Shown here one piece after another: positions 1 through 64,000 of a stretch of 64,000 bases of DNA. The notes below the pieces were generated by a model. It worked only from the letters and a program-made list of their open reading frames with translations, had not been told where the DNA came from and made no database searches. The translations under genes were made by a program, and so were the position numbers. Position 1 is the first letter of the stretch, and each line of letters opens with the position of its first letter. This DNA is from Trichocoleus sp. (GTDB lineage Bacteria > Cyanobacteriota > Cyanobacteriia > Elainellales > Elainellaceae), in NCBI GenBank assembly GCA_036702865.1, contig DATNQD010000054.1, forward strand, positions 62,001 to 126,000. Direction: 5' to 3'.

Positions 1-688
1 GACAGAAGATATCAGAGCCATCGAGTTGAAAGAAAGGATGTGGCGAAACCGTGATTGTTAAATATAAATCTCCGCCATTGACGCCCTGCCCTTTGAGGCG
101 GACTTTTTGTCCGGTAAACATTCCCGGTGGCATATTCACTTCTAACGATCGACCATCCTCTAGTCGAATTCGTTCTCGTCCTCCGGTATAGGCGCGATCG
201 AGCGGCACTGTGAGCTTCGCTTCAGCATTGCGTGGGGAAGGATTAGCGCGAGGAACCGTATAGGTTGTTTTGTTTGTACCAGGACGATAGGGATCAGGCT
301 CGCGGGCTGCCGTTGTTGTGGTTGAAGAATTTGTGCGGCGGTTCAGCAGTTGATCCACAAAGGAGTTGAAATCGCGAAACTGCCCAAAATCAATATCCTC
401 AGCATTACGACCTAAACCACCCCAACCTTTCGAGCGGGGCGTGTTGCCCTGAAAGCCGTCTCGCTTCCAGAAGCTACTGAATTGGTCATACTGAGCACGC
501 TTGCTTGTGTCAGAGAGGACTTCGTAGGCTTCCCCCAAATCTTTGAATTTTTCCTCTGCGGCGTTGTCCCCAGGATTCATATCCGGGTGATACTGGCGTG
601 CCAACTTTCGATAAGCTTTTTTGATTTCCTCAATCGTGGCATCTCTGGAAACTCCCAAGATGCCGTAGTAGTTCCGGAAGTTTTGCAT
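1..688 (-). CDS. dnaJ: DnaJ-type J-domain co-chaperone, C-terminus cut by window edge
   Basis: J-domain proteins stimulate the ATPase of Hsp70/DnaK and deliver clients to it. The protein starts at the ATG at 688 and opens with a J domain (about residues 4-68) containing the HPD signature in '[12 protein letters not shown]'. A Ser/Thr-rich linker follows, then a DnaJ C-terminal client-binding domain (about residue 140 on, including '[14 protein letters not shown]'). No CxxCxGxG zinc repeats are visible, so this is a type II (CbpA-like) protein. The gene lies 77 bp downstream of dnaK on the same strand, and dnaK3-dnaJ pairs of this kind are known in cyanobacteria. The reading frame is open at base 1, so the C-terminus is missing here. 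Confidence 0.93.
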
Positions 689-765
689 GGAGCGGAAGTT
701 AGGGGATTAGGTAGCAGGTGGCAGGGGAGAAGGTTTTCGCGATTGATTACTGAGCCTTGATGCTT

Positions 766-3258
766 TTATAACCACTCGTCATCATCATCCCAATCGTCGT
801 CAGCAGCGTTGCTGTATCGGGGATTAGGCTCGTAGGAACGGCGGGGCGGTGGATCAGCACGGCGATCGTCTTGGGGGGGGTAAGCGTCTCGCTGGCGGGG
901 GCGAACTTCTGGGCTGTCCGGGCGATCGTAGGGGTCACGACGCGGGCGATCAGTTGGGACATCATTACGTGGGACATCATTACGACCATAGGGATCAGCA
1001 GGACGAGTGCGGCTGTTATCAGAGCGATCGTAAGGATCACGGTTGCCTCGATCATAATCCCGGTCGTTGTTCCGGTCATAATCTCGACTGGGGCGATCGG
1101 CTCTTCCGTAATCCCGGTCGTTGTTCCGGTCATAATCTTGGCTGGGGCGATCGTAAGCGTCACGACTATCGCGAACGTTGCGGCTGTCTCTAGGAGCATC
1201 CCAATCGTCTTTGCCATAATCGCGGCGATCTCTAGCGAAATCATCCCGATAGGCAGGGCGGCTGTCCCTGGGGTATTCTTCCCGACGGCCTCCATAGTAG
1301 TCGCGGTTGCTGTAGGGGTCGCGTCCATAGGGATCACGGCGATCGTCGTAAAAGTCATCGTCGTCGCCAAACAGATCGTCCCCAATGCTAGAGAGGGTAC
1401 GGCGAATTGAGCCAAAGAAATCGCCTTCTTCCTCGTCTTCCTTGGTCAGTTGGTAGACTTCGCGTTGCAGGTCATAAAGCGCATCGCGCAGATCGCCCTG
1501 AGTGATATCAATGCCGCGATCGTCATTTTGCTTCAGGTAGTTCCGCAACTCCTGAACCAGGTTTTCGATGCGACGACGATAGGAACTCGCAAACTGCATC
1601 CCAAAATCAAGCGCGACTTCCCGCAGTTGTCTTTCTGCCTCAAACGTGAGGGCTTCAGCTTTGGTGCGTTTCTCGATTCGATCGCGCAGTTGTCGATCCT
1701 GGTCGGCAAATTTCTCAGCCTCTTCGACCATGCGCTGTACTTCTGCTTCGTTCAGGTTAGAGGCTCCCTGGATGGTGACGCCTTGTTCTCGTCCTGTCGT
1801 GCGATCGAGCGCAGTCACCTGTAAAATGCCGTTTGCGTCAATGTCAAAAGAGACAGTGATCTGAGGAATGCCGCGCGGTGCAGGCGGGATGCCCATGAGT
1901 TTGAAGCGACCCAGCGACTTATTATCCGCTGCCATTTCGCGTTCGCCCTGCACGACATGGACTTCCACCATCGTTTGATTATTCTCTGAAGTCGAGAAAG
2001 TGTCCGATCGCCGTACCGGAATCGTTGTGTTGCGTGGAATCAGCTTCTTCATGACACCACCGATCGTCTCCAACCCCAGGGAAAGGGGAGTGACATCCAG
2101 CAGCAGAATATCCCGCACTTCCTGAGTCAGAATCCCTGCCTGAATCGCCGCCCCAACTGCGACCACTTCATCTGGATTGACATTTTCGTTCGGTTCCAAG
2201 TCAATCAACGATCGCACCAGCTGCTTTACCATCGGCATCCGGCTCCCCCCACCCACCAGCACCACTTCATCAATTCGGTTAGGCGAAAGCCCAGCATCCG
2301 TCAGGGCTTGCTTCACTGGCTGACGCAGACGGTTGACCAGGTCGCCACAAAGCCCTTCAAATTGCGATCGAGTCAGTCGGGTTTCCAGGTGCAACGGACC
2401 ATCTGCATTTGCGGCAATAAAGGGCAGGTTAATCTCAGTGACATTCATGCCCGAAAGTTCAATCTTGGCTTTTTCGGCTGCTTCCATGAGCCGCTGCAAG
2501 GACTGCCGATCGCGCCGCAGATCGATCCCTTCCCGTTCCATAAACTGATCTGCCAGCCAATCGACAATCCGCCGATCGAACTCGTTACCGCCAAGCTGGG
2601 TGTCGCCACTGGTTGCTTTGACTTCAAATACGCCATCGCCCACATCCAGAATTGACACATCAAACGTGCCGCCGCCCAAGTCAAACACCAGAATCGTTTG
2701 GTTATCTGAGCGATCGAGCCCGTAAGCCAGGGAAGCAGCCGTTGGCTCGTTGAGGATCCGCAGCACTTCTAGTCCGGCAATTCTTCCGGCATCTCGAGTT
2801 GCCTGACGTTGAGCATCATTAAAGTAAGCAGGAACCGTAATGACCGCTCCAGTCACAGGTTCACCCAGGTAGCGGGTTGCCTCTTCTGCCAGTTTCCGCA
2901 GCACCATTGCCGAAATTTCTTCTGGGGCAAAGTCTTTTTGCAGACGCGGACATTTCAGCTTGACGTTGCCCAGGTCGTCTTTGCGGATTGTGTAGGGAAT
3001 GCGCTTCGACTCCTGACTCAGCTCAGCATATCTGCGTCCAATAAATCTTTTGACGGCATAAAAAGTATTTTGGGGATTGAGAACCGTCTGACGACGTGCC
3101 ATCTGCCCGACAAGCCGTTCTCCATCTTTCGTGAAGGCAACCACTGAAGGCGTTGTCCGCATTCCTTCTGCATTGGCGATGACAACTGGCTTGCCGCCTT
3201 CCATCACGGCGACGACCGAGTTTGTTGTGCCTAAGTCAATGCCAACTACTTTTCCCAT
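766..3258 (-). CDS. dnaK: Molecular chaperone DnaK (Hsp70) with long charged C-terminal tail, DnaK3-like
   Basis: This is an ATP-dependent Hsp70 chaperone of 830 residues. I chose the ATG at 3258 because it gives the canonical opening '[14 protein letters not shown]'; upstream in-frame codons add unrelated residues. The nucleotide-binding domain (about 1-380) has '[17 protein letters not shown]', followed by the beta-sandwich substrate domain and helical lid to about residue 610. From about 625 to the end there is a low-complexity Arg/Asp/Tyr/Asn-rich tail ending in an acidic [11 protein letters not shown] stretch. Ordinary DnaK is about 640 residues. Cyanobacterial DnaK3 proteins are longer and have been linked to thylakoid membranes, so DnaK3 is the likely subtype. 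The downstream dnaJ supports this. The tail contains an 18-residue duplication. Confidence 0.95.
1055..1138. repeat. 54-bp period duplication inside the dnaK tail
   Basis: A 30-base stretch at 1055-1084 recurs identically at 1109-1138, a period of 54 bp. In protein it is an 18-residue unit of the type RPS(Q/R)[10 protein letters not shown](G/D)R, present twice in the disordered DnaK tail. Confidence 0.9.
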
Positions 3259-3823
3259 TAGCTGCGATGCTCCTCGCCTATTTGATACCAAATGTTGAGA
3301 ATGGTTGCTGAACTTATTGTATCTTGCTACTGATAATGGACAGAGTGGGGATTTCCGTCAAGCTAGGGAACTGAGAGAATTCAGAGGTGGGCTTGTCAAG
3401 AATCAGGGGGCAGAAATTAGGGGATGGGGAACCGCTGAGAGTTTGAGTGTTCGATTAGATTGTTTAACACTTCTACTCAGCTTGAATTAAAAGCTCTTAA
3501 AAGTGGAGCAACTCGGAGCCAAGGCTCTGCTACAAGTCCAAGGAATCCTTTGACGCAACCCGATCGTTTTAGCTTAAGCGACTCATCCTGACACTTTCTG
3601 TAACAAATCTGCAACCAATACGTGAAGCCCAGCAGCGACAACTGCTCCAAAACCGATCGCCCTTTCCCCAATCCCACGGACGTTCTTTTGAGAGAGAAAA
3701 CAGTAGACTTGTACGATCGGAACCAGGTCACTGGATGTTTACAGACACCAGGAAACCTTGAGTATCAGGGGTTGCAAATACGATTCCAACACTGTGATTC
3801 CAACACTGTCGCTTTGAGTTGAT
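3259..3823. other. Divergent intergenic region between dnaK and sensor kinase
   Basis: This 565-bp stretch separates the divergent dnaK and cyanobacteriochrome kinase, so it should hold both promoters. I see no convincing gene and no clear CIRCE element. A perfect 14-bp tandem duplication lies just before the kinase start. Confidence 0.6.
3782..3809. repeat. 14-bp perfect tandem duplication
   Basis: The unit GATTCCAACACTGT occurs at 3782-3795 and again at 3796-3809, 14 bp before the kinase start codon. It resembles a recent duplication. Confidence 0.9.
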
Positions 3824-5374
3824 ATGCAGTTCAGCGGGTTAGAGCAGCTAAGAAAGTTGTGTCGAGACGAAGCAGCGTTCGATCGGCTCCAGCAAATTTT
3901 GGTTGACCGAGATCGATTGTGGATGGAACGGCAGCAAGCCCTATTTCACGTCATCGCCAGAATTCGAGAATCGCTCGACCTCAACACTATCTTCACGACG
4001 ACAGCAACAGAGGTGCGTCAACTGCTGCAGGCCGATCGCGTCGGGATGTTTTACTTCTACCCAGATTCAGGCTGGAATGATGGTGAATTTGTCTCTGAAG
4101 CGGTGCTGCCGCAGTTCAATTCGGCACTGGCAGCGCGAGTTCATGACCACTGCTTCGGCAAACAATATGCAATCCACTACCAGCAAGGACGGATTCAAGC
4201 GGTTAGTGATATTCAGAGTGCTGGACTGCAAGATTGTCACATCAAGGTTTTGAGCCAGTTTCAAATCCGGGCAAATTTGGTTGTGCCGCTGCTGCAAGGG
4301 GATCATCTCTGGGGGTTGCTTTGCATTCATCAGTGCAGCAATTCGCGGGAGTGGCAGCCCGACGAGATTGAGTTTGTGACAAAAATTGCCATTCATCTGG
4401 GGGTGGCTCTGCAACAGGCAGAACTACTCCACCAAATCCAGCAACAGGCGATCGACCTGGCTCAGACGCTAGAACGGCTGCAAAGAAGTCAGACGCAGTT
4501 GATCCAGAGCGAAAAGATGTCTAGCTTGGGGCAGTTGGTGGCTGGAGTTGCCCATGAAATTAATAATCCGGTGAATTTTATCTATGGCAATTTGAGCCAC
4601 GCCAACCGATATGCCCAAGATTTGCTCGAACTACTCAACCTCTACCGTAGAGAATTGAAGCATCCCAGCCCTGATCTGCTCGATCGCAGTGATGCTGCCG
4701 ACCTCGATTTTCTGGTAGAAGATTTCCCCAAAATTCTTGCTTCAATGCAAATGGGAGCCGATCGAATTCGGCAAATTGTTCTATCGCTGCGTAACTTCTC
4801 CCGCCTCGACGAAGCCGAGATGAAACCTGTTGATCTGCACGAAGGATTGGACAGCACCCTCCTGATCCTGCAATATCGGCTGAAATCGAGTGCTCACTCA
4901 TCAGGCATCAAAATCATTAAGGAATATGGTGATTTGCCACTGGTTGAATGCTATGCCAGCCAGATCAATCAGGTGTTTATGAATCTGCTGAGCAATGCGA
5001 TCGATGCGCTGGAAAGCCTGGACGAAGTGAAGCCAGCAACGCAACCAGAACGCCATATTACGATTCGGACAACGCTGGAGCCGAGCAGCACGTCTAATCT
5101 TCCCCACGCAGTGATTCGCATTTCCGATAACGGCACTGGCATTCCGATCGCCATCCAATCACGATTGTTTGACCCTTTCTTTACCACAAAGTCTGCTGGA
5201 AAGGGCACAGGCTTAGGACTCTCAATTAGCTATCAAATTGTGGTGGAGCGGCATGGCGGTAGGCTTGATTGCACCTCTGAACTGGGTCAAGGCACAGAAT
5301 TTTTGATCAAGATTCCCATTTGTCAGCCTCAATCGATCGCGCCATCCAGCACTCACTGTACGATTGGGGAATGA
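3824..5374 (+). CDS. Cyanobacteriochrome-type GAF histidine kinase (DXCF class)
   Basis: A soluble 516-residue sensor kinase. The single GAF domain (about 45-200) carries two bilin-linked Cys signatures. One is a DXCF motif, D108-H-C110-F, and the other is the canonical Cys-His pair C138-H139 in 'GLQDCHIKVL', followed by 'RANLVVPLL'. The two cysteines are exactly 28 residues apart, the spacing I recall for DXCF cyanobacteriochromes such as TePixJ. A coiled coil (about 200-228) leads to a HisKA domain with H-box 'AGVAHEINNP' (H244) and a HATPase domain with 'DNGTGIPIAIQSRLFDPFF' and a GTGLGLS box. No transmembrane segment or receiver is present. The stop overlaps the next start as ATGA. Photoreception is inferred from motifs; wavelength and chromophore are unknown. 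Confidence 0.88.
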   Translation: MQFSGLEQLRKLCRDEAAFDRLQQILVDRDRLWMERQQALFHVIARIRESLDLNTIFTTTATEVRQLLQADRVGMFYFYPDSGWNDGEFVSEAVLPQFNSALAARVHDHCFGKQYAIHYQQGRIQAVSDIQSAGLQDCHIKVLSQFQIRANLVVPLLQGDHLWGLLCIHQCSNSREWQPDEIEFVTKIAIHLGVALQQAELLHQIQQQAIDLAQTLERLQRSQTQLIQSEKMSSLGQLVAGVAHEINNPVNFIYGNLSHANRYAQDLLELLNLYRRELKHPSPDLLDRSDAADLDFLVEDFPKILASMQMGADRIRQIVLSLRNFSRLDEAEMKPVDLHEGLDSTLLILQYRLKSSAHSSGIKIIKEYGDLPLVECYASQINQVFMNLLSNAIDALESLDEVKPATQPERHITIRTTLEPSSTSNLPHAVIRISDNGTGIPIAIQSRLFDPFFTTKSAGKGTGLGLSISYQIVVERHGGRLDCTSELGQGTEFLIKIPICQPQSIAPSSTHCTIGE

Positions 5375-6234
5375 ACTTCCGTTTGGGTTGTGCAATTTGG
5401 GCATATAAGGAGTGGGTCGGGACGCTGTTTCCGCCCAAAAGTCGAGCATCTGATTTTCTCAAGCTCTACAGTCATCGATTTTCCACAGTTGAAGGCAACA
5501 CGACCTTCTACTCCATTCCTGACTCGGAGACGGTCAAACGCTGGGCAACTGAAACCCCTGCTAATTTTGAATTTTGCCTGAAACTCCCTCGGGATCTGTC
5601 TCATCAGGGTCTATTGGCTCCAGCAATCCCAGGAACGATCGCTTTTCTCAATCAAATGCAGGGCTTGGGCGATCGGCTCGGTCCATTCTTTGCTCAACTC
5701 CCACCTAGCTATAGCCCTGCCCAGTGGGAAGACTTGGCTACTTTTCTCAGAGCATTTCCCCATGCAGATTTTTCTCTAGCACTGGAAGTACGCCATCCTG
5801 ACTGGTTTCAAGAACCTCAAATGAGCCGTTTAAACAATCTACTGTCTGAGCTGGGAGTAGGGCGCGTTTTGCTGGATAGCCGCCCCATCTACGACTGCCC
5901 AGATGACCCACAGGTTCACTCAGAACGCCGCAAACCTCAGCTTCCACTTCAGCCAATGGTCACAGCCCCTTTTACCCTGGTTCGCTACATTAGCCATCCT
6001 GACTTTGAATTGAACCAGCCCTACTTTCAAGAGTGGGTAACGCAAATTGAGCAATGGCTTCAGCAGGGCACGCAAGTCTATTTTTTTGTCCACTGCCCCG
6101 TTGAGGTACATTCCCCCCGCAATGCTCGCACACTGCAGCATTTACTCGAAGCCCATCAAGTTCCTGTACCGCCGCTGCCCTGGGATGCGATCGTCCCTGA
6201 ACCTCCCCCTGATGTTCAACTCAGTCTTTTCTAA
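5371..6234 (+). CDS. DUF72 family protein (YecE-like)
   Basis: A 287-residue DUF72/YecE-family protein with a predicted TIM-barrel fold and no established reaction. Family hallmarks are the opening 'FRLGCAIWAYKEWVG', then 'EGNTTFYSIP', 'FEFCLKLPRDLSHQ' and 'ALEVRHPDWF'. The start at 5371 is set by homology and by the ATGA overlap with the upstream sensor kinase, which suggests translational coupling. The C-terminal part has 'VYFFVHCP', where most family members have a Tyr-Asn-Asn-rich strand. Whether it works with the kinase or only shares a transcript cannot be told from sequence. Confidence 0.88.
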   Translation: MNFRLGCAIWAYKEWVGTLFPPKSRASDFLKLYSHRFSTVEGNTTFYSIPDSETVKRWATETPANFEFCLKLPRDLSHQGLLAPAIPGTIAFLNQMQGLGDRLGPFFAQLPPSYSPAQWEDLATFLRAFPHADFSLALEVRHPDWFQEPQMSRLNNLLSELGVGRVLLDSRPIYDCPDDPQVHSERRKPQLPLQPMVTAPFTLVRYISHPDFELNQPYFQEWVTQIEQWLQQGTQVYFFVHCPVEVHSPRNARTLQHLLEAHQVPVPPLPWDAIVPEPPPDVQLSLF

Positions 6235-6426
6235 ATCTGCCTTGATCTAGTCTCTAGCTTGCTGACTTAGCTCATCTCCTGGAAACGTTCTGTTTTCTAG
6301 TTACCTATCCCCTTTGATTCAAAGTCTGCTGATAGAGTGGCATCTTGGTAACCCACGATTCTGGTAAGGGCAATCTAGAATAGTGCGATTAGATTGCATT
6401 GTTTCTCGTTCAATCCCATCGTCTTC

Positions 6427-8448
6427 ATGACTACTGGAACCGCATCAAACTTACAAAACAGGTTTTCTCTCCGTCGCCTCAGTCGCTTTGACCCCCAACT
6501 CTGGCATCGTTTTGTGGCGATCGCCCAGCCCTATTGGTATCCGACCACACCTGGAAGCGGGCGGATTTTCTTTCTGCTGCTGGTTTTACTGCTCATTTTC
6601 CTCTTTGCATCGCTGTTTCTTTTAATTAGTGGAATTACGCTGCTTTGTCAGCAGATCTTTCCACAATTTATGGATCAGACTGCTGGAGGATTGGTTGGAG
6701 GAATCAAGGCAATTCTGGGTTCCCCTGCCATGTTTTTAGTGGGGGCGGCATTAATTGTTCCAGCGATCGGCTTTTTCCTGGCTCGCAATCAGCTTGCTTC
6801 TCGTTGGAAGCAGTGGCTTTTATTAGCAGTCCTGCTGTCTTTGTCGCTTTCAGTCAGCGGCTTGAACGTGATCATCAGCTACGTTGGCAACTTTTTTAGC
6901 ACCGCCTTGGCAGAGAAAGATCAGCCCACTTTTTGGCGGTTTTTGTTTGTTTATGCAGGCGTGTTTGTGGTTGGAACGCCGATCGTCGTCATTTACAGCT
7001 ACATGCAAGACTTGCTCGGACTCTTCTGGCGAGACTGGATGACGGGTAAGTTTATGCAGCAATATTTTGCCGATCGCGCCTATTACGGAATTAATAATGA
7101 GGATGAGATTGACAACCCAGATCAGCGGATTTCGGAAGATATTCGCAACTTTACAAACACCAGTTTGTACTATCTCCTGCTCATTCTGGGTGCAGTGATC
7201 GACGTAATTTCGTTTACCGGAATCCTCTGGACAATTTCTAGAACCCTGTCTGGCTTTTTGGTTGGATATGCCGTATTTGGCACGATCGTAGTTGCGCTGC
7301 TAGGACGCCGCTTGATCGCCCTGAACTTTATTCAACTGAGACGAGAAGCCGATTTCCGATATGGATTAGTCCATGTCCGCGACAACACTGAATCGATCGC
7401 ATTTTATCGAGGAGAGCCGCAGGAACTTGGACAGCTTGGACAGCGATTTTCTCAAGTCATTCGGAACTTTAATGCGTTGATTGGCTGGCAGCGAAATCTT
7501 GGATTTTTCACCAAAGGATATGAATATGCCATCATTATCCTGCCTTCGCTGATCATGGCTCCAATTTACTTTTCTGGGCAGATTCAGTTTGGAGATATCA
7601 CACAGGCAAACTTTGCCTTTAATCAGGTTCTTTCTGCCTTCTCTGTCTTTATTCTCTATGGACAAATTGAGCGACTGAGTGCTTTTGCTGCCGGAATTAA
7701 CCGTCTGGAGACCTTTACTGAAGCGCTAGATAATCAGGACATCCTCCGTCCACATGGAATGACGAAGATCGATATGGTCGAAGGATCACAGATTGCGCTC
7801 GAACATGTCACCCTGCAAACACCAAAAGGACAACGCACTTTAACCAGCGACCTCTCAGTAGCACTCCAACCCGGACAGGGTTTAGTGATTGTTGGACAAA
7901 GTGGAGTGGGTAAAAGTTCGCTGCTGCGAGCAATTGCGGGGCTCTGGGATACCGGAACTGGACGAATTGCCCGTCCTGGACTCGGAGAAATGCTGTTTTT
8001 ACCCCAACGTCCTTACATGGTGCTGGGAACGCTCCGCGATCAGGTGCTTTACCCCAACATGGACAATGCACTCGGCACAGAGAGATTACAGGAAGTTTTG
8101 ACACAGGTCAATCTTGATGACCTTGCTGAACGACTTGGAGGATTTGACATAGAGCTAGATTGGTCTGAAGTGTTGTCACTCGGCGAACAGCAGCGCCTTG
8201 CCTTTGCACGACTGCTACTCACCAAACCCCGCTACGCCATCCTGGATGAAGCAACCAGTGCACTCGACCTGAAAAACGAACAACTGCTCTATCAAAAACT
8301 GAGAGAGACCGAAACCACGTTCATCAGCGTCGGACACCGCACCAGCCTGCTGAAATATCATGACTACGTTCTTAACCTAGAGCCTGATACAAGCTGGAAG
8401 CTTATTCCAGCCCAAGAATACATCGTCGATTTAGAGGCGTTCGCTTGA
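6427..8448 (+). CDS. ABC transporter with fused permease and ATPase (SbmA/BacA-like, ABC_membrane_2)
   Basis: A 673-residue half-transporter of the YddA / SbmA-BacA / peroxisomal ABCD type. The N-terminal half has about six membrane helices, among them 'FFLLLVLLLIFLFASLFLLI', 'WLLLAVLLSLSLSVSGLNVI' and 'YLLLILGAVIDVISFTGIL'. The C-terminal ATPase has Walker A GQSGVGKS (about 490-497), an unusual signature 'LSLGEQQRLAFARLL' and Walker B 'RYAILDEATSALD'. The ATG at 6427 was preferred over a TTG 33 bp upstream. Family members import peptides, antibiotics or cobalamin, or move acyl-CoA; the substrate here is unknown. It faces the UPF0016 pair convergently, with a palindromic element between them. 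Confidence 0.9.
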   Translation: MTTGTASNLQNRFSLRRLSRFDPQLWHRFVAIAQPYWYPTTPGSGRIFFLLLVLLLIFLFASLFLLISGITLLCQQIFPQFMDQTAGGLVGGIKAILGSPAMFLVGAALIVPAIGFFLARNQLASRWKQWLLLAVLLSLSLSVSGLNVIISYVGNFFSTALAEKDQPTFWRFLFVYAGVFVVGTPIVVIYSYMQDLLGLFWRDWMTGKFMQQYFADRAYYGINNEDEIDNPDQRISEDIRNFTNTSLYYLLLILGAVIDVISFTGILWTISRTLSGFLVGYAVFGTIVVALLGRRLIALNFIQLRREADFRYGLVHVRDNTESIAFYRGEPQELGQLGQRFSQVIRNFNALIGWQRNLGFFTKGYEYAIIILPSLIMAPIYFSGQIQFGDITQANFAFNQVLSAFSVFILYGQIERLSAFAAGINRLETFTEALDNQDILRPHGMTKIDMVEGSQIALEHVTLQTPKGQRTLTSDLSVALQPGQGLVIVGQSGVGKSSLLRAIAGLWDTGTGRIARPGLGEMLFLPQRPYMVLGTLRDQVLYPNMDNALGTERLQEVLTQVNLDDLAERLGGFDIELDWSEVLSLGEQQRLAFARLLLTKPRYAILDEATSALDLKNEQLLYQKLRETETTFISVGHRTSLLKYHDYVLNLEPDTSWKLIPAQEYIVDLEAFA

Positions 8449-8493
8449 TCAAGTAAGCAGAAGTAAGCAACCCAAACGTTAGCACAAGTACAA

Positions 8494-8521
8494 AGTCCCC
8501 CAGGATTGGGGGATTGAGGGG
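8494..8521. repeat. Palindromic interspersed element, copy 1 (possible terminator hairpin)
   Basis: AGTCCCCCA, a short loop, then GGGGGATT and a trailing GGGG run. The TCCCCC/GGGGGA arms (8496-8501, 8508-8513) can form a hairpin. It lies between convergent genes, so it could end transcripts from either side, although no long T run follows. A second copy is at 12695-12722; 23 of 28 bases match. Confidence 0.75.
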
Positions 8522-8603
8522 TATAGAAGCAATCTTTTATCACAATTGCCCGTAAACTGGATCGCCTGCGATCGATCGCCCATCGCGATTCGCTGCAACC
8601 TAT

Positions 8604-8894
8604 TTATTCCTCTGCCTGCGCCGCCTCACCAAAACAAAGGAGTCGGATCGCCATCACCGCAAACCCGATCGCCGCAATTCCTTTAACCCAGCGAATTGGT
8701 AGCAGCTCCGACAGTCCGCCGCCCAGCAGCACACCCAAAAAACTAGCGAGCAGAAGCGCTGCCGCAGTCCCCAAAAAAACAGTTCGGACGGATTTAGAGC
8801 TACCGCTAATCGCAATTGCTGCCAGCTGGCTCTTATCGCCCAATTCAGATAGAAAGACGGTTACAAAGCTCAATCCTAATAAGTGCCAGTCCAT
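8604..8894 (-). CDS. UPF0016 (Gdt1/Mnx family) cation transporter, single-domain protein B
   Basis: A 96-residue membrane protein with one copy of the UPF0016 signature E-x-G-D-K-[ST], here 'SELGDKSQLAAIAI'. It has about three hydrophobic helices. UPF0016 proteins (Synechocystis Mnx, plant PAM71, yeast Gdt1) move Mn2+ or Ca2+ and normally have two such motifs in one chain; single-domain versions are expected to pair. Its partner gene ends 5 bp upstream on the same strand. A role in Mn2+ export fits a photosynthetic host, but this is family-based inference. Confidence 0.9.
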   Translation of the reverse strand: MDWHLLGLSFVTVFLSELGDKSQLAAIAISGSSKSVRTVFLGTAAALLLASFLGVLLGGGLSELLPIRWVKGIAAIGFAVMAIRLLCFGEAAQAEE

Positions 8895-8899
8895 TCCGC

Positions 8900-9361
8900 C
8901 TAACTCCGTAGAATGTCAAGAACCAGTAGAGCCGAAATGCAAAGCAGCAAAATTCCTGCAGAGCGTTCTAAAGTTCTAGGAGAAACACGCTTTGCTAACC
9001 AGGAACCCAGCAGCACCCCCAACAAGCTGGTTGCAACTAAGGCTGACCCTGCACCCGCAAACACAATCCAGGGCGCGTGAGATTCGGCTGCCATTAACAG
9101 CGTTGTTAGCTGGGTCTTATCCCCCAACTCTGCCAGAAATATGGTGAAAAACGTCGAGGTGAAAATTTCCACTTCTTTGCCCCATCTTGACTGAGGCGGG
9201 CTGACATTAGGAGACGTGGTCTCTGCCTCAATCGTCATAATTTCGTTGACAGACTCGGCAGAAGTTTCGGAGTGGCTGTAAGTAATAGCAGCAGAGGGTT
9301 CTACAGTCAAAGCGATCGAGCTGGAGGAAGGAGAGATAGATTTCACAGCAGTTTGCGGCAA
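8900..9361 (-). CDS. UPF0016 (Gdt1/Mnx family) cation transporter, single-domain protein A
   Basis: The other half of the two-gene UPF0016 transporter. The conserved motif is 'AELGDKTQLTTLLM', followed by two further hydrophobic helices. The reading frame opens with TTG at 9361 and has a Ser/Thr/Glu-rich leader of about 60 residues before the first helix. An ATG at 9238 would give a 112-residue protein that keeps the whole domain, so the start is uncertain. The genes are in the order A then B, 5 bp apart, and are presumably co-translated into a heteromer. Confidence 0.88.
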   Translation of the reverse strand: MPQTAVKSISPSSSSIALTVEPSAAITYSHSETSAESVNEIMTIEAETTSPNVSPPQSRWGKEVEIFTSTFFTIFLAELGDKTQLTTLLMAAESHAPWIVFAGAGSALVATSLLGVLLGSWLAKRVSPRTLERSAGILLLCISALLVLDILRS

Positions 9362-9426
9362 TGAGCTATTTCATATTCCTTTCATTTTCCCCAACTTTCT
9401 GCCAAAAGACAATCCCTCATCCCTGC

Positions 9427-9777
9427 CTAAATCCCAATTGCTCGATCGAACCGCAGCATTTCCAGGCTCCGATCCCCATAGACTCCCTCAATCTGCTGGC
9501 GGCAGCAGTCGATCGCAAAGTCGTTTAGGTCTTCAGGCTCAACATCATAGAGATCTTGAAAGGTATCAGCCTGGACACGACAGAACCGAGGTCGATTGGC
9601 GTACACCTGACATTCCCGATGTTCATGATCAAAGTGGATACACCAGCCATCTGCACCCACTAAGCTCAGATATTGTTCCAGTTCTTCTGGAGAGAGATAA
9701 AGATCTAAATCAGGACGTTCTGCTGGATCTAAATGACAGCAAGCCCCACATTCCTTCACACAAAGCCAAGTCGCCAT
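9427..9777 (-). CDS. YkgJ family Cys-cluster protein (putative Zn/Fe-chelating)
   Basis: A 116-residue protein of the YkgJ-type 'zinc- or iron-chelating domain' family. It opens with a tight Cys cluster, C6-x3-C10-x2-C13-C14 ('CVKECGACC'), and has further cysteines in 'WCIHFDHEHRECQVY', 'RPRFCRVQ' and 'DFAIDCCRQQ'. The family pattern CxxxCxxCC ... C ... RPxxCR is complete. Function is unknown; metal or Fe-S binding is inferred from the cysteines. It lies upstream of the UPF0016 genes on the same strand, 65 bp away, and could be co-transcribed with them. Confidence 0.9.
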   Translation of the reverse strand: MATWLCVKECGACCHLDPAERPDLDLYLSPEELEQYLSLVGADGWCIHFDHEHRECQVYANRPRFCRVQADTFQDLYDVEPEDLNDFAIDCCRQQIEGVYGDRSLEMLRFDRAIGI

Positions 9778-10004
9778 ATTTCCTCATGGTTGATCATGCC
9801 CCTCTGAGCTTAGCGATTTTAATCGACAGGCTGCCATCGATCGCACTGACCGCTCAATAAATTCCACTAAGACAAAGCAACGAATCAGGTAAATAAATCG
9901 ATAATTATCAGCCGATGAAAGGGGGCAATTACCGTGTAGAATACGATTCAGATAAGTTGTCCAAATAACATTTCACAATTTCTTGGGTTAGATTGGGAGG
10001 CGCA

Positions 10005-10136
10005 ATGGATTTTCTATCAAGTTTGATTGGCGGTATACACTGGGAAACGATCGCGCAATTGACAATGCTGGCTCTCATCGTGATTGCTGGACCTGCCGTC
10101 ATCTTTGTTCTGGCATTCCGGAACGGTGATCTATAA
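10005..10136 (+). CDS. psb30: Photosystem II protein Psb30 (Ycf12)
   Basis: A 43-residue single-helix thylakoid membrane protein. After a short N-terminus ending in '[12 protein letters not shown]' comes one hydrophobic span containing '[12 protein letters not shown]' and a short charged end 'AFRNGDL'. The pattern E-x-IAQLTM-x8-AGP-x-IF-x-L matches Psb30/Ycf12, a small PSII subunit at the periphery of the reaction centre near cytochrome b559 and PsbJ/PsbK. A GGGAGG ribosome-binding site lies 4 bp upstream (ending at 10000). A TAGAAT hexamer at 9937-9942 is a possible -10 element. The gene stands alone and is followed by a possible terminator hairpin. Confidence 0.93.
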
Positions 10137-10202
10137 GCAGCTAACTCTAAATTTTGCAGGCATTGAACTACAGTAATTTTCAAGAAAAAAAGCAATTAGC
10201 CT

Positions 10203-10248
10203 AAGGGGGTTGTTGGGATAGGGCATTGCCTGATCTCTCAGCCCCCTT
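10203..10248 (+). terminator. Possible stem-loop after psb30
   Basis: AAGGGGG at 10203-10209 can pair with CCCCCTT at 10242-10248, with a 32-base loop. The T run is short, so termination is only suggested. Confidence 0.4.
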
Positions 10249-10457
10249 TATCTCATGCGCTATCCTTGGTAAATCGTTACAGAAGTTCCGTGTTTCTAGT
10301 GATCAGCCAACACTTTTCGCTAAGGTATAAGTGTCATTAAGTGCAACGTTGCTGAGTCAACTTCAGCGCAATTCATTTTTTAAAGCTAAGCATTTTTGCT
10401 TATTGTAAAATCTCAATCAGGATAGTGCGATCGATTTGACTGAACGTATCAGTCTTT

Positions 10458-10483
10458 GTTTTAGTTCAGAGTTTTAGTTCAGA
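10458..10483. repeat. 13-bp perfect tandem duplication
   Basis: GTTTTAGTTCAGA occurs at 10458-10470 and again at 10471-10483 in the region upstream of prs. Confidence 0.9.
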
Positions 10484-10674
10484 GAAGCGATAGAAATTCT
10501 TTCTCTGTCAGCCATTTTGAACAATCAAGGCTTAGAATGTTAGAGCTATACTTCTTAGAACTTAATAATTGCCGTTCGCTTTTAATTCTTTTTTTTAGTA
10601 TCCGTAAAACTAGCAAGAGATGTTTTCTGTTCGATGATGCTAAGATTTCCCTGACTGTAGCCTGAGGAACTGTC

Positions 10675-11667
10675 GTGATCAGCACTGCAACTCTTACCCT
10701 TCAGCCTCCTCTAACTCATCTTTCTGACAATAGTCGTCTTCGGCTGTTCTCGGGTTCTGCAAACTTGCCGCTTGCCCATGAAGTTGCCCGCTATTTGGGC
10801 ATGGATCTGGGTCCGATGGTGCGAAAGCGGTTTGCCGACGGCGAGATCTATATTCAGATTCAAGAGTCAATTCGCGGCTGTGATGTCTATTTAGTGCAGC
10901 CAACTTGCTGCCCGGTCAACGACCATCTAATGGAACTGTTGATCATGATTGATGCTTGCCGTCGAGCCTCTGCCAGACAAATTACGGCAGTCATTCCCTA
11001 CTATGGCTATGCTAGAGCCGATCGTAAAACTGCAGGACGGGAATCAATTACGGCAAAGCTGGTTGCAAACCTGATCACTCAAGCAGGTGCCAGCCGGATT
11101 CTAGCAATGGATCTCCACTCGGCTCAGATCCAGGGCTATTTTGATATTCCGTTTGATCATGTTTATGGCTCTCCAGTCATTCTTGACTACTTGCTGCAAA
11201 AGAACCTCAGCGATATTGTTGTTGTCTCTCCTGATGTGGGTGGTGTTGCCAGAGCTAGAGCCTTTGCCAAAAAGCTGAACGATGCGCCGCTTGCCATTAT
11301 TGATAAGCGTCGTCAGGCTCACAATGTCGCAGAAGTGATGAATGTGATCGGCGATGTGGCTGGCAAGACTGCGGTTCTAGTTGATGACATGATCGACACA
11401 GCAGGCACGATTTGTGAAGGGGCAAGGATACTGCGTCAGCAGGGGGCACGCCAGGTCTATGCCTGTGCAACTCATGCTGTCTTTTCGCCTCCGGCAGTAG
11501 AACGGCTCTCAGCCGGGCTGTTTGAGGAAGTTATTGTCACCAACACAATTCCAATGCTAGAAGATAAGCGATTCCCGCAACTTACGGTTCTATCGGTGGC
11601 AAATTTGTTGGGTGAGGCAATCTGGCGAATTCATGAGGATAGTTCGGTCAGCAGTATGTTTCGCTAA
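10675..11667 (+). CDS. prs: Ribose-phosphate pyrophosphokinase (PRPP synthetase)
   Basis: Makes 5-phosphoribosyl 1-diphosphate from ribose 5-phosphate and ATP, feeding nucleotide, His and Trp synthesis. The 330-residue protein has 'RLRLFSGSANLPLAHEVARY' near the N-terminus, 'KRFADGEIYIQI', the catalytic-flap region 'YYGYARADRKTAGRE', and the PRPP loop 'VLVDDMIDTAGTI'. The start is a GTG at 10675; no ATG gives a full N-terminus. A strong terminator follows at 11715. rpiA, which supplies the substrate ribose 5-phosphate, is the next gene on the same strand but appears to have its own transcript. Confidence 0.96.
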   Translation: MISTATLTLQPPLTHLSDNSRLRLFSGSANLPLAHEVARYLGMDLGPMVRKRFADGEIYIQIQESIRGCDVYLVQPTCCPVNDHLMELLIMIDACRRASARQITAVIPYYGYARADRKTAGRESITAKLVANLITQAGASRILAMDLHSAQIQGYFDIPFDHVYGSPVILDYLLQKNLSDIVVVSPDVGGVARARAFAKKLNDAPLAIIDKRRQAHNVAEVMNVIGDVAGKTAVLVDDMIDTAGTICEGARILRQQGARQVYACATHAVFSPPAVERLSAGLFEEVIVTNTIPMLEDKRFPQLTVLSVANLLGEAIWRIHEDSSVSSMFR

Positions 11668-11682
11668 ATCTTTCGCTAAATC
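11659..11682. repeat. 12-bp perfect tandem duplication across the prs stop codon
   Basis: TTTCGCTAAATC occurs at 11659-11670 and 11671-11682. The first copy contains the prs TAA stop at 11665-11667, so the last codons of prs form part of the unit. Confidence 0.9.
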
Positions 11683-11714
11683 ATCCCAGGTATTCAGCAA
11701 AAGTTAGTTCTATT

Positions 11715-11739
11715 GGCAGGCGATCGGTCTGCCTTTTTT
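11715..11739 (+). terminator. Rho-independent terminator of prs
   Basis: GGCAG at 11715-11719 pairs with CTGCC at 11729-11733, followed directly by TTTTTT (11734-11739). The loop contains CGATCG. Confidence 0.8.
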
Positions 11740-11845
11740 CGTGCTGTCTTTTGAGGCTTGACTTGATTGCCTTTCTGACAATCTAGGCATTGGTGACACT
11801 TTGCGTCATGCTAGATAGCATTTGTCATTACTAAAGTGGGTGGCA

Positions 11846-11866
11846 GGTGTTAGGTGTTAGGTGTTG
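11846..11866. repeat. Heptanucleotide tandem repeat (GGTGTTA)
   Basis: Three consecutive 7-bp units, GGTGTTA twice then GGTGTTG, upstream of rpiA. This resembles the short tandemly repeated heptamers known from cyanobacterial intergenic DNA. Confidence 0.8.
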
Positions 11867-11963
11867 AGGAGCAAGATCCCAGATTACTCAGGGGTTTTAC
11901 TCGCTTGATCTGTCCTAGCTCAACAACCTGTGCTCAATATTTTCATCTTAGAGGAGGTTTGAT

Positions 11964-12671
11964 ATGACCGCAGGACTCGATCCCGTGAAGTTAATGAAGC
12001 AGGAAGTCGGTAGGGTAGCAGCAAACCTTGTGCAGTCAGGCGCGATCGTTGGGTTGGGCACTGGGTCAACGACCGCCTACATGATTCAGTTCCTGGGTGA
12101 GCGGCTCAAGTCGGGCGAACTCAAAAACGTTAAAGGTATCCCGACCTCTTTTCAGGCATCCGTGCTGGCAAAACAGTATGGGATTCCGCTAACCACCTTA
12201 GACGAAGTGGATCGAATCGATATTGCGATCGATGGAGCGGATGAGGTTGATCCACAAAAGAACCTGATTAAAGGTGGCGGGGCAGCCCATACGCGCGAGA
12301 AGATTGTGGATGCGCTCGCTGAGCAGTTTATTGTGGTTGTGGATAGTTCCAAACTTGTCGATCGGTTAGGAGCCTTTCCTTTGCCTGTGGAAGTGCTGCC
12401 GATGGCAGTGACGCCTGTAATGAAAGCGATCGAGAAACTGGGTGGCAAGCCAGAGATCCGGATGGCAGTCAAGAAGGATGGTCCGGTGATCACAGACCAG
12501 GGAAATATGATTGTGGATGTTCAGTTTGGAGCGATCGAGCATCCGGCTGACCTGGAAAAGACCCTGAACAACATTCCCGGCGTTCTTGATAATGGGTTGT
12601 TTGTCGGCGTGACCGATCGAGTTCTTGTCGGTGAAGTCAAAGACGGTCAACCCAGCGTTAGAGAATTCTAA
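11964..12671 (+). CDS. rpiA: Ribose-5-phosphate isomerase A
   Basis: Interconverts ribulose 5-phosphate and ribose 5-phosphate in the Calvin and pentose phosphate cycles. The 235-residue protein has all the RpiA landmarks: '[13 protein letters not shown]', '[13 protein letters not shown]' with catalytic Asp residues, '[16 protein letters not shown]' with Lys and Glu, and '[11 protein letters not shown]'. The ATG at 11964 follows a strong GAGGAGG site at 11951-11957. A palindromic element lies downstream, between it and the convergent DUF2325 gene. Confidence 0.97.
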
Positions 12672-12694
12672 GCTCTACCTCTACAATCCTCCAG

Positions 12695-12722
12695 AGTCCC
12701 CCAATATCGGGGGATTTCGGGG
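12695..12722. repeat. Palindromic interspersed element, copy 2 (possible bidirectional terminator)
   Basis: Same design as 8494-8521: AGTCCCCCA, a short loop, GGGGGATT and a GGGG run. Arms TCCCCC (12697-12702) and GGGGGA (12709-12714) can pair. It again lies between convergent genes. Confidence 0.75.
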
Positions 12723-12734
12723 ACGAGACAACAT

Positions 12735-13781
12735 TTAAGCGGGTTTAGAAAACTGATTCAAGTGGCGCGCTAGTTGCTTGCTTTTCAAGCCATATTCGAT
12801 CGCTTCTAGGACTCGAACCACACCTGTTGTATTAATCATTTCGATCGTTTTTCCAGCGCGTTGGGCTGCCTGGGCTGCTTTCTCGGTTAATTTATGGCTG
12901 GTATAGCCTGTGATCACCAGAATTAAGTCAGCACTGGCAATATGAATTTCTGCCTGTCCTGCGATTTGAGGACCAGCCTGGGCTGTACACCAAACTAAGT
13001 TAACGTTTGCTTCGCGCAAGCGATTACGCACGGCAGTTTCCAGGCGATCGTGTCCGCCAAAAATCACGACTTTGCCTTCTAATGCACTATAAGGGTTAGG
13101 GCGTTTTTCAGAGACACGATGCCGGACGCGAGGCTGCACATCAGGGGCACGTTCAACCCGGGCGCGGTTTTCTAACGCTTTGTTATAGATAAAACCTAAC
13201 GTCTGTTCATGGCTACCCCGTAATCGAGCGACGGGTCCTTCTTCGCTATTGGCATTGATTTGCTGGATCAAGGTATCCACCACTTCTTCTAAAGCACCGA
13301 TCGCCTTTAAGTCGTGCATGTAGCCTCGTACTGCGATCGAAGCATCTGTGGCGCTATAAAAATCTGCCTGTTCAGCAATCATTTCAAGCAGGTCAGCTTT
13401 GAGCGCCTGTCGCCAGCGGTTTGTTTGTTCAGTTAATCGTTCGTCCAGTAAACGTTCTTCATTTAAGATCATCTGACGATCGATTGTCTGGGCTGCCAAT
13501 ATTGGCGCATTTTCCAGCTTTTGGCGTAAATCTGCCGCTTTTTCCTCTAATTTTTTCCGAGTTACGCTATCAACAAAATCTTCAGAAGTAAGCTGATTCA
13601 ACATTCCTTCGACTTGTGCCAAAAGTGGCTCTAATCGATCTTTAATCCGGCTTATTTCTTGGTGAATTTGCTCATCCCGTTGTTGCTGTAAGCGTTTTTC
13701 TTCTAGCTCTATTCTTGCTAATGACAGTAAATCCTGGACAGAATTTTCGAGTTCGTCTAGTTCTGAGAAATCCATAATCAT
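12735..13781 (-). CDS. Coiled-coil protein with C-terminal DUF2325 domain
   Basis: About 348 residues. The first half is predicted coiled coil, very rich in Glu, Gln, Arg and Leu ('LEEKRLQQQRDEQIHQEI'). The C-terminal 110 residues form a DUF2325 domain: 'GKVVIFGGHDRLETAVRNRL', 'VNLVWCTAQAG', and 'ADLILVITGYTSHK', a Rossmann-like fold of unknown role. The start is ambiguous: ATG codons at 13781 and 13775 and a TTG at 13784 are within 10 bp, and no clear ribosome-binding site decides among them. The protein is probably cytoplasmic. Confidence 0.85.
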   Translation of the reverse strand: MIMDFSELDELENSVQDLLSLARIELEEKRLQQQRDEQIHQEISRIKDRLEPLLAQVEGMLNQLTSEDFVDSVTRKKLEEKAADLRQKLENAPILAAQTIDRQMILNEERLLDERLTEQTNRWRQALKADLLEMIAEQADFYSATDASIAVRGYMHDLKAIGALEEVVDTLIQQINANSEEGPVARLRGSHEQTLGFIYNKALENRARVERAPDVQPRVRHRVSEKRPNPYSALEGKVVIFGGHDRLETAVRNRLREANVNLVWCTAQAGPQIAGQAEIHIASADLILVITGYTSHKLTEKAAQAAQRAGKTIEMINTTGVVRVLEAIEYGLKSKQLARHLNQFSKPA

Positions 13782-13946
13782 CAAGAAAACTTATTGTAAT
13801 GCGATTAAAGTTATGCCAATCGCCGTTGCTTATGCAACAGTAATTGCCGATTGTATCGAGTTTAGATACTTTATTATTGCGACTTTTTTGAAAGGCTGTA
13901 TGCTGTTCTAGCCGCTATCCTCACACATTGGATGCCCTAAACTCTT

Positions 13947-15128
13947 ATGCAATATCGAAGATTCGGACGGACTGAACTGTCGATTCCTGTATTTTCCTGC
14001 GGTGGAATGCGCTACCAATACAAATGGCAGGACGTTCCAAAACAGGAAATTCCACTTGACAATCAGGCAAACCTAGAAGCGACGATCCGCCGATCAATTG
14101 AGGTGGGTATTACTCATATTGAAACTGCAAGAGGTTATGGCACATCCGAGCTTCAACTGGGGCAAATTCTTCCCACATTACCCAGGGAAAAGATTATTGT
14201 GCAAACAAAGGTAGAGCCTGTTGCAGATTCCAAAGAGTTCTTGCAAACATTTGAACAATCTTTGGCAAATCTGAATCTAGACTACGTTGATTTGTTGGGG
14301 CTGCACGGAATTAATAACCCTGAATTGCTCAAATATAGCATTCGTCCGGGTGGATGTTTAGAAGTTGCTCAGAAGCTACAGCAGCAAGGAAAAATCCGCT
14401 CCATTGGCTTTTCTACCCATGCCCCGCTTGAGGTAATCCTGGAGGCGATCGACACAAACCAATTTGACTACGTTAACCTGCATTGGTACTACATCAATCA
14501 GACGAATTGGGCAGCGATCGAGGCAGCAACCCAGCGCGACATGGGCGTGTTTATTATCAGCCCCTCGAACAAAGGTGGGCTGCTTTATGAACCATCACAG
14601 AAGCTATCTAACCTTTGTGCACCGCTCAGTCCGATCGTGTTTAACAATCTTTTTTGTCTCAGTCATCCTCAAGTGCATACGCTGAGTCTTGGGGCAGCCC
14701 GACCTCAAGATTTTGATGAGCATCTAAAAACGCTGGACTGGCTCGATCGAGCCGATGAAATTCTGCCGTCGATTATCAACCGATTGGAACAAGCCGCGAT
14801 CGCGGCATTGGGTGAAGACTGGTATCGTACCTGGCATGTCGGTCTACCGCAACCGGAGGAAACCCCAGGCGGCATCAACATTCCAACGATTCTCTGGCTC
14901 TGGAACCTGGCAACTGCCTACGACATGGTGGGCTATGGCAAGATGCGCTACAACCTTCTGGGAAATGGAGGACATTGGTTTGCAGGCGTAAAAGCCGATC
15001 GCGTCAAAGATTTTGATTTCAAACACTGTCTTCGACACAGCCCTCATGCTGACCGGATTCCCGATTTGCTGCAACAAGCCGATCGGCTGCTGGGAGGACA
15101 GACTGTTCAACGACTGTCGCAACAGTAG
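13947..15128 (+). CDS. Aldo/keto reductase family oxidoreductase
   Basis: A 393-residue NAD(P)H-dependent aldo/keto reductase. The N-terminal barrel begins 'MQYRRFGRTELSIPVFSCGG'. The catalytic tetrad region has Glu in 'THIETARGYGTSE' (the usual position of Asp-x4-Tyr), Lys in 'IIVQTKV', and His in 'LLGLHGINN'. The last 120 residues, after the barrel, contain 'DWYRTWHVGLPQPEETPGGI' and are specific to the longer cyanobacterial subgroup. The C-terminal CxxCxxxCP cluster of the ferredoxin-like AKR subgroup is not present. Substrate unknown. It sits alone, with cysC 69 bp downstream. Confidence 0.9.
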   Translation: MQYRRFGRTELSIPVFSCGGMRYQYKWQDVPKQEIPLDNQANLEATIRRSIEVGITHIETARGYGTSELQLGQILPTLPREKIIVQTKVEPVADSKEFLQTFEQSLANLNLDYVDLLGLHGINNPELLKYSIRPGGCLEVAQKLQQQGKIRSIGFSTHAPLEVILEAIDTNQFDYVNLHWYYINQTNWAAIEAATQRDMGVFIISPSNKGGLLYEPSQKLSNLCAPLSPIVFNNLFCLSHPQVHTLSLGAARPQDFDEHLKTLDWLDRADEILPSIINRLEQAAIAALGEDWYRTWHVGLPQPEETPGGINIPTILWLWNLATAYDMVGYGKMRYNLLGNGGHWFAGVKADRVKDFDFKHCLRHSPHADRIPDLLQQADRLLGGQTVQRLSQQ

Positions 15129-15197
15129 ATCAAGACAGGGTATTGCCTGTGATAGCCTGATTAAGCGAGAATGCCCCGAGGAATGCGAGGAGATGTG

Positions 15198-15758
15198 ATG
15201 ACGGCAGCGCAGGGTGGTGTAACGGTGTGGTTTACTGGCTTGAGTGGAGCCGGAAAGACAACCATTTGTCAGGCAGTGGAGCAGCAATTACGATCGCAGG
15301 GCTATCGGGTTGAAGTTCTAGATGGCGATGTCGTGCGAGAGAACCTGACCAAAGGGTTGGGCTTTAGTAAAGCCGATCGGGACGAAAATATCCGCCGGAT
15401 TGGGTTTGTCGCTAATCTTCTCACTCGAAATGGGGTTGTGGTGCTGGTTTCCGCCATTTCACCTTATCGAGAAATTCGGGAAGAAGTTCGTCATAATATC
15501 GGCAATTTTGTTGAAGTGTATGTGAGTACCCCTTTAGAGGTTTGTGAGCAGCGAGATGTGAAAGGGCTTTATAAGCGTGCAAGGGCTGGAGAAATTAAAA
15601 ACTTCACTGGCATTGACGATCCTTATGAGCCACCTTTGAACCCGGAAGTCAACTGCAAAACGCAGCAAGAAACCCCGGCGGAGAGTGCGGCAAAAGTAAT
15701 GTCATACATTGAGGCATTTGTGCAATCGAAAGCCGCAACGGGCGCAGCCAAGAACTAA
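15198..15758 (+). CDS. cysC: Adenylylsulfate (APS) kinase
   Basis: Phosphorylates adenosine 5'-phosphosulfate to PAPS in sulfate assimilation. The 186-residue protein has Walker A 'GLSGAGKTT' (residues 14-22), '[19 protein letters not shown]' for APS binding, and '[20 protein letters not shown]'. The ATG at 15198 was chosen because a GAGGAG site (15187-15192) lies 5 bp before it; an in-frame ATG 27 bp upstream adds nine unsupported residues. mnmH follows 57 bp downstream. Confidence 0.96.
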
Positions 15759-15815
15759 CCTGCCGAGAGCAAGACGGAACCACTACACTAGATAAATTGC
15801 TGATATTGCTGGGTC

Positions 15816-16889
15816 ATGGGTGTTGTGAACTGTCTTACCCCGATCGATTTTCTAGACGCGCCGGGGGTAATCCTGGATGTGCGGAGTCCGAGTGAGTATG
15901 CTCAAGGGCATCTTCCGGGTGCCGTTAGTTTTCCGCTGTTCACCAATGAAGAGCGGGCAGAGGTTGGCATTTGCTACAAGCAAGTAGGACGCGATGCAGC
16001 CGTTGAACTTGGCTTTGCAATTGCTGGACCCAAATTCGCTCAGTTTATTGCAACTGCAAAAGATCTCTCGCCCGATCGCCGAGTGCGAGTTCACTGTTGG
16101 CGCGGTGGAATGCGGAGTGAAGGGGTTTCCTGGGTTTTGCGAATGGCTGGTTTTGAAGTGACAGTGCTTCAGGGCGGCTATAAAGCATTCCGGCGCTGGG
16201 TATTGGCGAGTTTTGAGCAGCCCAAGTCAATTCTGATCTTAGGTGGCATGACGGGCACCGGCAAAACAGAGATCTTGCACCATTTAGTTCAATTAGGAGC
16301 GCAAGTGCTGGATCTGGAGGGACTGGCGAGTCATCGCGGCAGCAGTTTTGGAGCATTGGGACTTCCACCTCAGCCAACAAATGAGCAGTTTGAAAATGAA
16401 ATTGCGGTCAGATGGTCGCAGGTTGAGGCAGATCAACCCGTCTGGATTGAGGCAGAAAGCAAGCGAATTGGGCTATGCCGTGTGCCAGAGCAGTTGTTTC
16501 AGCAGATGGATCAAGCTGCCGTTCTGGAAATTGTGCGTCCACAATCAGAGCGCTTAGCTGTGCTCGTTGATGTGTATGGGACGATCGATCGAGAAGCATT
16601 GGTAATCGCAACAGAGCGAATTCGCCGCAGATTAGGAGGACTACGAACTCAGCAAGCCATTGACCTGATTCAGGCAGGCAATTTAACCGATGCCTTTGAA
16701 TTGATCCTGGCATATTACGATAAGACTTATACCTACGACTTACAGCGACGCAGTGTTGCACGTTATCCGATCGATGTTACGGGTTTATCTGCCAAAGAAA
16801 GTGCGGAACTGCTATTAAAGCAAGCAAAACAAATATTCAATCAGTCGGTTGCAATAAATGCCTCAGTTCAAGCGATCGAACGAGTTTAG
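15816..16889 (+). CDS. mnmH: tRNA 2-selenouridine synthase (SelU/MnmH)
   Basis: Replaces sulfur with selenium at the wobble 2-thiouridine of certain tRNAs; the same enzyme can S-geranylate the base. The 357-residue protein has an N-terminal rhodanese domain with catalytic Cys94 in 'VHCWRGGMRSEG', and a C-terminal P-loop domain with 'GGMTGTGKT' (143-151). This two-domain order and length match YbbB/SelU. No selD is visible in the window, so a source of selenophosphate cannot be judged from here. Confidence 0.94.
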   Translation: MGVVNCLTPIDFLDAPGVILDVRSPSEYAQGHLPGAVSFPLFTNEERAEVGICYKQVGRDAAVELGFAIAGPKFAQFIATAKDLSPDRRVRVHCWRGGMRSEGVSWVLRMAGFEVTVLQGGYKAFRRWVLASFEQPKSILILGGMTGTGKTEILHHLVQLGAQVLDLEGLASHRGSSFGALGLPPQPTNEQFENEIAVRWSQVEADQPVWIEAESKRIGLCRVPEQLFQQMDQAAVLEIVRPQSERLAVLVDVYGTIDREALVIATERIRRRLGGLRTQQAIDLIQAGNLTDAFELILAYYDKTYTYDLQRRSVARYPIDVTGLSAKESAELLLKQAKQIFNQSVAINASVQAIERV

Positions 16890-17076
16890 AAGCAATCTTC
16901 AGAAGGATGATGCACTCTAGCTTTGATGTTCGGACGCCTGATTTTAGCCACTTTAAAGTTCATATCAGGCTCAACGCTGCGATCGATATTCAACCATCGA
17001 TATATAAGAGTGAGATTTATCAAAACTCAAGTTTTATGTTGAAGCAAATTAAGGACAGAAAAGAGAGCAATGAGGC

Positions 17077-18042
17077 ATGGAAAAAGCGTCTAATTTATTA
17101 GTTAAGTTTAGTAAAAAACTATTTTCGGACGCAGAACAACAAGATCAGTTTGTTGCAGCCTTAACTCAGCCAGGTTCTTTTCATCCCTGTATTTTGTGGA
17201 CAAAGCCTCGCCCAGGGAATCTACCCTTTGCAATTGAACCCTCAATTCCCTGGCAGCCTCACTTCATCGATCGTCTAGCTTTTGGTGAAAGACCTGGACA
17301 GCATCCTCTTCACAATGAAGGCTATTTTTACTGTCTTGATTTCTCCTCCGTCTTTGCCGCAACGCCGCTGTTAACGATCGATCAGCCGGTTCGGTTGGTT
17401 GCTGATATCTGTGGTTCACCAGGAGGAAAAAGTTTATTTGCCTGGGTCGCATTAAAACCAGAGTTTTTGCTTAGTAATGAGGTCATTGGCAAGCGGATCG
17501 GTGCCTTGTTGTCAAACTTGAAGCGGTGTGAAGCGAAGCCATCAGTGATTACAAACCTGGACTCCAGCATTTTGGCAGAAGAAATTTCAGGTACAGCCGA
17601 TGTCGTTTTAGTTGATGCACCCTGTTCAGGACAGTCTTTGCTGGCAAAAGGAGGGAAATCTCCTGGCTGTTTTCATCCGGTTAACATTAACAAAAACGCC
17701 AATCGTCAAAAGCGAATTATTGCCAACTCTGGATCAATCGTTTCACCTCAAGGATATTTGCTTTATATGACATGCGCTTATTCCTTGGAGGAAAATGAAC
17801 AGGTTTGTGAATGGTTTTTAGAACGATTTCCCCACTTTAAGCCGATCGATGTTCCTGCGTTAAATAGCTACCGATCGCACTTGACCTCATTGCCCTGCTA
17901 TCGGATGTTTCCTCAAACAAATCTGGGGGCAGGCGCATTTACTGCTCTGTTCCAAAATACAGAAGCTCACAGTGACAACATGGATTCTATCCAACAGAAA
18001 TTCAATTTATTTCTTCAGCGTCCAAGGTTGATTTTTGTTTAA
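17077..18042 (+). CDS. RsmB/NOP2-type RNA cytosine-C5 methyltransferase
   Basis: A 321-residue SAM-dependent RNA m5C methyltransferase of the NOL1/NOP2/Sun family. The SAM loop is 'ADICGSPGGKS' (109-119, usual form D-x-C-AAPGGK). The two catalytic cysteines are C183 in 'VDAPCSGQ' and C233 in 'LYMTCAYSLEENE'. It lacks an N-terminal NusB-like domain and a PUA domain, so it is shorter than E. coli RsmB or RsmF. The substrate (rRNA or tRNA) is unknown. The upstream 187 bp contains no convincing gene. Confidence 0.9.
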   Translation: MEKASNLLVKFSKKLFSDAEQQDQFVAALTQPGSFHPCILWTKPRPGNLPFAIEPSIPWQPHFIDRLAFGERPGQHPLHNEGYFYCLDFSSVFAATPLLTIDQPVRLVADICGSPGGKSLFAWVALKPEFLLSNEVIGKRIGALLSNLKRCEAKPSVITNLDSSILAEEISGTADVVLVDAPCSGQSLLAKGGKSPGCFHPVNINKNANRQKRIIANSGSIVSPQGYLLYMTCAYSLEENEQVCEWFLERFPHFKPIDVPALNSYRSHLTSLPCYRMFPQTNLGAGAFTALFQNTEAHSDNMDSIQQKFNLFLQRPRLIFV

Positions 18043-18154
18043 TGATTAGGTGTGAGGAGATAGGGGCTTGAAGCCATCGGATGCCTTAACGTTTAATATT
18101 ACTTTCCCTTCTTCAAAAACGATTTAGCCCCATAAATTTTATATTCACGAGCCT

Positions 18155-18676
18155 ATGTCTGAACGATCGCTTGCGCCGTTAATTCTGACGCTCAAACTCG
18201 ACTCCCAAACCTTTCATCAATTTGATTCACTGCGTCAGCAGCACTTCCCCCCAGAGCGAAACTTCCTACCTGCTCACGTCACTTTGTTTCATGCGTTGCC
18301 CGGTGATCAAAAACTCAGTATTCAGCAAACCTTACGCGAAATTTGTGCTCAAACTCCAAACTTTGCCCTTCAGTTCTCTCGCCTCCGCTTCTTGGGTCAA
18401 GGTGTGGCGATCGACATCGATTCCCTGGAATTGAGACAACTCCGACAAAATCTAGCAAAAATTTGGGATCCCTGGCTCAGTCGCCAAGACCAGCAGGGCT
18501 ATCGACCGCATATCACCATTCAAAACAAAGTCACTTCAGCAGCGGCGCGGCAGTTGTTTGATCAGATGATTGAGCAATGGCAGCCGATTGAAGGCGCAGG
18601 TAAGGGATTATTGCTCTGGTACTATCAGGGCGGACCCTGGGAACTGGCAGAAGACTTTTCTTTTCGATCGCCCTAA
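18155..18676 (+). CDS. 2'-5' RNA ligase-like 2H phosphoesterase
   Basis: A 173-residue two-histidine phosphoesterase of the LigT / 2'-5' RNA ligase superfamily. The two H-x-T/S-x motifs are H41 in 'PAHVTLFHAL' and the His in 'YRPHITIQNK'. Such proteins open 2',3'-cyclic phosphates or join RNA 2'-5'; the substrate here is unknown. Its stop overlaps the stop of the convergent glycosidase gene by 4 bp. Confidence 0.88.
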   Translation: MSERSLAPLILTLKLDSQTFHQFDSLRQQHFPPERNFLPAHVTLFHALPGDQKLSIQQTLREICAQTPNFALQFSRLRFLGQGVAIDIDSLELRQLRQNLAKIWDPWLSRQDQQGYRPHITIQNKVTSAAARQLFDQMIEQWQPIEGAGKGLLLWYYQGGPWELAEDFSFRSP

Positions 18677-19635
18677 TGAGGTTGAACCACCAGCACCGAT
18701 TTTACAGGTCGCCCCACTGGATTGCCTTGCGCATCTACAGAACCAAAAACCGTTTTGCTCTGCCCATTTTCGCCCTGCACATACAACGAAGCAGAACCGC
18801 CGCCATCTAAATTCATTGCCTGGACAACTCCAAGCTGCTGCATAAACGCTGCTAAACCAGCAAGCGAGACACCAGAGCGATCGGGCGCATTGGGCTTTTG
18901 TGCCACCATCACTAGAACCACTGCTCCCTCAGCCGTCATCCCGATCGCAGAACGGGCTAAAGGTTGATTTGCGTTCACTGCATCTCGGATCACTACTCCC
19001 TGATCCAGCGCTAGAAATCCTTCTTGTTCCAGCGCGAGTTGCGGCAACAGCCGAGGTCCTGCCCCAGTCGCGTCAACCATTTTGCACCCTTCTGGTTGGG
19101 CTTCTTGATGCAGAGCAATGGCATATTGGGTCGCGTCGCCACACTGATAACGACGAAACTCAGAGCGATCGAGAATTTTGTCCAGATAAGGAGCCAAATT
19201 GGGGTTTTGCATGAGGCGATCGTTCTGGCGAGGATCAGCGACCCACTGCCCCTGCTGCATCACATAAGACGTGGATTTCAAGTTTTCTGGGTCAAAGAAC
19301 CCGGCGTTGATAACGGCAACTGCTCCGGTTTGCTTGGCAAAGTTCTCTAGCGTCTCCACCCCCTCTGCAACCACCGATCGAACGGTAAGGGGGCTTCCGG
19401 CTGGAACAGTGACAACATGAGCCGTACCTTGCTCTAGCGGATAGACCTGATATTGGAGGGGTTGGTTTGGCTGAGATAAGGCAGGCTGTTTTGGCTCAGG
19501 GACGGTAGCTTGAGAAATAGATTGAGAGGCAGATTGAGGCTTAGCAGGCTGTACAGGTTTTGCGAAGTACGTTACCCCAAACAACAGCCCTTCAATTCCA
19601 ATCACAAGTAGCCCAATGAACCACCAACGTTTCAT
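18673..19635 (-). CDS. Phosphodiester glycosidase family protein (NAGPA-like), membrane-anchored
   Basis: A 320-residue envelope protein. An N-terminal hydrophobic segment ('WWFIGLLVIGIEGLLFGVTY', residues 4-23) is a signal or anchor, followed by a Gln/Pro/Ser-rich linker (about 28-60). The rest is a phosphodiester glycosidase domain (PF09992 type) with 'AVINAGFFDPEN', 'TGAGPRLLP', 'RSAIGMTAEG' and 'AMNLDGGGSASLYV'. Family members cleave GlcNAc-phosphodiesters or act on exopolysaccharide. It presumably works in the periplasm; the substrate is unknown. Confidence 0.9.
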   Translation of the reverse strand: MKRWWFIGLLVIGIEGLLFGVTYFAKPVQPAKPQSASQSISQATVPEPKQPALSQPNQPLQYQVYPLEQGTAHVVTVPAGSPLTVRSVVAEGVETLENFAKQTGAVAVINAGFFDPENLKSTSYVMQQGQWVADPRQNDRLMQNPNLAPYLDKILDRSEFRRYQCGDATQYAIALHQEAQPEGCKMVDATGAGPRLLPQLALEQEGFLALDQGVVIRDAVNANQPLARSAIGMTAEGAVVLVMVAQKPNAPDRSGVSLAGLAAFMQQLGVVQAMNLDGGGSASLYVQGENGQSKTVFGSVDAQGNPVGRPVKSVLVVQPH

Positions 19636-19807
19636 TAGATCCCCTCTAGTGCCCAGAATTTAACTTAGTATCTTTAGGCAGAGAACTCTACACCTGTAGG
19701 CGAAGTTGATTAAACCTTTACGATCGCTCAAATTTGTCTTAGGAGGGAGGGGTATTTCTACGGAATATAGGATAAATAAAAGTGACAATCCTCACGTTCA
19801 TCTCGTT

Positions 19808-20029
19808 ATGTTCAACGTCATCGAAGCGATGGTTAGACCTCTAACCCTGAACACACAGGTATTGGAAGTTGCTTATGAGCTGTATCTGAAAGCTCCACAG
19901 TCTAGCAGCCCTGAGATTAGCCTTCAAGAACTTTCGCGCAAAACGGGAAGCAGCCTGCTCGAATGTCGTAATGCGATCGTTGAAGCTCATCGGGTTGGGC
20001 GATTCCCTAGCTGTAGTCTCTGTTCCTGA
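19808..20029 (+). CDS. Small conserved-type hypothetical protein
   Basis: 73 residues from the ATG at 19808. The protein is helical with mixed charge ('TQVLEVAYELYLKAP', 'ISLQELSRKTGSSLLECR') and ends in a Cys-rich tail 'SCSLCS'. The middle resembles a helix-turn-helix in outline, but I do not recognise the family. It starts 172 bp from the divergent glycosidase gene, leaving room for two promoters. Confidence 0.6.
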   Translation: MFNVIEAMVRPLTLNTQVLEVAYELYLKAPQSSSPEISLQELSRKTGSSLLECRNAIVEAHRVGRFPSCSLCS

Positions 20030-20373
20030 ATCTCTATTCCTGGCGCTCGTCCGGATCTCACCCATTTCTTGATATCTGACTTGATATCTGAACCCACAAC
20101 AACGCTCAGCAAAGCAAAAATTAGCAAATCGAAAATCATTCTTATACGGATCAGGCACTCAGCTCAGAGTAATAGGAAGTAAGGTTCTGTGCCGCTTCTA
20201 CGCTTGGGCGATCGAGGCTTGTTGAATTTGCCCTTCTTGAATGCATTGCTCCAGGCTAAGGCAGCAAACGTAGGGTAAAAATCTTTTCATCGTGCTTTCT
20301 ACCACCCACGACCGAACACCTGCTATTTCAGGATGCGGACAGAACGCAAATCCGGAGGAAGGTGAGGAAGACG
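20030..20373. other. Intergenic region
   Basis: 344 bp with no supported gene. It contains a 12-bp tandem duplication near its start. Confidence 0.6.
20068..20091. repeat. 12-bp perfect tandem duplication
   Basis: CTTGATATCTGA occurs at 20068-20079 and 20080-20091. Confidence 0.9.
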
Positions 20374-22392
20374 ATGGCTAACGATCGCTGGGATGATCAA
20401 GAGCAGGATGAGGCTGAACGGAGTGCATTCTTGGCCGAACCAGGACAAGTCAGTGGAGACAGTATCTCCCTTCATTTAATGGCTCAAGAATCGCTTCAGC
20501 CTCAGGAAAATCAAGCAAACTCCTGGTATTGGCTGCAGTTTGGCTTGGGAACGTGCGGCGCATTGGGTGGCATTGTCACCGTTGCTTTTCTTTGGCTGGC
20601 TGCCCTACCCCCGGCGACCGACTGCCAAAAGATTTCCTCGTTCTCGCCTGATATTGAGCGGCTCCAATGTGCTCAACAAGCTGCCCAATCTGGCAAAGTT
20701 ACTGATTTAGTCGCAGGGTTAAAGCTGGTTGCAGGGTGGTCAGCTGATCATCCGCTTTATCCTCAGGCAAGGCGATGGATGGCAGCTTGGTCTGAGTCAC
20801 TGTTGGCAGCTGCGCGGCAAAAACAGACTCAGAATGACTTGCAGGGCGCGATCGAGCTTGTGCGACAGATCCCGCAGTCCAGCCCAGTTCATGCAGATGG
20901 GCAAGCTCAGATTAAAAAGTGGCAGGTGCAGCAGCAAGCCAGTGCAGAAATTTATGCCAAGGCACAGCAAGCGATTCAGCAAGCAGACTGGGAAACAGCA
21001 TCACAGCAAATTATTCGGTTGGGGGAGTTAGCAAACACCAGCTTGCAACAGGTGAATGCGCTATCGCAGCAGGTTCTAGCCGAAAAGGCAGCTCGTCGGC
21101 TACTGGCTCAGGCAAAAGCAGCAACCGAAACCGGAAATCCCGCAGGCTTGAAAGGGGCGATCGGTCTGGCAAATCAAATCGATCCCAAAACCTATGCCTG
21201 GGCAGAGGCAAAATCTCATTTGCAGCAGTGGAGCGAAACCTTACTTCAGGTGGGCTTTAAGCAATGGCAGGCAAAACGTTTAGACGAAGCGATCGATCTG
21301 GCAAAGGGGATTTCTCCGCATTCAACGCTCGTTGCTGAATCGCAAAACCTGATTAAGCTCAGTCAGGCACGACAGCAAGCCGTAACCAGTTTAAGAACCT
21401 GGCAGGTTTCACCGGGGGATATTTTGCGTCTCACCGAAGCGATTGCGGCTGCCCGTCAAATAGCGCCCTCCAGCCGTTTTTATGGGCAAGCGCAGGATAG
21501 CCTCAAGAGTTGGGAAGCGCAGCTACAAGATGTGATCCAGCTGCAATATGCTCAGATGTTTGCCAGCTTGGCACAGCACTCTAGCCTTGAAGTTGCCATT
21601 ACTCAGGCAAAACAAATTCCGATCGATCGGACTCGCCGCCTCCAGGCACAAACCCTCGTCGCACACTGGACAGGAGAAGTCGAGCGGATCGAAGATCGCC
21701 CCATCCTAGCCACTGCTCAAAAGTTAGCGCAGCCCGAAACCATCTCTGCTCTAAAAGCCGCGATTGCTGCTGCCAGTCAAATTCCAGTTGGACGAATGCT
21801 CCGAACAACAGCCCAGGAGTTAGTTGAAAACTGGACTACAAGAATTGGAGTGCTCGAAGATCAGCCAATTTTAACGCTGGCGCAGAACCAGGCAGATCAG
21901 GGTAATTTAAGGCAAGCGATCGGGACGATCGGAGCAATCCAGCCTAATCGTCCTCTATATCAGCAAGCTCAGGCTGCCATTCTCAGCTGGCAAGAAGAAC
22001 TGTGGCGCATTGAAAACCCCACCCCACCTAGAGCCTCAGCTCCGATCGCTGCTGAACCTTTTTCCGCTAACCCGACGCCAGAACCAATCCCTCCGCGCTG
22101 GGTTGAAGACGCACCAACATTACCCGCTCCATCTGAACCCAGTGTCCCCAATCCAAGTAACTATCCTGAACCCTTTACTGCCCCTTCTCCTGCCTCCTCT
22201 CCCCAGCCCGCTTCACTAAGTCAATCTCCTGTCGTTGTGCCCACCTTACCTGTGCCAGCATCCGAAATAACTCCATTGCCACAGCCTGCACCAGAGGTAC
22301 AAAACCCATCACCACCGATCGAGGAGCCCCCCCCGGAAGCGTCGTTTCAGTCTGCTACACCTAAACCACCCGTACCCATGATCGATCGCTAA
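20374..22392 (+). CDS. Membrane-anchored alanine/glutamine-rich helical-repeat protein with proline-rich tail
   Basis: 672 residues from the ATG at 20374, which follows GAGGAAG; an in-frame GTG 12 bp upstream is less likely. One hydrophobic segment ('LGTCGALGGIVTVAFLWLAA', about 55-74) follows an acidic cytoplasmic N-terminus. Residues 90-550 are Ala/Gln-rich helices repeating about every 60-75 residues. Each repeat ends in a motif like A-x-QI-P-x(6-9)-AQ-x-L-x3-W, as in 'IAAARQIAPSSRFYGQAQ' and 'AIAAASQIPVGRMLRTTAQ'. This suggests a TPR-like solenoid. The last 120 residues are Pro/Ser/Glu-rich and likely disordered. No catalytic motif is seen; a scaffold role is inference. Confidence 0.85.
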   Translation: MANDRWDDQEQDEAERSAFLAEPGQVSGDSISLHLMAQESLQPQENQANSWYWLQFGLGTCGALGGIVTVAFLWLAALPPATDCQKISSFSPDIERLQCAQQAAQSGKVTDLVAGLKLVAGWSADHPLYPQARRWMAAWSESLLAAARQKQTQNDLQGAIELVRQIPQSSPVHADGQAQIKKWQVQQQASAEIYAKAQQAIQQADWETASQQIIRLGELANTSLQQVNALSQQVLAEKAARRLLAQAKAATETGNPAGLKGAIGLANQIDPKTYAWAEAKSHLQQWSETLLQVGFKQWQAKRLDEAIDLAKGISPHSTLVAESQNLIKLSQARQQAVTSLRTWQVSPGDILRLTEAIAAARQIAPSSRFYGQAQDSLKSWEAQLQDVIQLQYAQMFASLAQHSSLEVAITQAKQIPIDRTRRLQAQTLVAHWTGEVERIEDRPILATAQKLAQPETISALKAAIAAASQIPVGRMLRTTAQELVENWTTRIGVLEDQPILTLAQNQADQGNLRQAIGTIGAIQPNRPLYQQAQAAILSWQEELWRIENPTPPRASAPIAAEPFSANPTPEPIPPRWVEDAPTLPAPSEPSVPNPSNYPEPFTAPSPASSPQPASLSQSPVVVPTLPVPASEITPLPQPAPEVQNPSPPIEEPPPEASFQSATPKPPVPMIDR

Positions 22393-22612
22393 CGGAATCG
22401 CCGATTTCGCTTATTCACTGATTAGCCCCGGCAAAAGTGAGGCAATTTCCAGCCAACGAACGACTTATGAGAGGCAATTTGGTAATGATGCGATCGGTTT
22501 TGCCTTTGCTCCTGTCTCCTACTTCGCTGCTCATCGACAACTTCTAAGGTAGGATTTCATCATCTGTTATTTCCGTTTGCACTCCAGCACTCGCCCGATT
22601 GATGCATCTCTT

Positions 22613-23062
22613 ATGGAACCAGTGACAGAGCGGCTGATCTTAGTTGTTGAAGAAAATCCTGATCATGCTCAACTGATTCAAGCAATACTACAAGCTGATG
22701 AAGAACCGCATCAACTGATGATAGTGGCGGATGAAACAGAGGCGATCGAGTTTTTGCAGGGTCATGGCAAGTACAGCAACGCGAGCCGACCCGATTTAAT
22801 CTTGCTGAACTTAAACAGAGCTGAAACTTCATCAAGCCTGAAGGAACAAAAGATTTTGGCAGATATAAAAGCAAACCCTCAGCTAAGAAGAATCCCGATT
22901 ATTGTTTTAACAACGTCAGACGATGAAGCTGATATTTTTAGCAGCTATGCGCTACAGGGAAATTGTTATGTGATCAAGTCTACTGACCTGAATCAGCTTT
23001 CTGCCTTGATCAAACGCATTAAAGCCTTTTGGTTGGGAATTGTGACTTTGCCACTAGAGTAG
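22613..23062 (+). CDS. Receiver-domain protein of Rcp1 type lacking the phosphoacceptor aspartate
   Basis: 149 residues from the ATG at 22613, aligning end to end with the Rcp1 protein encoded at 25850-26308. The acidic pocket reads 'VVEENPDHAQ' (E13, E14) in place of E-D. The position of the phosphoacceptor Asp is Asn66 ('LILLNLN', codon AAC at 22808) in place of 'LILLDLN'. The conserved Thr ('IVLTTS') and Lys ('YVIKS') are kept. It should fold as a receiver but not accept phosphate at the usual site. It lies 521 bp upstream of the phytochrome gene on the same strand. An ATG 36 bp upstream would add twelve residues. Confidence 0.88.
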   Translation: MEPVTERLILVVEENPDHAQLIQAILQADEEPHQLMIVADETEAIEFLQGHGKYSNASRPDLILLNLNRAETSSSLKEQKILADIKANPQLRRIPIIVLTTSDDEADIFSSYALQGNCYVIKSTDLNQLSALIKRIKAFWLGIVTLPLE

Positions 23063-23583
23063 CGATGACAGCGATCGACGGTTTGTTTAGATGGATTGAA
23101 CTTTTATGTTTTGGAGTAAACTTTTAATTTGTTTCGTGGATTAAAAGACACTTCTTTATAAAACTTCTAGTGACTTTCACGATTCTATTCAGTTGTCAAT
23201 CGATGTTCTGCGATATGCTGCTGATGGAAGTCAAGTAAGGAAAATGAGTACGATTGGGTTCCAGGAAGCTGAGTTCTAAGAACGATTAAGAATTGGTTGG
23301 TGCACAATTTTTTTGTTCTATCGGTTAATTCTGCCAGCAAATACCGCTCGTTCTTCGCTTCATCGCTTTTGTAGAAGTCACCTGTAATAGAACTCGATCG
23401 ACATCGACTAGCACAATTAAGAATAAATTTGGATCAACTCAATGGTTCGTATCAAACGGATTGGTTCAATCCGCAAGGTAGCTGTTGAGTGGGATTCGTT
23501 TTGGTCTTTTCAGGCTGATCCAAAATATTGAGCCTGACAGCAATGAGTTTTCTTGAAATTTTTTGAATTTGTGGAGGATATCT
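23063..23583. other. Intergenic region upstream of the phytochrome gene
   Basis: 521 bp without a supported gene. It probably holds the promoter of the phytochrome operon. A GGAGGA ribosome-binding site at 23573-23578 serves the next gene. Confidence 0.6.
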
Positions 23584-25896
23584 ATGACAGGCATGAATTT
23601 AGCAACGTCAGACGTCAATCTAACCAGCTTAAAACAGCCCCCAATTCATGTCCTAACGCAAATTCAACCTCACGGTATTCTGCTGGTTTTACAAGAGCCA
23701 GACTTCACAATTCTTCAAGCCAGTCGTAATACATCAACCGCATTTGGGCTGCCACCAGAACAGGTTTTAGGCAAAACACTCGATGATATTTTGGACTCCT
23801 TTCAGGTCGATCGCTTCCGATCTTGGCTGTCCAGCGACAATCTAGAGTTTATCAATCCAACTCAGATCTGGGTGAAGCGAGGCAGCGGAGATGATTATTT
23901 GGTCTTTGATGCTGTATTTCACCGCAGCGCTGATGGATTTTTAGTGCTGGAATTAGAGCCTGCTCTCACTCAGGAAAATATTCCATTTCTTAGCTTTTAT
24001 CACCTTGCTAGAGCCTCGATCAACCAAATTGAATCGACCTCAAATCTACGAGATTTCTGTCAAATTATTGTGCGAGAAGTGCGAAATGTGACAGGGTTCG
24101 ATCGCGTCATGCTCTACAAATTTGACGACGATGGACATGGCGAAGTGGTCGCTGAAGAAAAACTAGAAGAGATGGAAGCTTATCTGGGGCTGCATTTCCC
24201 AGAGTCAGATATTCCTCAGCCTGCCCGAAAGATGTTTCTCTCCAACTGGATTCGCGTCATTCCAGATTCCCAGGCAGAACCCGTTGCCCTCTATCCTGCC
24301 CATAACCCTGTCACCCATCAGCCAACCGACCTCACCCTTTCCATTCTGCGGAGTCCTTTTTCCTGCCATCTGGAATATCTACACAACATGGGTGTCGGCG
24401 CATCCTTAACAATTTCGCTGATGAAGGATCAGAAGTTGTGGGGCTTAATTGCCTGCCACCATCGCACGCCCAAATATGTTTCCTATCAGTTGCGGAAAGC
24501 CTGCGAGTTTTTGGGTCGTGTCATTTTTGCTGAAATCTCCAATTATGAAGACGCAGCCGATCATCACTCTCGCTTGAAGCTGGCAACGGTGCAGTCTACC
24601 CTTTTTGACTTAATGGCGCAGGAAGACAACTTCATTGATGCGCTAACGCAACACGAACCCAATTTGCTGGATCTCGTTGATGCTAAAGGTGCGGCAATTT
24701 GCTTTAGTGGTCATTGGACAACGATCGGACATACACCGCCTGAAGATGAATTGAACTATCTAGTTCAGTGGCTAGCGAAAAATGTTGATGAGGAAGTGTT
24801 TTACACTAATTCGCTGCCGCTGGTTTACTCAGATGCCGAGCGATTTAAGGATGTTGCAAGCGGACTACTGGCAATCCCAATTTCCAAACGGAGTTATGTG
24901 CTGTGGTTCCGTCCAGAGGTGCTCCAAACTGTGAATTGGGGCGGTAATCCAAACCAGGCTTATGAACTCAAGGAGTTTGATGGCAATATGCGGCTCTGCC
25001 CGCGTAAGTCCTTTGAGCTGTGGAAAGAAACAGTCCGGCTCAAGTCGCTGCCCTGGAAACCGATCGAGATTCATGCCACGCTGGAACTGCGAAAAGCGAT
25101 CGTCAATATCGTGCTGCGACAGGCAGAAGAATTGGCGTTATTAGCGCAAGATTTGGAACGCTCTAATGCCGAACTGAAGAAATTTGCCTATGTTGCTTCT
25201 CATGACCTGCAAGAGCCGCTGAATCAGGTGGCAAACTATGTGCAGTTGCTCGAGATGCGCTATCACAGCGAACTGGATCAAGATGCAGTTGAGTTTATTG
25301 ACTTTGCAGTTGAGGGCGTGAGCCTGATGCAGACCTTAATTGACGATGTGCTGGCATATTCTAAGGTCGATCTGAAAGGCATCGAATGGGAGCTGACTAG
25401 CGTTGAAGTGGCGATGAACCAGGCACTTAATAACTTGCGGGGACGCATTGCTGAAACTGAGGCTGTCATTACCTCCGATCCACTCCCAACGATCGTCGCG
25501 GATGGGACGCAACTGATGCAGATCTTCCAAAACCTGATCGGCAATGCAATTAAATTCCGCAAGAAAGAGGAAGCGCCTCAAATTCACGTCAGCGTTCAGC
25601 GGCAGGAAGAAGCATGGCTTTTCTCCATTCAAGACAACGGCATTGGGATTGATCCGCAGTTTGGCGATCGGATCTTTGTGATATTCCAGCGGCTACATAC
25701 TCGCGATGAATATGCTGGTTCTGGAGTTGGGTTGGCGATTTGTAAAAAGATTGCTGAGTGCCATCGAGGACGAATTTGGGTTGAATCTGAATTGGGTAAA
25801 GGATCAACCTTCTATTTCACCATTCCGGTTGGAGGACGCGATCGACATCATGCTAATGGACGCAAGAAACAAAACCATCTTGTTGATCGAAGATAA
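23584..25896 (+). CDS. Cph1-type phytochrome histidine kinase
   Basis: A 770-residue red/far-red photoreceptor kinase, starting at the ATG at 23584 behind GGAGGA. Domain order: PAS (about 20-125), GAF (about 140-310), PHY (about 325-500), HisKA with 'FAYVASHDLQEPLNQV', and HATPase with 'NLIGNAIKF', 'DNGIGIDPQFGDRIF' and 'GSGVGLAICKKI'. The GAF has the Asp-Ile-Pro motif in 'FPESDIPQPAR' (D209) and the bilin-binding Cys-His pair C261-H262 in 'ILRSPFSCHLEYLHNMGV'. These match Asp207 and Cys259 of Synechocystis Cph1, so phycocyanobilin attachment is likely. Like other Rcp1-paired phytochromes it has no receiver of its own. The gene overlaps rcp1 by 47 bp. Confidence 0.95.
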   Translation: MTGMNLATSDVNLTSLKQPPIHVLTQIQPHGILLVLQEPDFTILQASRNTSTAFGLPPEQVLGKTLDDILDSFQVDRFRSWLSSDNLEFINPTQIWVKRGSGDDYLVFDAVFHRSADGFLVLELEPALTQENIPFLSFYHLARASINQIESTSNLRDFCQIIVREVRNVTGFDRVMLYKFDDDGHGEVVAEEKLEEMEAYLGLHFPESDIPQPARKMFLSNWIRVIPDSQAEPVALYPAHNPVTHQPTDLTLSILRSPFSCHLEYLHNMGVGASLTISLMKDQKLWGLIACHHRTPKYVSYQLRKACEFLGRVIFAEISNYEDAADHHSRLKLATVQSTLFDLMAQEDNFIDALTQHEPNLLDLVDAKGAAICFSGHWTTIGHTPPEDELNYLVQWLAKNVDEEVFYTNSLPLVYSDAERFKDVASGLLAIPISKRSYVLWFRPEVLQTVNWGGNPNQAYELKEFDGNMRLCPRKSFELWKETVRLKSLPWKPIEIHATLELRKAIVNIVLRQAEELALLAQDLERSNAELKKFAYVASHDLQEPLNQVANYVQLLEMRYHSELDQDAVEFIDFAVEGVSLMQTLIDDVLAYSKVDLKGIEWELTSVEVAMNQALNNLRGRIAETEAVITSDPLPTIVADGTQLMQIFQNLIGNAIKFRKKEEAPQIHVSVQRQEEAWLFSIQDNGIGIDPQFGDRIFVIFQRLHTRDEYAGSGVGLAICKKIAECHRGRIWVESELGKGSTFYFTIPVGGRDRHHANGRKKQNHLVDRR

Positions 25897-26308
25897 TCGT
25901 GCGGATATTCGTTTGATCCAGGAAGCTCTCAAAAGTACGGCGGCTCAATGCCAGGTTGCAGTTGTTAGAGACGGCATGGAGGCGATGTCTTATCTACGGC
26001 AGGGTGAAGATTTTGTGGATGCAGTGCGTCCTGATCTCATCCTGCTCGATCTCAATCTGCCCAAAAAAGATGGGCGGGAAGTGCTGGCAGAAATCAAAAG
26101 TGATCCGGCATTGCAGCATATCCCAATCATTGTGCTGACAACCTCACGCAATGAAGAGGATATCTTCAAAAGCTACGATCTCCATGCGAATTGCTACATC
26201 TCCAAATCACGCAATCTATCTCAACTGTTTGAAATTGTGCGGGGGATTCAGGAATTTTGGTTAGAGACAGCTACACTACCGTCCAGCGGGGCAGCAACCC
26301 CAGCTTAA
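25850..26308 (+). CDS. rcp1: Phytochrome response regulator Rcp1-like, single receiver domain
   Basis: A 152-residue stand-alone receiver, the expected phosphate acceptor for the upstream phytochrome. Acidic pocket 'LLIEDNRADIRL', phosphoacceptor D67 in 'LILLDLNLPKKDG', Thr in 'IVLTTSRNEED' and Lys in 'YISKSRNL' are all intact, in contrast with the Asn-containing relative at 22613. The C-terminus keeps the 'FWLETATLP' end typical of Rcp1. The start at 25850 lies inside the 3' end of the phytochrome gene, 14 bp after GGAGG; an ATG at 25856 is a possible alternative. The next kinase gene overlaps its 3' end by 52 bp. Confidence 0.94.
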   Translation: MLMDARNKTILLIEDNRADIRLIQEALKSTAAQCQVAVVRDGMEAMSYLRQGEDFVDAVRPDLILLDLNLPKKDGREVLAEIKSDPALQHIPIIVLTTSRNEEDIFKSYDLHANCYISKSRNLSQLFEIVRGIQEFWLETATLPSSGAATPA

Positions 26309-28356
26309 ATTTGTTGCTTGTTGAGGATAACCTGGCAGAAGCGCGGCTCTTGAAGGAGTTTCTGAAAGGCACGTTGTTCAATCAAGTTACATTGACCCAC
26401 ACCAAGCGATTAAGCGAGGCGATCGATCAGCTCAAAAGAGCTCCGTTTCATCTCATCTTGCTCGACCTGACCTTACCCGACAGCTATGGTTTAGCATCAC
26501 TGGATACACTGCTAAAAGCGGCTCCACATCTGCCGATCGTCGTTTTAACGAATACGAACGATGATGAACTAGCAGTCGAAGCGGTGCGGCATGGGGCACA
26601 GGATTATTTGGTCAAACGGCAAATGGATCAGGAAATCTTGGTGCGATCGGTGCGTTATGCGATCGAACGAAAACAAACAGCCGAAGCTCTGAGAGAAGCC
26701 AACGAAATTTTAGAACTGCGGGTTCAGGAACGCACCATTGCCCTAAAACAAGCGAATGATCTTTTACAGCAAGAGGTGATCTGGCGGCAGCAGATTCAAG
26801 AGCGGCTGGAACTGGCACAACAGGCAGGTAAAATTGGCACCTTTGAGTGGAACGTTCGATCGAATCAGGTCACTTGGTCGGCGGAACTGGAAGCGCTGTA
26901 TGGGTTAGCACCCGGTAGTTTTCACAACTGCTATGAAGCTTGGATCCAAACCCTCCATCCAGACGATCGGGCAAGGATTGAGCAGGAATTCTGGCAGGCA
27001 ATTGAGGCTTGTCAGGGCATTGATACTGAATTTCGAATTTTTTGGAAGAACGGCGAAAGTCGCTGGATTGCGGTTAAAAGTAGCCTGTTTCACGATCAGA
27101 CCACGGGCAAAGCAATGCGAATGATCGGGATCCATATGGATATCACCGAGAAAAAGCAGCTTGAAGCACAGTTTCTCCGGGCACAGCGTTTAGAAAGTTT
27201 AGGCACGCTGGCAAGCGGCATTGCTCATGATCTCAACAATATCTTGACCCCAATTCTGGTCGGCGTGCAGCTATTACCGCTGAAGTTTCCTAACCTGAAT
27301 GATCACACAAGGCAGTTGCTCAAAACGATCGAAGGCAGTGCTCAACGAGGAGCAGATCTGGTTAAGCAAATTCTGTCTTTTGCGCGGGGGGTTGAGGGCA
27401 ATCGCGTTTATTTGCAGATCCAGCATCTTTTAACTGAAATCAGGCGAATTATTGAGCAGACTTTACCGAAGTCGATCGATATTGAAACAAACATTCCGCT
27501 TGATCTCTGGACAATTCACGGTGATGCTACCCAGCTGCATCAGGTCTTTATGAACCTTTGCGTCAATGCGCGAGATGCAATGCCTCAGGGCGGCTCTTTA
27601 TCAGTTGAGGCAGAGAATACCACGGTCGATGATCAGTATGCCCGGATGCACTTGGATGCGGCAGTCGGTTCATACGTAGTAATTACAGTTACAGATACAG
27701 GAATGGGAATTCCGGCTCAGATCATTCATCGCATTTTTGATCCCTTTTTCACCACAAAAGAATTTGGTAAAGGAACTGGATTAGGGCTGTCTGCGGTATT
27801 AGGAATTGTCAGAAGTCATGGTGGTTTTGTTGATGTGATCAGCCATGAAAATCAAGGTAGCCAGTTTAAAGTTTATTTACCTGCTCATGAATCAAGCGTT
27901 ATTCAGAACAAACAAGATGAAGTCCTGCTTTTAGGACAACAGGAATTGATTTTGATTGTCGACGACGAAGCAATGATTCGAGACACAGTGCGATCGACAT
28001 TGGAAACCTATCAGTATCAGGTTTTAACTGCCAGTGACGGACTCGAAGCGATCGCGCTGATGGCTGAACATAAAAACAAAATTCGCGGGGTTCTGCTCGA
28101 TTTAATGATGCCTGTCATGGATGGTGTCGCAACGATTCCGCTATTACGTCAATTTAGCCCTAATGTTTATGTCGTGGCAATGAGCGGTGTGAATGTAACT
28201 GAAACAGTTGCCCAGTCTGAGCATCTCGGTTGCCAAGATTTTCTCTCCAAACCGTTCACCACTAAAGAACTTTTGCAGGTTTTGCATCAAGGCTTAACAG
28301 CAGCAAGACCCGTTGATTCTCCTACCGCTATCCTTTCCACCTTGAAGTCTTTTTAG
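26257..28356 (+). CDS. Hybrid sensor kinase: receiver-PAS-HisKA-HATPase-receiver
   Basis: About 699 residues, no membrane segment. An N-terminal receiver (about 15-135) has phosphoacceptor D70 in 'LILLDLTLPD'. A coiled coil (about 138-185) and a PAS fold with PAC end ('MIGIHMDITEKK', about 185-300) follow. Then come HisKA with H324 in 'GIAHDLNNIL', HATPase with 'DTGMGIPAQIIHRIFDPFF' and 'GTGLGLSAV', and a second receiver with 'VLLDLMMPVMDG'. The start is uncertain: TTG at 26257 lies inside rcp1, and further TTG codons at 26311 and 26314 just after the rcp1 stop are possible. The overlap implies coupling to phytochrome and Rcp1. The 3' end overlaps the convergent cryptochrome gene by 29 bp. 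Confidence 0.9.
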   Translation: MVRDSYTTVQRGSNPSLNLLLVEDNLAEARLLKEFLKGTLFNQVTLTHTKRLSEAIDQLKRAPFHLILLDLTLPDSYGLASLDTLLKAAPHLPIVVLTNTNDDELAVEAVRHGAQDYLVKRQMDQEILVRSVRYAIERKQTAEALREANEILELRVQERTIALKQANDLLQQEVIWRQQIQERLELAQQAGKIGTFEWNVRSNQVTWSAELEALYGLAPGSFHNCYEAWIQTLHPDDRARIEQEFWQAIEACQGIDTEFRIFWKNGESRWIAVKSSLFHDQTTGKAMRMIGIHMDITEKKQLEAQFLRAQRLESLGTLASGIAHDLNNILTPILVGVQLLPLKFPNLNDHTRQLLKTIEGSAQRGADLVKQILSFARGVEGNRVYLQIQHLLTEIRRIIEQTLPKSIDIETNIPLDLWTIHGDATQLHQVFMNLCVNARDAMPQGGSLSVEAENTTVDDQYARMHLDAAVGSYVVITVTDTGMGIPAQIIHRIFDPFFTTKEFGKGTGLGLSAVLGIVRSHGGFVDVISHENQGSQFKVYLPAHESSVIQNKQDEVLLLGQQELILIVDDEAMIRDTVRSTLETYQYQVLTASDGLEAIALMAEHKNKIRGVLLDLMMPVMDGVATIPLLRQFSPNVYVVAMSGVNVTETVAQSEHLGCQDFLSKPFTTKELLQVLHQGLTAARPVDSPTAILSTLKSF

Positions 28357-29878
28357 GCGATCGAGATAGTTTAGATGATGGCTTAGATGAAGGATACTGT
28401 GATATTGAATGGGGCATCGCGGCGTTGTAGATTCGTTCGTTCTCTGCAGCTGATTGAAACAGATCAACGATCGGATTGGGGTAATCCACGCCGAGTCGGA
28501 CATCAAAGCGCTGTTGCTCCACAGGTAAGAGCTTCCAGGGTTCATGCACTTTCGCTGCAGGGACGTTTGCAAGTTCAGGTAGCCAGTGCTTCACATATTC
28601 GCCTTGCGGGTCATAGTCTTTTGATTGCTTCAAAATATTGAAAAATCGGAATCCTCGCGCATCATTGCCAACCCCTGCTGTGTAGTTCCAATTGCCGTAA
28701 TTGCTGCATACATCGTAGTCAATCAACATTGACTCAAACCATTCTGCTCCCATTAACCAGTTAATTCCCAAATTCTTTGTCAGGAAACTGGCAACGTTTT
28801 GTCTGCCCCGATTCGACATAAATCCGGTTGCCGCCAGTTCACGCATATTTGCATCTACTAGCGGAAAACCCGTCATTCCCTGTTGCCAAAGCGCAAACCG
28901 TTCCCAGTCCTCTTTCCAGGGAATCTTAACTCCCTGTAAGCCGGATGAAAAGAAGACTTTATTGCCATGTTTGGCACAAATGAACCGAAAATAATCGCGC
29001 CAGAGCAGTTCAAAAATAATCCAGTAGGTTGAATCGTTTTTAATCCGTTTTGTTTCGTATGCCTGTGCTTGTTCATAAATATAGCGGGGAGACAGACAGC
29101 CCAACGCCAACCAGGGCGAGAACTTGGAGGAATAGTCTGCCCCCATCATGCCATTGCGCGTTTCTTTGTAAACCTTGAGATGATCTTCTTCCCAAAAATA
29201 GTGCAGCAGCCTCGCCAGACCTGCGGTTTCTCCCCCTCGAAACGGTAAGACGCTTCGCTGATCTGGATCAGGCAAGGTTAAGCCAAAGTCAGATAATTTC
29301 GGTAAATCTCCAGGTTGCACATTGGGCAAAGACGGCAAATGGGTTGGTGTCGGGAATATGGGATTAACGCTTGATGATTTTTCTGCCGCTTTGCGAAAAC
29401 TGGTGAAGACTTCCGGCAACTGGGAGAGCTCAAACGGTAGATCATCAGGATGATAGAGCGTATGTCCCCAAAAGGATTGGAGTGTGACGCCGATCGCCTC
29501 CGTTTCAACCTGCAATGCCTGTTCTACTGCTAATTCTTCTGCCGTAACCTCCTGATGATAGTAAATTGCCGTAACGCCTAATTCCTGCGCTAGAGCAGGC
29601 AAGATCACTTCCGGTTTGCCAACTCGAATGATTAAATCTGAGCCGATCGCCCGTAATGAAGCTCGCAAATCTACGATGCTTTCCAACAAAAACTGAGCGC
29701 GAAAAGCTCCGGTCTTGGGGAATCCATAGGATGTTGTGCCAAACTGACGCGGATCGAAGCAGTAGACCGGAATGATTTGACTGGCTTGTAAGTGACGATC
29801 GATCGAGCGATGCAACGGTTCATGATCATGCAGTCGCAGATCAGTTCGATACCAAATGAGAATGCGTTGGTCAGTCAC
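28328..29878 (-). CDS. Cryptochrome DASH
   Basis: A 516-residue photolyase/cryptochrome flavoprotein. The photolyase alpha/beta domain starts 'ILIWYRTDLRLHDHEPLH' with 'YCFDPRQFG', and the FAD domain has 'YSSKFSPWLALGCLSPRYIY', 'FELLWRDYFRF', 'ANMRELAATGFMSNRGRQNV' and 'DYDVCSNYGNWNYTAGVG'. The 'MSNRGRQNVASFL' and 'NWNYTAGVGND' motifs separate DASH from CPD photolyases. DASH proteins repair CPD lesions in single-stranded DNA and may signal blue light. The start is GTG at 29878. A basic Ser/Lys-rich tail of about 25 residues ends inside the convergent hybrid-kinase gene. Confidence 0.95.
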   Translation of the reverse strand: MTDQRILIWYRTDLRLHDHEPLHRSIDRHLQASQIIPVYCFDPRQFGTTSYGFPKTGAFRAQFLLESIVDLRASLRAIGSDLIIRVGKPEVILPALAQELGVTAIYYHQEVTAEELAVEQALQVETEAIGVTLQSFWGHTLYHPDDLPFELSQLPEVFTSFRKAAEKSSSVNPIFPTPTHLPSLPNVQPGDLPKLSDFGLTLPDPDQRSVLPFRGGETAGLARLLHYFWEEDHLKVYKETRNGMMGADYSSKFSPWLALGCLSPRYIYEQAQAYETKRIKNDSTYWIIFELLWRDYFRFICAKHGNKVFFSSGLQGVKIPWKEDWERFALWQQGMTGFPLVDANMRELAATGFMSNRGRQNVASFLTKNLGINWLMGAEWFESMLIDYDVCSNYGNWNYTAGVGNDARGFRFFNILKQSKDYDPQGEYVKHWLPELANVPAAKVHEPWKLLPVEQQRFDVRLGVDYPNPIVDLFQSAAENERIYNAAMPHSISQYPSSKPSSKLSRSPKKTSRWKG

Positions 29879-30270
29879 GGGAAAACATGAAAGAAGGTTA
29901 ATCAGCAGGCAGTTCAGGAAGAAAGCTCAGGAGAAAGTTCCGCCTGAAATACCCTCTTTTATCATAAAGACGAATCTCGTTTGTTACAAATCTTAACTGA
30001 AATAATGCGATGGATTCCTTCTCAAGAAGGGGTTGGTTCCTCATCACTCAGTAATTTCTCTAGCCTGAATCAGGATGCTGCACAAGAAACTGATAGTGCT
30101 ATGGCAGGTTTGCGGCTAAACGTCCGAGATATTACCAAAAGCGAGCCTTCATCCCTTGATGAGTTCTACGCATTTATCACGATTGAGCCGTTCCAACAGA
30201 GTGCTAGTTTACAAATCAAACCAGTAATGCGATTTACCCGACTGCCGCAGTATTCAATCCAGAAATTCAA
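29879..30270. other. Intergenic region between divergent cryptochrome and hybrid kinase genes
   Basis: 392 bp; expected to hold two promoters. An open frame from about 29981 into the kinase gene has no recognisable features and is probably not coding. Confidence 0.5.
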
Positions 30271-33200
30271 ATGCCGACTGCCCCCTTGCCATCAAACGAA
30301 GCCGATCGCCTTTCAGTCCTGTATCAATGCAAAATTTTAGATACATCACCGGAATGGCTCTTTGATGACATTACTCGTCTTGCAACCCAGATTTGCCAGG
30401 TTCCGATCGCATTAGTCAGCCTGATAGACAGCGACCGACAGTGGTTTAAATCAAAAGTTGGGTTAGCAGTCAGCGAAACACCCCGGAATATAGCTTTTTG
30501 CGCTTATGCCATTTTGCATCGGGACATTCTCATTGTGCCGGATGCGCTGCAAGACGAACGGTTCGCTGATAATCCGCTTGTCACGTCAGAGCCATTTGTG
30601 CGGTTTTATGCTGGCGTTCCGCTGGTGACGCCTGATGGTTTCACTCTGGGGACGCTTTGTGTCATTGATCATTCACCTCGTCAATTACAGCCAGAACAAA
30701 TAGAAGCACTCCAGGCACTGGCACGCCAAGTGGTGAAACAAATTGACCTGCGCCGGAATCTGGCAGAGCTAGAGCGAACCGTGTTGGAGAAGCGGCAGCC
30801 AAAGCGACAGGGACATTTTCTCAAGAAGATGGCAGTAAGCTTTGGGATCATGACCGCAGTGCTACTGAGTATTGGAGCAGATTCTTATCAAAAATCAGCG
30901 CAGCTCATCACTTCTACTGAAGGTGTACTCGAAACTCATCAAATTTTAGAACGGTTAATTAATCTTCGTTCTCAGCTTAAAGACATCGAGACGATTCAGC
31001 ATCGCTATGTGATTTCAGGCAATTCGCAGCAGATCGATCGCTACAAATTCGCTGTTGCTGCCATTCAGTCAGATCTTAAAGCCTTAGATCAGCTCAACCT
31101 GCAAAACTCGCAATATGAGCAACTGCTACACCTGCTTAAGCAAGCTTTTACGCAGGAACAGTCGGAGATGCAAACCTTGATGCGGCTGCGTCAGAAACAA
31201 GATGTTTCGGCTGCACTCCAGTTTCTCGCGATCCAGGATAGGCAGGAGAGCAGTAATGATCTCTATGCAAAAATTGAACACTTAAGACAGGAAGACAACG
31301 CGTTTCTCGACCAATGGTTAAATCATTTTCAAGACTCTGTTTATGCGGGTTTCTATTACTCACTCAAAGGCATTCTCTTTAGCCTTCTAGTGTTGATTAT
31401 CGCAATTTACCTGATTCACTCTGAAATCCAAAAACGACAGCAGATTGAAGGAACACTGAAGCAAGAGCGAGATTTTACGGTGGCTGTCTTAGATACAATC
31501 GCAGCATTAGTGATCGTTCTTGATCCAAAGGGAAGAATCGTACGATTTAACCGGGACTGCGAACAAGTCACGGGCTATATGTTAGATGAGGTGCAGGGTA
31601 AGTATTTTTGGGATTTGTTTTTACTGCCTGAAGAAATCGAACTTGTGAAACAACAGTTTGCGGCTCTGCAAGCAGGACAATTTCCCAACCATCTTGAAAA
31701 TTTTTGGGTGACTCGAAGTGGCGATCGCCGCTTAATTGACTGGTCAAATACAGTACTTTTAGATGCAGCAGGAGCAATTGAATACATTATTGGCACAGGA
31801 ATTGATATCACAGAACAAAAGCAGGTAAAGGAAGAGATTCAGCGAAAGAATTCTCGATTAACCCAACAAAACTCCGCGTTGAAGCAATCTCGTAAAGCAG
31901 CAGAAAAGGCACGAAAAGTAGCAGAAAAGGCAACTCGAATGAAGAGTACTTTTCTGGCAACGATGAGCCATGAGATTCGGACGCCAATGAATGCAGTGCT
32001 GGGAATGACTGGATTACTGCTTGATACAGAGTTAAATCCACTGCAGCGTGATTTTGCCGAAACAATTCGGCTTAGCGGCGATAACCTATTAACATTGATT
32101 AACGAAATCCTTGATTTCTCTAAGCTGGAAGCAGGTGAAATGGAACTAGAAATTCTTGATTTTAATTTGGCAACCTGTCTTGAAGAAATTATTGATCTTT
32201 TAGCCGTTTCAGCCTACAAAAAAGGATTGGAAATTGCTGCACTCATTCATCCCAATGTTCCCACTGGTCTACGAGGGGACATGAGCCGTTTGCGACAGAT
32301 TTTGACGAATTTAGCGAGCAATGCCATTAAATTTACGGCAGTGGGCGAGGTTAGCATTCATGTTTCGCTAGAGGCAGAAACAGAGACGATCGCTCAAGTC
32401 CGTTTTGTTGTCAGTGATACGGGTATTGGTATTCCACTGGAAGCTCAACAAAAACTGTTTCAGCCGTTTACTCAGGTCGATGCATCAACGACTCGTCAAT
32501 ATGGTGGTACAGGCTTAGGGCTGGCGATCTGCAAGCAGTTGGTAGAATTGTCAGGCGGAACGATCGGGATAGATAGTTCAGAGGGTAAGGGTTCTCAGTT
32601 CTGGTTTACCATTCCTTTTGAAAAACACTCCGACTATTTTATGACTGCTAATGTTGTCGATCGAGCCGCAATTGCGAGTCTCGATGGGCTGAGATTATTA
32701 GTTGTAGATGACAACGAGACAAACCGTAAAATTGTTCGCTATCAAACGACTGCTTGGGGAATGCAGGTCGATGAAGCCTGTAGTGCAGCTGAGGCGTTGC
32801 CCCTAATGAAGCAAGCCGTTCAACAAGATCAACCTTATGATGTTGCGATTCTGGATATGCAAATGCCAGAGATGGATGGAGAACAGCTTGGACGATTGAT
32901 TAAGGCAGAGGCAGCACTCGCATCAACACATCTCGTCATGATGACTTCTCTCTATCAGCAGCGAACGCTCTCCTATATGACTGATTTAGGATTTGCTGCC
33001 TACTTAGTAAAACCCGTGAAACAATCCCGTCTATTTGATTGCTTATTGCAAGTGACTCAGCCAACACCCATTGAAATTCAACCGCAGCCCATCAAACCAA
33101 TCGCTCCAGCCATAACAGCAACCCTGCCCAAATTGAGGATTCTCCTTGCCGAAGACAGCTTGATTAACCAAAAAGTTGCGATTAATCAACTGAAGAGTTT

Positions 33201-33894
33201 AGGGTACGAAACAGACGTTGCTGCAAATGGGCAAGAAGTACTGGAGCTAATCAGCCAGATTGAGTACGACCTGATTCTGATGGACTGCCAAATGCCTGTG
33301 ATGGACGGTTACACCACTACTCAAGTTATTCGCCAACAAGAGGGACGGCAACACCCAATCATCATTGCAATGACGGCAAATGCGATGAAAGCCGATCGAG
33401 ACCGCTGTCTTGCGGTTGGGATGGATGATTATTTAAGTAAACCTGTCCAAAAAGAAGCACTGGCACTGAAGCTGGTTCAGTGGAGCGAAACGATCGCTAA
33501 CGCATCCCTTGCTGCAACTGACCCTAAACCGATTCAGCCTGAAGCCTCAAAAATTGAACAACAGCTGATCGATTGGGACTATTTGAGCCAGATTTCAGAT
33601 GGAAACCGTGAGTTTGAAAAAGAGCTGCTGCAAGTTTTACTGGAAACACTGCCGCCTCATCTTGAAAGCCTTGAGCGTCATGTACATTTGGACAACAACA
33701 AGGGAGTTCAGCAGGAAGCACACTATATTAGGGGATCGAGCAGTAGCATTGGGGCAAAAGTAATGGGAGAGTTAGCTGCACAAGTCGAGGAGCAGGCTCA
33801 AAAAAGTTTGGCTGGAGAAGTAGAACAGTGTTTAACTGAAATGAAAGATTGTTTCGCTCAAATGCAAGCGGCAATCCTATCAAAGCTATCGTAG
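30271..33894 (+). CDS. Large hybrid sensor kinase: GAF-TM-CHASE3-TM-PAS-HisKA-HATPase-receiver-receiver-Hpt
   Basis: A 1207-residue membrane phosphorelay protein. N-terminal GAF (about 15-165) of the type with '[13 protein letters not shown]'. Helix TM1 (about 187-203) and TM2 (about 362-383) flank a mainly helical external region that looks like CHASE3. A PAS domain (about 400-515) and coiled coil (520-557) follow. HisKA has H567 in '[12 protein letters not shown]'; HATPase has '[18 protein letters not shown]' and '[12 protein letters not shown]'. Receiver 1 has D862 ('[10 protein letters not shown]') and receiver 2 has D1005 ('[11 protein letters not shown]'). The Hpt domain ends the protein with H1151 in '[12 protein letters not shown]', where Arg replaces the usual Lys. 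A GAF before the first membrane span is unusual. The ligand is unknown. Confidence 0.93.
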
Positions 33895-33955
33895 TGAAAT
33901 TACGAGTTTTATGCCTGGGAATTCTCACAACTCCAGTGGGAAAGGAGCTTTGCAA

Positions 33956-34396
33956 TCAGTAGCTTTTCACAATTAAAAGACAATTTCGATCGCTTTCAAA
34001 TCGGCTGTACTCGAAGCGATCGGCAATTTTTTTGAGCAGTTTTAGTCCGCGTCCACTCGAAGCACTAACATCGACCCGTTCAGGTAATTTTTCAAGTTGG
34101 TGGATGAGATCAAACGGCTGCCCATAATCCCAAATGCGAATTTCTAATTGCTGTTCCAGAAGCGTAACTTCAATCTCGATCGGTGTTTCGGTTGCATAAC
34201 CCCGATGAGCATGACGCACAGCATTGGTAAACCCTTCTGCCAAAAGCGTTTGACATTGAATTAAAGCTGTTCTAGGAAGATAGGGTTCAGTTACCTGATT
34301 AAACCAGGGTAAGACGTGGTTCAGGTCTGTGAGATCTGTCTTTGCAGCGAAAGATATTCTTTGCACAAGTATAGATGTAGGAAAAGCTCGAAGCAA
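33956..34396 (-). CDS. Anti-sigma factor / serine kinase of RsbW type (HATPase_c)
   Basis: Up to 146 residues. The N-box 'LLAEGFTNAVRHAH' is the RsbW/SpoIIAB form (E-x3-N-x2-H), with 'IRIWDYGQPFD' as G1 box and 'SSGRGLKLLKKIAD' as G2 box. Proteins of this type bind a sigma factor or other partner and phosphorylate a STAS antagonist on Ser. The frame opens with TTG at 34396; a GTG at 34366 is an alternative, and neither has a clear ribosome-binding site. A receiver-PP2C phosphatase (35006) and a STAS protein (36192) lie within 2.5 kb, which suggests one partner-switching module. Confidence 0.88.
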   Translation of the reverse strand: MLRAFPTSILVQRISFAAKTDLTDLNHVLPWFNQVTEPYLPRTALIQCQTLLAEGFTNAVRHAHRGYATETPIEIEVTLLEQQLEIRIWDYGQPFDLIHQLEKLPERVDVSASSGRGLKLLKKIADRFEYSRFESDRNCLLIVKSY

Positions 34397-34714
34397 CCGA
34401 CTTGTTACGTTTGATCGCTAGTTCTAAACTATCTTCTTTGATTAATCTACTTTTAATTTATTTTAGTATGAAAATAGCTGTGAAGTCAGTGATACTGGAT
34501 GGATTAAAGCTTATCCAATACCCTAATCGCCAGTTAAATAAAATATAAACGTGAAAACACGGGAATTTAAGCTTGGAACTCTCTCAAGCATGATCAACAC
34601 TGATCTAGTCTTCTCATCATTAATCTAATTTTCTCCAGCTTTTTGGGAATACTAGGGATACGGAGTTGGCTTGAGACTCTGCGCTGTGGTCTTGAAGCTG
34701 AAGGCAACTCAGAA
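34397..34714. other. Divergent intergenic region
   Basis: 318 A/T-rich bases between the RsbW-like gene and the pentapeptide-repeat gene. No gene is supported; promoters for both sides are expected here. Confidence 0.5.
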
Positions 34715-34985
34715 ATGGATACAACTGAACTTTTGAGAGAATATGCGATCGGACGCATCAATTTCAGCAATATTACGTTGCATGAAGCACAGCTTAGTAA
34801 AGCAAAACTACCTTTTGTCATCTTCTCTAAAGCAAGTTTCCGGAAAGCAAATCTTATCTGCCGGAAATCTGACTTGTCAGCTTCAACGCCAATTGCTTCA
34901 GCCTCACTACCAGCAATGCGAGTGGCTGCAAACGGCTGAAGAACTGCATAAGCTTACCCCTGATATCGCTCTCCTGAAGATTTAA
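34715..34985 (+). pseudogene. Pentapeptide-repeat protein gene with apparent one-base frameshift
   Basis: From the ATG at 34715 ('MDTTELLREYAIG') the frame encodes seven consecutive pentapeptides: GRINF, SNITL, HEAQL, SKAKL, PFVIF, SKASF, RKANL. It then loses the pattern and stops at 34939. Skipping one base, A34856, restores the register at once with SAGNL, then 'TCQLQRQLLQ' and 'CEWLQTAEELHKLTPDIALL', stopping at 34985. Read this way the product is about 90 residues and ends 20 bp before the PP2C gene. Either the gene carries a frameshift mutation, or the extra base is a sequencing error, or the two frames are joined by recoding. Pentapeptide proteins form right-handed beta-helices; the role here is unknown. 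Confidence 0.65.
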
Positions 34986-35005
34986 GCTGAAACCCATCAC
35001 AGTCT

Positions 35006-36154
35006 ATGTTTCAGATTCTTGTAATTGACGATGATCCAATTGTGCGAATGGTGCTCAAAAATGCCCTGAAAGAGCAGGAATATCAGGTGACGTTTGCGAA
35101 ACGAGGCGATGAGGGACTTGCCCAAGCACAGCAGCTTCGTCCTGCTTTGATTATTTGTGATTGGCTCATGCCAGGACTAGATGGTTTGGAAGTATGTCGT
35201 TGTGTGAAAGCAGACCCAACACTAACAACGGCTTTTTTTATCCTGCTCACTTCTCGTTCAGCGATCGAAGACCGGGTGCGAGGACTCGACAGTGGAGCCG
35301 ACGATTTTTTGTCAAAACCGATCGAAATCAATGAGCTAAAAGCACGGGTTCGGTCAGGATTAAGGCTCTACCAGTCCTCTCAAGAACTCCAACGACTCGC
35401 TCAGGATTTGCAGCAGCAGAAGCAGATCTTAGAAACCGAATTAGCGGAAGCAGCAGCTTATGTTCAATCTCTGCTGCCCGATCGCCTGAATGGAGCAATC
35501 GCAACGGATTCTCGCTTCATTCCTTCCCGACAACTCGGTGGGGATTGCTTCGACTATTTTTGGCTCAATTCTAGCCATTTTGCGCTGTATCTTCTTGATG
35601 TTTCGGGACATGGATTAGGAGCAGCCCTACCCTCTGTATCCGTGCAGAACCTCTTGCGATCTCAGTCTCTTCAAAGTGTCGATTTTGAGGAACCAGCGGC
35701 GGTCTTGCAAGCACTCAACAAAATTTTTCAAATGACAACGCACCACGATCGGTACTTCACAATCTGGTATGGCGTGTACAATTGCCAAACGCGGGAGCTG
35801 AAATATGCCAGTGCCGGACATCCGCCTGCAATTCTCATTTCAAAAGATGCCACAGAATTACAGCACTTAAAGACAAAAGGAACTCCAATTGGGATGTTCC
35901 TCGATCGGCAATATCAAACCGAACGATGTCATCTTGCTGAAGCAAGTACGCTTTACCTCTTCAGTGACGGCATTTATGAAATCAAAAAGTCGGATGGTTC
36001 TCTGTTAGGGCTGCAAGACTGCGCCCAAATGCTGCGATCGCACCATAATTTTAATCGCGAGAATCTGACAGCTATCTTACAAACGATTCAATCTCTTCAA
36101 AAAAGTGAAATCTTTGAGGATGACTGTTCTTTACTCCAAGTTAAGTTCCAGTAA
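35006..36154 (+). CDS. Response regulator with PP2C-type phosphatase output (RsbU/SpoIIE-like)
   Basis: A 382-residue receiver-phosphatase. The receiver (1-125) has 'LVIDDDPIV', phosphoacceptor D52 in 'IICDWLMPGLDG' and Lys in 'FLSKPIE'. A coiled coil (about 130-155) leads to a PP2C/SpoIIE domain with 'RQLGGDCFDYF', 'LLDVSGHGLGAALPS', 'YASAGHPPAIL', 'YLFSDGIYE' and 'EDDCSLLQV', covering the metal-binding Asp residues. Such proteins dephosphorylate STAS anti-anti-sigma proteins when the receiver is phosphorylated. The STAS gene 36192-36503 is convergent, 37 bp away, and the RsbW-like kinase is at 33956. Confidence 0.94.
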   Translation: MFQILVIDDDPIVRMVLKNALKEQEYQVTFAKRGDEGLAQAQQLRPALIICDWLMPGLDGLEVCRCVKADPTLTTAFFILLTSRSAIEDRVRGLDSGADDFLSKPIEINELKARVRSGLRLYQSSQELQRLAQDLQQQKQILETELAEAAAYVQSLLPDRLNGAIATDSRFIPSRQLGGDCFDYFWLNSSHFALYLLDVSGHGLGAALPSVSVQNLLRSQSLQSVDFEEPAAVLQALNKIFQMTTHHDRYFTIWYGVYNCQTRELKYASAGHPPAILISKDATELQHLKTKGTPIGMFLDRQYQTERCHLAEASTLYLFSDGIYEIKKSDGSLLGLQDCAQMLRSHHNFNRENLTAILQTIQSLQKSEIFEDDCSLLQVKFQ

Positions 36155-36191
36155 GGCGATTTCTGAGGATGTCTAGCACAATAGACCTGAC

Positions 36192-36503
36192 TCACAGGGC
36201 AGCCCGATTAAACTCTTCCTGACTGCCAAAGATCTCAAAAACGCCGTCCATATCGGTCAGATCAAGCAGCATTTTGACCTGATCGTTCAAGGAGCATAGC
36301 GCAAGCCGACGTCCAGCTTCTCGGACTCGTTTAAGTGCAATGACCAGCGCACCCAAGCCGGAACTATCCATAAACGAAACAGACTCAAAGTTAATCAGAA
36401 TTTGGCTCGCCCCAGCCTGAATCGTCGTAGCGACTTCCTGTTGCAATTGGTTGCCATTCACACCATCCAATAAACCCTTGGGTTGAATCACTTTTACTGT
36501 CAT
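36192..36503 (-). CDS. STAS-domain anti-sigma factor antagonist (RsbV/SpoIIAA-like)
   Basis: A 103-residue single STAS domain. The phosphorylated Ser is expected at S47 in 'FMDSSGLGALV', the SpoIIAA/RsbV signature. In partner switching the unphosphorylated form binds the RsbW-like kinase and frees the kinase's target; a PP2C phosphatase reactivates it. Both predicted partners are encoded nearby (33956-34396 and 35006-36154). Confidence 0.94.
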   Translation of the reverse strand: MTVKVIQPKGLLDGVNGNQLQQEVATTIQAGASQILINFESVSFMDSSGLGALVIALKRVREAGRRLALCSLNDQVKMLLDLTDMDGVFEIFGSQEEFNRAAL

Positions 36504-36613
36504 TGCAATCTTATTGAGTCAAAGGATTTCCTAACTTTTGTCTGTCGTTAGTATTCCCGTTGCAAGTCAGAAAATAGCATTGCTTCTCTCTCCGTTGAGG
36601 GAACTAGGGGCAG

Positions 36614-37690
36614 CTAAGCTTTAAGGTCGGGATTATTCGATCGAATCATTGCACTGACTAAACGATATAGAATTCTGGCACCAACATTGCCATTCCATTC
36701 ATCGTCTCCCGGTGCCACTTCACAGAGATCGAAACCGATAATTTTTTTGCCAGAACTTGCAAGACGCTGCAACAGATAAGCTGCTTCTGTAAATTGAAGC
36801 CCGCCCGGAACGGGAGTTCCCGTATGAGGACAGAGCGACGGATCGAGACCATCAATATCAAAGCTAACGTACACATTTTCAGAGAGTAGCCCGATCGTCT
36901 CATCACAAATCGACTGCCAGGTTTGCCCAGAGAAGACCTGCTCTTTGAGCGTCCAATCATAGAAAGTGACAACTCGCTGATTTGAGGAGGCAATCCGATC
37001 GGCTTCTGCCGGACAGAGATCACGGATGCCAATTTGAACGAGGCGATCGATCTGGGGCAGCTTTAGAGCATTATCCATAATCGAGGCATGGGAATATTGG
37101 AAGCCTTCGTAGGCAACCCGCAAATCTGCGTGAGCATCGACATGCAGAATGCTGTAATGGTCATATCGCTTCGCAAGTGCCTGCATTAAGCCGAGTGGAG
37201 CACTATGGTCGCCACCCAATGCGCCAACCAGCTTACCCTGATCTAGCAGACCTGTCGCTTCTTCTTCCAGCCAAGCGTTTAGCTCAACGGAAGCTTTGTT
37301 AATCTCATCAATCACAGCCGTCCAGCGATCGGGTGAGTCTCCTTGTTCCAGCGCCGCAATATAGTCGGATGCTTTGGCTCGGAGCGCATCATTTCGCGCC
37401 AACCACTCTGACGAGATAGGCTGGGCTACCACCCCCGTTTCCCAAATGCGAACACCCTGCGGATCATAAAGATCGAGCTGAGTCGAAGCATCGATTACGG
37501 CTGCGGGTCCACGGGCAGTGCCTGCACCATAAGAGACAGTGACTTCCCAGGGAACTGGCAGAATGACGACCTGTGCAGTTTCCAGCGTGAACGGCAGACC
37601 AAAAATCCCGGCGGTTTTGCTGCCAACGCCATTGGGGTCATAAGTCGCCAAAGATTCCAGGCGAGCGGAGGTGGATGCAAAATTCACCAT
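36614..37690 (-). CDS. speB: Ureohydrolase of agmatinase/arginase family (SpeB-like)
   Basis: A 358-residue di-metal ureohydrolase. Metal-ligand motifs are all present: 'GALGGDHSAPLG', 'LHVDAHADLR' and 'VSFDIDGLDPS'. Its substrate cannot be fixed from sequence. Agmatinase would give putrescine, and the immediately upstream SpeD-SpeE fusion (44 bp away, same strand) uses putrescine, which favours SpeB. However, some cyanobacterial proteins with a long N-terminal arm such as 'YDPNGVG..IFGLPF' belong near Ni-dependent guanidine hydrolase (GdmH). No guanidine-riboswitch fits in the 44-bp gap and no hypA/hypB-like genes are in the window, so agmatinase is preferred. Confidence 0.88.
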   Translation of the reverse strand: MVNFASTSARLESLATYDPNGVGSKTAGIFGLPFTLETAQVVILPVPWEVTVSYGAGTARGPAAVIDASTQLDLYDPQGVRIWETGVVAQPISSEWLARNDALRAKASDYIAALEQGDSPDRWTAVIDEINKASVELNAWLEEEATGLLDQGKLVGALGGDHSAPLGLMQALAKRYDHYSILHVDAHADLRVAYEGFQYSHASIMDNALKLPQIDRLVQIGIRDLCPAEADRIASSNQRVVTFYDWTLKEQVFSGQTWQSICDETIGLLSENVYVSFDIDGLDPSLCPHTGTPVPGGLQFTEAAYLLQRLASSGKKIIGFDLCEVAPGDDEWNGNVGARILYRLVSAMIRSNNPDLKA

Positions 37691-37734
37691 GAGTTAAGAC
37701 GGCTATGAAGGGTTAAAGATCGGTTATGCCTCAG

Positions 37735-39015
37735 TTATGCCTGGAGCAAGTCCCGCACAAAATTCGGCAGGGCAAAAGCGGCAGAATGCACCATCTCATT
37801 GTAATATTTCAGCCCTTGCGATTGGCTGAAGAGACGGGCGCGATCGGTATCAAAGCCCTTAAGCGGGTGAGCACTGCCCTTCGAGGCATAAGCAAAGCTC
37901 CACATCCCAGTTGGATAGGTGGGAATGAATGCTAGATAGCAGTGAACATTATCCGCGCCAAAGATGCGCTTGTGGCACTGAAAAACTGACTGAAACACAG
38001 GTGCATTAAACATCGGTGATTCACTCTGAGCCACCAGGACACCATCATCCGTCAGACAACGATGCACCTCTCGATAGAACGCCTCATTGAATAAGCCTTC
38101 TGCGGGTCCAACGGGGTCAGTCGAATCCACAATGATCAGATCAAAAGAGCGATCGGCAGCTTCGCGGATGTATTGAATCCCGTCAGCGACGTGTAATTTC
38201 AGCTTTGGATGGTCGAGTGAACTGGCGATCGTTGGCAGATATTGTTTGCAAGCATCGATCACAAACTCATCAATTTCAACAAGCACCACTTCTTCCAGGC
38301 TGTCATGCCGCAGCAGTTCTCGCACCGTCCCCCCGTCTCCACCCCCAATCACCAGAGCACGCTTCGAGTTGGGGTGCGTCAGCATGGGGATATGAGTAAT
38401 CATCTCATGGTAAACAAACTCATCTTTCTCGGTACACATAATCATGTCATCGAGCACAAGCGTGTTGCCAAACTTGTAAGTTTCGTATACCTTGATGTCC
38501 TGAAAGGGTGAAGTTTTGCGATAGAGCAGATCCCCTGAATGACGCAGTGAAAAGGCAGAATCTTCATTGCGTTCGGTCATCCACACGTTGCGGTTGTAGT
38601 GTGGTGCAACTACAGGGGGAGTCGCTGGAACTACATCAGTGGGAACCGAAGATTGCTCTTGCAGAAGCCGATAAGAACCGCGCCACATTTCTGTTGCTGA
38701 ACCATATTCTGCCCCTAGCGCTTCCTTTAACAAGTGATACGCCGTCCAAGTATCTACGCTTTCGCCGCAGGTGAAGAGGTCGAGGGAGGCGAACCCGTAT
38801 TCGGGCCAGGTATGGATTGCCAGGTGACTCTCTTGAATGACAACAACGCCGGATACACCAAACGGCTGAAAGTGGTGAAAAGTTGAGTTGAGTACCGTTG
38901 CTCCAGAATCTCTTGCTGCCCGAATCATACTCTGCTCGATATACGTGACATCGTTCAGCTTGGTTCCGGAACACTTGTAAAGTTCAATCACAAGATGTCT
39001 ACCCAATGCTTCCAT
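37735..39015 (-). CDS. Fused S-adenosylmethionine decarboxylase (SpeD) and spermidine synthase (SpeE)
   Basis: A 426-residue bifunctional polyamine enzyme. The SpeD part (about 1-115) has the self-cleavage site E62-S63, with S63 becoming pyruvoyl, and catalytic H68 and C83 in '[13 protein letters not shown]' and 'LFTCGES'. These have the same numbers as in the Thermotoga enzyme. After a Pro/Val linker (about 118-138) comes spermidine synthase: '[20 protein letters not shown]', '[13 protein letters not shown]', '[11 protein letters not shown]' and catalytic Asp in '[16 protein letters not shown]'. It decarboxylates SAM and transfers the aminopropyl group to putrescine in one chain. The ATG at 39015 was chosen over TTG at 39021. 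Self-cleavage must split the N-terminal 62 residues off the fusion. Confidence 0.95.
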
Positions 39016-39340
39016 GTTCAATCACCACCTAGACCAAAAAATTAAGGCACAAACCTTGCATTGTACATTAAATATCAGGCAGTGATGCTGGGATATTTAC
39101 GGGCAGAAAAGATCACCAGTCGATTGTGTGCTTTCAAGCCATCCAGTCGCTCGTTTTGGCAGGTCAAATTCCCCTCAATCCTCCTAGAAAAGTGGGGCTT
39201 TGAGCCATTCGGCTTTCTGCTTGTCCTAGAGAGCCAAATTGGATTGCAAGGTTTTAAGGCACGTCTTGACCTATCTCAACAGAGCAGTATCTTGTCTTTG
39301 AAAAATCTCTTTCAAGCATTAATATTGGCCAGGCGCGTGC
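39016..39340. other. Intergenic region
   Basis: 325 bp upstream of the SpeD-SpeE gene and downstream of the topoisomerase gene. An open frame from 39061 that runs into the topoisomerase gene on the opposite strand has no protein features and is not accepted. Confidence 0.55.
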
Positions 39341-40420
39341 TTAACTTGCAAGCTTTAAATTACCAGACTCATATTCTGCCAAAACAACTAAAACAGCTCG
39401 TTCTTCAATACGCAAGTCATAAGTGTTATCAGGGGCTATTTGCTCTGGCGAAATCCAAAGCGGCTCAACCAAGGAAAGGAGTTTTCCTTCCAGATAAACA
39501 TCTAAAATCAGTGGGTGAATGTAGTATTTGCGGCAGGTTGCAGGACGATTGCCGAGACGACTGGCGGTGTGCTTGACTGCCTCTGTGACATTTTTCTTTG
39601 CTTCCGTTTGGGAGGAAAATGAGCCGATCGATCGAAGCTCTTGTAGCGCATGTACTGTTCCTGCCCAAGTCCGAAAATCCTTTGCTGTAAAATTCTCTTC
39701 AGCAAGTTCTTGAATATAATCATTCACATCTTTTGAGCCAACCGATTGACGTTCTCCGTTTTCGTCAATGTATTGAAACAAATCATGTCCTGGTAAATCA
39801 CGACAGGATTTCACAATTTTGGCTAGACGTCGATCGCCCAGTTCGATCTCATGCTCAACCCCGCTTTTACCACGAAACTGAAAATAGAGTTTGCTGCTGG
39901 ATACTTGAACATGCTCGTCACGCAGCGTTGTTAACCCAAAAGATTCGTTTTGCTGCACGTATTCTTCATTGCCAACCCGAATCAGGGTTTTTTCCAGAAG
40001 CTGGACAACCGTCGCCAGAACTTTTTCCCGACAGAGTTTTTGTAGCCGTAAATGGCGATCGGTTTGCTCCCGAATGGAAGGGAGGGTTTGTGCGAAACGC
40101 ACCATGCGATCGAATTTGGTTTCGTTGCGGATTTTGCGCCAATCGGGATGATAACGATATTGCTTGCGTCCTTTCGCATCACGTCCAGTTGCCTGAAGAT
40201 GTCCATTCGGTGCTGGGCAAATCCAAACTTCTGTCCAGGCAGGTGGAATGACTAATGTTTTGAACCGTTGTAATTCATCTGGATCTCGAATCGGTTTGCC
40301 ATTCAAGTCTAAATAAGAGAATTCCGTACCCGATAGCTTGCGACGAATACCGGGTCGATTATCACTGACATAGCGCAGACCAACCGCCTTCGCACATTGA
40401 ACCGGATCGATGCTCAACAT
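39341..40420 (-). CDS. DNA topoisomerase IB (poxvirus-like)
   Basis: A 359-residue type IB topoisomerase of the small bacterial/poxvirus class. It relaxes supercoils through a 3'-phosphotyrosyl intermediate. The N-terminal domain has 'LVIPPAWTEVWICPAPNGHL'. The catalytic domain has 'GLTTLRDEHV' with the catalytic Arg, 'KDFRTWAGTV' with a second Arg, and 'CRKYYIHP', where Tyr300 is the likely nucleophile. The length and motif order match family members in Deinococcus and some other bacteria. The ATG at 40420 is clear. A BON-domain gene lies 130 bp upstream on the same strand. Confidence 0.94.
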   Translation of the reverse strand: MLSIDPVQCAKAVGLRYVSDNRPGIRRKLSGTEFSYLDLNGKPIRDPDELQRFKTLVIPPAWTEVWICPAPNGHLQATGRDAKGRKQYRYHPDWRKIRNETKFDRMVRFAQTLPSIREQTDRHLRLQKLCREKVLATVVQLLEKTLIRVGNEEYVQQNESFGLTTLRDEHVQVSSSKLYFQFRGKSGVEHEIELGDRRLAKIVKSCRDLPGHDLFQYIDENGERQSVGSKDVNDYIQELAEENFTAKDFRTWAGTVHALQELRSIGSFSSQTEAKKNVTEAVKHTASRLGNRPATCRKYYIHPLILDVYLEGKLLSLVEPLWISPEQIAPDNTYDLRIEERAVLVVLAEYESGNLKLAS

Positions 40421-40550
40421 TGCCCACTACTGCCCCAATATCGCTTAATAAGACGAAATAGCTGGAGTGAAAAAACAGGGCTAAATACGATGACGCACTT
40501 AACCCTGATGTCGCTTATACTTGAGAGGTTTTTGAGAAAAATTTATCTAA

Positions 40551-40922
40551 TTAGCCGATCGTTACCTGGCTCGTATCCACAGAAGTCGCACCATTCACGC
40601 CACGAGCCACAGATACCATTTTGTTCAACAAATCCTGGCTTGGAGCTTTTCCTTTCAGAACCACGGTGCCGGCTGTTTGAGCGACATAAACAGTATCAAC
40701 ATCATCAATTCCTGGGTCTTGATCAAACGCAAGAGCAACTCGTTTCGCTAGACCACTTTGATCATATTCGCCGTTCAATCCAACCCGCTCAGGTGGAATT
40801 GACTCTTGAGTGCTTGCCGGAGATACAGTTGCAGTTGCAGCAGACCCTGTTTGAGCTTGAGGTTGTTGACCCTGATTTTGCTGTGGCTTCTGAATGCCAA
40901 AAAGTCTTTGTAACCAACCCAT
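40551..40922 (-). CDS. BON-domain protein
   Basis: A 123-residue protein. The first 45 residues are Gln/Ala/Ser-rich and disordered ('FGIQKPQQNQGQQPQAQ'). The rest (about 55-123) is one BON domain with 'DDVDTVYVAQTAGTVVLKG' and 'LLNKMVSVARGVNGATSV'. BON domains bind phospholipid or peptidoglycan-associated partners and often occur in stress proteins. No signal peptide or LysM is seen. The gene is on the same strand as the downstream topoisomerase. Confidence 0.9.
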   Translation of the reverse strand: MGWLQRLFGIQKPQQNQGQQPQAQTGSAATATVSPASTQESIPPERVGLNGEYDQSGLAKRVALAFDQDPGIDDVDTVYVAQTAGTVVLKGKAPSQDLLNKMVSVARGVNGATSVDTSQVTIG

Positions 40923-41065
40923 TCTTTGCTTTTCCTTAACGAACGAACAATCTAACTTTTATTCAGTTTCTATTGATCATTCAAGCGGATTTAGATCCTG
41001 ATGCTATCTAACTAGAGGTGGAACTGGATTCCAGAAAAAACCTGTAAAAAGTAAGTAATTGGAGT

Positions 41066-41278
41066 TTACTGATGCGTTCGATAGTCAGCATCTAACCAGC
41101 ATCTTGGTAAATCTTCACCCGATGGAAAGACTAGGCTTGATTTAGCAATTTCTTCAGGTGGCTGCTCTTCCTGTCCTTCTTGGACCTTGCCACTAATTTT
41201 GTCGGACATTGGATCGATCAACTTGAGTGTATCGACAACCTCAACTAAAGTACCTGTTTGCTTATCTTGTAAAAACAT
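41066..41278 (-). CDS. Small conserved cyanobacterial-type protein
   Basis: 70 residues from the ATG at 41278. It starts 'MFLQDKQTGTLVEVVDTLKL', has an acidic centre, and ends 'LVFPSGEDLPRCWLDADYR'. I recall similar short proteins with the FPSGExLPRCW ending from other cyanobacteria, sometimes loosely called acetyltransferases, but the protein is far too short for that fold. Function unknown; soluble. Confidence 0.75.
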   Translation of the reverse strand: MFLQDKQTGTLVEVVDTLKLIDPMSDKISGKVQEGQEEQPPEEIAKSSLVFPSGEDLPRCWLDADYRTHQ

Positions 41279-41805
41279 AATCTTTACTGTCCACAACTAG
41301 AAACATGAATAAAGTTTATCAACCTAGATTAGAAGCTGAAGAGTTTTGATTAGGGCATTCTCAAATTGGAGATTCCGATCAATCACTCTTAAAAAAGGGG
41401 CTTTGACCTGTATAATTCTTCCCTCTGCTAAAGAGAGCTAGGGAAAAGAAAACACGCTTTTTGACCCTTTAAACAACCTCATTCACTATTAGGGTGAAAA
41501 CTTAATACGGCATAATCTAAATTCGATTTCATGCCTTACAGCAATCCTAAAAAGACACATTGTTTTAACAGAAACTTGAGTTCACTTGTTAACTTTTGCG
41601 CTTCTAGAATTGCTGCACTCCTAGTATTTACTGGCTTAGGTTGAAAATCATCTATCGCAAGTTACAACCTGCTTTGGTCGTACTGCTCTAACCAAAGGCT
41701 CATCCTCCCGCACCGCTTTCTCACCTCCTTCCTGTGGGAGAGACAACTCATCATCCAAGCGATCGATACTATCAAAAGGGAAGGGTTATTCTGAGTAAAA
41801 ATTGT
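41279..41805. other. Divergent intergenic region
   Basis: 527 bp, A/T-rich, with no supported gene. It separates two divergent small genes and probably contains their promoters. Confidence 0.55.
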
Positions 41806-42498
41806 ATGAGCAAGCTCTTAATTAATCGTCAAGCCGTGATCGATCGTAATTCAGACCCTATTACTGGCGAAGTTGGTTCTCATCCAGTCGCTGTGGGTGT
41901 TGGGGCAGCAGTGGTTGGCGCGATCGGAACGGCAATTGGGGCAGTGGTTGGTCCATTTGGCATTGTGGCAGGGGCAGCGATCGGCGGAATTTTAGGTGGG
42001 CTGGTCGGCAAAAGCGCAGCAGAAGCAATTGATCCGACCGTTCGAGATACTGGGTTGAATCGTCGCATGAATAACTTTGGCTCCTCCGACAACGACGGAA
42101 AATACATTCAATTTCAGCCTGAGCTACAGCCCGGATCACAATATTTTGAAGACGGCAGCTCTTTGCGATCGCGGTTGGTTTGGAACCAGGATCGACCACT
42201 ACAGCCAATCAGCACCCCCCTGCTGCCCAGTGAAGATGAGTATTGGCGACAGCACTTTTCAGAGCGGCCCTACTATGAGAGCGGTTTGGAATACGAAGAT
42301 TATTTGCCCGCTTATCGAGTTGGCTATGAAGGATACAATCGCTATCGCAACACTGGGATGAGCTATGAAGAGGTAGAGCCTGAGTTGCAGCAGATGTATG
42401 AGCGTGGCTATCCGATCGCTCGCTTGAATTGGCAGCACGCAAAATATGCAGTCCGGGATGCTTGGCAACGTGTAGAAGCAGCGTTTCGAGTCCGATAA
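41806..42498 (+). CDS. Glycine-zipper protein of unknown function
   Basis: 230 residues from the ATG at 41806. After 'PITGEVGSHPVAVGVGAAVV' comes a long Gly/Ala/Ile/Val stretch (about 25-65) with spaced glycines typical of glycine-zipper membrane segments, such as 'GTAIGAVVGPFGIVAGAAIG'. The C-terminal part is acidic and Tyr-rich ('YYESGLEYEDYLPAYRVGYE') and ends in an amphipathic helix with 'AKYAVRDAWQRVE'. Similar proteins are frequent in stress-induced sets; this is inference. Its stop lies 3 bp from the convergent glycosyltransferase stop. Confidence 0.82.
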   Translation: MSKLLINRQAVIDRNSDPITGEVGSHPVAVGVGAAVVGAIGTAIGAVVGPFGIVAGAAIGGILGGLVGKSAAEAIDPTVRDTGLNRRMNNFGSSDNDGKYIQFQPELQPGSQYFEDGSSLRSRLVWNQDRPLQPISTPLLPSEDEYWRQHFSERPYYESGLEYEDYLPAYRVGYEGYNRYRNTGMSYEEVEPELQQMYERGYPIARLNWQHAKYAVRDAWQRVEAAFRVR

Positions 42499-42501
42499 GG
42501 T

Positions 42502-43626
42502 TTAGTCTTTGGGGCGAGGGACTCGGATTCGAGGGGATTGTGGCTGCGTGAGAAGTTGTTGCCAAAGCTGTTCATAGCGTTGAGTCATTGCTTCAACCGT
42601 AAAATGGGCGATTGCTTTTTCTCTCGCCTGATTGCCCCATTGCAGCCGTAATTCTGGCTGATCTCGCAGTAGACAAAACGCTTTCGCAAGTCCATCAACA
42701 TCGTTTTTGTCAATTAGAAGACCCGTTTCGCGATCGATAACTGCCTCCGGCATACTACCAACGCGCGTGGCAACAACAGGTCGAGCCGATAACATCGCTT
42801 CAACCATTGCCAGGGGAAATCCTTCAGAGCGAGAAGGCATCGCCAGAACATCAAACTGTGGCAAGTGATCCGCAGGCTGCTCAACCCAACCGCGAAGCTC
42901 AACTCGATCGGCAATGCCCAGATCGATCGCCATCTGTTCTAAATTTTGTCTTTCTGCCCCTTCCCCTAAAATCACGACTCGTACTCCTTCTACTTGGGCA
43001 GCAGCTCGCAACAGAATATCTTGGGCTTTCATCGCATCTAGTCGTCCAATATTACCAACAATCAAGTTTTTTCCAGGTTGCCGTAATGGTTCGACAAAGC
43101 CACGATCGGGTACGCCGTTGGGAATAGAGATAACGCTATTTCGTCCTAGTGCATAGAAATCTTCCATCCGACGGGCACTCATTTCACCAACTGCAACATG
43201 AGCATCCACCCGCAACGACAGAAACCGGGTAAGCCAGAGCGGCAATGCATCTGTGGTTCGGAGCGGTAACTGATCAACGCGCACAACCCACACATTGGGT
43301 AAAGATAGTGCTGCTGCCAGTCCGATCGCTCCAGCCCAGGGAGTACAGAGATTGCAGTGAATGATGTGGGGACGAAATCGTTGAAACGTAACTCGATGTT
43401 GAATGAAGGCAGGAATACCATTTGCGGATAAAACAACGCGATCGATCTGAGAACGGCGATCGGCAATCGCATTGACCACTAGTGGAGACAATCCCACAAC
43501 CATTATCTGAATATCGGGCGAAGCTGTGGCAACGAGATGTCCCAAGCTAATCTCTGCACCGCCAATTCCGGCTGAATCGGTGTAGACAATGACTCGTAAT
43601 GGATCGGATGCAGCAGCGTGGATCAT
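42502..43626 (-). CDS. Glycosyltransferase family 4
   Basis: A 374-residue GT-B glycosyltransferase. The N-terminal half has 'VIVYTDSAGIGGAEISLG'. The C-terminal half has the GT4 nucleotide-sugar region: 'LIVGNIGRLDAMKAQDILLR', 'VVILGEGAERQNLE', 'VLAMPSRSEGFPLAMVEAML' with the E-x7-E motif, and 'GSMPEAVIDRETGLL'. It transfers an unidentified sugar, probably in surface-glycan assembly. The start overlaps the upstream gene's stop as ATGA. It is the last gene of the minus-strand glycan block. Confidence 0.92.
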   Translation of the reverse strand: MIHAAASDPLRVIVYTDSAGIGGAEISLGHLVATASPDIQIMVVGLSPLVVNAIADRRSQIDRVVLSANGIPAFIQHRVTFQRFRPHIIHCNLCTPWAGAIGLAAALSLPNVWVVRVDQLPLRTTDALPLWLTRFLSLRVDAHVAVGEMSARRMEDFYALGRNSVISIPNGVPDRGFVEPLRQPGKNLIVGNIGRLDAMKAQDILLRAAAQVEGVRVVILGEGAERQNLEQMAIDLGIADRVELRGWVEQPADHLPQFDVLAMPSRSEGFPLAMVEAMLSARPVVATRVGSMPEAVIDRETGLLIDKNDVDGLAKAFCLLRDQPELRLQWGNQAREKAIAHFTVEAMTQRYEQLWQQLLTQPQSPRIRVPRPKD

Positions 43627-44873
43627 GCGGCAAACTCAGATGAAATGAAAGTTGGTGATTTGAGGAGCGATCGATATATTTTCAGATGACTTTGGGTGAT
43701 CTGTGACCAGGAAAACTGGCGGCTGAAGGCATAGCCAGCGTTTGCCAATCGAGCCCGTAAATCAGGCTGAGTCAGCATTTGAATCAATGCAGCTGCAAGA
43801 GCATCCCTATTGCGAGGTTCAATCAGTTGAACCAAATGAGTTGTAATATCTGGATCAGCAGGAGACGCTTGAGTTGCAATGACCGGAAGCCGATGTGCCA
43901 TTAATGCCAGCAGTGAACCACTCTTCAGCGTTACTCCATGATTAAAAGGCAATACGCCAAGATCTGCACCTGCAAGACACTGAGAAACTGCTTCTGCTTC
44001 CAGATAGCCCGTCATTTGCACCCCGTCTTGTAATTGAAGCTCTGCAATTTTTGCTTGCAGTTGGTTCCAGTAACGATCGGCAGCTTCCCCTTGCAGTGCC
44101 AGACTTTCGACTCCACCCAAAAGCAATAATTTTGCGGTTGGATGGACAGCCAATACTTGTTGAAAGGCATCCAGCAAGCTTTCAATTCCTTTCACGGGAT
44201 GCAAAAAGCCGAAGAATACAACAATTAAGTCATCCGTTGACCAACCATACCGTTGACATAATGCCTGCTTCGCCTGCAAACGATCGGGATAAACAGACTC
44301 AACATTTGCCGCGATCGGAATTCGATGAACTCGCGAGACAAGGTGAGGTAGACGAGAAGCAATGACCTGTTCGGCATCAGTATTTGTGGTAATCAGGGCA
44401 TTACTTTGCGTCAGTAAAAAACCATCCTCTCGATCCCACCAACCCTGTGTCTGTCCCCATGTTTTTAGCCATTCCAAAGTGGATGCAGGAATGTATTTTG
44501 GTTGCCATTCCCACCAGCCATATTCATGCACTGTCGTGACGATCGGCTGATGCCATTGGCTCATTCGTAGCAGCAGCGGCAGCAGAAAAATTGCCCGATC
44601 GAATCCATAGGTTCCGGCAGCATGCTGAATATGTAGAATTTCTGCCTTTGTTGCATGAATGGCTTTAACCAGCGACACAAGATGATTGATATGCCAGCGA
44701 TCGATCACTCCCTGTACCGTGGGATCACTTGCTGCCTGCGCTGCCTCATGCGTTGTAAGAACCGTAGATTGAATTCCTTGCTCTGCCAGCGTTTCTCGCA
44801 AATGACGAGTGTAATGAGCCACACCACAGCGATCGGGTTGATAGGTTCCGGCAATAAAGGCAATTGGGGGCAT
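43623..44873 (-). CDS. Glycosyltransferase family 4 (GT-B fold)
   Basis: A 416-residue GT-B enzyme. N-terminal 'IAFIAGTYQPDRCGVAHYTR' is typical of GT4 proteins acting at the cytoplasmic face. The C-terminal donor domain has 'DLIVVFFGFLHPVKGIESLL', 'AKLLLLGGVESL' and 'ADLGVLPFNHGVTLKSGSLL', a somewhat altered E-x7-E region with 'TLKSGSLL' in place of the usual Glu pair. Donor and acceptor are unknown. It is 4-bp overlapped with the downstream GT4 gene and 54 bp from the double GT9 gene upstream, suggesting an operon. Confidence 0.9.
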   Translation of the reverse strand: MPPIAFIAGTYQPDRCGVAHYTRHLRETLAEQGIQSTVLTTHEAAQAASDPTVQGVIDRWHINHLVSLVKAIHATKAEILHIQHAAGTYGFDRAIFLLPLLLRMSQWHQPIVTTVHEYGWWEWQPKYIPASTLEWLKTWGQTQGWWDREDGFLLTQSNALITTNTDAEQVIASRLPHLVSRVHRIPIAANVESVYPDRLQAKQALCQRYGWSTDDLIVVFFGFLHPVKGIESLLDAFQQVLAVHPTAKLLLLGGVESLALQGEAADRYWNQLQAKIAELQLQDGVQMTGYLEAEAVSQCLAGADLGVLPFNHGVTLKSGSLLALMAHRLPVIATQASPADPDITTHLVQLIEPRNRDALAAALIQMLTQPDLRARLANAGYAFSRQFSWSQITQSHLKIYRSLLKSPTFISSEFAA

Positions 44874-44927
44874 GGAATGGGTGAGGGGTAGGGATGATTA
44901 CAGGGCTATCTTGTTTAAAGATGGGGT

Positions 44928-47189
44928 TTACAGTTCGCTCTTCGCTGTGTAAGTCTTTCCAGGCAACATCTGCTCCCTATCATCAACATTAATTTGTAAA
45001 ACCTCTAGTGCAGCTTCAACAACAGTTTCCGGTGGAATGTCTAGGCACTCAAGTTGATAGGGACAAGCAAAGGCGTAACAAGGGCTGCAAACAGTGGGAC
45101 GACGCAGAAGGCGAGAAGGGCTGCAGCGAGGCTGCCATTGACATTCATATTCGGTTCCAGCGAATAGAACAACGCTGGGTGTATTGACAGCATCTGCAAT
45201 GTGCATCGTGGACGTGTTGTTTGTGAGAATTAGCTTTGCTTGAGCGATTAAAGCCACTAATTCTGGTAGTGTGGTTGCGCCAATAAAATCAATTGCCCGA
45301 TCGCCTAACGTCGTAAGGAGAGAACGAGATCGATCGCGATCTTTTTCCACGCCCGTAACCACAACTGACCATCCAGTAATTTCGCTAAGGCGACGAGCGG
45401 CAGTGGCAAAGCGATCGGAATCATAGTTTCGAGATTGACAGGTTGTCCAGGGGTTGAGCAGCAAATAGTTGGGTGAAACCGATCGCTCTATGAGTTGGCG
45501 TTCGATCGACTGTTGCGCTGCATGGGGGATCTGGAGTGAGAGGCGACGATCAATAATATGACAACCAATTGATTCAATCAAGCGTAAATTGCGATCGACC
45601 TGATGTATTTCATCAGGAGCAGGCAAAATGGCATGAGTTAGCGCCCCAATATCAGTTTCTTTGGATTCGCCTAGCCGCAATGAAATGCCTGCCAGGGCAC
45701 AAATCAGAGCAGGAGGATGAGGGCTTTGGCTAAAGCTGGTGAGAATAATTGCTGCATCAAATTGACGGCCGCGAAGCGTTTCGATCAAATTCCATTCCCG
45801 TTGAGGATCGAAATCCAACCGTCCCAAATCTTGCCAGAGCACGCGATCGGGCAGCACCTCATCCACCCAGGGCAAGAGTGGCACCACAAGAGAACCTGCC
45901 GGACTTGCCATCAGCGTAATTTTTGCTTCAGGAAAGTTTTGCCGCAAAGCACGAAGTGTTGGACTGGTCATCACTACATCCCCGATGTTATCGAGACGCA
46001 TCACCAGTAGATTTCGCACCGTTTGCCAGGAATGAGCAATTGAACTGGACGTTAAAACCTCTTGTTGATCAGCTAAGCCTGCCCCGATATTCGATCGCTC
46101 CCGCCCTGAAGAATTCAGGGGAAATTCCCTGGAAGAATTCTGTGCCTCAACAGCATGATCAAACCGTTGACTTTCAGAAGCCCCAGATTCAGAACGATTA
46201 GCAGCAAACAAAAGCCGATCGACCGCTTCCAGAACTTGCTGAGGCGAAATTTCATCCAGACAAGTATTCCAGTCAAAAGGGCAGTCTCCGCTATACCAGC
46301 AGCGCTGCTCGGTGAAGTTGTGGATCAGGCGCTCAGGACAGGGCGGAAACCCTTGCAGATTAATGTGTGGTGCAGGTTGCCCATAGCGTTCAGACCAGGA
46401 AGGACCAAAGAGCGTAATCGTTGGCGCGCTTAAAGCTGCTGCAATTCGAGCCGGACCTGTATCTGCTGCAATCACACAGTCTGCCAGTGCCAGAGCCGCC
46501 GCAAACTGACGGAGTGATCCGCGTTGCCAAACCTGTGCTGTACCGCCGATCGATTGAGCAATTGCCTCAGCTTGTGCCTGATCAGCACCAACAGGAACCA
46601 CGATCGATGCGCCATATTGTTGCTGTAACTGCCGTCCTACCGTAATAAAGTTGGCATCCGACCAGCGTTTAATGGACATCCCTGCATCAATACAGAGAAA
46701 GATGAGCGGTCGATAGGATGCACCAAACTGCGATTGAGCCGCTTGTTTTTCGGTTTGCGTCAGGTGAATCTGACCATCAGCGCAATCAACCGTTATGAGT
46801 CCTTCCGCTTGCAGCAACTTCAGGAATCGATCGCCCACGCGCTGATCAGCAGGCGGAGATTGCCATAGATTTGTCACGACTTTTTGAGCCGAACTGCGCT
46901 GAATTACTTCAGCAATGCCATCATAATTTGTATCTGAAACAATCAGATCAAACGTTTGAGTGGATAGAAGCTGATCAACTGTTGATCGGGCTGCTCCCCG
47001 TTCTGCAACAATCACTTGATGAATGAAGGGATCAGTGTTGAGCAATTCATTTCCAGGGGCAAAAGTAAGCACTGTGAAATGTGCTGAGGGATGCGATCGG
47101 GCTAAACCATGAATTGCAGGTAAGGCAATCACCAGATCACCAATACCTCCTAAAAGCTCAATAAATAGAATGCGATCGAAACTGTTCAT
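44928..47189 (-). CDS. Tandem double GT9 (heptosyltransferase-type) glycosyltransferase
   Basis: 753 residues holding two complete GT9 units. Unit 1 (about 1-335) has 'IELLGGIGDLVIALPAIHGL' and 'DCVIAADTGPARIAAALSAP'. A Ser/Asn/Glu-rich linker (about 335-390) follows. Unit 2 (about 390-740) has 'VMRLDNIGDVVMTSPTLRAL' and 'LILTNNTSTMHIADAVNTP'. Each unit ends with a Cys-rich segment; in unit 2 it is 'CSPCYAFACPYQLEC'. GT9 contains ADP-heptose:LPS heptosyltransferases (WaaC/WaaF). Two units in one chain suggest successive transfers. With HldE, GmhB and GmhA encoded in the same block, ADP-heptose is the likely donor. Confidence 0.92.
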   Translation of the reverse strand: MNSFDRILFIELLGGIGDLVIALPAIHGLARSHPSAHFTVLTFAPGNELLNTDPFIHQVIVAERGAARSTVDQLLSTQTFDLIVSDTNYDGIAEVIQRSSAQKVVTNLWQSPPADQRVGDRFLKLLQAEGLITVDCADGQIHLTQTEKQAAQSQFGASYRPLIFLCIDAGMSIKRWSDANFITVGRQLQQQYGASIVVPVGADQAQAEAIAQSIGGTAQVWQRGSLRQFAAALALADCVIAADTGPARIAAALSAPTITLFGPSWSERYGQPAPHINLQGFPPCPERLIHNFTEQRCWYSGDCPFDWNTCLDEISPQQVLEAVDRLLFAANRSESGASESQRFDHAVEAQNSSREFPLNSSGRERSNIGAGLADQQEVLTSSSIAHSWQTVRNLLVMRLDNIGDVVMTSPTLRALRQNFPEAKITLMASPAGSLVVPLLPWVDEVLPDRVLWQDLGRLDFDPQREWNLIETLRGRQFDAAIILTSFSQSPHPPALICALAGISLRLGESKETDIGALTHAILPAPDEIHQVDRNLRLIESIGCHIIDRRLSLQIPHAAQQSIERQLIERSVSPNYLLLNPWTTCQSRNYDSDRFATAARRLSEITGWSVVVTGVEKDRDRSRSLLTTLGDRAIDFIGATTLPELVALIAQAKLILTNNTSTMHIADAVNTPSVVLFAGTEYECQWQPRCSPSRLLRRPTVCSPCYAFACPYQLECLDIPPETVVEAALEVLQINVDDREQMLPGKTYTAKSEL

Positions 47190-47242
47190 GAGACATTTAG
47201 GAAAACATCATTAATACTACAAATAAGATGAAATTGTGAACG

Positions 47243-48046
47243 TTAGATTGAGAGTAGTTGCGGTGCATCGTTGTGGCGATCGTGAATTGTTGTGGGCAAT
47301 TCCTGGTGATACACGCCAGAAGGCATAACACCACAGCCCCCAAAGGTTTCCATGACTCGCAGTTGGGCTAAAACATCCTCACCGCAATGGTTTGGAGGTA
47401 GATCGCGCCAAAATTCATAGCCACCAACACTATTCAGCTTTGCCCGGTCATACAGCACACAGCCCCCCACCCAGGCAACGCGATAGGTGCGCGGACGATC
47501 GGGCGTGATGTGGAGCTGCTGTTGTACGTGGTAGAGATTGGCAGCATTATGAAGCTTGTAGCGTTCCCAGGCGGGCGTCCCCGATCGCACAACTTCTGGC
47601 TGAACTGCTCCATCCCAAAACTCAATAATCTGCTGATGTGGACGGACATCATCCTTGAAGCTCAAACCAATCACCGCAGAACCAACAAATCCACAGCCTT
47701 CAGCCTGAATCACATCCATCAAACATTGAACAACCCAAGGCTCTAAAATTAGGTCGTCATCCAGATATAGAACGTAAGGAGCCGTTGCCTGATCCAGCAA
47801 AAACTGCCGATGTTCTGCAACTCCCCGTCGCGGCAAGTGCCGATGGGTTGCGATCGATTGTCCATGTGCTTCGAGAACATGCAGCGCCGCCCGGACTTCT
47901 CCTGCTTCTAGAGAATTGCTGGATTCAGTCTGGTCAGAAACAATGACGCTGAAATCTCGATAGGTTTGGGCGCATAAACTCGTTAGCGTTACCGCCAGTG
48001 CCGCAGGACGATTACAGGTTGGAATGAGGATATCTAGAGTCGTCAT
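47243..48046 (-). CDS. Glycosyltransferase family 2
   Basis: A 267-residue GT-A glycosyltransferase. It begins 'LDILIPTCNRPAALAVTLTS' and has the metal-binding DXD region 'VLYLDDDLILEPW'. 'VAWVGGCVLYDRAKLNSVGG' and 'CGEDVLAQLR' (catalytic ED) are in the acceptor part. There are no membrane helices, so it is cytoplasmic. It lies 2 bp downstream of the GT9 gene at 48049 and 53 bp upstream of the double GT9, consistent with one transcript. Confidence 0.92.
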   Translation of the reverse strand: MTTLDILIPTCNRPAALAVTLTSLCAQTYRDFSVIVSDQTESSNSLEAGEVRAALHVLEAHGQSIATHRHLPRRGVAEHRQFLLDQATAPYVLYLDDDLILEPWVVQCLMDVIQAEGCGFVGSAVIGLSFKDDVRPHQQIIEFWDGAVQPEVVRSGTPAWERYKLHNAANLYHVQQQLHITPDRPRTYRVAWVGGCVLYDRAKLNSVGGYEFWRDLPPNHCGEDVLAQLRVMETFGGCGVMPSGVYHQELPTTIHDRHNDAPQLLSI

Positions 48047-48048
48047 AT

Positions 48049-49158
48049 CTAAACCGTAAGCAAAGGAACAGGCAAATTGATCGGCAAATTGGAAGATGTT
48101 TCATGGAATAAATCGAGGACAGCCTCGACAACGGTTTCAGGCTCAACTAAACGCAAACAGTGATGATGCCCCTCTGGGCAAACGCTTTTATAGCAAATAC
48201 GACAAGGAACATCGTGAAACAGAACTCGATTTGGCACTCCCCAGGGGGTATGCTGCAAATTTGTCAGTGCATATAAGTCAACGATCGCTGTTCCCACTGC
48301 CGCTGCCAAATGCACAGGTCCCGTATTATTGGAGAGCAGCAAAGGTGTGATCGACAGCAAAGCCGCTAATTCTGCAAGAGTCAGACGATCGACAAGCGAG
48401 AAGGAGGAAACACCCATCTCAGATTGAATTTGCTGCACTAATGCTTGTTCTGCCTGAGTTCCTGTAAAGACAATTTGCATCCCGGCATCCTGCACTAACT
48501 TGCGCGCAACGATCGCATATTGTTCAGGTGGATAGCGACGCGAGGGAGCCGTTGCACCAGGATGAAGGACGAGCCAGGGCTGATCCAGGATCAAGCCATC
48601 TGAAACGAGCAATGACTGGACGCGATCGATTGTTCCTGCCGGAATTTGAATCGCCATGCGCGTCTCTTGAATGTCAAAACCAACACTAGCAACCAAATCG
48701 AGCTGACGCTGAACTTCATGCCGAGTGAACTGTTCGGGTTCTGGATCTTTGACCCAATCTGTCAATAGCTGGTATACATTTTCGTGACAGTGGGCTAACC
48801 GCAGCGGAATATCTGCCATGTAGCATAAAAACGCTGATGGTAATGGATTTTGGCTATAAACCGTAAACACCACGGCTGCATCAAATTTTTCCTGCCTCAA
48901 CCGCTCGATCATGGCGTATTCCGGTGAGCTACTGCTGCGGGGATCTGTTGCTTTGAGCCAGGGCGCATCATAGACAATTACCTGATCAATTTCAGGAATC
49001 AGGGGGGCAACTGTCGCGCCAGACGCAGAGGTGAGCAAGGTAATCCGACAGTCAGGGTGAGTTTTGAGGGCACGAATGGCAGGCGTTGTCATGAGAACGT
49101 CTCCGATCGAATCCAAGCGTACGCAAAGAATATTTTTAGCAGTATTCCAGGAAGACAT
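48049..49158 (-). CDS. GT9 family (heptosyltransferase-type) glycosyltransferase
   Basis: 369 residues from the ATG at 49158; upstream in-frame codons were rejected because 'MSSWNTAKNILCVRLDSIGD' gives the usual GT9 start. Motifs are 'VRLDSIGDVLMTTPAIRAL', 'FDAAVVFTVYSQNPLPSAF', 'LVLHPGATAPSRRYPPEQYA' and 'LLLSNNTGPVHLAAAVGTA'. A C-terminal Cys/His segment 'CRICYKSVCPEGHHHC' is present. Upstream lies a 12-bp tandem repeat between it and hldE. Confidence 0.93.
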   Translation of the reverse strand: MSSWNTAKNILCVRLDSIGDVLMTTPAIRALKTHPDCRITLLTSASGATVAPLIPEIDQVIVYDAPWLKATDPRSSSSPEYAMIERLRQEKFDAAVVFTVYSQNPLPSAFLCYMADIPLRLAHCHENVYQLLTDWVKDPEPEQFTRHEVQRQLDLVASVGFDIQETRMAIQIPAGTIDRVQSLLVSDGLILDQPWLVLHPGATAPSRRYPPEQYAIVARKLVQDAGMQIVFTGTQAEQALVQQIQSEMGVSSFSLVDRLTLAELAALLSITPLLLSNNTGPVHLAAAVGTAIVDLYALTNLQHTPWGVPNRVLFHDVPCRICYKSVCPEGHHHCLRLVEPETVVEAVLDLFHETSSNLPINLPVPLLTV

Positions 49159-49179
49159 AAGCAGTGAAGTTTTGTGAAA

Positions 49180-49210
49180 GTTTAACAGATGGTTTAACAG
49201 ATGGTTTAAC
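49180..49210. repeat. 12-bp tandem repeat, 2.6 copies
   Basis: GTTTAACAGATG at 49180-49191 and 49192-49203, then a partial GTTTAAC to 49210, in the 93-bp gap between hldE and the GT9 gene. Confidence 0.9.
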
Positions 49211-49251
49211 TGGAGTTTCAACTAAAAGTTAGGTTATAAATTTTGAATTTA

Positions 49252-50748
49252 TCAAGGTAATTCAGCAATGTGAGATGGAGGCAGTTTTGAGAAGGAGCGA
49301 ATTTTTGCAATCGTGTTTGTGGTAGAACGATCGTTGACAAAAGGAAGAATCTTAACAACTCCGCCCAAAGATTCAACTAAGTCAGCTTCAGGTAAAGTAT
49401 TTCGGGTATAGTCTCCTCCTTTAACAAACACATCAGGACAAACAATTTGAATCAGGTGATGAGGCGTTGATTCAGAAAAAGGAACGACATGATCGACACA
49501 ACCCAACGCAGCGAGCACTGTTAATCGATCGGTTAAAGCATTGACGGGTCGTCCAATTCCTTTTAGTTGACGCACGCTTTCATCACTGTTGACCCCAACA
49601 ATTAAAATATCACCCAGTGCTTTTGCTTGTTCCAAATAGGTCACATGACCCGCATGGAGAATATCAAAACAGCCATTTGTGAATACAACTTTTCGTCCCG
49701 ATGCACGATAAAGCTGGATACAGGCAGCAAGCAAGGCACGATCGGTCATTTGTTTTTGCAGACAGCATTCGCTCAGAATTGATTGACGCAATTGTTCGAT
49801 CGAACAAATACTCGTTCCGGGCTGTTGAACGACAATCGCAGTTGCAGTACTGGCAAGTGAAAGTGCATCTGAAACCGGAATTTGGGCAGCTAAACTCAAG
49901 GTTAAAGCACTGACAAACGTATCGCCCGCACCGGATGTTTGATGACTCGGCACAGGTTTTGCTGGTTGATGGATGGGTGGCTGTTGCGGCTGAAATAGAA
50001 GAACGCCTTCTCGATCGAGCGTTGCTGCAACCATGGTTGCCCCTGAAAGTTCTAGCAACCGATCGCCATAAGGCAAAATCTGCTCGACTCGCTGTTCGGT
50101 TTGGGCAGCTAACCCAAGAAGTTGAATCGTTTCCTGGTAGTTGGGCTTCACGATCGTTGGTTTCACTGCCTGGTAAGCTGTAAGCTGTTTTGCATCCACG
50201 ATGACAGTACGCGGATGTTGAGACTGTAAGTCAGCGATCGTTTGAATGATCCGAGGGGTGAGAATGCCATAGCCATAGTCGGACACAATCACTGCATCAC
50301 AAGCCAGAAAATCTTGAGTTAATTGATTGATGAATTGCGCTTCTAAAGCTGCATCGATCGGCTCTGTGCTGCCCTGATCAAACCGCAACAATAGCTGATT
50401 TTGAGCGACAATTCGCTGCTTGCTGAGCGTGGTTCGATGAGGAGTTGTCATCAGATTAGCATTCACGCTTCGCTGCTGAAGTGCCTGCCGCAGTCGATCG
50501 CCTTCCCCATCCTGCCCAATCACAGAAAGTAGCTTTACCTTTGCTCCTAAAGCTGCAACATTCGCGGCACTGTTGGCGGCACCTCCCGGAAAATCCTGCC
50601 GTTGCTCAATGGCGACCACAGGAACCGGAGCCTCCTGACAAAGCCGATGGCTTGCCCCATGCAAATAGCAGTCCAGCATCACATCACCAATCACTAAAAC
50701 TGTGAGTGATAACCAGCGATCGATCCAGTTCAACCAATCAATATTCAT
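49252..50748 (-). CDS. hldE: Bifunctional heptose 7-phosphate kinase / heptose 1-phosphate adenylyltransferase
   Basis: A 498-residue enzyme doing two steps of ADP-heptose synthesis. The N-terminal PfkB kinase (about 1-325) phosphorylates D-glycero-D-manno-heptose 7-phosphate at C1. Motifs are 'VLVIGDVMLDCYLHG', 'FPGGAANSAANVAALGA' and 'HQTSGAGDTFVSAL' (catalytic Asp in GAGD). The C-terminal cytidylyltransferase-type domain (about 345-490) adds AMP to the 1-phosphate and has 'VVFTNGCFDILHAGHVTYLE' with the HxGH motif. Length and order match E. coli HldE. The ATG overlaps the stop of gmhB as ATGA. Confidence 0.96.
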   Translation of the reverse strand: MNIDWLNWIDRWLSLTVLVIGDVMLDCYLHGASHRLCQEAPVPVVAIEQRQDFPGGAANSAANVAALGAKVKLLSVIGQDGEGDRLRQALQQRSVNANLMTTPHRTTLSKQRIVAQNQLLLRFDQGSTEPIDAALEAQFINQLTQDFLACDAVIVSDYGYGILTPRIIQTIADLQSQHPRTVIVDAKQLTAYQAVKPTIVKPNYQETIQLLGLAAQTEQRVEQILPYGDRLLELSGATMVAATLDREGVLLFQPQQPPIHQPAKPVPSHQTSGAGDTFVSALTLSLAAQIPVSDALSLASTATAIVVQQPGTSICSIEQLRQSILSECCLQKQMTDRALLAACIQLYRASGRKVVFTNGCFDILHAGHVTYLEQAKALGDILIVGVNSDESVRQLKGIGRPVNALTDRLTVLAALGCVDHVVPFSESTPHHLIQIVCPDVFVKGGDYTRNTLPEADLVESLGGVVKILPFVNDRSTTNTIAKIRSFSKLPPSHIAELP

Positions 50749-51404
50749 GAGACTACCGGATAGATTGAATGCGATGGTTTGAGGAATTCCTGATCCTGTA
50801 CAAGATGAATCACTTGAGAATTTGAGTTCCCGTTCTCAACAGTTTGATCGATCGCAACAATCGCGCTTGCCGCTTCAGATAAATTTTTCACCACATGATG
50901 CGGTAGCCGCGAGTATGAAAGCTGCCACTCGGTTTCGTTGCCGTTATCAATTAAAACAGTACGACAGCCTGCCACTCGTCCTGCTTCTACATCATGCAAA
51001 ATATCTCCAATAAACCAGGAGCGGGACAGATCGATCTCATGTTCAGCCGCCGCTTGCAGCAGTAGCCCCGGTTGCGGTTTACGGCAAGCACAGGCGATCG
51101 AATAAGGGGAGACAGTGCCATCTGGATGGTGAGGGCAATAATAGAATCCGGCAAGCGGAATCTTAAAAATTGCCAGCTGTTCGCGCAAGAACCGTTCCAC
51201 AGGAACAAGTGCCATTTCTGAGAAATAGCCCCGCGCCACACCCGATTGATTCGTGATCACAAATAATTTGTATCCTGCCTGATGGAGCAAACGGAGCGCA
51301 CCGATCGCCCCTTCAGACCACAAAATTTTTGCCGGATCAACATTGTAAGGCACGTCTTCAACCAGCGTTCCGTCTTTGTCTAGAAAAACTGCTCTATTCA
51401 GCAT
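50745..51404 (-). CDS. gmhB: D-glycero-beta-D-manno-heptose 1,7-bisphosphate 7-phosphatase
   Basis: A 219-residue HAD phosphatase that removes the 7-phosphate from heptose bisphosphate. HAD motif I is 'AVFLDKDGTLVED' (D9, D11). The GmhB zinc loop is present: C90-x-H92 in 'YYCPHHPDG' and C105-x-C107 in 'IACACRKPQPG'. The start is the ATG at 51404. The last 30 residues extend past the core domain. It is directly upstream of hldE, with stop and start overlapping. The similar histidinol-phosphate phosphatase is excluded by context. Confidence 0.95.
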   Translation of the reverse strand: MLNRAVFLDKDGTLVEDVPYNVDPAKILWSEGAIGALRLLHQAGYKLFVITNQSGVARGYFSEMALVPVERFLREQLAIFKIPLAGFYYCPHHPDGTVSPYSIACACRKPQPGLLLQAAAEHEIDLSRSWFIGDILHDVEAGRVAGCRTVLIDNGNETEWQLSYSRLPHHVVKNLSEAASAIVAIDQTVENGNSNSQVIHLVQDQEFLKPSHSIYPVVS

Positions 51405-51610
51405 GGAGCGTCAAATATGAAGTGATAAGAGGCTTGATGCAGATTGCAGATTCTCCTAAATTTCCCTTGAAAAAGGATTTTGAGTCACGCAGTTCCCTTT
51501 TTTTGAAACAGGGCTAGGGGATTGGACAGATTGATATCAAAACGAAATTGGCTGATCCTGATCCATCACAAGCCCTGCCCTTACAGGTCACTGGTCAATT
51601 GGCGATCGCC

Positions 51611-52336
51611 TTAAGGCCAGGATGTTTCTCGCATTGGAATTACCGTAATTTCTGGAATAACGGTTTCATCAGGTTGCATGAGGACGTAGCGAACCGTCTC
51701 TGCCACATTGCGCGGATCTTGAAGTAGACCCGGATCCAGATCGGGGAAGCGATCGAGCAAAAAGGGTGTTCTCATTCCACCTGCAACAACTGCGGTTACT
51801 TTAATGCCGTTAGGGCGTCCTTCCACATGCATCGCATGGCTTAAACCCATCAAACCCCACTTGCTGGCATGATATCCCGACGCATTCGCCCAGGCGCGTT
51901 TCGCAGCAGTTGAGGCAATGTTGACAATATGCCCACCGCCCTGCTGTTTCATCAAGGGAAAGATCGTTTTTGCCAGAATAAACGGAGCGCGTAAATTGAC
52001 GTTAATGATTCTGTCCCAATCTGCGACTGAAAGTTCTTCGATCGCAACTGTCAAATCAGTTCCAGCGTTATTCACCAAAACATCAATTTTTCCATGCTGA
52101 TCGATGATTTTTTGAATTGCCGCTTCAATCTGCTGTTCGTTTGTAATGTCTAGTGGCAAATTGAATGCTTCCAAACCTCGATCGCGCAATCCCTTTGCCA
52201 CTTGCTCTGCCAGATCCGTCTGAATATCAGCCGCAATGACCGTTGCTCCAGCTTCCGCCAAGGTTTGACAAATTGCTGCACCCAAGCCACGTCCACCACC
52301 TGTGATCAAGGCAATTTTTCCGTTGAGTTTTTCCAC
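51611..52336 (-). CDS. Short-chain dehydrogenase/reductase
   Basis: A 241-residue classical SDR with nucleotide motif 'ALITGGGRGLGAAIC', 'VLVNNAGTDLTV', and catalytic Ser-Tyr-Lys in 'HIVNIAST' and 'SGYHASKWG'. The start codon is GTG at 52336. Its size and classical Y-x3-K motif separate it from HldD, the extended SDR that epimerises ADP-heptose. Its substrate is unknown; it could reduce a sugar or acyl intermediate, or be a FabG-like enzyme carried in the block. Confidence 0.88.
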   Translation of the reverse strand: MEKLNGKIALITGGGRGLGAAICQTLAEAGATVIAADIQTDLAEQVAKGLRDRGLEAFNLPLDITNEQQIEAAIQKIIDQHGKIDVLVNNAGTDLTVAIEELSVADWDRIINVNLRAPFILAKTIFPLMKQQGGGHIVNIASTAAKRAWANASGYHASKWGLMGLSHAMHVEGRPNGIKVTAVVAGGMRTPFLLDRFPDLDPGLLQDPRNVAETVRYVLMQPDETVIPEITVIPMRETSWP

Positions 52337-52395
52337 GTTTCCTAACTCCTATTGATAACAACAAACTTTGATACCGATCGTTCAGGTTAATGCGC

Positions 52396-54351
52396 CTATT
52401 CCGATCGCGCCAGTGAAAATGTGGCGTTCTGCGCTGACCCTTCCAGTTTTGGGGTCAAAACAGCCAACTCATAGCGTTGATTTTCCCACTGTCCGAGTTG
52501 AACCGTTTCATTGGCACTGGATGCCAATAGCTGCTCCTCAACCAGTTCGCACAGCAGATGAATCACCATAATTTGCACCTCCTGAATTCGCTGCGTCTCG
52601 ATCGCCGGAACCACAATGGCAATATCCGCCTGCTGTTTTAGCTCACCGCCGTCACCGCCAAGCAGAGCGATTGTGGTCAGATTCATCCGCCGCGCCGATT
52701 CAAACGCTGCAATCACATTTTTCGATCGGCCGCTGGTGCTGATGCCGATCAGGAGATCGTGAGGTTGAGCAAACGTTTCAACCTGCCGCGCAAAGATATC
52801 TTCGTAACCTACATCATTTGCCCAAGCCGTGAGAAAGGTGCTATCTGCCGTCAGTGCCATTGCTGGTAATCCGGCTCGATGCGGACAGCAAAAACGACCG
52901 ACTAGCTCTGCGACAAAATGTTGAGCATCTGCTGCACTGCCACCATTGCCACAAATCAACACCTTGCCACCCCGCAAAAAACAAGCTCCCATCGCCTGAG
53001 ACGTTGCCTGAATTGCAGGACGCAAAAGCCGCTGCGATCGCTGAACTGCCTTGATCACTGACTCAAAACCGCGATCGAGAATTGCCACCTGATTGGCTTC
53101 CCGCCCCACGACTGCACCAACACCGCTCAGCACTTCCTCATACAGTGCCGCAACTGCACTGGTTACTTTCTGCCAGGTGAAATGCTCTTGACAGCGCCGG
53201 ATTGCCTGCCTACCAAACAGATTTCGCAACTGCGGATTTTTCAGCAGATGTTTTAATCGATCGGCTAATGCTTCCGTGTCATTCGGCGGTACAAGATAGC
53301 CCGTTTCGCCCTCCTTTACCGTAAACTTAACGCCACCCACATTCGAGCCAATGACAGGCGTGCCACAAGCCATTGCTTCGATCGGCGTAATGCCAAACGG
53401 CTCATACCAGGGCGTTGTCACAAAGACATCCGCAGCACTGTAGTAATATTTCAAAACTTCTCGTCCGCGTCGTCCAGCAAACGTGATTCGCGTTGCAACA
53501 CCGAGTTCCTGAGCAATGGCATTCAACCGTCCAATTTCAGGGGTGAGCTGTGGATCAGGGCTATCTGCTTCACCTCCAACAATGAGCAGCCGAGCGGCGA
53601 TTGCATGATCTTTTTGGAGATGGGCAAAGGCACGAATCACATTGTCCACCCCTTTCCGAGGAACCATGCGTCCGAGTTGGAGGATCAGGGGTTCATCCGG
53701 GGGTAATCCGAGCGTCAGACGGGCGCGGGTCTTGTCGATCGTCCAGAACTCGGTCATGTCGAAGCCACAGGGAATCACGCTAATGCGGCTCGGCTCAGCC
53801 TGATAAAGATTCACCAGATCTTCGCGATCTTGCGGACATTCAGCAATGATGTGATCGGCTTCCTGCACGACCCGATCTTCAATCGCAAATCGATCGTCGG
53901 GAAACTGATCGGCTGTGCCCTGATAAAGGCGGCGTACCCGCCCAAGCGCATGAAACGTGACGACGAACGGAATGCCTAAAACCCGCTTGATATCTGCTGC
54001 AACCAGCGCCGACATCCAAAAGTTGGCATGAATCAGATCATAAGTGTCATGACAGCGACACCAGTCCAACATAAACGCGGTGAACTCACCCATGTAAGGC
54101 AAAAGATTTTCCTTGGGAATGGAAATCGGTAAGCCTGCAGGAACATGAATGACTCGAACTCCATGCTGCCATTCCACAACTTCTGGCAAATGATCAGCAT
54201 CACGGCGCGTAAACACATCAACACGATAACCGATCGCCGCTAAATGCTTTGCCAGCTGTCCGACATAGACATTTTGTCCACCACTATCGACCCCTCCAAA
54301 GATACCCAGTGGCGTTGCATGTTCACTAATCAGGGCAATACGTTTTGTCAT
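52396..54351 (-). CDS. Fusion of GT4 glycosyltransferase (SPS-like) with sedoheptulose-7-phosphate isomerase GmhA
   Basis: 651 residues in two parts. The GT4 part (about 1-425) resembles sucrose-phosphate-synthase-like enzymes: 'GGVDSGGQNVYVGQLAKHLA', 'PFVVTFHALGRVRR', 'LILQLGRMVPRKGVDNVI' and 'VTTPWYEPFGITPIEAMACG'. The SIS part (about 440-615) is GmhA-like: 'VLICGNGGSAADAQHF' (about 464-479), Glu482 in 'VAELVGRF' and His598 in 'QIMVIHLLCEL', which correspond to the catalytic Glu65 and His180 of E. coli GmhA. GmhA converts sedoheptulose 7-phosphate to D-glycero-D-manno-heptose 7-phosphate. The fusion links the first pathway step to a transferase; there is no separate gmhA in the window. Confidence 0.93.
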   Translation of the reverse strand: MTKRIALISEHATPLGIFGGVDSGGQNVYVGQLAKHLAAIGYRVDVFTRRDADHLPEVVEWQHGVRVIHVPAGLPISIPKENLLPYMGEFTAFMLDWCRCHDTYDLIHANFWMSALVAADIKRVLGIPFVVTFHALGRVRRLYQGTADQFPDDRFAIEDRVVQEADHIIAECPQDREDLVNLYQAEPSRISVIPCGFDMTEFWTIDKTRARLTLGLPPDEPLILQLGRMVPRKGVDNVIRAFAHLQKDHAIAARLLIVGGEADSPDPQLTPEIGRLNAIAQELGVATRITFAGRRGREVLKYYYSAADVFVTTPWYEPFGITPIEAMACGTPVIGSNVGGVKFTVKEGETGYLVPPNDTEALADRLKHLLKNPQLRNLFGRQAIRRCQEHFTWQKVTSAVAALYEEVLSGVGAVVGREANQVAILDRGFESVIKAVQRSQRLLRPAIQATSQAMGACFLRGGKVLICGNGGSAADAQHFVAELVGRFCCPHRAGLPAMALTADSTFLTAWANDVGYEDIFARQVETFAQPHDLLIGISTSGRSKNVIAAFESARRMNLTTIALLGGDGGELKQQADIAIVVPAIETQRIQEVQIMVIHLLCELVEEQLLASSANETVQLGQWENQRYELAVLTPKLEGSAQNATFSLARSE

Positions 54352-54426
54352 AGATCAAAGTGGGATGAGTGACAGTGAAGATGAACAAAGTCGATAAAAA
54401 ATCGATGAACGTCAGTTAAAACAAAA

Positions 54427-55392
54427 CTAATGATGCACCATTGACGGCTTGAGACTCATTGCCTGCTCAAAAGCCTCATTCCAGTCCTGAATGAATCGCT
54501 GAATACTGAAGCGCGATCGGGCTTGCTCTTTTGCACCAACTCCCAGTTGACGGGCATGAACGGGATCAGCAATAAGCTGCTGCATTCGATCGATTAAAAT
54601 GTCAACGTTGGTATCAATATAGCCAGATACACCATTTTGAATAACAGTGGCTAATTCAGTGGTGGCAAGTCCGACGATCGGTAAGCCCAGCATCATTGCT
54701 TCGCATAAGGCTAACCCAAGACTGGTATAGCGTACCGGATGAAAGAAAAAGCGATAGTTCGCTTCAAAGGCAGGCAGCTGAGTATGGGGGATTTCGCCCA
54801 ACCCGCCGAGGGATTCAGCATCCATCCCGACGAGATCTAAAGGAACCGTTTGCCGAACAGACTGAAAAATATCTGCTCCTAACCTTCGCCCTCTCGATCG
54901 CAGCCCATTCGTGACAACAATACCGCGTGGAATTTGACCGCTGTACTGCACCTGCTCAGGCACAATGACACCATGCTCAACAACGCGAGTTGGCGTTTTG
55001 CCGTTATCCCACATGAGCTGATTAAACGCTGTGACATGAACGAGCAATACATCAGATTCGTTTACAACATGCTGCGTATCCGTAGGCTGCTCTCTGGGCG
55101 GATCATGTTCCAGGTAAAGGCGCGGCAACTGCCGCTGTGCTTCGGATAGAATATCATATTGATCTTCTAGATAATTTCGCCGGGACTGGAACAGAACACA
55201 GTCAAACTGCTGATGCTGGACTTCCTCCGCTGGAATATCATGAACATTCTCTCCCCAGGCAAACCCACCCAGCTTTCCCCCATAGCCTTCTGGTTTACCA
55301 GGCTTTACAGGTAAATAAAACTCATGGGGAACCTGAGAAAGATAGTAGAGGTAGTTACCGTGAATGTGCCAGGTCAGAATTTTCAGTCGCAT
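54427..55392 (-). CDS. Glycosyltransferase family 4-like
   Basis: 321 residues from the ATG at 55392 ('MRLKILTWHIHGNYLYYLSQ'); upstream in-frame codons lie in the neighbouring gene and add an unlikely hydrophobic leader. A GT-B donor domain is visible: 'RGIVVTNGLRSRGRRLGADI', 'FFFHPVRYTSLGLALCEAMM' with E-x7-type pattern, and 'NGVSGYIDTNVDILID'. The N-terminal half has 'LYLEHDPPREQPTDTQH', seen in some GT4 proteins from polysaccharide loci. The start overlaps the upstream half-GT9 gene by 38 bp. Confidence 0.88.
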   Translation of the reverse strand: MRLKILTWHIHGNYLYYLSQVPHEFYLPVKPGKPEGYGGKLGGFAWGENVHDIPAEEVQHQQFDCVLFQSRRNYLEDQYDILSEAQRQLPRLYLEHDPPREQPTDTQHVVNESDVLLVHVTAFNQLMWDNGKTPTRVVEHGVIVPEQVQYSGQIPRGIVVTNGLRSRGRRLGADIFQSVRQTVPLDLVGMDAESLGGLGEIPHTQLPAFEANYRFFFHPVRYTSLGLALCEAMMLGLPIVGLATTELATVIQNGVSGYIDTNVDILIDRMQQLIADPVHARQLGVGAKEQARSRFSIQRFIQDWNEAFEQAMSLKPSMVHH

Positions 55393-55912
55393 AATTGAGT
55401 GATTCGGAAGAATGAGTAGGTTGATTCGCCGCTGTCGTAATTGATTCTGAGACTGAAAGACCGAGTGAACGTAAAAGATGCAGATGATAGTCGATCGCTT
55501 GAACGGTATCACATGGAGGCTGAACCTGATGAGATAAAACTCCACCTCCAAATTCGCTCGATTGTCCACATCGAATTGGAATGCCTGCTAAGTAACAGCA
55601 ATACGCCATACTGTAGGGAGATTGACCAGGAGCAGTAAAAATAATAGCGGCATCAAAGGATGTATTTTGGATGAATTGGATCAACTTATAAGCATCAAAA
55701 GATACAGAATTCTGGAACGGAAGAGAGAAAATTTTAATCTCTTCAAATTGAACTGCGGCAGAAGCATCCAAAGACAAATTGAGAGAGTGAATCTGCGCTT
55801 GTGGCAGTGATTGCCTGAGACTCTGCAAGGCTGGTAACACCTTCACCGCATCCGAATTTTGGAGACTGACCAGCACCAAAAGCCGTCCGATTTGCTGCCA
55901 TTCAAGATACAT
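55355..55912 (-). CDS. Half-length, degenerate GT9-like protein
   Basis: 185 residues from the ATG at 55912. It matches only the N-terminal (acceptor) half of the GT9 proteins in this block: 'VKVLPALQSLRQSLPQAQIH', 'FDAAIIFTAPGQSPYSMAYC', and 'YLAGIPIRCGQSSEFG'. The RxDxxGD signature is lost ('VLVSLQNSDAVKVL') and the whole donor half is missing. No frame downstream restores the missing half, because the GT4 gene starts inside this gene's end. It overlaps the upstream GT9 gene by 11 bp. It is either a decaying paralogue or a non-catalytic partner. Confidence 0.78.
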   Translation of the reverse strand: MYLEWQQIGRLLVLVSLQNSDAVKVLPALQSLRQSLPQAQIHSLNLSLDASAAVQFEEIKIFSLPFQNSVSFDAYKLIQFIQNTSFDAAIIFTAPGQSPYSMAYCCYLAGIPIRCGQSSEFGGGVLSHQVQPPCDTVQAIDYHLHLLRSLGLSVSESITTAANQPTHSSESLNYATENSDLAHSR

Positions 55913-56939
55913 AAACAACCTCCTGACGCAACAGATCGATCGCTTCCTGCAAGACTTGGGTTGGGGTTGCAGATGCAGCAGAGTGACCGACGACAATGCG
56001 ATGATACTGCCGATTCAGCGGCGACCAGCGATGCGGATCAGAATCTGAAAAAATAACAACACTGCGTGTTTGCAAGGCTGCGGCGAGATGCGAAACGCCC
56101 GTATCGTTACAGATGAGCAACTGAGTTTTTTTCAGCAAAGCTGCCATTGTGCCCAATGTCGTTTTTCCTGCCAGATCGATCGCCGGATACTGCATCTTTT
56201 GCGCGATTGCTTGAGTCAAATCTTGTTCACTGGCAGTTCCCGTTAACACCACCTGATAGCCTCTTGCCGCTAATGTGTTCGCAACGATCGCGAAATGCTC
56301 ATTTAACCACCGTCGTTCTGGAATGCTAGCCCCAGGATGAATGCAGATGTAATTAGACTTGAGCGAATGAGTTTGCCCTAAATTTTCAAATTCGTTCCAG
56401 TCAGATTGCCAGATTGGAAACTCTAGCTCATCGCCCTGTAGGGGAATTCCTAGAAAATCCATCAGCCGCAAGTGTCGCCAAATCTCATGCTCTTGCTCCG
56501 GGTAAGCCAGAAATCGATCGGGGTTGGGGCAAGGCTGACCTGCCGGAAAAAAGCCTGCTGTTTGTTTAGCCCCAAGCAGTTGCGCAAAGCCATTCATTGC
56601 TGAGCCATTGCCATGCATTTGTAACACCAGATCAAATGCGGTTTGCTGTGCCTGAGCCAAAAACGACACCACTTTCTGAGGAGAAAGCGTCACCTCAGGA
56701 ATACCAGGATAGCCAGGAAACTCTAACCATTCGTCTAAATAATGTTGAAACCGCTGCACAAACGTTTTTGCCCAGGGTAAGCCAATGAGCGTAATGTGAG
56801 CACTGGGTAGAGCCATCCGAACTGCTCGCAGTGCCGGAACAAAGCAGAGCAAATCGCCCAAACCAGGCAGCGATCGAATAATTGCAACGCGCTGGGGCGG
56901 TTCACTTAGAAGAGAGTTTGCACTGAAACCTGTCTCCAT
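55902..56939 (-). CDS. GT9 family (heptosyltransferase-type) glycosyltransferase
   Basis: A 345-residue GT9 enzyme from the ATG at 56939. Motifs are 'VAIIRSLPGLGDLLCFVPAL' (the GLGD form), 'FDLVLQMHGNGSAMNGFAQL', 'ICIHPGASIPERRWLNEHFA' and 'LLICNDTGVSHLAAALQTRS'. Unlike the other GT9 proteins here it lacks the C-terminal Cys cluster. It is the first gene of the minus-strand glycan block. The 482 bp before it should carry the main promoter. Confidence 0.92.
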   Translation of the reverse strand: METGFSANSLLSEPPQRVAIIRSLPGLGDLLCFVPALRAVRMALPSAHITLIGLPWAKTFVQRFQHYLDEWLEFPGYPGIPEVTLSPQKVVSFLAQAQQTAFDLVLQMHGNGSAMNGFAQLLGAKQTAGFFPAGQPCPNPDRFLAYPEQEHEIWRHLRLMDFLGIPLQGDELEFPIWQSDWNEFENLGQTHSLKSNYICIHPGASIPERRWLNEHFAIVANTLAARGYQVVLTGTASEQDLTQAIAQKMQYPAIDLAGKTTLGTMAALLKKTQLLICNDTGVSHLAAALQTRSVVIFSDSDPHRWSPLNRQYHRIVVGHSAASATPTQVLQEAIDLLRQEVVYVS

Positions 56940-57421
56940 CTTCTAGAAAGGTAGGTGAAAGGGATGATGAAATACTGTCAACAGTAGTGATAAAAGCACA
57001 GTTCTTGTAACTATCAAGCTGTGTCTCTAGCAGTCTTTGGTTCAATCTCTTGCAATTGCCGGAATATAGCTTGTTATTTTGAACAAATCTATTCCTCGGT
57101 TGTAGTTTTAAGGTGAATAGAATCAAGAAAGCTAGTTAGAACAACCGCAAGATACAGCTTCATCCTAGTAATTTAGTATTGTTAAATTCATCATGCAGTT
57201 GCCCAAAGACCACAAGAACTTTGCTTGATTTTATTGGGCAAATGCACAACCGCAACAAGCATTATGAAATAGGAGAGTACGATCGCGATGGGTAGCCGAA
57301 GCGTTAAGCATAGCCAAACAAAAAGGCGCATTTTGAGCGCCTCAACTTTTCTTTAGAATTTCTTTGGGACGAATTGATAGGCAGGTCTTCTATCCAAAGG
57401 AAGATAACAATTCGTTGCAAG
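56940..57421. other. Intergenic region upstream of the glycan block
   Basis: 482 bp, no supported gene. It carries the terminator of the CdaR gene at 57320-57342 and probably the promoter of the heptose/glycan block. Confidence 0.6.
57320..57342 (-). terminator. Rho-independent terminator of the CdaR gene
   Basis: On the minus strand, AGGCGC (57342-57337) and GCGCCT (57329-57324) form a six-pair stem with a seven-base loop, followed by a T run and then GTTTG. It lies 80 bp after the stop of the gene at 57422-58627. Confidence 0.85.
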
Positions 57422-58627
57422 CTAGTTTAGTTGTTGACACTGTAACGATCGCAAAAGCAAACAGAGCCTCATTTGCACCGCATTATCGAATTTTCGGGGA
57501 TCTAGCCCTGTCAGAGAAGCAATTTTGTCCAGCCGATAGCTGAGCGTGTTGCGATGAATCGAAAGCTGTTTTGCGGTTGCTGAAGGACAACAATTCTCTG
57601 TAAAAAAGACATCCAGCGTACTTAACAACTCCCGCTCATGATCAAGGGGACTCAACAGATATTTTGCCAGGTCAATTTTTGTATTCTCATCTGCTACCCC
57701 CACAAAAGCAGCAATCCCCAATTCTCCTAAACAATGAACTCGATTATTACCCTGAAACCGCCGACCCAGCGACAAGGCAGCCCTCGCATCCTCATACGAT
57801 CGAGCTAATCCTCGAATTCCAGGGTGATAGCGACCAATGCCCAAATTTAAGGATGTGCCTGTGTCATTCCGCAAGCGTAGCAAAAGCGCATCTGCTGCCC
57901 GTTTCAGCGCTGCCAGATTTGCCCAAGATGAACTCAGCCCTTCGGCAACATCATTACAGTCTGCCCATCGATCGAGGTTTTTGCTGTTGCTTGCTTTTAA
58001 GACAGCCACTAGCCCATGTCCTAAATAAGCGCAGATTGTGTCATTGGGTAGATGAAAAAAACTAACTAAGCTATTGATGATGATCTGCGCTCGTCGTTGC
58101 TCTGTTTCCTCAATATCTTGTTTTGCATTATTGTATTGAGCAATACATTGAGTAATATAATTCGCTGCATCAATTAAAATTACGGCTCTTGGCTGATTCA
58201 AATCAATCCCTAATCGTTTAGCCCGAGTCCAAATTACCGCTTCGTCTTCAAACCGATCGTGCAACAAATCATCAATCAGTTCGTTTTTTAATTCATGCTG
58301 GCTGGGTAGATGGTTCTGAGTTGACTGATTCACTACAAGTTCAACTAATGCCTGGGCTAAACGAGGAGAAATTGTCTCTCGATTGACTGGTCTTCCAACA
58401 ATAATTTCTCCACTTTCGGTTTCGTGACGCAGTGGAATGCGTAAAAAGTTTGCAATTGTAGACTCACCGATTTCCCATGTAAATGAGCAACCGATCTGGT
58501 CTGGTTCGCTGCTGGTAATCACAACTCCCCGCTCATTAGTGACAAAAACAGGTGCATAAAGGAGTTCAGCGATGCGATCGGTGACTACACTAGCAAGTTG
58601 AACAAATCGAGTAGAGGTATTGACCAT
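57422..58627 (-). CDS. CdaR/PucR family transcriptional regulator
   Basis: A 401-residue regulator. The N-terminal sugar-diacid-recognition-like domain (about 1-130) has 'VFVTNERGVVITSSEPDQIG' and 'IPLRHETESGEIIVG'. A GGDEF-like middle region (about 135-310) contains 'LNLGIGRYHPGIRGLARSYE'. The C-terminal PucR helix-turn-helix (about 335-395) has 'CCPSATAKQLSIHRNTLSYR'. CdaR controls glycerate/glucarate use in enterobacteria; the inducer here is unknown. It is unlinked to obvious sugar-acid genes. Confidence 0.92.
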   Translation of the reverse strand: MVNTSTRFVQLASVVTDRIAELLYAPVFVTNERGVVITSSEPDQIGCSFTWEIGESTIANFLRIPLRHETESGEIIVGRPVNRETISPRLAQALVELVVNQSTQNHLPSQHELKNELIDDLLHDRFEDEAVIWTRAKRLGIDLNQPRAVILIDAANYITQCIAQYNNAKQDIEETEQRRAQIIINSLVSFFHLPNDTICAYLGHGLVAVLKASNSKNLDRWADCNDVAEGLSSSWANLAALKRAADALLLRLRNDTGTSLNLGIGRYHPGIRGLARSYEDARAALSLGRRFQGNNRVHCLGELGIAAFVGVADENTKIDLAKYLLSPLDHERELLSTLDVFFTENCCPSATAKQLSIHRNTLSYRLDKIASLTGLDPRKFDNAVQMRLCLLLRSLQCQQLN

Positions 58628-58847
58628 GAAACTGTATGATTCCGATCACCTGGAAACAAGAGAAAATCAGACCGCTCGCTACAATAAGCTAGGGCAATAG
58701 AAAAATGGATTCGATGAAACCTTAGCAACTTTTATGTTGCTCTACCTCTTTCCGAGGATGCAAATTTCGGTTAAGACTCCATGCTCATGGTTAGAACAAT
58801 CTCATCCCTGTTCTCGTTTATTCTTCTAAACAAGTCTTTTCCAAAAT

Positions 58848-59453
58848 ATGAATCCAGATCGTTCTGCTATCACTCACCTATGGCTTCGCTGGGCAATACT
58901 GAATGGCATCGCTGGTACAATGGTTGGCGCTCTTGAAGCAGGAGGGCTACAATTTGCGGCGACGCTCCTCCTGACTGGGCTGTTCTTAGGCACTGCTCAA
59001 TGGTTTGTGCTGAAATCAAGTTTGCGCCGATCGCTCTATTGGATAGGAGCAAGCGCAGTTGGCTGGATTATTGGCGTCCAGATCGTTATCTTGCTTGGGC
59101 CGATAATCAACCCGATCGTAGCACTGCTAACTCGGTGGAGCGGGTTAGAGGTTTTTTGGCTCAATTTAATTCAGCAACCAATCCGCTTAATTATTGTCGG
59201 GTTGGCACAGTGGCTCGTTCTACGCCAGTTTGGAGCTGCCGCAATCTGGATTGGCTCAAGCGCGATCGGGGGCCTGGTGCAAGGCGGCGTGAGTGTGATG
59301 ATCTGTGCAGTTGCCTGTCTCGTTTTGACCGCAGCAGGCGGTGCGATCTTGGCGACGGCAGTTATTTATGGCATGGGTTGGTTGAGCTATGGCGTCATGA
59401 CCGGAATCACAATGCAGCAATTAATCCAGACAAACCGTTTGGAAGTTCGGTAA
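58848..59453 (+). CDS. Polytopic membrane protein of unknown function
   Basis: A 201-residue hydrophobic protein with about five or six helices. Segments include 'FAATLLLTGLFLGTAQWFVL', 'AVGWIIGVQIVILLGPIINP' and 'MICAVACLVLTAAGGAILAT'. The pattern G-x-AQW-x-VL appears twice ('GTAQWFVL', 'GLAQWLVL'), suggesting an internal duplication. I do not recognise a family function. It is followed by the thioredoxin-like gene on the same strand. Confidence 0.85.
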   Translation: MNPDRSAITHLWLRWAILNGIAGTMVGALEAGGLQFAATLLLTGLFLGTAQWFVLKSSLRRSLYWIGASAVGWIIGVQIVILLGPIINPIVALLTRWSGLEVFWLNLIQQPIRLIIVGLAQWLVLRQFGAAAIWIGSSAIGGLVQGGVSVMICAVACLVLTAAGGAILATAVIYGMGWLSYGVMTGITMQQLIQTNRLEVR

Positions 59454-59601
59454 GGAGACAAATTCAACCATTGGATTGAGGAAGATTAAGCATCGGTCAG
59501 ACTAGGCTAAGGGTAGATCTAGTAATCTTTCAGTTCGATCGCTCTGAGGATGACAGTTAGCAGCTTTGCAATACACCCATCCACCCAATTCCTCAATTAC
59601 C

Positions 59602-59934
59602 ATGCTCACACAACAGCAATTTAGCCATTTTACCGATCTGCTTTCTCAGGCGAATCTACCGCTGTTAGTGGTTTTTTATTCTCCTTTATGTGGTCCTTCC
59701 CATTTAATGGATGCTGTCCTGAAAGAGGTTGAGGAGCAAATGCAGGATCGCTTGAAAATCGTCAAGCTTGATATTGATGCTTATCCTTCGCTCGCATCTC
59801 AGTATCAAGTTCATGCAATTCCAGCATTAATGCTTTTTAAGGGGCGAGAACTGATCGCGCGGATTGAAGACGAACGGACTGAGAACCTAATGCCAGCCAG
59901 CCGTTTGATACAGCAACTTGCGGCTTATCTCTGA
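59602..59934 (+). CDS. Thioredoxin-like protein with monothiol CGPS site
   Basis: 110 residues from the ATG at 59602, a single thioredoxin fold. The active site is C30-G-P-S33 in 'FYSPLCGPSHLM', so the resolving second Cys is replaced by Ser. The cis-Pro loop 'VHAIPALMLF' (P74) and 'KIVKLDIDAYPSLASQYQ' are normal. It cannot act as a classical dithiol reductant, but may form mixed disulfides or act structurally. The next gene, a small acidic protein, starts 76 bp downstream. Confidence 0.9.
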   Translation: MLTQQQFSHFTDLLSQANLPLLVVFYSPLCGPSHLMDAVLKEVEEQMQDRLKIVKLDIDAYPSLASQYQVHAIPALMLFKGRELIARIEDERTENLMPASRLIQQLAAYL

Positions 59935-60010
59935 CCTTCCCCATTCGCAGATCCAAAACCAGTCTGGAAACAAGTTTCAAATCAAAGAATCAAAACAGGA
60001 GAAAGAATCA

Positions 60011-60256
60011 ATGTCTGAGCAAACAAACGCACAAGGTGATGATGCCGTTCAAGTGGATGATCCAGCACAAACTCCCGGCATGAAGGCTGCCAGAATAAAT
60101 GCGAATCCAGCCATTTCATTAGAAGAAGCCCGTAACGCAGCAGCAGGTGAAGGAGAGAATGCATCCGGCAGTGTTGCACCCAGCACCGTCGAGGAAAATG
60201 TTCCCAGCACATCTGATCCGAATGCAACTGATATTCCTAGTTCAGATAATCATTAA
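60011..60256 (+). CDS. Small acidic, disordered hypothetical protein
   Basis: 81 residues from the ATG at 60011, behind an AGGAGAAAG ribosome-binding site. It is rich in Asp, Glu, Ala, Ser and Asn ('GDDAVQVDDPAQTPGMKA', 'NVPSTSDPNATDIPSSD'), with no hydrophobic core and no Cys. It looks intrinsically disordered. Function unknown; the good ribosome-binding site and consistent composition support it as a real gene. Confidence 0.65.
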   Translation: MSEQTNAQGDDAVQVDDPAQTPGMKAARINANPAISLEEARNAAAGEGENASGSVAPSTVEENVPSTSDPNATDIPSSDNH

Positions 60257-60472
60257 GTCAGTGGTTTGAATCAAGCAAACCCAGCATCAGATCCAGTTCG
60301 AGCCAATTTCTATCGCTTCCCTAGATTCAGGAAGAAAGCCGAAGAAGAGGTGATCTTCTGAAGTGTAAAGCTTCCTGATGGGGTGTTCAAAGCGTTAGAA
60401 ATGTGAATTTGAAACCAAAAGCCGATCGCAGGCTCGTATTTCCAAAATGATTATTCTGGAGCGATTGAATGT

Positions 60473-61855
60473 ATGGACAGTAACCGCCAATCAGCCTTAG
60501 AATCCAGTTCCAGCAGCACCTCTGATTCAATTCAAGTTCGATCGCCACAAGATGAAATTATTGCTTCTTGGATGCGCTTTAGTGCTGGAATTGGTGGAAT
60601 TGTCGAAGACACCGCATTTCAGATGGGAAAATCTGCTCTAGATACCGCATTTGGCATTCAGAAAACAATCGTTGGCACAACAACTCAAGTACAGCAAACG
60701 ATCGCGCAGACGACCAGCAGCATGAGCGAAACGGTCAGCCGGACTGTAACAGACACCAGCAGGGCTGCCCTGGAAACGACCAAAACAATGGCTGGGCTGG
60801 TGGAAATGCTGACTCAAATGAGCCAACCCGTGATGGATTGGGCAACTCAGATGAGCCATAGTACCGCTAAAGAGTCTCAGCGTCTACTGGAGCAAACCTT
60901 TGAAGGAGCAGGCAGAGCCGTTGATTTTGTTGGTCAGCAGCCTTGGATTCGAGAATTATCAGGTGCATTCAGGTTGAATTGGCTGGTTGATTTGCTCGAT
61001 CGCGTTGATGTGGACAAAGCAACAGACGTGGTTCGGCAGCTTCAGCAGAAATATCCTCAGGAATCGCCTAGCCAAATTGCTCATCATCTCATGGTGGAAA
61101 AAGCGGTTTATGCAGGTGGGATGGGTCTGGTTAGCAGTTTAGTACCGGGTGAAGCAGCAGCACTGTTGGCGGTTGATTTGGCTGCAACTACTGCAATCCA
61201 GACAGAAATGGTTTATCAGATTGCGGCGGCTTATGGCTTAGATCTGCATGATCCGGCGCGTCGAGGGGAAGTTCTAGCAATTTTTGGGCTGGCACTGGGC
61301 GGCAACCAGGCACTCCGAGCCGGATTGGGCTTATTGCGAAATGTGCCGCTAGCAGGGGCAGTGATTGGCGCAAGTACCAATGCAACAATGATCTATGCGC
61401 TGGGCTACGGTGCCTGTCGATTCTACGAAGCGAAGCTGCAAGATAAACCGCTCGATGTTTTACCAGAGGTCGTTAACGATCTGAGGGCAGAAAGCAATCA
61501 ATATCTGCAAGACGTTGCGATGACTCAGCAAGCCATCATGGATCAAATCCTGGTGCATGTGATTCTAGCAAGCTACCCCGATCGCAATTGGGAAGCCATT
61601 TTGCCCAATCTGGCGGCGTTGCAGCTCAGCCCTGCCTCCCTTGAAGCAATTGCAACCCATATTCGATCGCCTCAGCCTTTAGATGCACTTCTCGATCAAC
61701 TAAACCGGGATTACGCTACCCCTCTGTTGGCACAGTGCTATCGAATTGCCCAATTCAATAACAATTCCTCACCTGAAGAAACCAGCATCCTGGTTCAAAT
61801 TGCCGATCGCTTTAACCTTGACCTCACTGAAATTGAACGGATGGTAGAGCAATGA
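60473..61855 (+). CDS. EcsC-like family protein
   Basis: 460 residues. The first 150 are Ser/Thr/Gln-rich, probably helical, with many Thr-Gln repeats ('TTTQVQQTIAQTTSSMSETV'). The middle (about 180-330) resembles the EcsC domain: 'YPQESPSQIAHHLMVEKAVY', 'LVSSLVPGEAAALLAVDLAA' and 'GNQALRAGLGLLRNVPLAGA', the last being hydrophobic. EcsC proteins are peripheral membrane proteins of unclear role. The stop overlaps the next start as ATGA, so the two are probably co-translated. Confidence 0.8.
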   Translation: MDSNRQSALESSSSSTSDSIQVRSPQDEIIASWMRFSAGIGGIVEDTAFQMGKSALDTAFGIQKTIVGTTTQVQQTIAQTTSSMSETVSRTVTDTSRAALETTKTMAGLVEMLTQMSQPVMDWATQMSHSTAKESQRLLEQTFEGAGRAVDFVGQQPWIRELSGAFRLNWLVDLLDRVDVDKATDVVRQLQQKYPQESPSQIAHHLMVEKAVYAGGMGLVSSLVPGEAAALLAVDLAATTAIQTEMVYQIAAAYGLDLHDPARRGEVLAIFGLALGGNQALRAGLGLLRNVPLAGAVIGASTNATMIYALGYGACRFYEAKLQDKPLDVLPEVVNDLRAESNQYLQDVAMTQQAIMDQILVHVILASYPDRNWEAILPNLAALQLSPASLEAIATHIRSPQPLDALLDQLNRDYATPLLAQCYRIAQFNNNSSPEETSILVQIADRFNLDLTEIERMVEQ

Positions 61856-62325
61856 TCCAACCCTGGATGATAATTGGCGGAATTACCTTTGTCGTGGCGT
61901 TTGGTGCGTTTTTCATCCGTCCCCGCGATATTAAATGGGAGCTGCGGCTTGAGCGTCCTCAATGGCTCTCTTTTGAAGCGGCAATTCCCTTAATCTGGAC
62001 GATCGTTTTCATCGGTGGTGCAGCCTCTGCCACCCTGGTTTGGCAACATGATCCTGGCACTTCTAAAACCTGGCTCCTGATGGCAATGTATCTGCTGCTG
62101 GAAGTCGTTACGGTTGCCTACATTCCCGGAACCCTCAGGACTCGCAGTTTAACGGTTGGCACAATTTTGGGAGGCATCGGTGTCTTAATTGGGGTTCTGT
62201 TGGCGCTTGTGGTCTGGACAATTTCTCCCGCCGCCGCAGCGCTTTTGTTGCCTTACCTGCTCTGGAGTCCGATCGGCACATACACAACGAAACAGATGAT
62301 TGATCTCAATCCAGAAGCTCAATAA
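61852..62325 (+). CDS. TspO/MBR-like membrane protein
   Basis: A 157-residue protein with about five helices. It shares with the TspO/translocator-protein family the segment 'RPQWLSFEAAIPLIWTIVF' (compare the family's P-x-W ... P-x-WT), and 'LLLPYLLWSPIGTYTTKQMI' (compare PYL-x-W-x5-TY). TspO proteins bind tetrapyrroles and cholesterol. The assignment is by motif resemblance and is not certain. It is coupled to the EcsC-like gene. Confidence 0.7.
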   Translation: MIQPWMIIGGITFVVAFGAFFIRPRDIKWELRLERPQWLSFEAAIPLIWTIVFIGGAASATLVWQHDPGTSKTWLLMAMYLLLEVVTVAYIPGTLRTRSLTVGTILGGIGVLIGVLLALVVWTISPAAAALLLPYLLWSPIGTYTTKQMIDLNPEAQ

Positions 62326-62346
62326 GTTTCTGAGAAAAAAGATATT

Positions 62347-62366
62347 TGCAGAACAATGCAGAACAA
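62347..62366. repeat. 10-bp perfect tandem duplication
   Basis: TGCAGAACAA at 62347-62356 and 62357-62366, just after the TspO-like gene. Confidence 0.85.
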
Positions 62367-62589
62367 TAATGAGGCGTAATCTAGTATTGCTAAAGTCAAG
62401 GATGATTCGCCTCCCTAGCCTTCATCCTTGTCATGCAGCAACGCTCAAAGTCTCAGTTTGTTTTCCGAGGAGATGCTCAGCACTTAACCCTGGAATCAGT
62501 CAAGAATTGCTCAAGACCATTGCTAAACCAAGCTCAAACTCCATTCAGCCACTACACTGTTGAGTAGACCTGTTGATTGACTCAACTCC

Positions 62590-64000
62590 ATGACTGAGAT
62601 GTTGCCCCACCAGCCTCTAAATCGTATTCCCCAACCGGCAAACGAGGCAGAACGACTAGAAGCGCTGCGGAGATACAACATTCTCGATACAGCACCCGAA
62701 GCCGCCTTCGATCGCATCACGTCCTTAGCAGCCCGTCTATTTGATGTCCCGATTGCGCTCGTTTCCTTGGTTGACGAATCAAGAGCCTGGTTCAAATCTT
62801 GCTATGGCTTCAATCGACAAGAAGTAGAGCGAGATGCCACAATTTGCAGCTTTGCCTTGCTTTATGACCATGTTTTAGTGGTTCCTGACACTCGCCAGGA
62901 TGAGCGCTTTGTCTGCAATCCTTTTGTTCAGAGCGAACCGGGGCTACGCTTCTATGCGGGTGCGCCTTTGCTAACGCATGATGGCTTTAACCTGGGCACG
63001 CTTTGTTTATTAGACACAAAACCTCGTCCCGCTTTGACCATAGAGCAGCAGGCAACCCTTCAAGACCTGGCAGCAATGGTTGTGGATGAACTAGAGCTAC
63101 GGCTGGCAGCCCGTAAAGTGGCGCGCCTGGATACTGCTTTACTGGAAGTGACTCAGGGCGTTTCTGTTGTCACGGGCGAAGCCTTCTTTTACGCACTCAC
63201 CCAGCACTTAGCAAAGGTTTTGGGCAGCGATCATGTCTACATTGCCTTGCTTGATGGCGATAATTTAGACACCATTCGCTCGATCGCAGCTTGCTCTCAG
63301 GGAAATACCGTTGCCAACTTCGCATATCAGCTACAGGATACGCCTTGCCAGCAGGTGATCGAGCAACGGCGGATTTGTGGCTATCCACGTGGAGTTCAGG
63401 CACGCTTTCCCAGGTCTGCCTTGCTCAAATCACTCCAGGTCGAGAGCTACATTGCCATTCCATTTTTTAGCTCTACCGGAATGCCGCTGGGGTTATTGAG
63501 CGTGATGGACAGCAACCCCCTGGAAAATGTCCAGCTTGCTGAGTCGCTATTGACAATTTTTGCCCTCCGGATTGCCACAGAACTGGAGCGACAACAAACG
63601 GAAGAAAACCGTACCCAAACCCTGCTCCAGGAACAGCGATATAGCAGCCAGCTACGAGGCTTAACAGAAGCAGCACTGGCGATGAATTCGGTGCTGTCGA
63701 TCGAAGAAGTATTGGAGGCGATCACAGAGCAGGCTTACACCATTATCGGGGCTCACCAATCCGTAACCAGCATGACGATCGACCAAAACTGGGCACAGTC
63801 GATTAGTTCGGTCTATCTCTCTGACAAGTATGCTCAGTGGCGAGGCTATGATGAGCAAACCGATGGCTCTGGCATTTATGCTTGTGTTTGTCATCTCAAT
63901 CGACCGATGCGGTTGACGCAGGCAGAACTTGAAGCGCACCCTCAATGGCGGGCATTTGGGAAACATGCCAATCAGCATCCTCCTCTGCGCGGTTGGTTAG
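62590..64000 (+). CDS. Multi-GAF sensor protein, C-terminus cut by window edge
   Basis: At least 470 residues from the ATG at 62590, open at the right edge. GAF 1 (about 20-170) is close to the GAF of the hybrid kinase at 30271: 'ALRRYNILDTAPEAAFDRIT', 'CSFALLYDHVLVVPDTRQDE' and 'RFYAGAPLLTHDGFNLGTLC'. GAF 2 (about 185-335) has 'SYIAIPFFSSTGMPLGLLSV'. A third GAF begins near 355 ('LTEAALAMNSVLSIEEVLEA'). No Cys-His bilin signature is visible. The output domain (kinase, GGDEF or phosphatase) lies beyond the window. Confidence 0.9.
   Translation, partial: MTEMLPHQPLNRIPQPANEAERLEALRRYNILDTAPEAAFDRITSLAARLFDVPIALVSLVDESRAWFKSCYGFNRQEVERDATICSFALLYDHVLVVPDTRQDERFVCNPFVQSEPGLRFYAGAPLLTHDGFNLGTLCLLDTKPRPALTIEQQATLQDLAAMVVDELELRLAARKVARLDTALLEVTQGVSVVTGEAFFYALTQHLAKVLGSDHVYIALLDGDNLDTIRSIAACSQGNTVANFAYQLQDTPCQQVIEQRRICGYPRGVQARFPRSALLKSLQVESYIAIPFFSSTGMPLGLLSVMDSNPLENVQLAESLLTIFALRIATELERQQTEENRTQTLLQEQRYSSQLRGLTEAALAMNSVLSIEEVLEAITEQAYTIIGAHQSVTSMTIDQNWAQSISSVYLSDKYAQWRGYDEQTDGSGIYACVCHLNRPMRLTQAELEAHPQWRAFGKHANQHPPLRGWL

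What the first reader, a model, noticed from the sequence alone, without database searches (positions are those of the whole stretch)
52396..54351. Fusion of an SPS-like GT4 glycosyltransferase with GmhA isomerase
A single 651-residue chain joins a complete GT4 to a complete SIS-type GmhA with the catalytic Glu482 and His598 in place. Putting the first committed step of heptose synthesis on a transferase suggests channelling, or flux control of the block.
Basis: partly seen in the sequence, partly recalled or inferred. Interest (0 to 1): 0.6.

Follow-up and report, generated by a model that had tools for sequence, protein, structure and literature searches.

The report
Fused sugar transferase and heptose-making isomerase
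One cyanobacterial gene joins a sugar-attaching enzyme to the enzyme that starts heptose synthesis; the same joined enzyme, not described in the papers searched, sits in matching sugar-building gene clusters of about seven bacterial phyla and is usually the cell's only copy of that isomerase.

Summary
Window 52396-54351 (-) is one frame of 651 codons: a complete GT4 (residues 4-408), a variable linker, a complete GmhA-type isomerase (426-611) and a disordered tail. E482 and H598 are in place, as are the other two GmhA zinc ligands (H478, Q590). It is no frame error: the fusion is one frame in about 45 of 390 sampled cyanobacterial genomes and in six other phyla, inside a conserved cluster (GT, GT4-GmhA, SDR, GmhB, HldE, GT9s). 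All 26 fused GmhA halves tested form one clade apart from stand-alone GmhAs, while the GT4 halves do not, which suggests one old fusion and repeated loss of the isomerase. 22 of 26 genomes with the fusion have no other GmhA; 22 of 24 with the unfused GT4 have one elsewhere. The GT4 is kin to sucrose-phosphate synthase and MshA but separate; it keeps their phosphate-binding Lys/Arg, so a phosphorylated acceptor is likely. The fusion most likely gives the cluster its own heptose-7-phosphate supply. Channelling is untested, and the repeated losses show that it is not essential. Product and activities are unknown. I found no paper describing this fusion.

The parts
52396..54351 (-). GT4-GmhA fusion gene, 651 aa
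   Evidence: single ORF; domains; conserved fused in relatives
53128..54351 (-). GT4 (GT-B) half, residues 1-408
   Evidence: Pfam/NCBIfam; Foldseek 6kih TMt 0.93, 3c4q 0.91
53077..53127 (-). linker, residues 409-425, variable and low-confidence
   Evidence: mean majority frequency 0.36 against 0.75 and 0.71 in the halves; pLDDT below 50 at 412-418
52519..53076 (-). GmhA (SIS) half, residues 426-611
   Evidence: NCBIfam PRK13936, TIGR00441; PDB GmhA matches
52396..52518 (-). C-terminal tail, residues 612-651 and stop, disordered and poorly conserved
52906..52908 (-). E482 (N. gonorrhoeae E65), zinc ligand and catalytic
52558..52560 (-). H598 (N. gonorrhoeae H183), zinc ligand and catalytic
52918..52920 (-). 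H478 (N. gonorrhoeae H61), zinc ligand
52582..52584 (-). Q590 (N. gonorrhoeae Q175, given by the neighbouring subunit), zinc ligand
54112..54114 (-). K80, equivalent of TeSPS R105 that holds the acceptor phosphate
   Evidence: invariant in 69 family members; PMC7264703
53890..53892 (-). R154, equivalent of TeSPS R178 that holds the acceptor phosphate
   Evidence: 68 of 69 family members; PMC7264703
51611..52336 (-). SDR oxidoreductase, conserved cluster member
   Evidence: Pfam adh_short; same place in many clusters
50745..51404 (-). GmhB-like HAD phosphatase
   Evidence: its end overlaps the HldE start by 4 bases
49252..50748 (-). HldE, heptose-7-phosphate kinase and heptose-1-phosphate adenylyltransferase
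   Evidence: 420 bits to PRK11316; 202.5 to rfaE_dom_II, over its cut-off
48049..49221 (-). GT9 heptosyltransferase-like
   Evidence: TIGR02195 145.8 bits, over cut-off
47243..48046 (-). GT2 glycosyltransferase
44928..47189 (-). protein with two GT9 heptosyltransferase-like domains
54427..55569 (-). GT with GT4-like C-terminal half ('WHIHG' near its likely start), conserved upstream partner
55902..56939 (-). GT9 heptosyltransferase-like

Best explanation
A real two-enzyme protein. [quoted passage not shown] The neighbouring HldE and GmhB convert this to ADP-D,D-heptose, which the cluster's GT9 enzymes use to build a heptose-containing glycan. The N-terminal GT4 half adds another sugar for the same glycan, probably from a UDP-sugar onto a small phosphorylated acceptor, as its relatives SPS and MshA do. 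The fusion was made once, long ago, and gives clusters that carry their own HldE a dedicated isomerase; where the cell has a GmhA for other purposes the half was lost. Shown: fusion, conservation, residues, synteny, clade structure, complementary distribution. Inferred: both activities, oligomeric state, order of events, product. Not shown: channelling.
For: Domains and catalytic residues; GmhB and HldE adjacent. Cluster order conserved over phyla. GmhA in the cluster goes with HldE in the cluster: 22 both, 3 GmhA only, 4 HldE only, 48 neither (Fisher p 3e-12, not corrected for kinship). The fusion is the only GmhA in 22 of 26 genomes and in the window's own; 22 of 24 genomes with unfused GT4 have a GmhA elsewhere. 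Fused GmhA halves form one clade (SH-aLRT 97), whereas one clade of the fused GT4 halves is rejected (p-AU 1.6e-37). GT4 phosphate-site K80 and R154 are invariant or nearly so, with the SPS structure as guide. Both halves are under strong purifying selection.
Against: No activity has been measured for either half. Both halves score below the curated NCBIfam cut-offs. The GT4 acceptor and donor are guessed from residues. I recognised no exporter or polymerase in the stretch annotated, so the kind of glycan is open. The trees are quick ones and unrooted, and transfer of whole clusters between phyla could give part of the pattern. One fused copy (L065) has lost two zinc ligands. In the Actinobacteria examined GmhA is a separate gene next to the GT4, so fusion is not needed for the pathway.
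Confidence: 0.75

Rival explanations
1. Substrate channelling: the GT4 site takes the GmhA product (or shares its substrate) directly, passing it between the two sites on one chain.
For: SPS acts on a ketose phosphate (F6P), and the GmhA substrate is the seven-carbon ketose phosphate; the phosphate-binding K80 and R154 are kept; the linker is short, mostly 12-29 residues.
Against: HldE, not the GT4, is the known user of heptose 7-phosphate. The GmhA half is missing from many GT4 orthologues in the same cluster, so the GT4 works without it. The linker is variable and looks flexible.
Confidence: 0.15
2. The fusion is a co-regulation and assembly device: equal amounts, and a GmhA tetramer that gathers four GT4 domains near the other cluster enzymes, without channelling. 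This can be true together with the best explanation.
For: GmhA is a tetramer with one zinc ligand from the neighbouring subunit (PMC5387315), and that residue (Q590) is present; M. tuberculosis GmhA binds its pathway partners (PMC7705670).
Against: No oligomer was modelled or measured here.
Confidence: 0.4
3. The SIS half is no longer an isomerase and serves as a sugar-phosphate sensor or scaffold (as DiaA is a non-enzymatic relative of GmhA).
For: SIS domains are often regulatory (general knowledge); the GmhA score is below the curated cut-off.
Against: All zinc ligands and the phosphate-binding STSGxS motif are kept in the window and in nearly all fused copies; the DiaA model scores lower than the GmhA models; most of these genomes have no other GmhA although HldE and GmhB are there.
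Confidence: 0.07
4. A frame error or misassembly joined two separate genes.
For: A few relatives show a broken frame (L135, L136, L137), though within the GT4 half.
Against: The same single frame occurs in dozens of independent genomes.
Confidence: 0.005

Closest known systems
Sucrose-phosphate synthase TeSPS (Tll1590, PDB 6kih)
   Same: GT-B fold (TMt 0.93); catalytic H158, E331, E339 and phosphate-binding R105, R178 correspond to H134, E317, E325, K80, R154
   Different: Only 36% identical; separate clade from cyanobacterial SPS-like proteins; Y and S of the acceptor pocket replaced by F111 and A135; fused to GmhA
MshA, inositol-phosphate GlcNAc transferase (PDB 3c48/3c4q, TIGR03449)
   Same: Best NCBIfam model for the GT4 half (305 bits); fold TMt 0.91; K and R of the phosphate site
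   Different: Below the curated cut-off of 462 bits; pocket Y and T replaced by F and A; the gene context is heptose, not mycothiol
GmhA, sedoheptulose 7-phosphate isomerase (PDB 1tk9, 2xbl, 5i01)
   Same: Whole domain, zinc ligands and substrate motif
   Different: Carried as the C-terminal half of a GT4; own clade, apart from stand-alone GmhAs
GmhA-GmhB fusion in distant members of the same phylum (L023, L032)
   Same: GmhA fused to an enzyme of the heptose field on one chain
   Different: Different partner (C-terminal HAD phosphatase) and different GmhA branch

Membership tests
GmhA (sedoheptulose 7-phosphate isomerase) | SIS domain of GmhA type over its whole length | tested here: met
   TIGR00441 7-154/154 and PRK13936 8-195/197 matched; scores 191.5 and 204.5, below the whole-protein cut-offs 209 and 276
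GmhA (sedoheptulose 7-phosphate isomerase) | Zinc ligands H61, E65, Q175, H183 (N. gonorrhoeae numbering) | tested here: met
   H478, E482, Q590, H598
GmhA (sedoheptulose 7-phosphate isomerase) | Substrate residues N53 and S121, T122, S123, S126 (M. tuberculosis numbering) | tested here: met
   N469, S538, T539, S540, S543 present (PMC7705670); correspondence by motif
GmhA (sedoheptulose 7-phosphate isomerase) | Tetramer | not tested
   only a single chain was modelled
GmhA (sedoheptulose 7-phosphate isomerase) | Isomerase activity | not testable with these tools
   needs an assay
GT4 family (retaining GT-B) | Two GT-B domains with the E-x7-E motif and donor-site R and K | tested here: met
   E317, E325, R228, R232, K233 invariant in 69 members; Pfam; fold
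Sucrose-phosphate synthase | Score over the SPS equivalog cut-off (TIGR02472) | tested here: not met
   143.8 bits against 576
Sucrose-phosphate synthase | Groups with cyanobacterial SPS-like proteins | tested here: not met
   separated by a fully supported branch
MshA | Score over the TIGR03449 cut-off | tested here: not met
   305 bits against 462
ADP-heptose pathway (GmhA, HldE, GmhB) | All three enzymes present | tested here: met
   fusion, 49252-50748 and 50745-51404
ADP-heptose pathway, L,D form | HldD epimerase | tested here: not met
   no match over cut-off in the genome; suggests D,D-heptose

The most novel reading that the evidence does not exclude
The GT4 half glycosylates a heptose or heptulose phosphate: a seven-carbon counterpart of sucrose-phosphate synthase, fed on the same chain by GmhA, starting a heptose glycan of bacteria whose LPS core has no heptose.
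Probability: 0.12. Interest if true: 0.8.

Novelty: new variant of a known kind. Interest (0 to 1): 0.47.

Why it matters
Cyanobacterial LPS mostly lacks heptose and KDO (PMC4515613), and this genome has no KDO-8-phosphate synthase over cut-off, yet it carries a full ADP-heptose route and several heptosyltransferase-like genes. The conserved cluster, present in many phyla, points to a widespread heptose glycan that is not the usual LPS core. The fusion marks the cluster, ties an unassigned GT4 subfamily to it, and offers one protein in which two predicted activities can be tested.

Tried and rejected
Frame error: rejected by conservation. SPS or MshA orthology: rejected by cut-offs and tree. 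A single clade of fused GT4s: rejected by the AU test, so fusion does not mark one GT4 lineage. Loss of the isomerase site in the window: rejected, ligands intact. Classical LPS-core role: unlikely, no KdsA and no HldD over cut-off. Literature: seven searches on heptose, GmhA, GT and fusion terms gave no description of this fusion, but most subscription papers are not held. The Rubrivivax polysaccharide cluster with gmhA and an mshA-like gene (PMC3684757) has them as separate genes in a GDP-heptose setting. A search for the MshA phosphate-site paper found nothing, so the MshA site residues rest on my own knowledge. The PHROGs scan gave no specific family. The second structure job, the PADLOC library and a dimer or tetramer model were not used.

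Full report
Observation. The frame 52396-54351 on the minus strand runs without a stop for 651 codons. Its first part is a complete GT4 enzyme and its second a complete SIS domain of GmhA type. Aligned to solved GmhAs they are the catalytic pair; the zinc site of N. gonorrhoeae GmhA is H61, E65, H183 and, from the next subunit, Q175 (PMC5387315), which correspond to H478, E482, H598 and Q590.

Not an artefact. Among 60 related genomes the fusion is found at 63-86% identity, in a continuous frame in most of the same-family genomes that have it. A profile of 32 fused proteins matches 52 of 390 sampled genomes of the class at E 1e-120 or better; about 45 of these are one long frame over both halves, a few are broken or partial, and two match the GT4 part only. 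Both halves have dN/dS near 0.05, the linker 0.25 and the tail 0.45, though dS is saturated. AlphaFold2 gives two confident domains, a weak joint at 412-418 and a disordered end; the GT4 part matches 6kih (SPS) and 3c4q (MshA).

Surroundings. Next to the fusion lie an SDR, a GmhB-like phosphatase, HldE, GT9 heptosyltransferase-like proteins (one with two such domains), GT2 and GT4 enzymes, and upstream a GT that I call WHIHG after a motif near its start. Much the same set and order recurs in Chloroflexota, Acidobacteriota, Planctomycetota, Verrucomicrobiota, Myxococcota, Bacteroidota, Betaproteobacteria and a Patescibacterium; some of these are MAGs. The fused form was seen in Cyanobacteriota, Chloroflexota, Acidobacteriota, Myxococcota, Bacteroidota, Pseudomonadota and Patescibacteria. 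In the actinobacterial loci GmhA is a separate gene next to the GT4, which again links the two enzymes. Many clusters also carry a carbamoyltransferase, which I did not find in the annotated part of the window's cluster.

Fused or not. Among loci with enough downstream sequence, GmhA in the cluster and HldE in the cluster go together: 22 both, 3 only GmhA, 4 only HldE, 48 neither. Of 24 genomes with an unfused GT4 in the cluster, 22 have a GmhA elsewhere; of 26 with the fusion, 22 have no other GmhA, as in the window's own genome. These counts are not corrected for kinship. All 26 fused GmhA halves group together (SH-aLRT 97) apart from stand-alone ones, and the split inside that clade follows the main split of the GT4 tree, whereas fused GT4s are scattered and one clade of them is rejected. 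The simplest account is one fusion before that split and several later losses of the GmhA half. The root is not inferred, and transfer between phyla is likely part of the story.

GT4 half. TeSPS holds the acceptor phosphate with R105 and R178 and needs H158 and E331 (PMC7264703). In this family these are K80, R154, H134 and E317, invariant in 69 sequences but for one R154. The unrelated GT4s of the same genome that I aligned do not keep the set. Two pocket residues differ from both SPS and MshA (F111 for Y, A135 for S or T) and are themselves almost invariant. So I expect a small phosphorylated acceptor other than F6P or inositol phosphate. This is inference.

Role. Cyanobacterial LPS mostly lacks heptose and KDO, with Spirulina reported as an exception (PMC4515613). 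The genome has no KDO-8-phosphate synthase and no HldD over cut-off. The heptose is therefore probably the D,D form and meant for a glycan other than a classical LPS core. I recognised no exporter or polymerase in the stretch annotated and cannot say whether the product is an exopolysaccharide, a glycolipid or a soluble glycan.

Verdict. Known parts in an old, uncommon and informative arrangement.

Noticed in passing
44928-47189 (-): A 753-aa protein carrying two GT9 heptosyltransferase-like domains in tandem, part of the same cluster.
   Followed up: partly
57422-58627 (-): A PucR/CdaR-type regulator (HTH_30 and GGDEF_2) beside the cluster, also beside it in L139 and L142; a candidate regulator.
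   Followed up: partly
L065 2495-4321: Fused copy of a Bryobacteraceae MAG with the GmhA zinc ligands H and E changed to R and D: a natural inactive candidate.
   Followed up: no
L139 3017-4098: In genome G055 the GT4 stops after residue 107 and runs straight into the HldE kinase part, as if the rest of GT4, GmhA, SDR and GmhB had been deleted, or misassembled.
   Followed up: no
L023 from about 1489, L032 from about 1432: A different fusion, GmhA-GmhB on one chain, in distant members of the same phylum.
   Followed up: partly
51611-52336 (-): The cluster's SDR ends in ETSWP, and two actinobacterial counterparts end in SWP too; its substrate is unknown.
   Followed up: no
L061: A Herpetosiphonaceae cluster with HldE but no GmhA; the genome has two neighbouring stand-alone GmhA-like genes elsewhere.
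   Followed up: no
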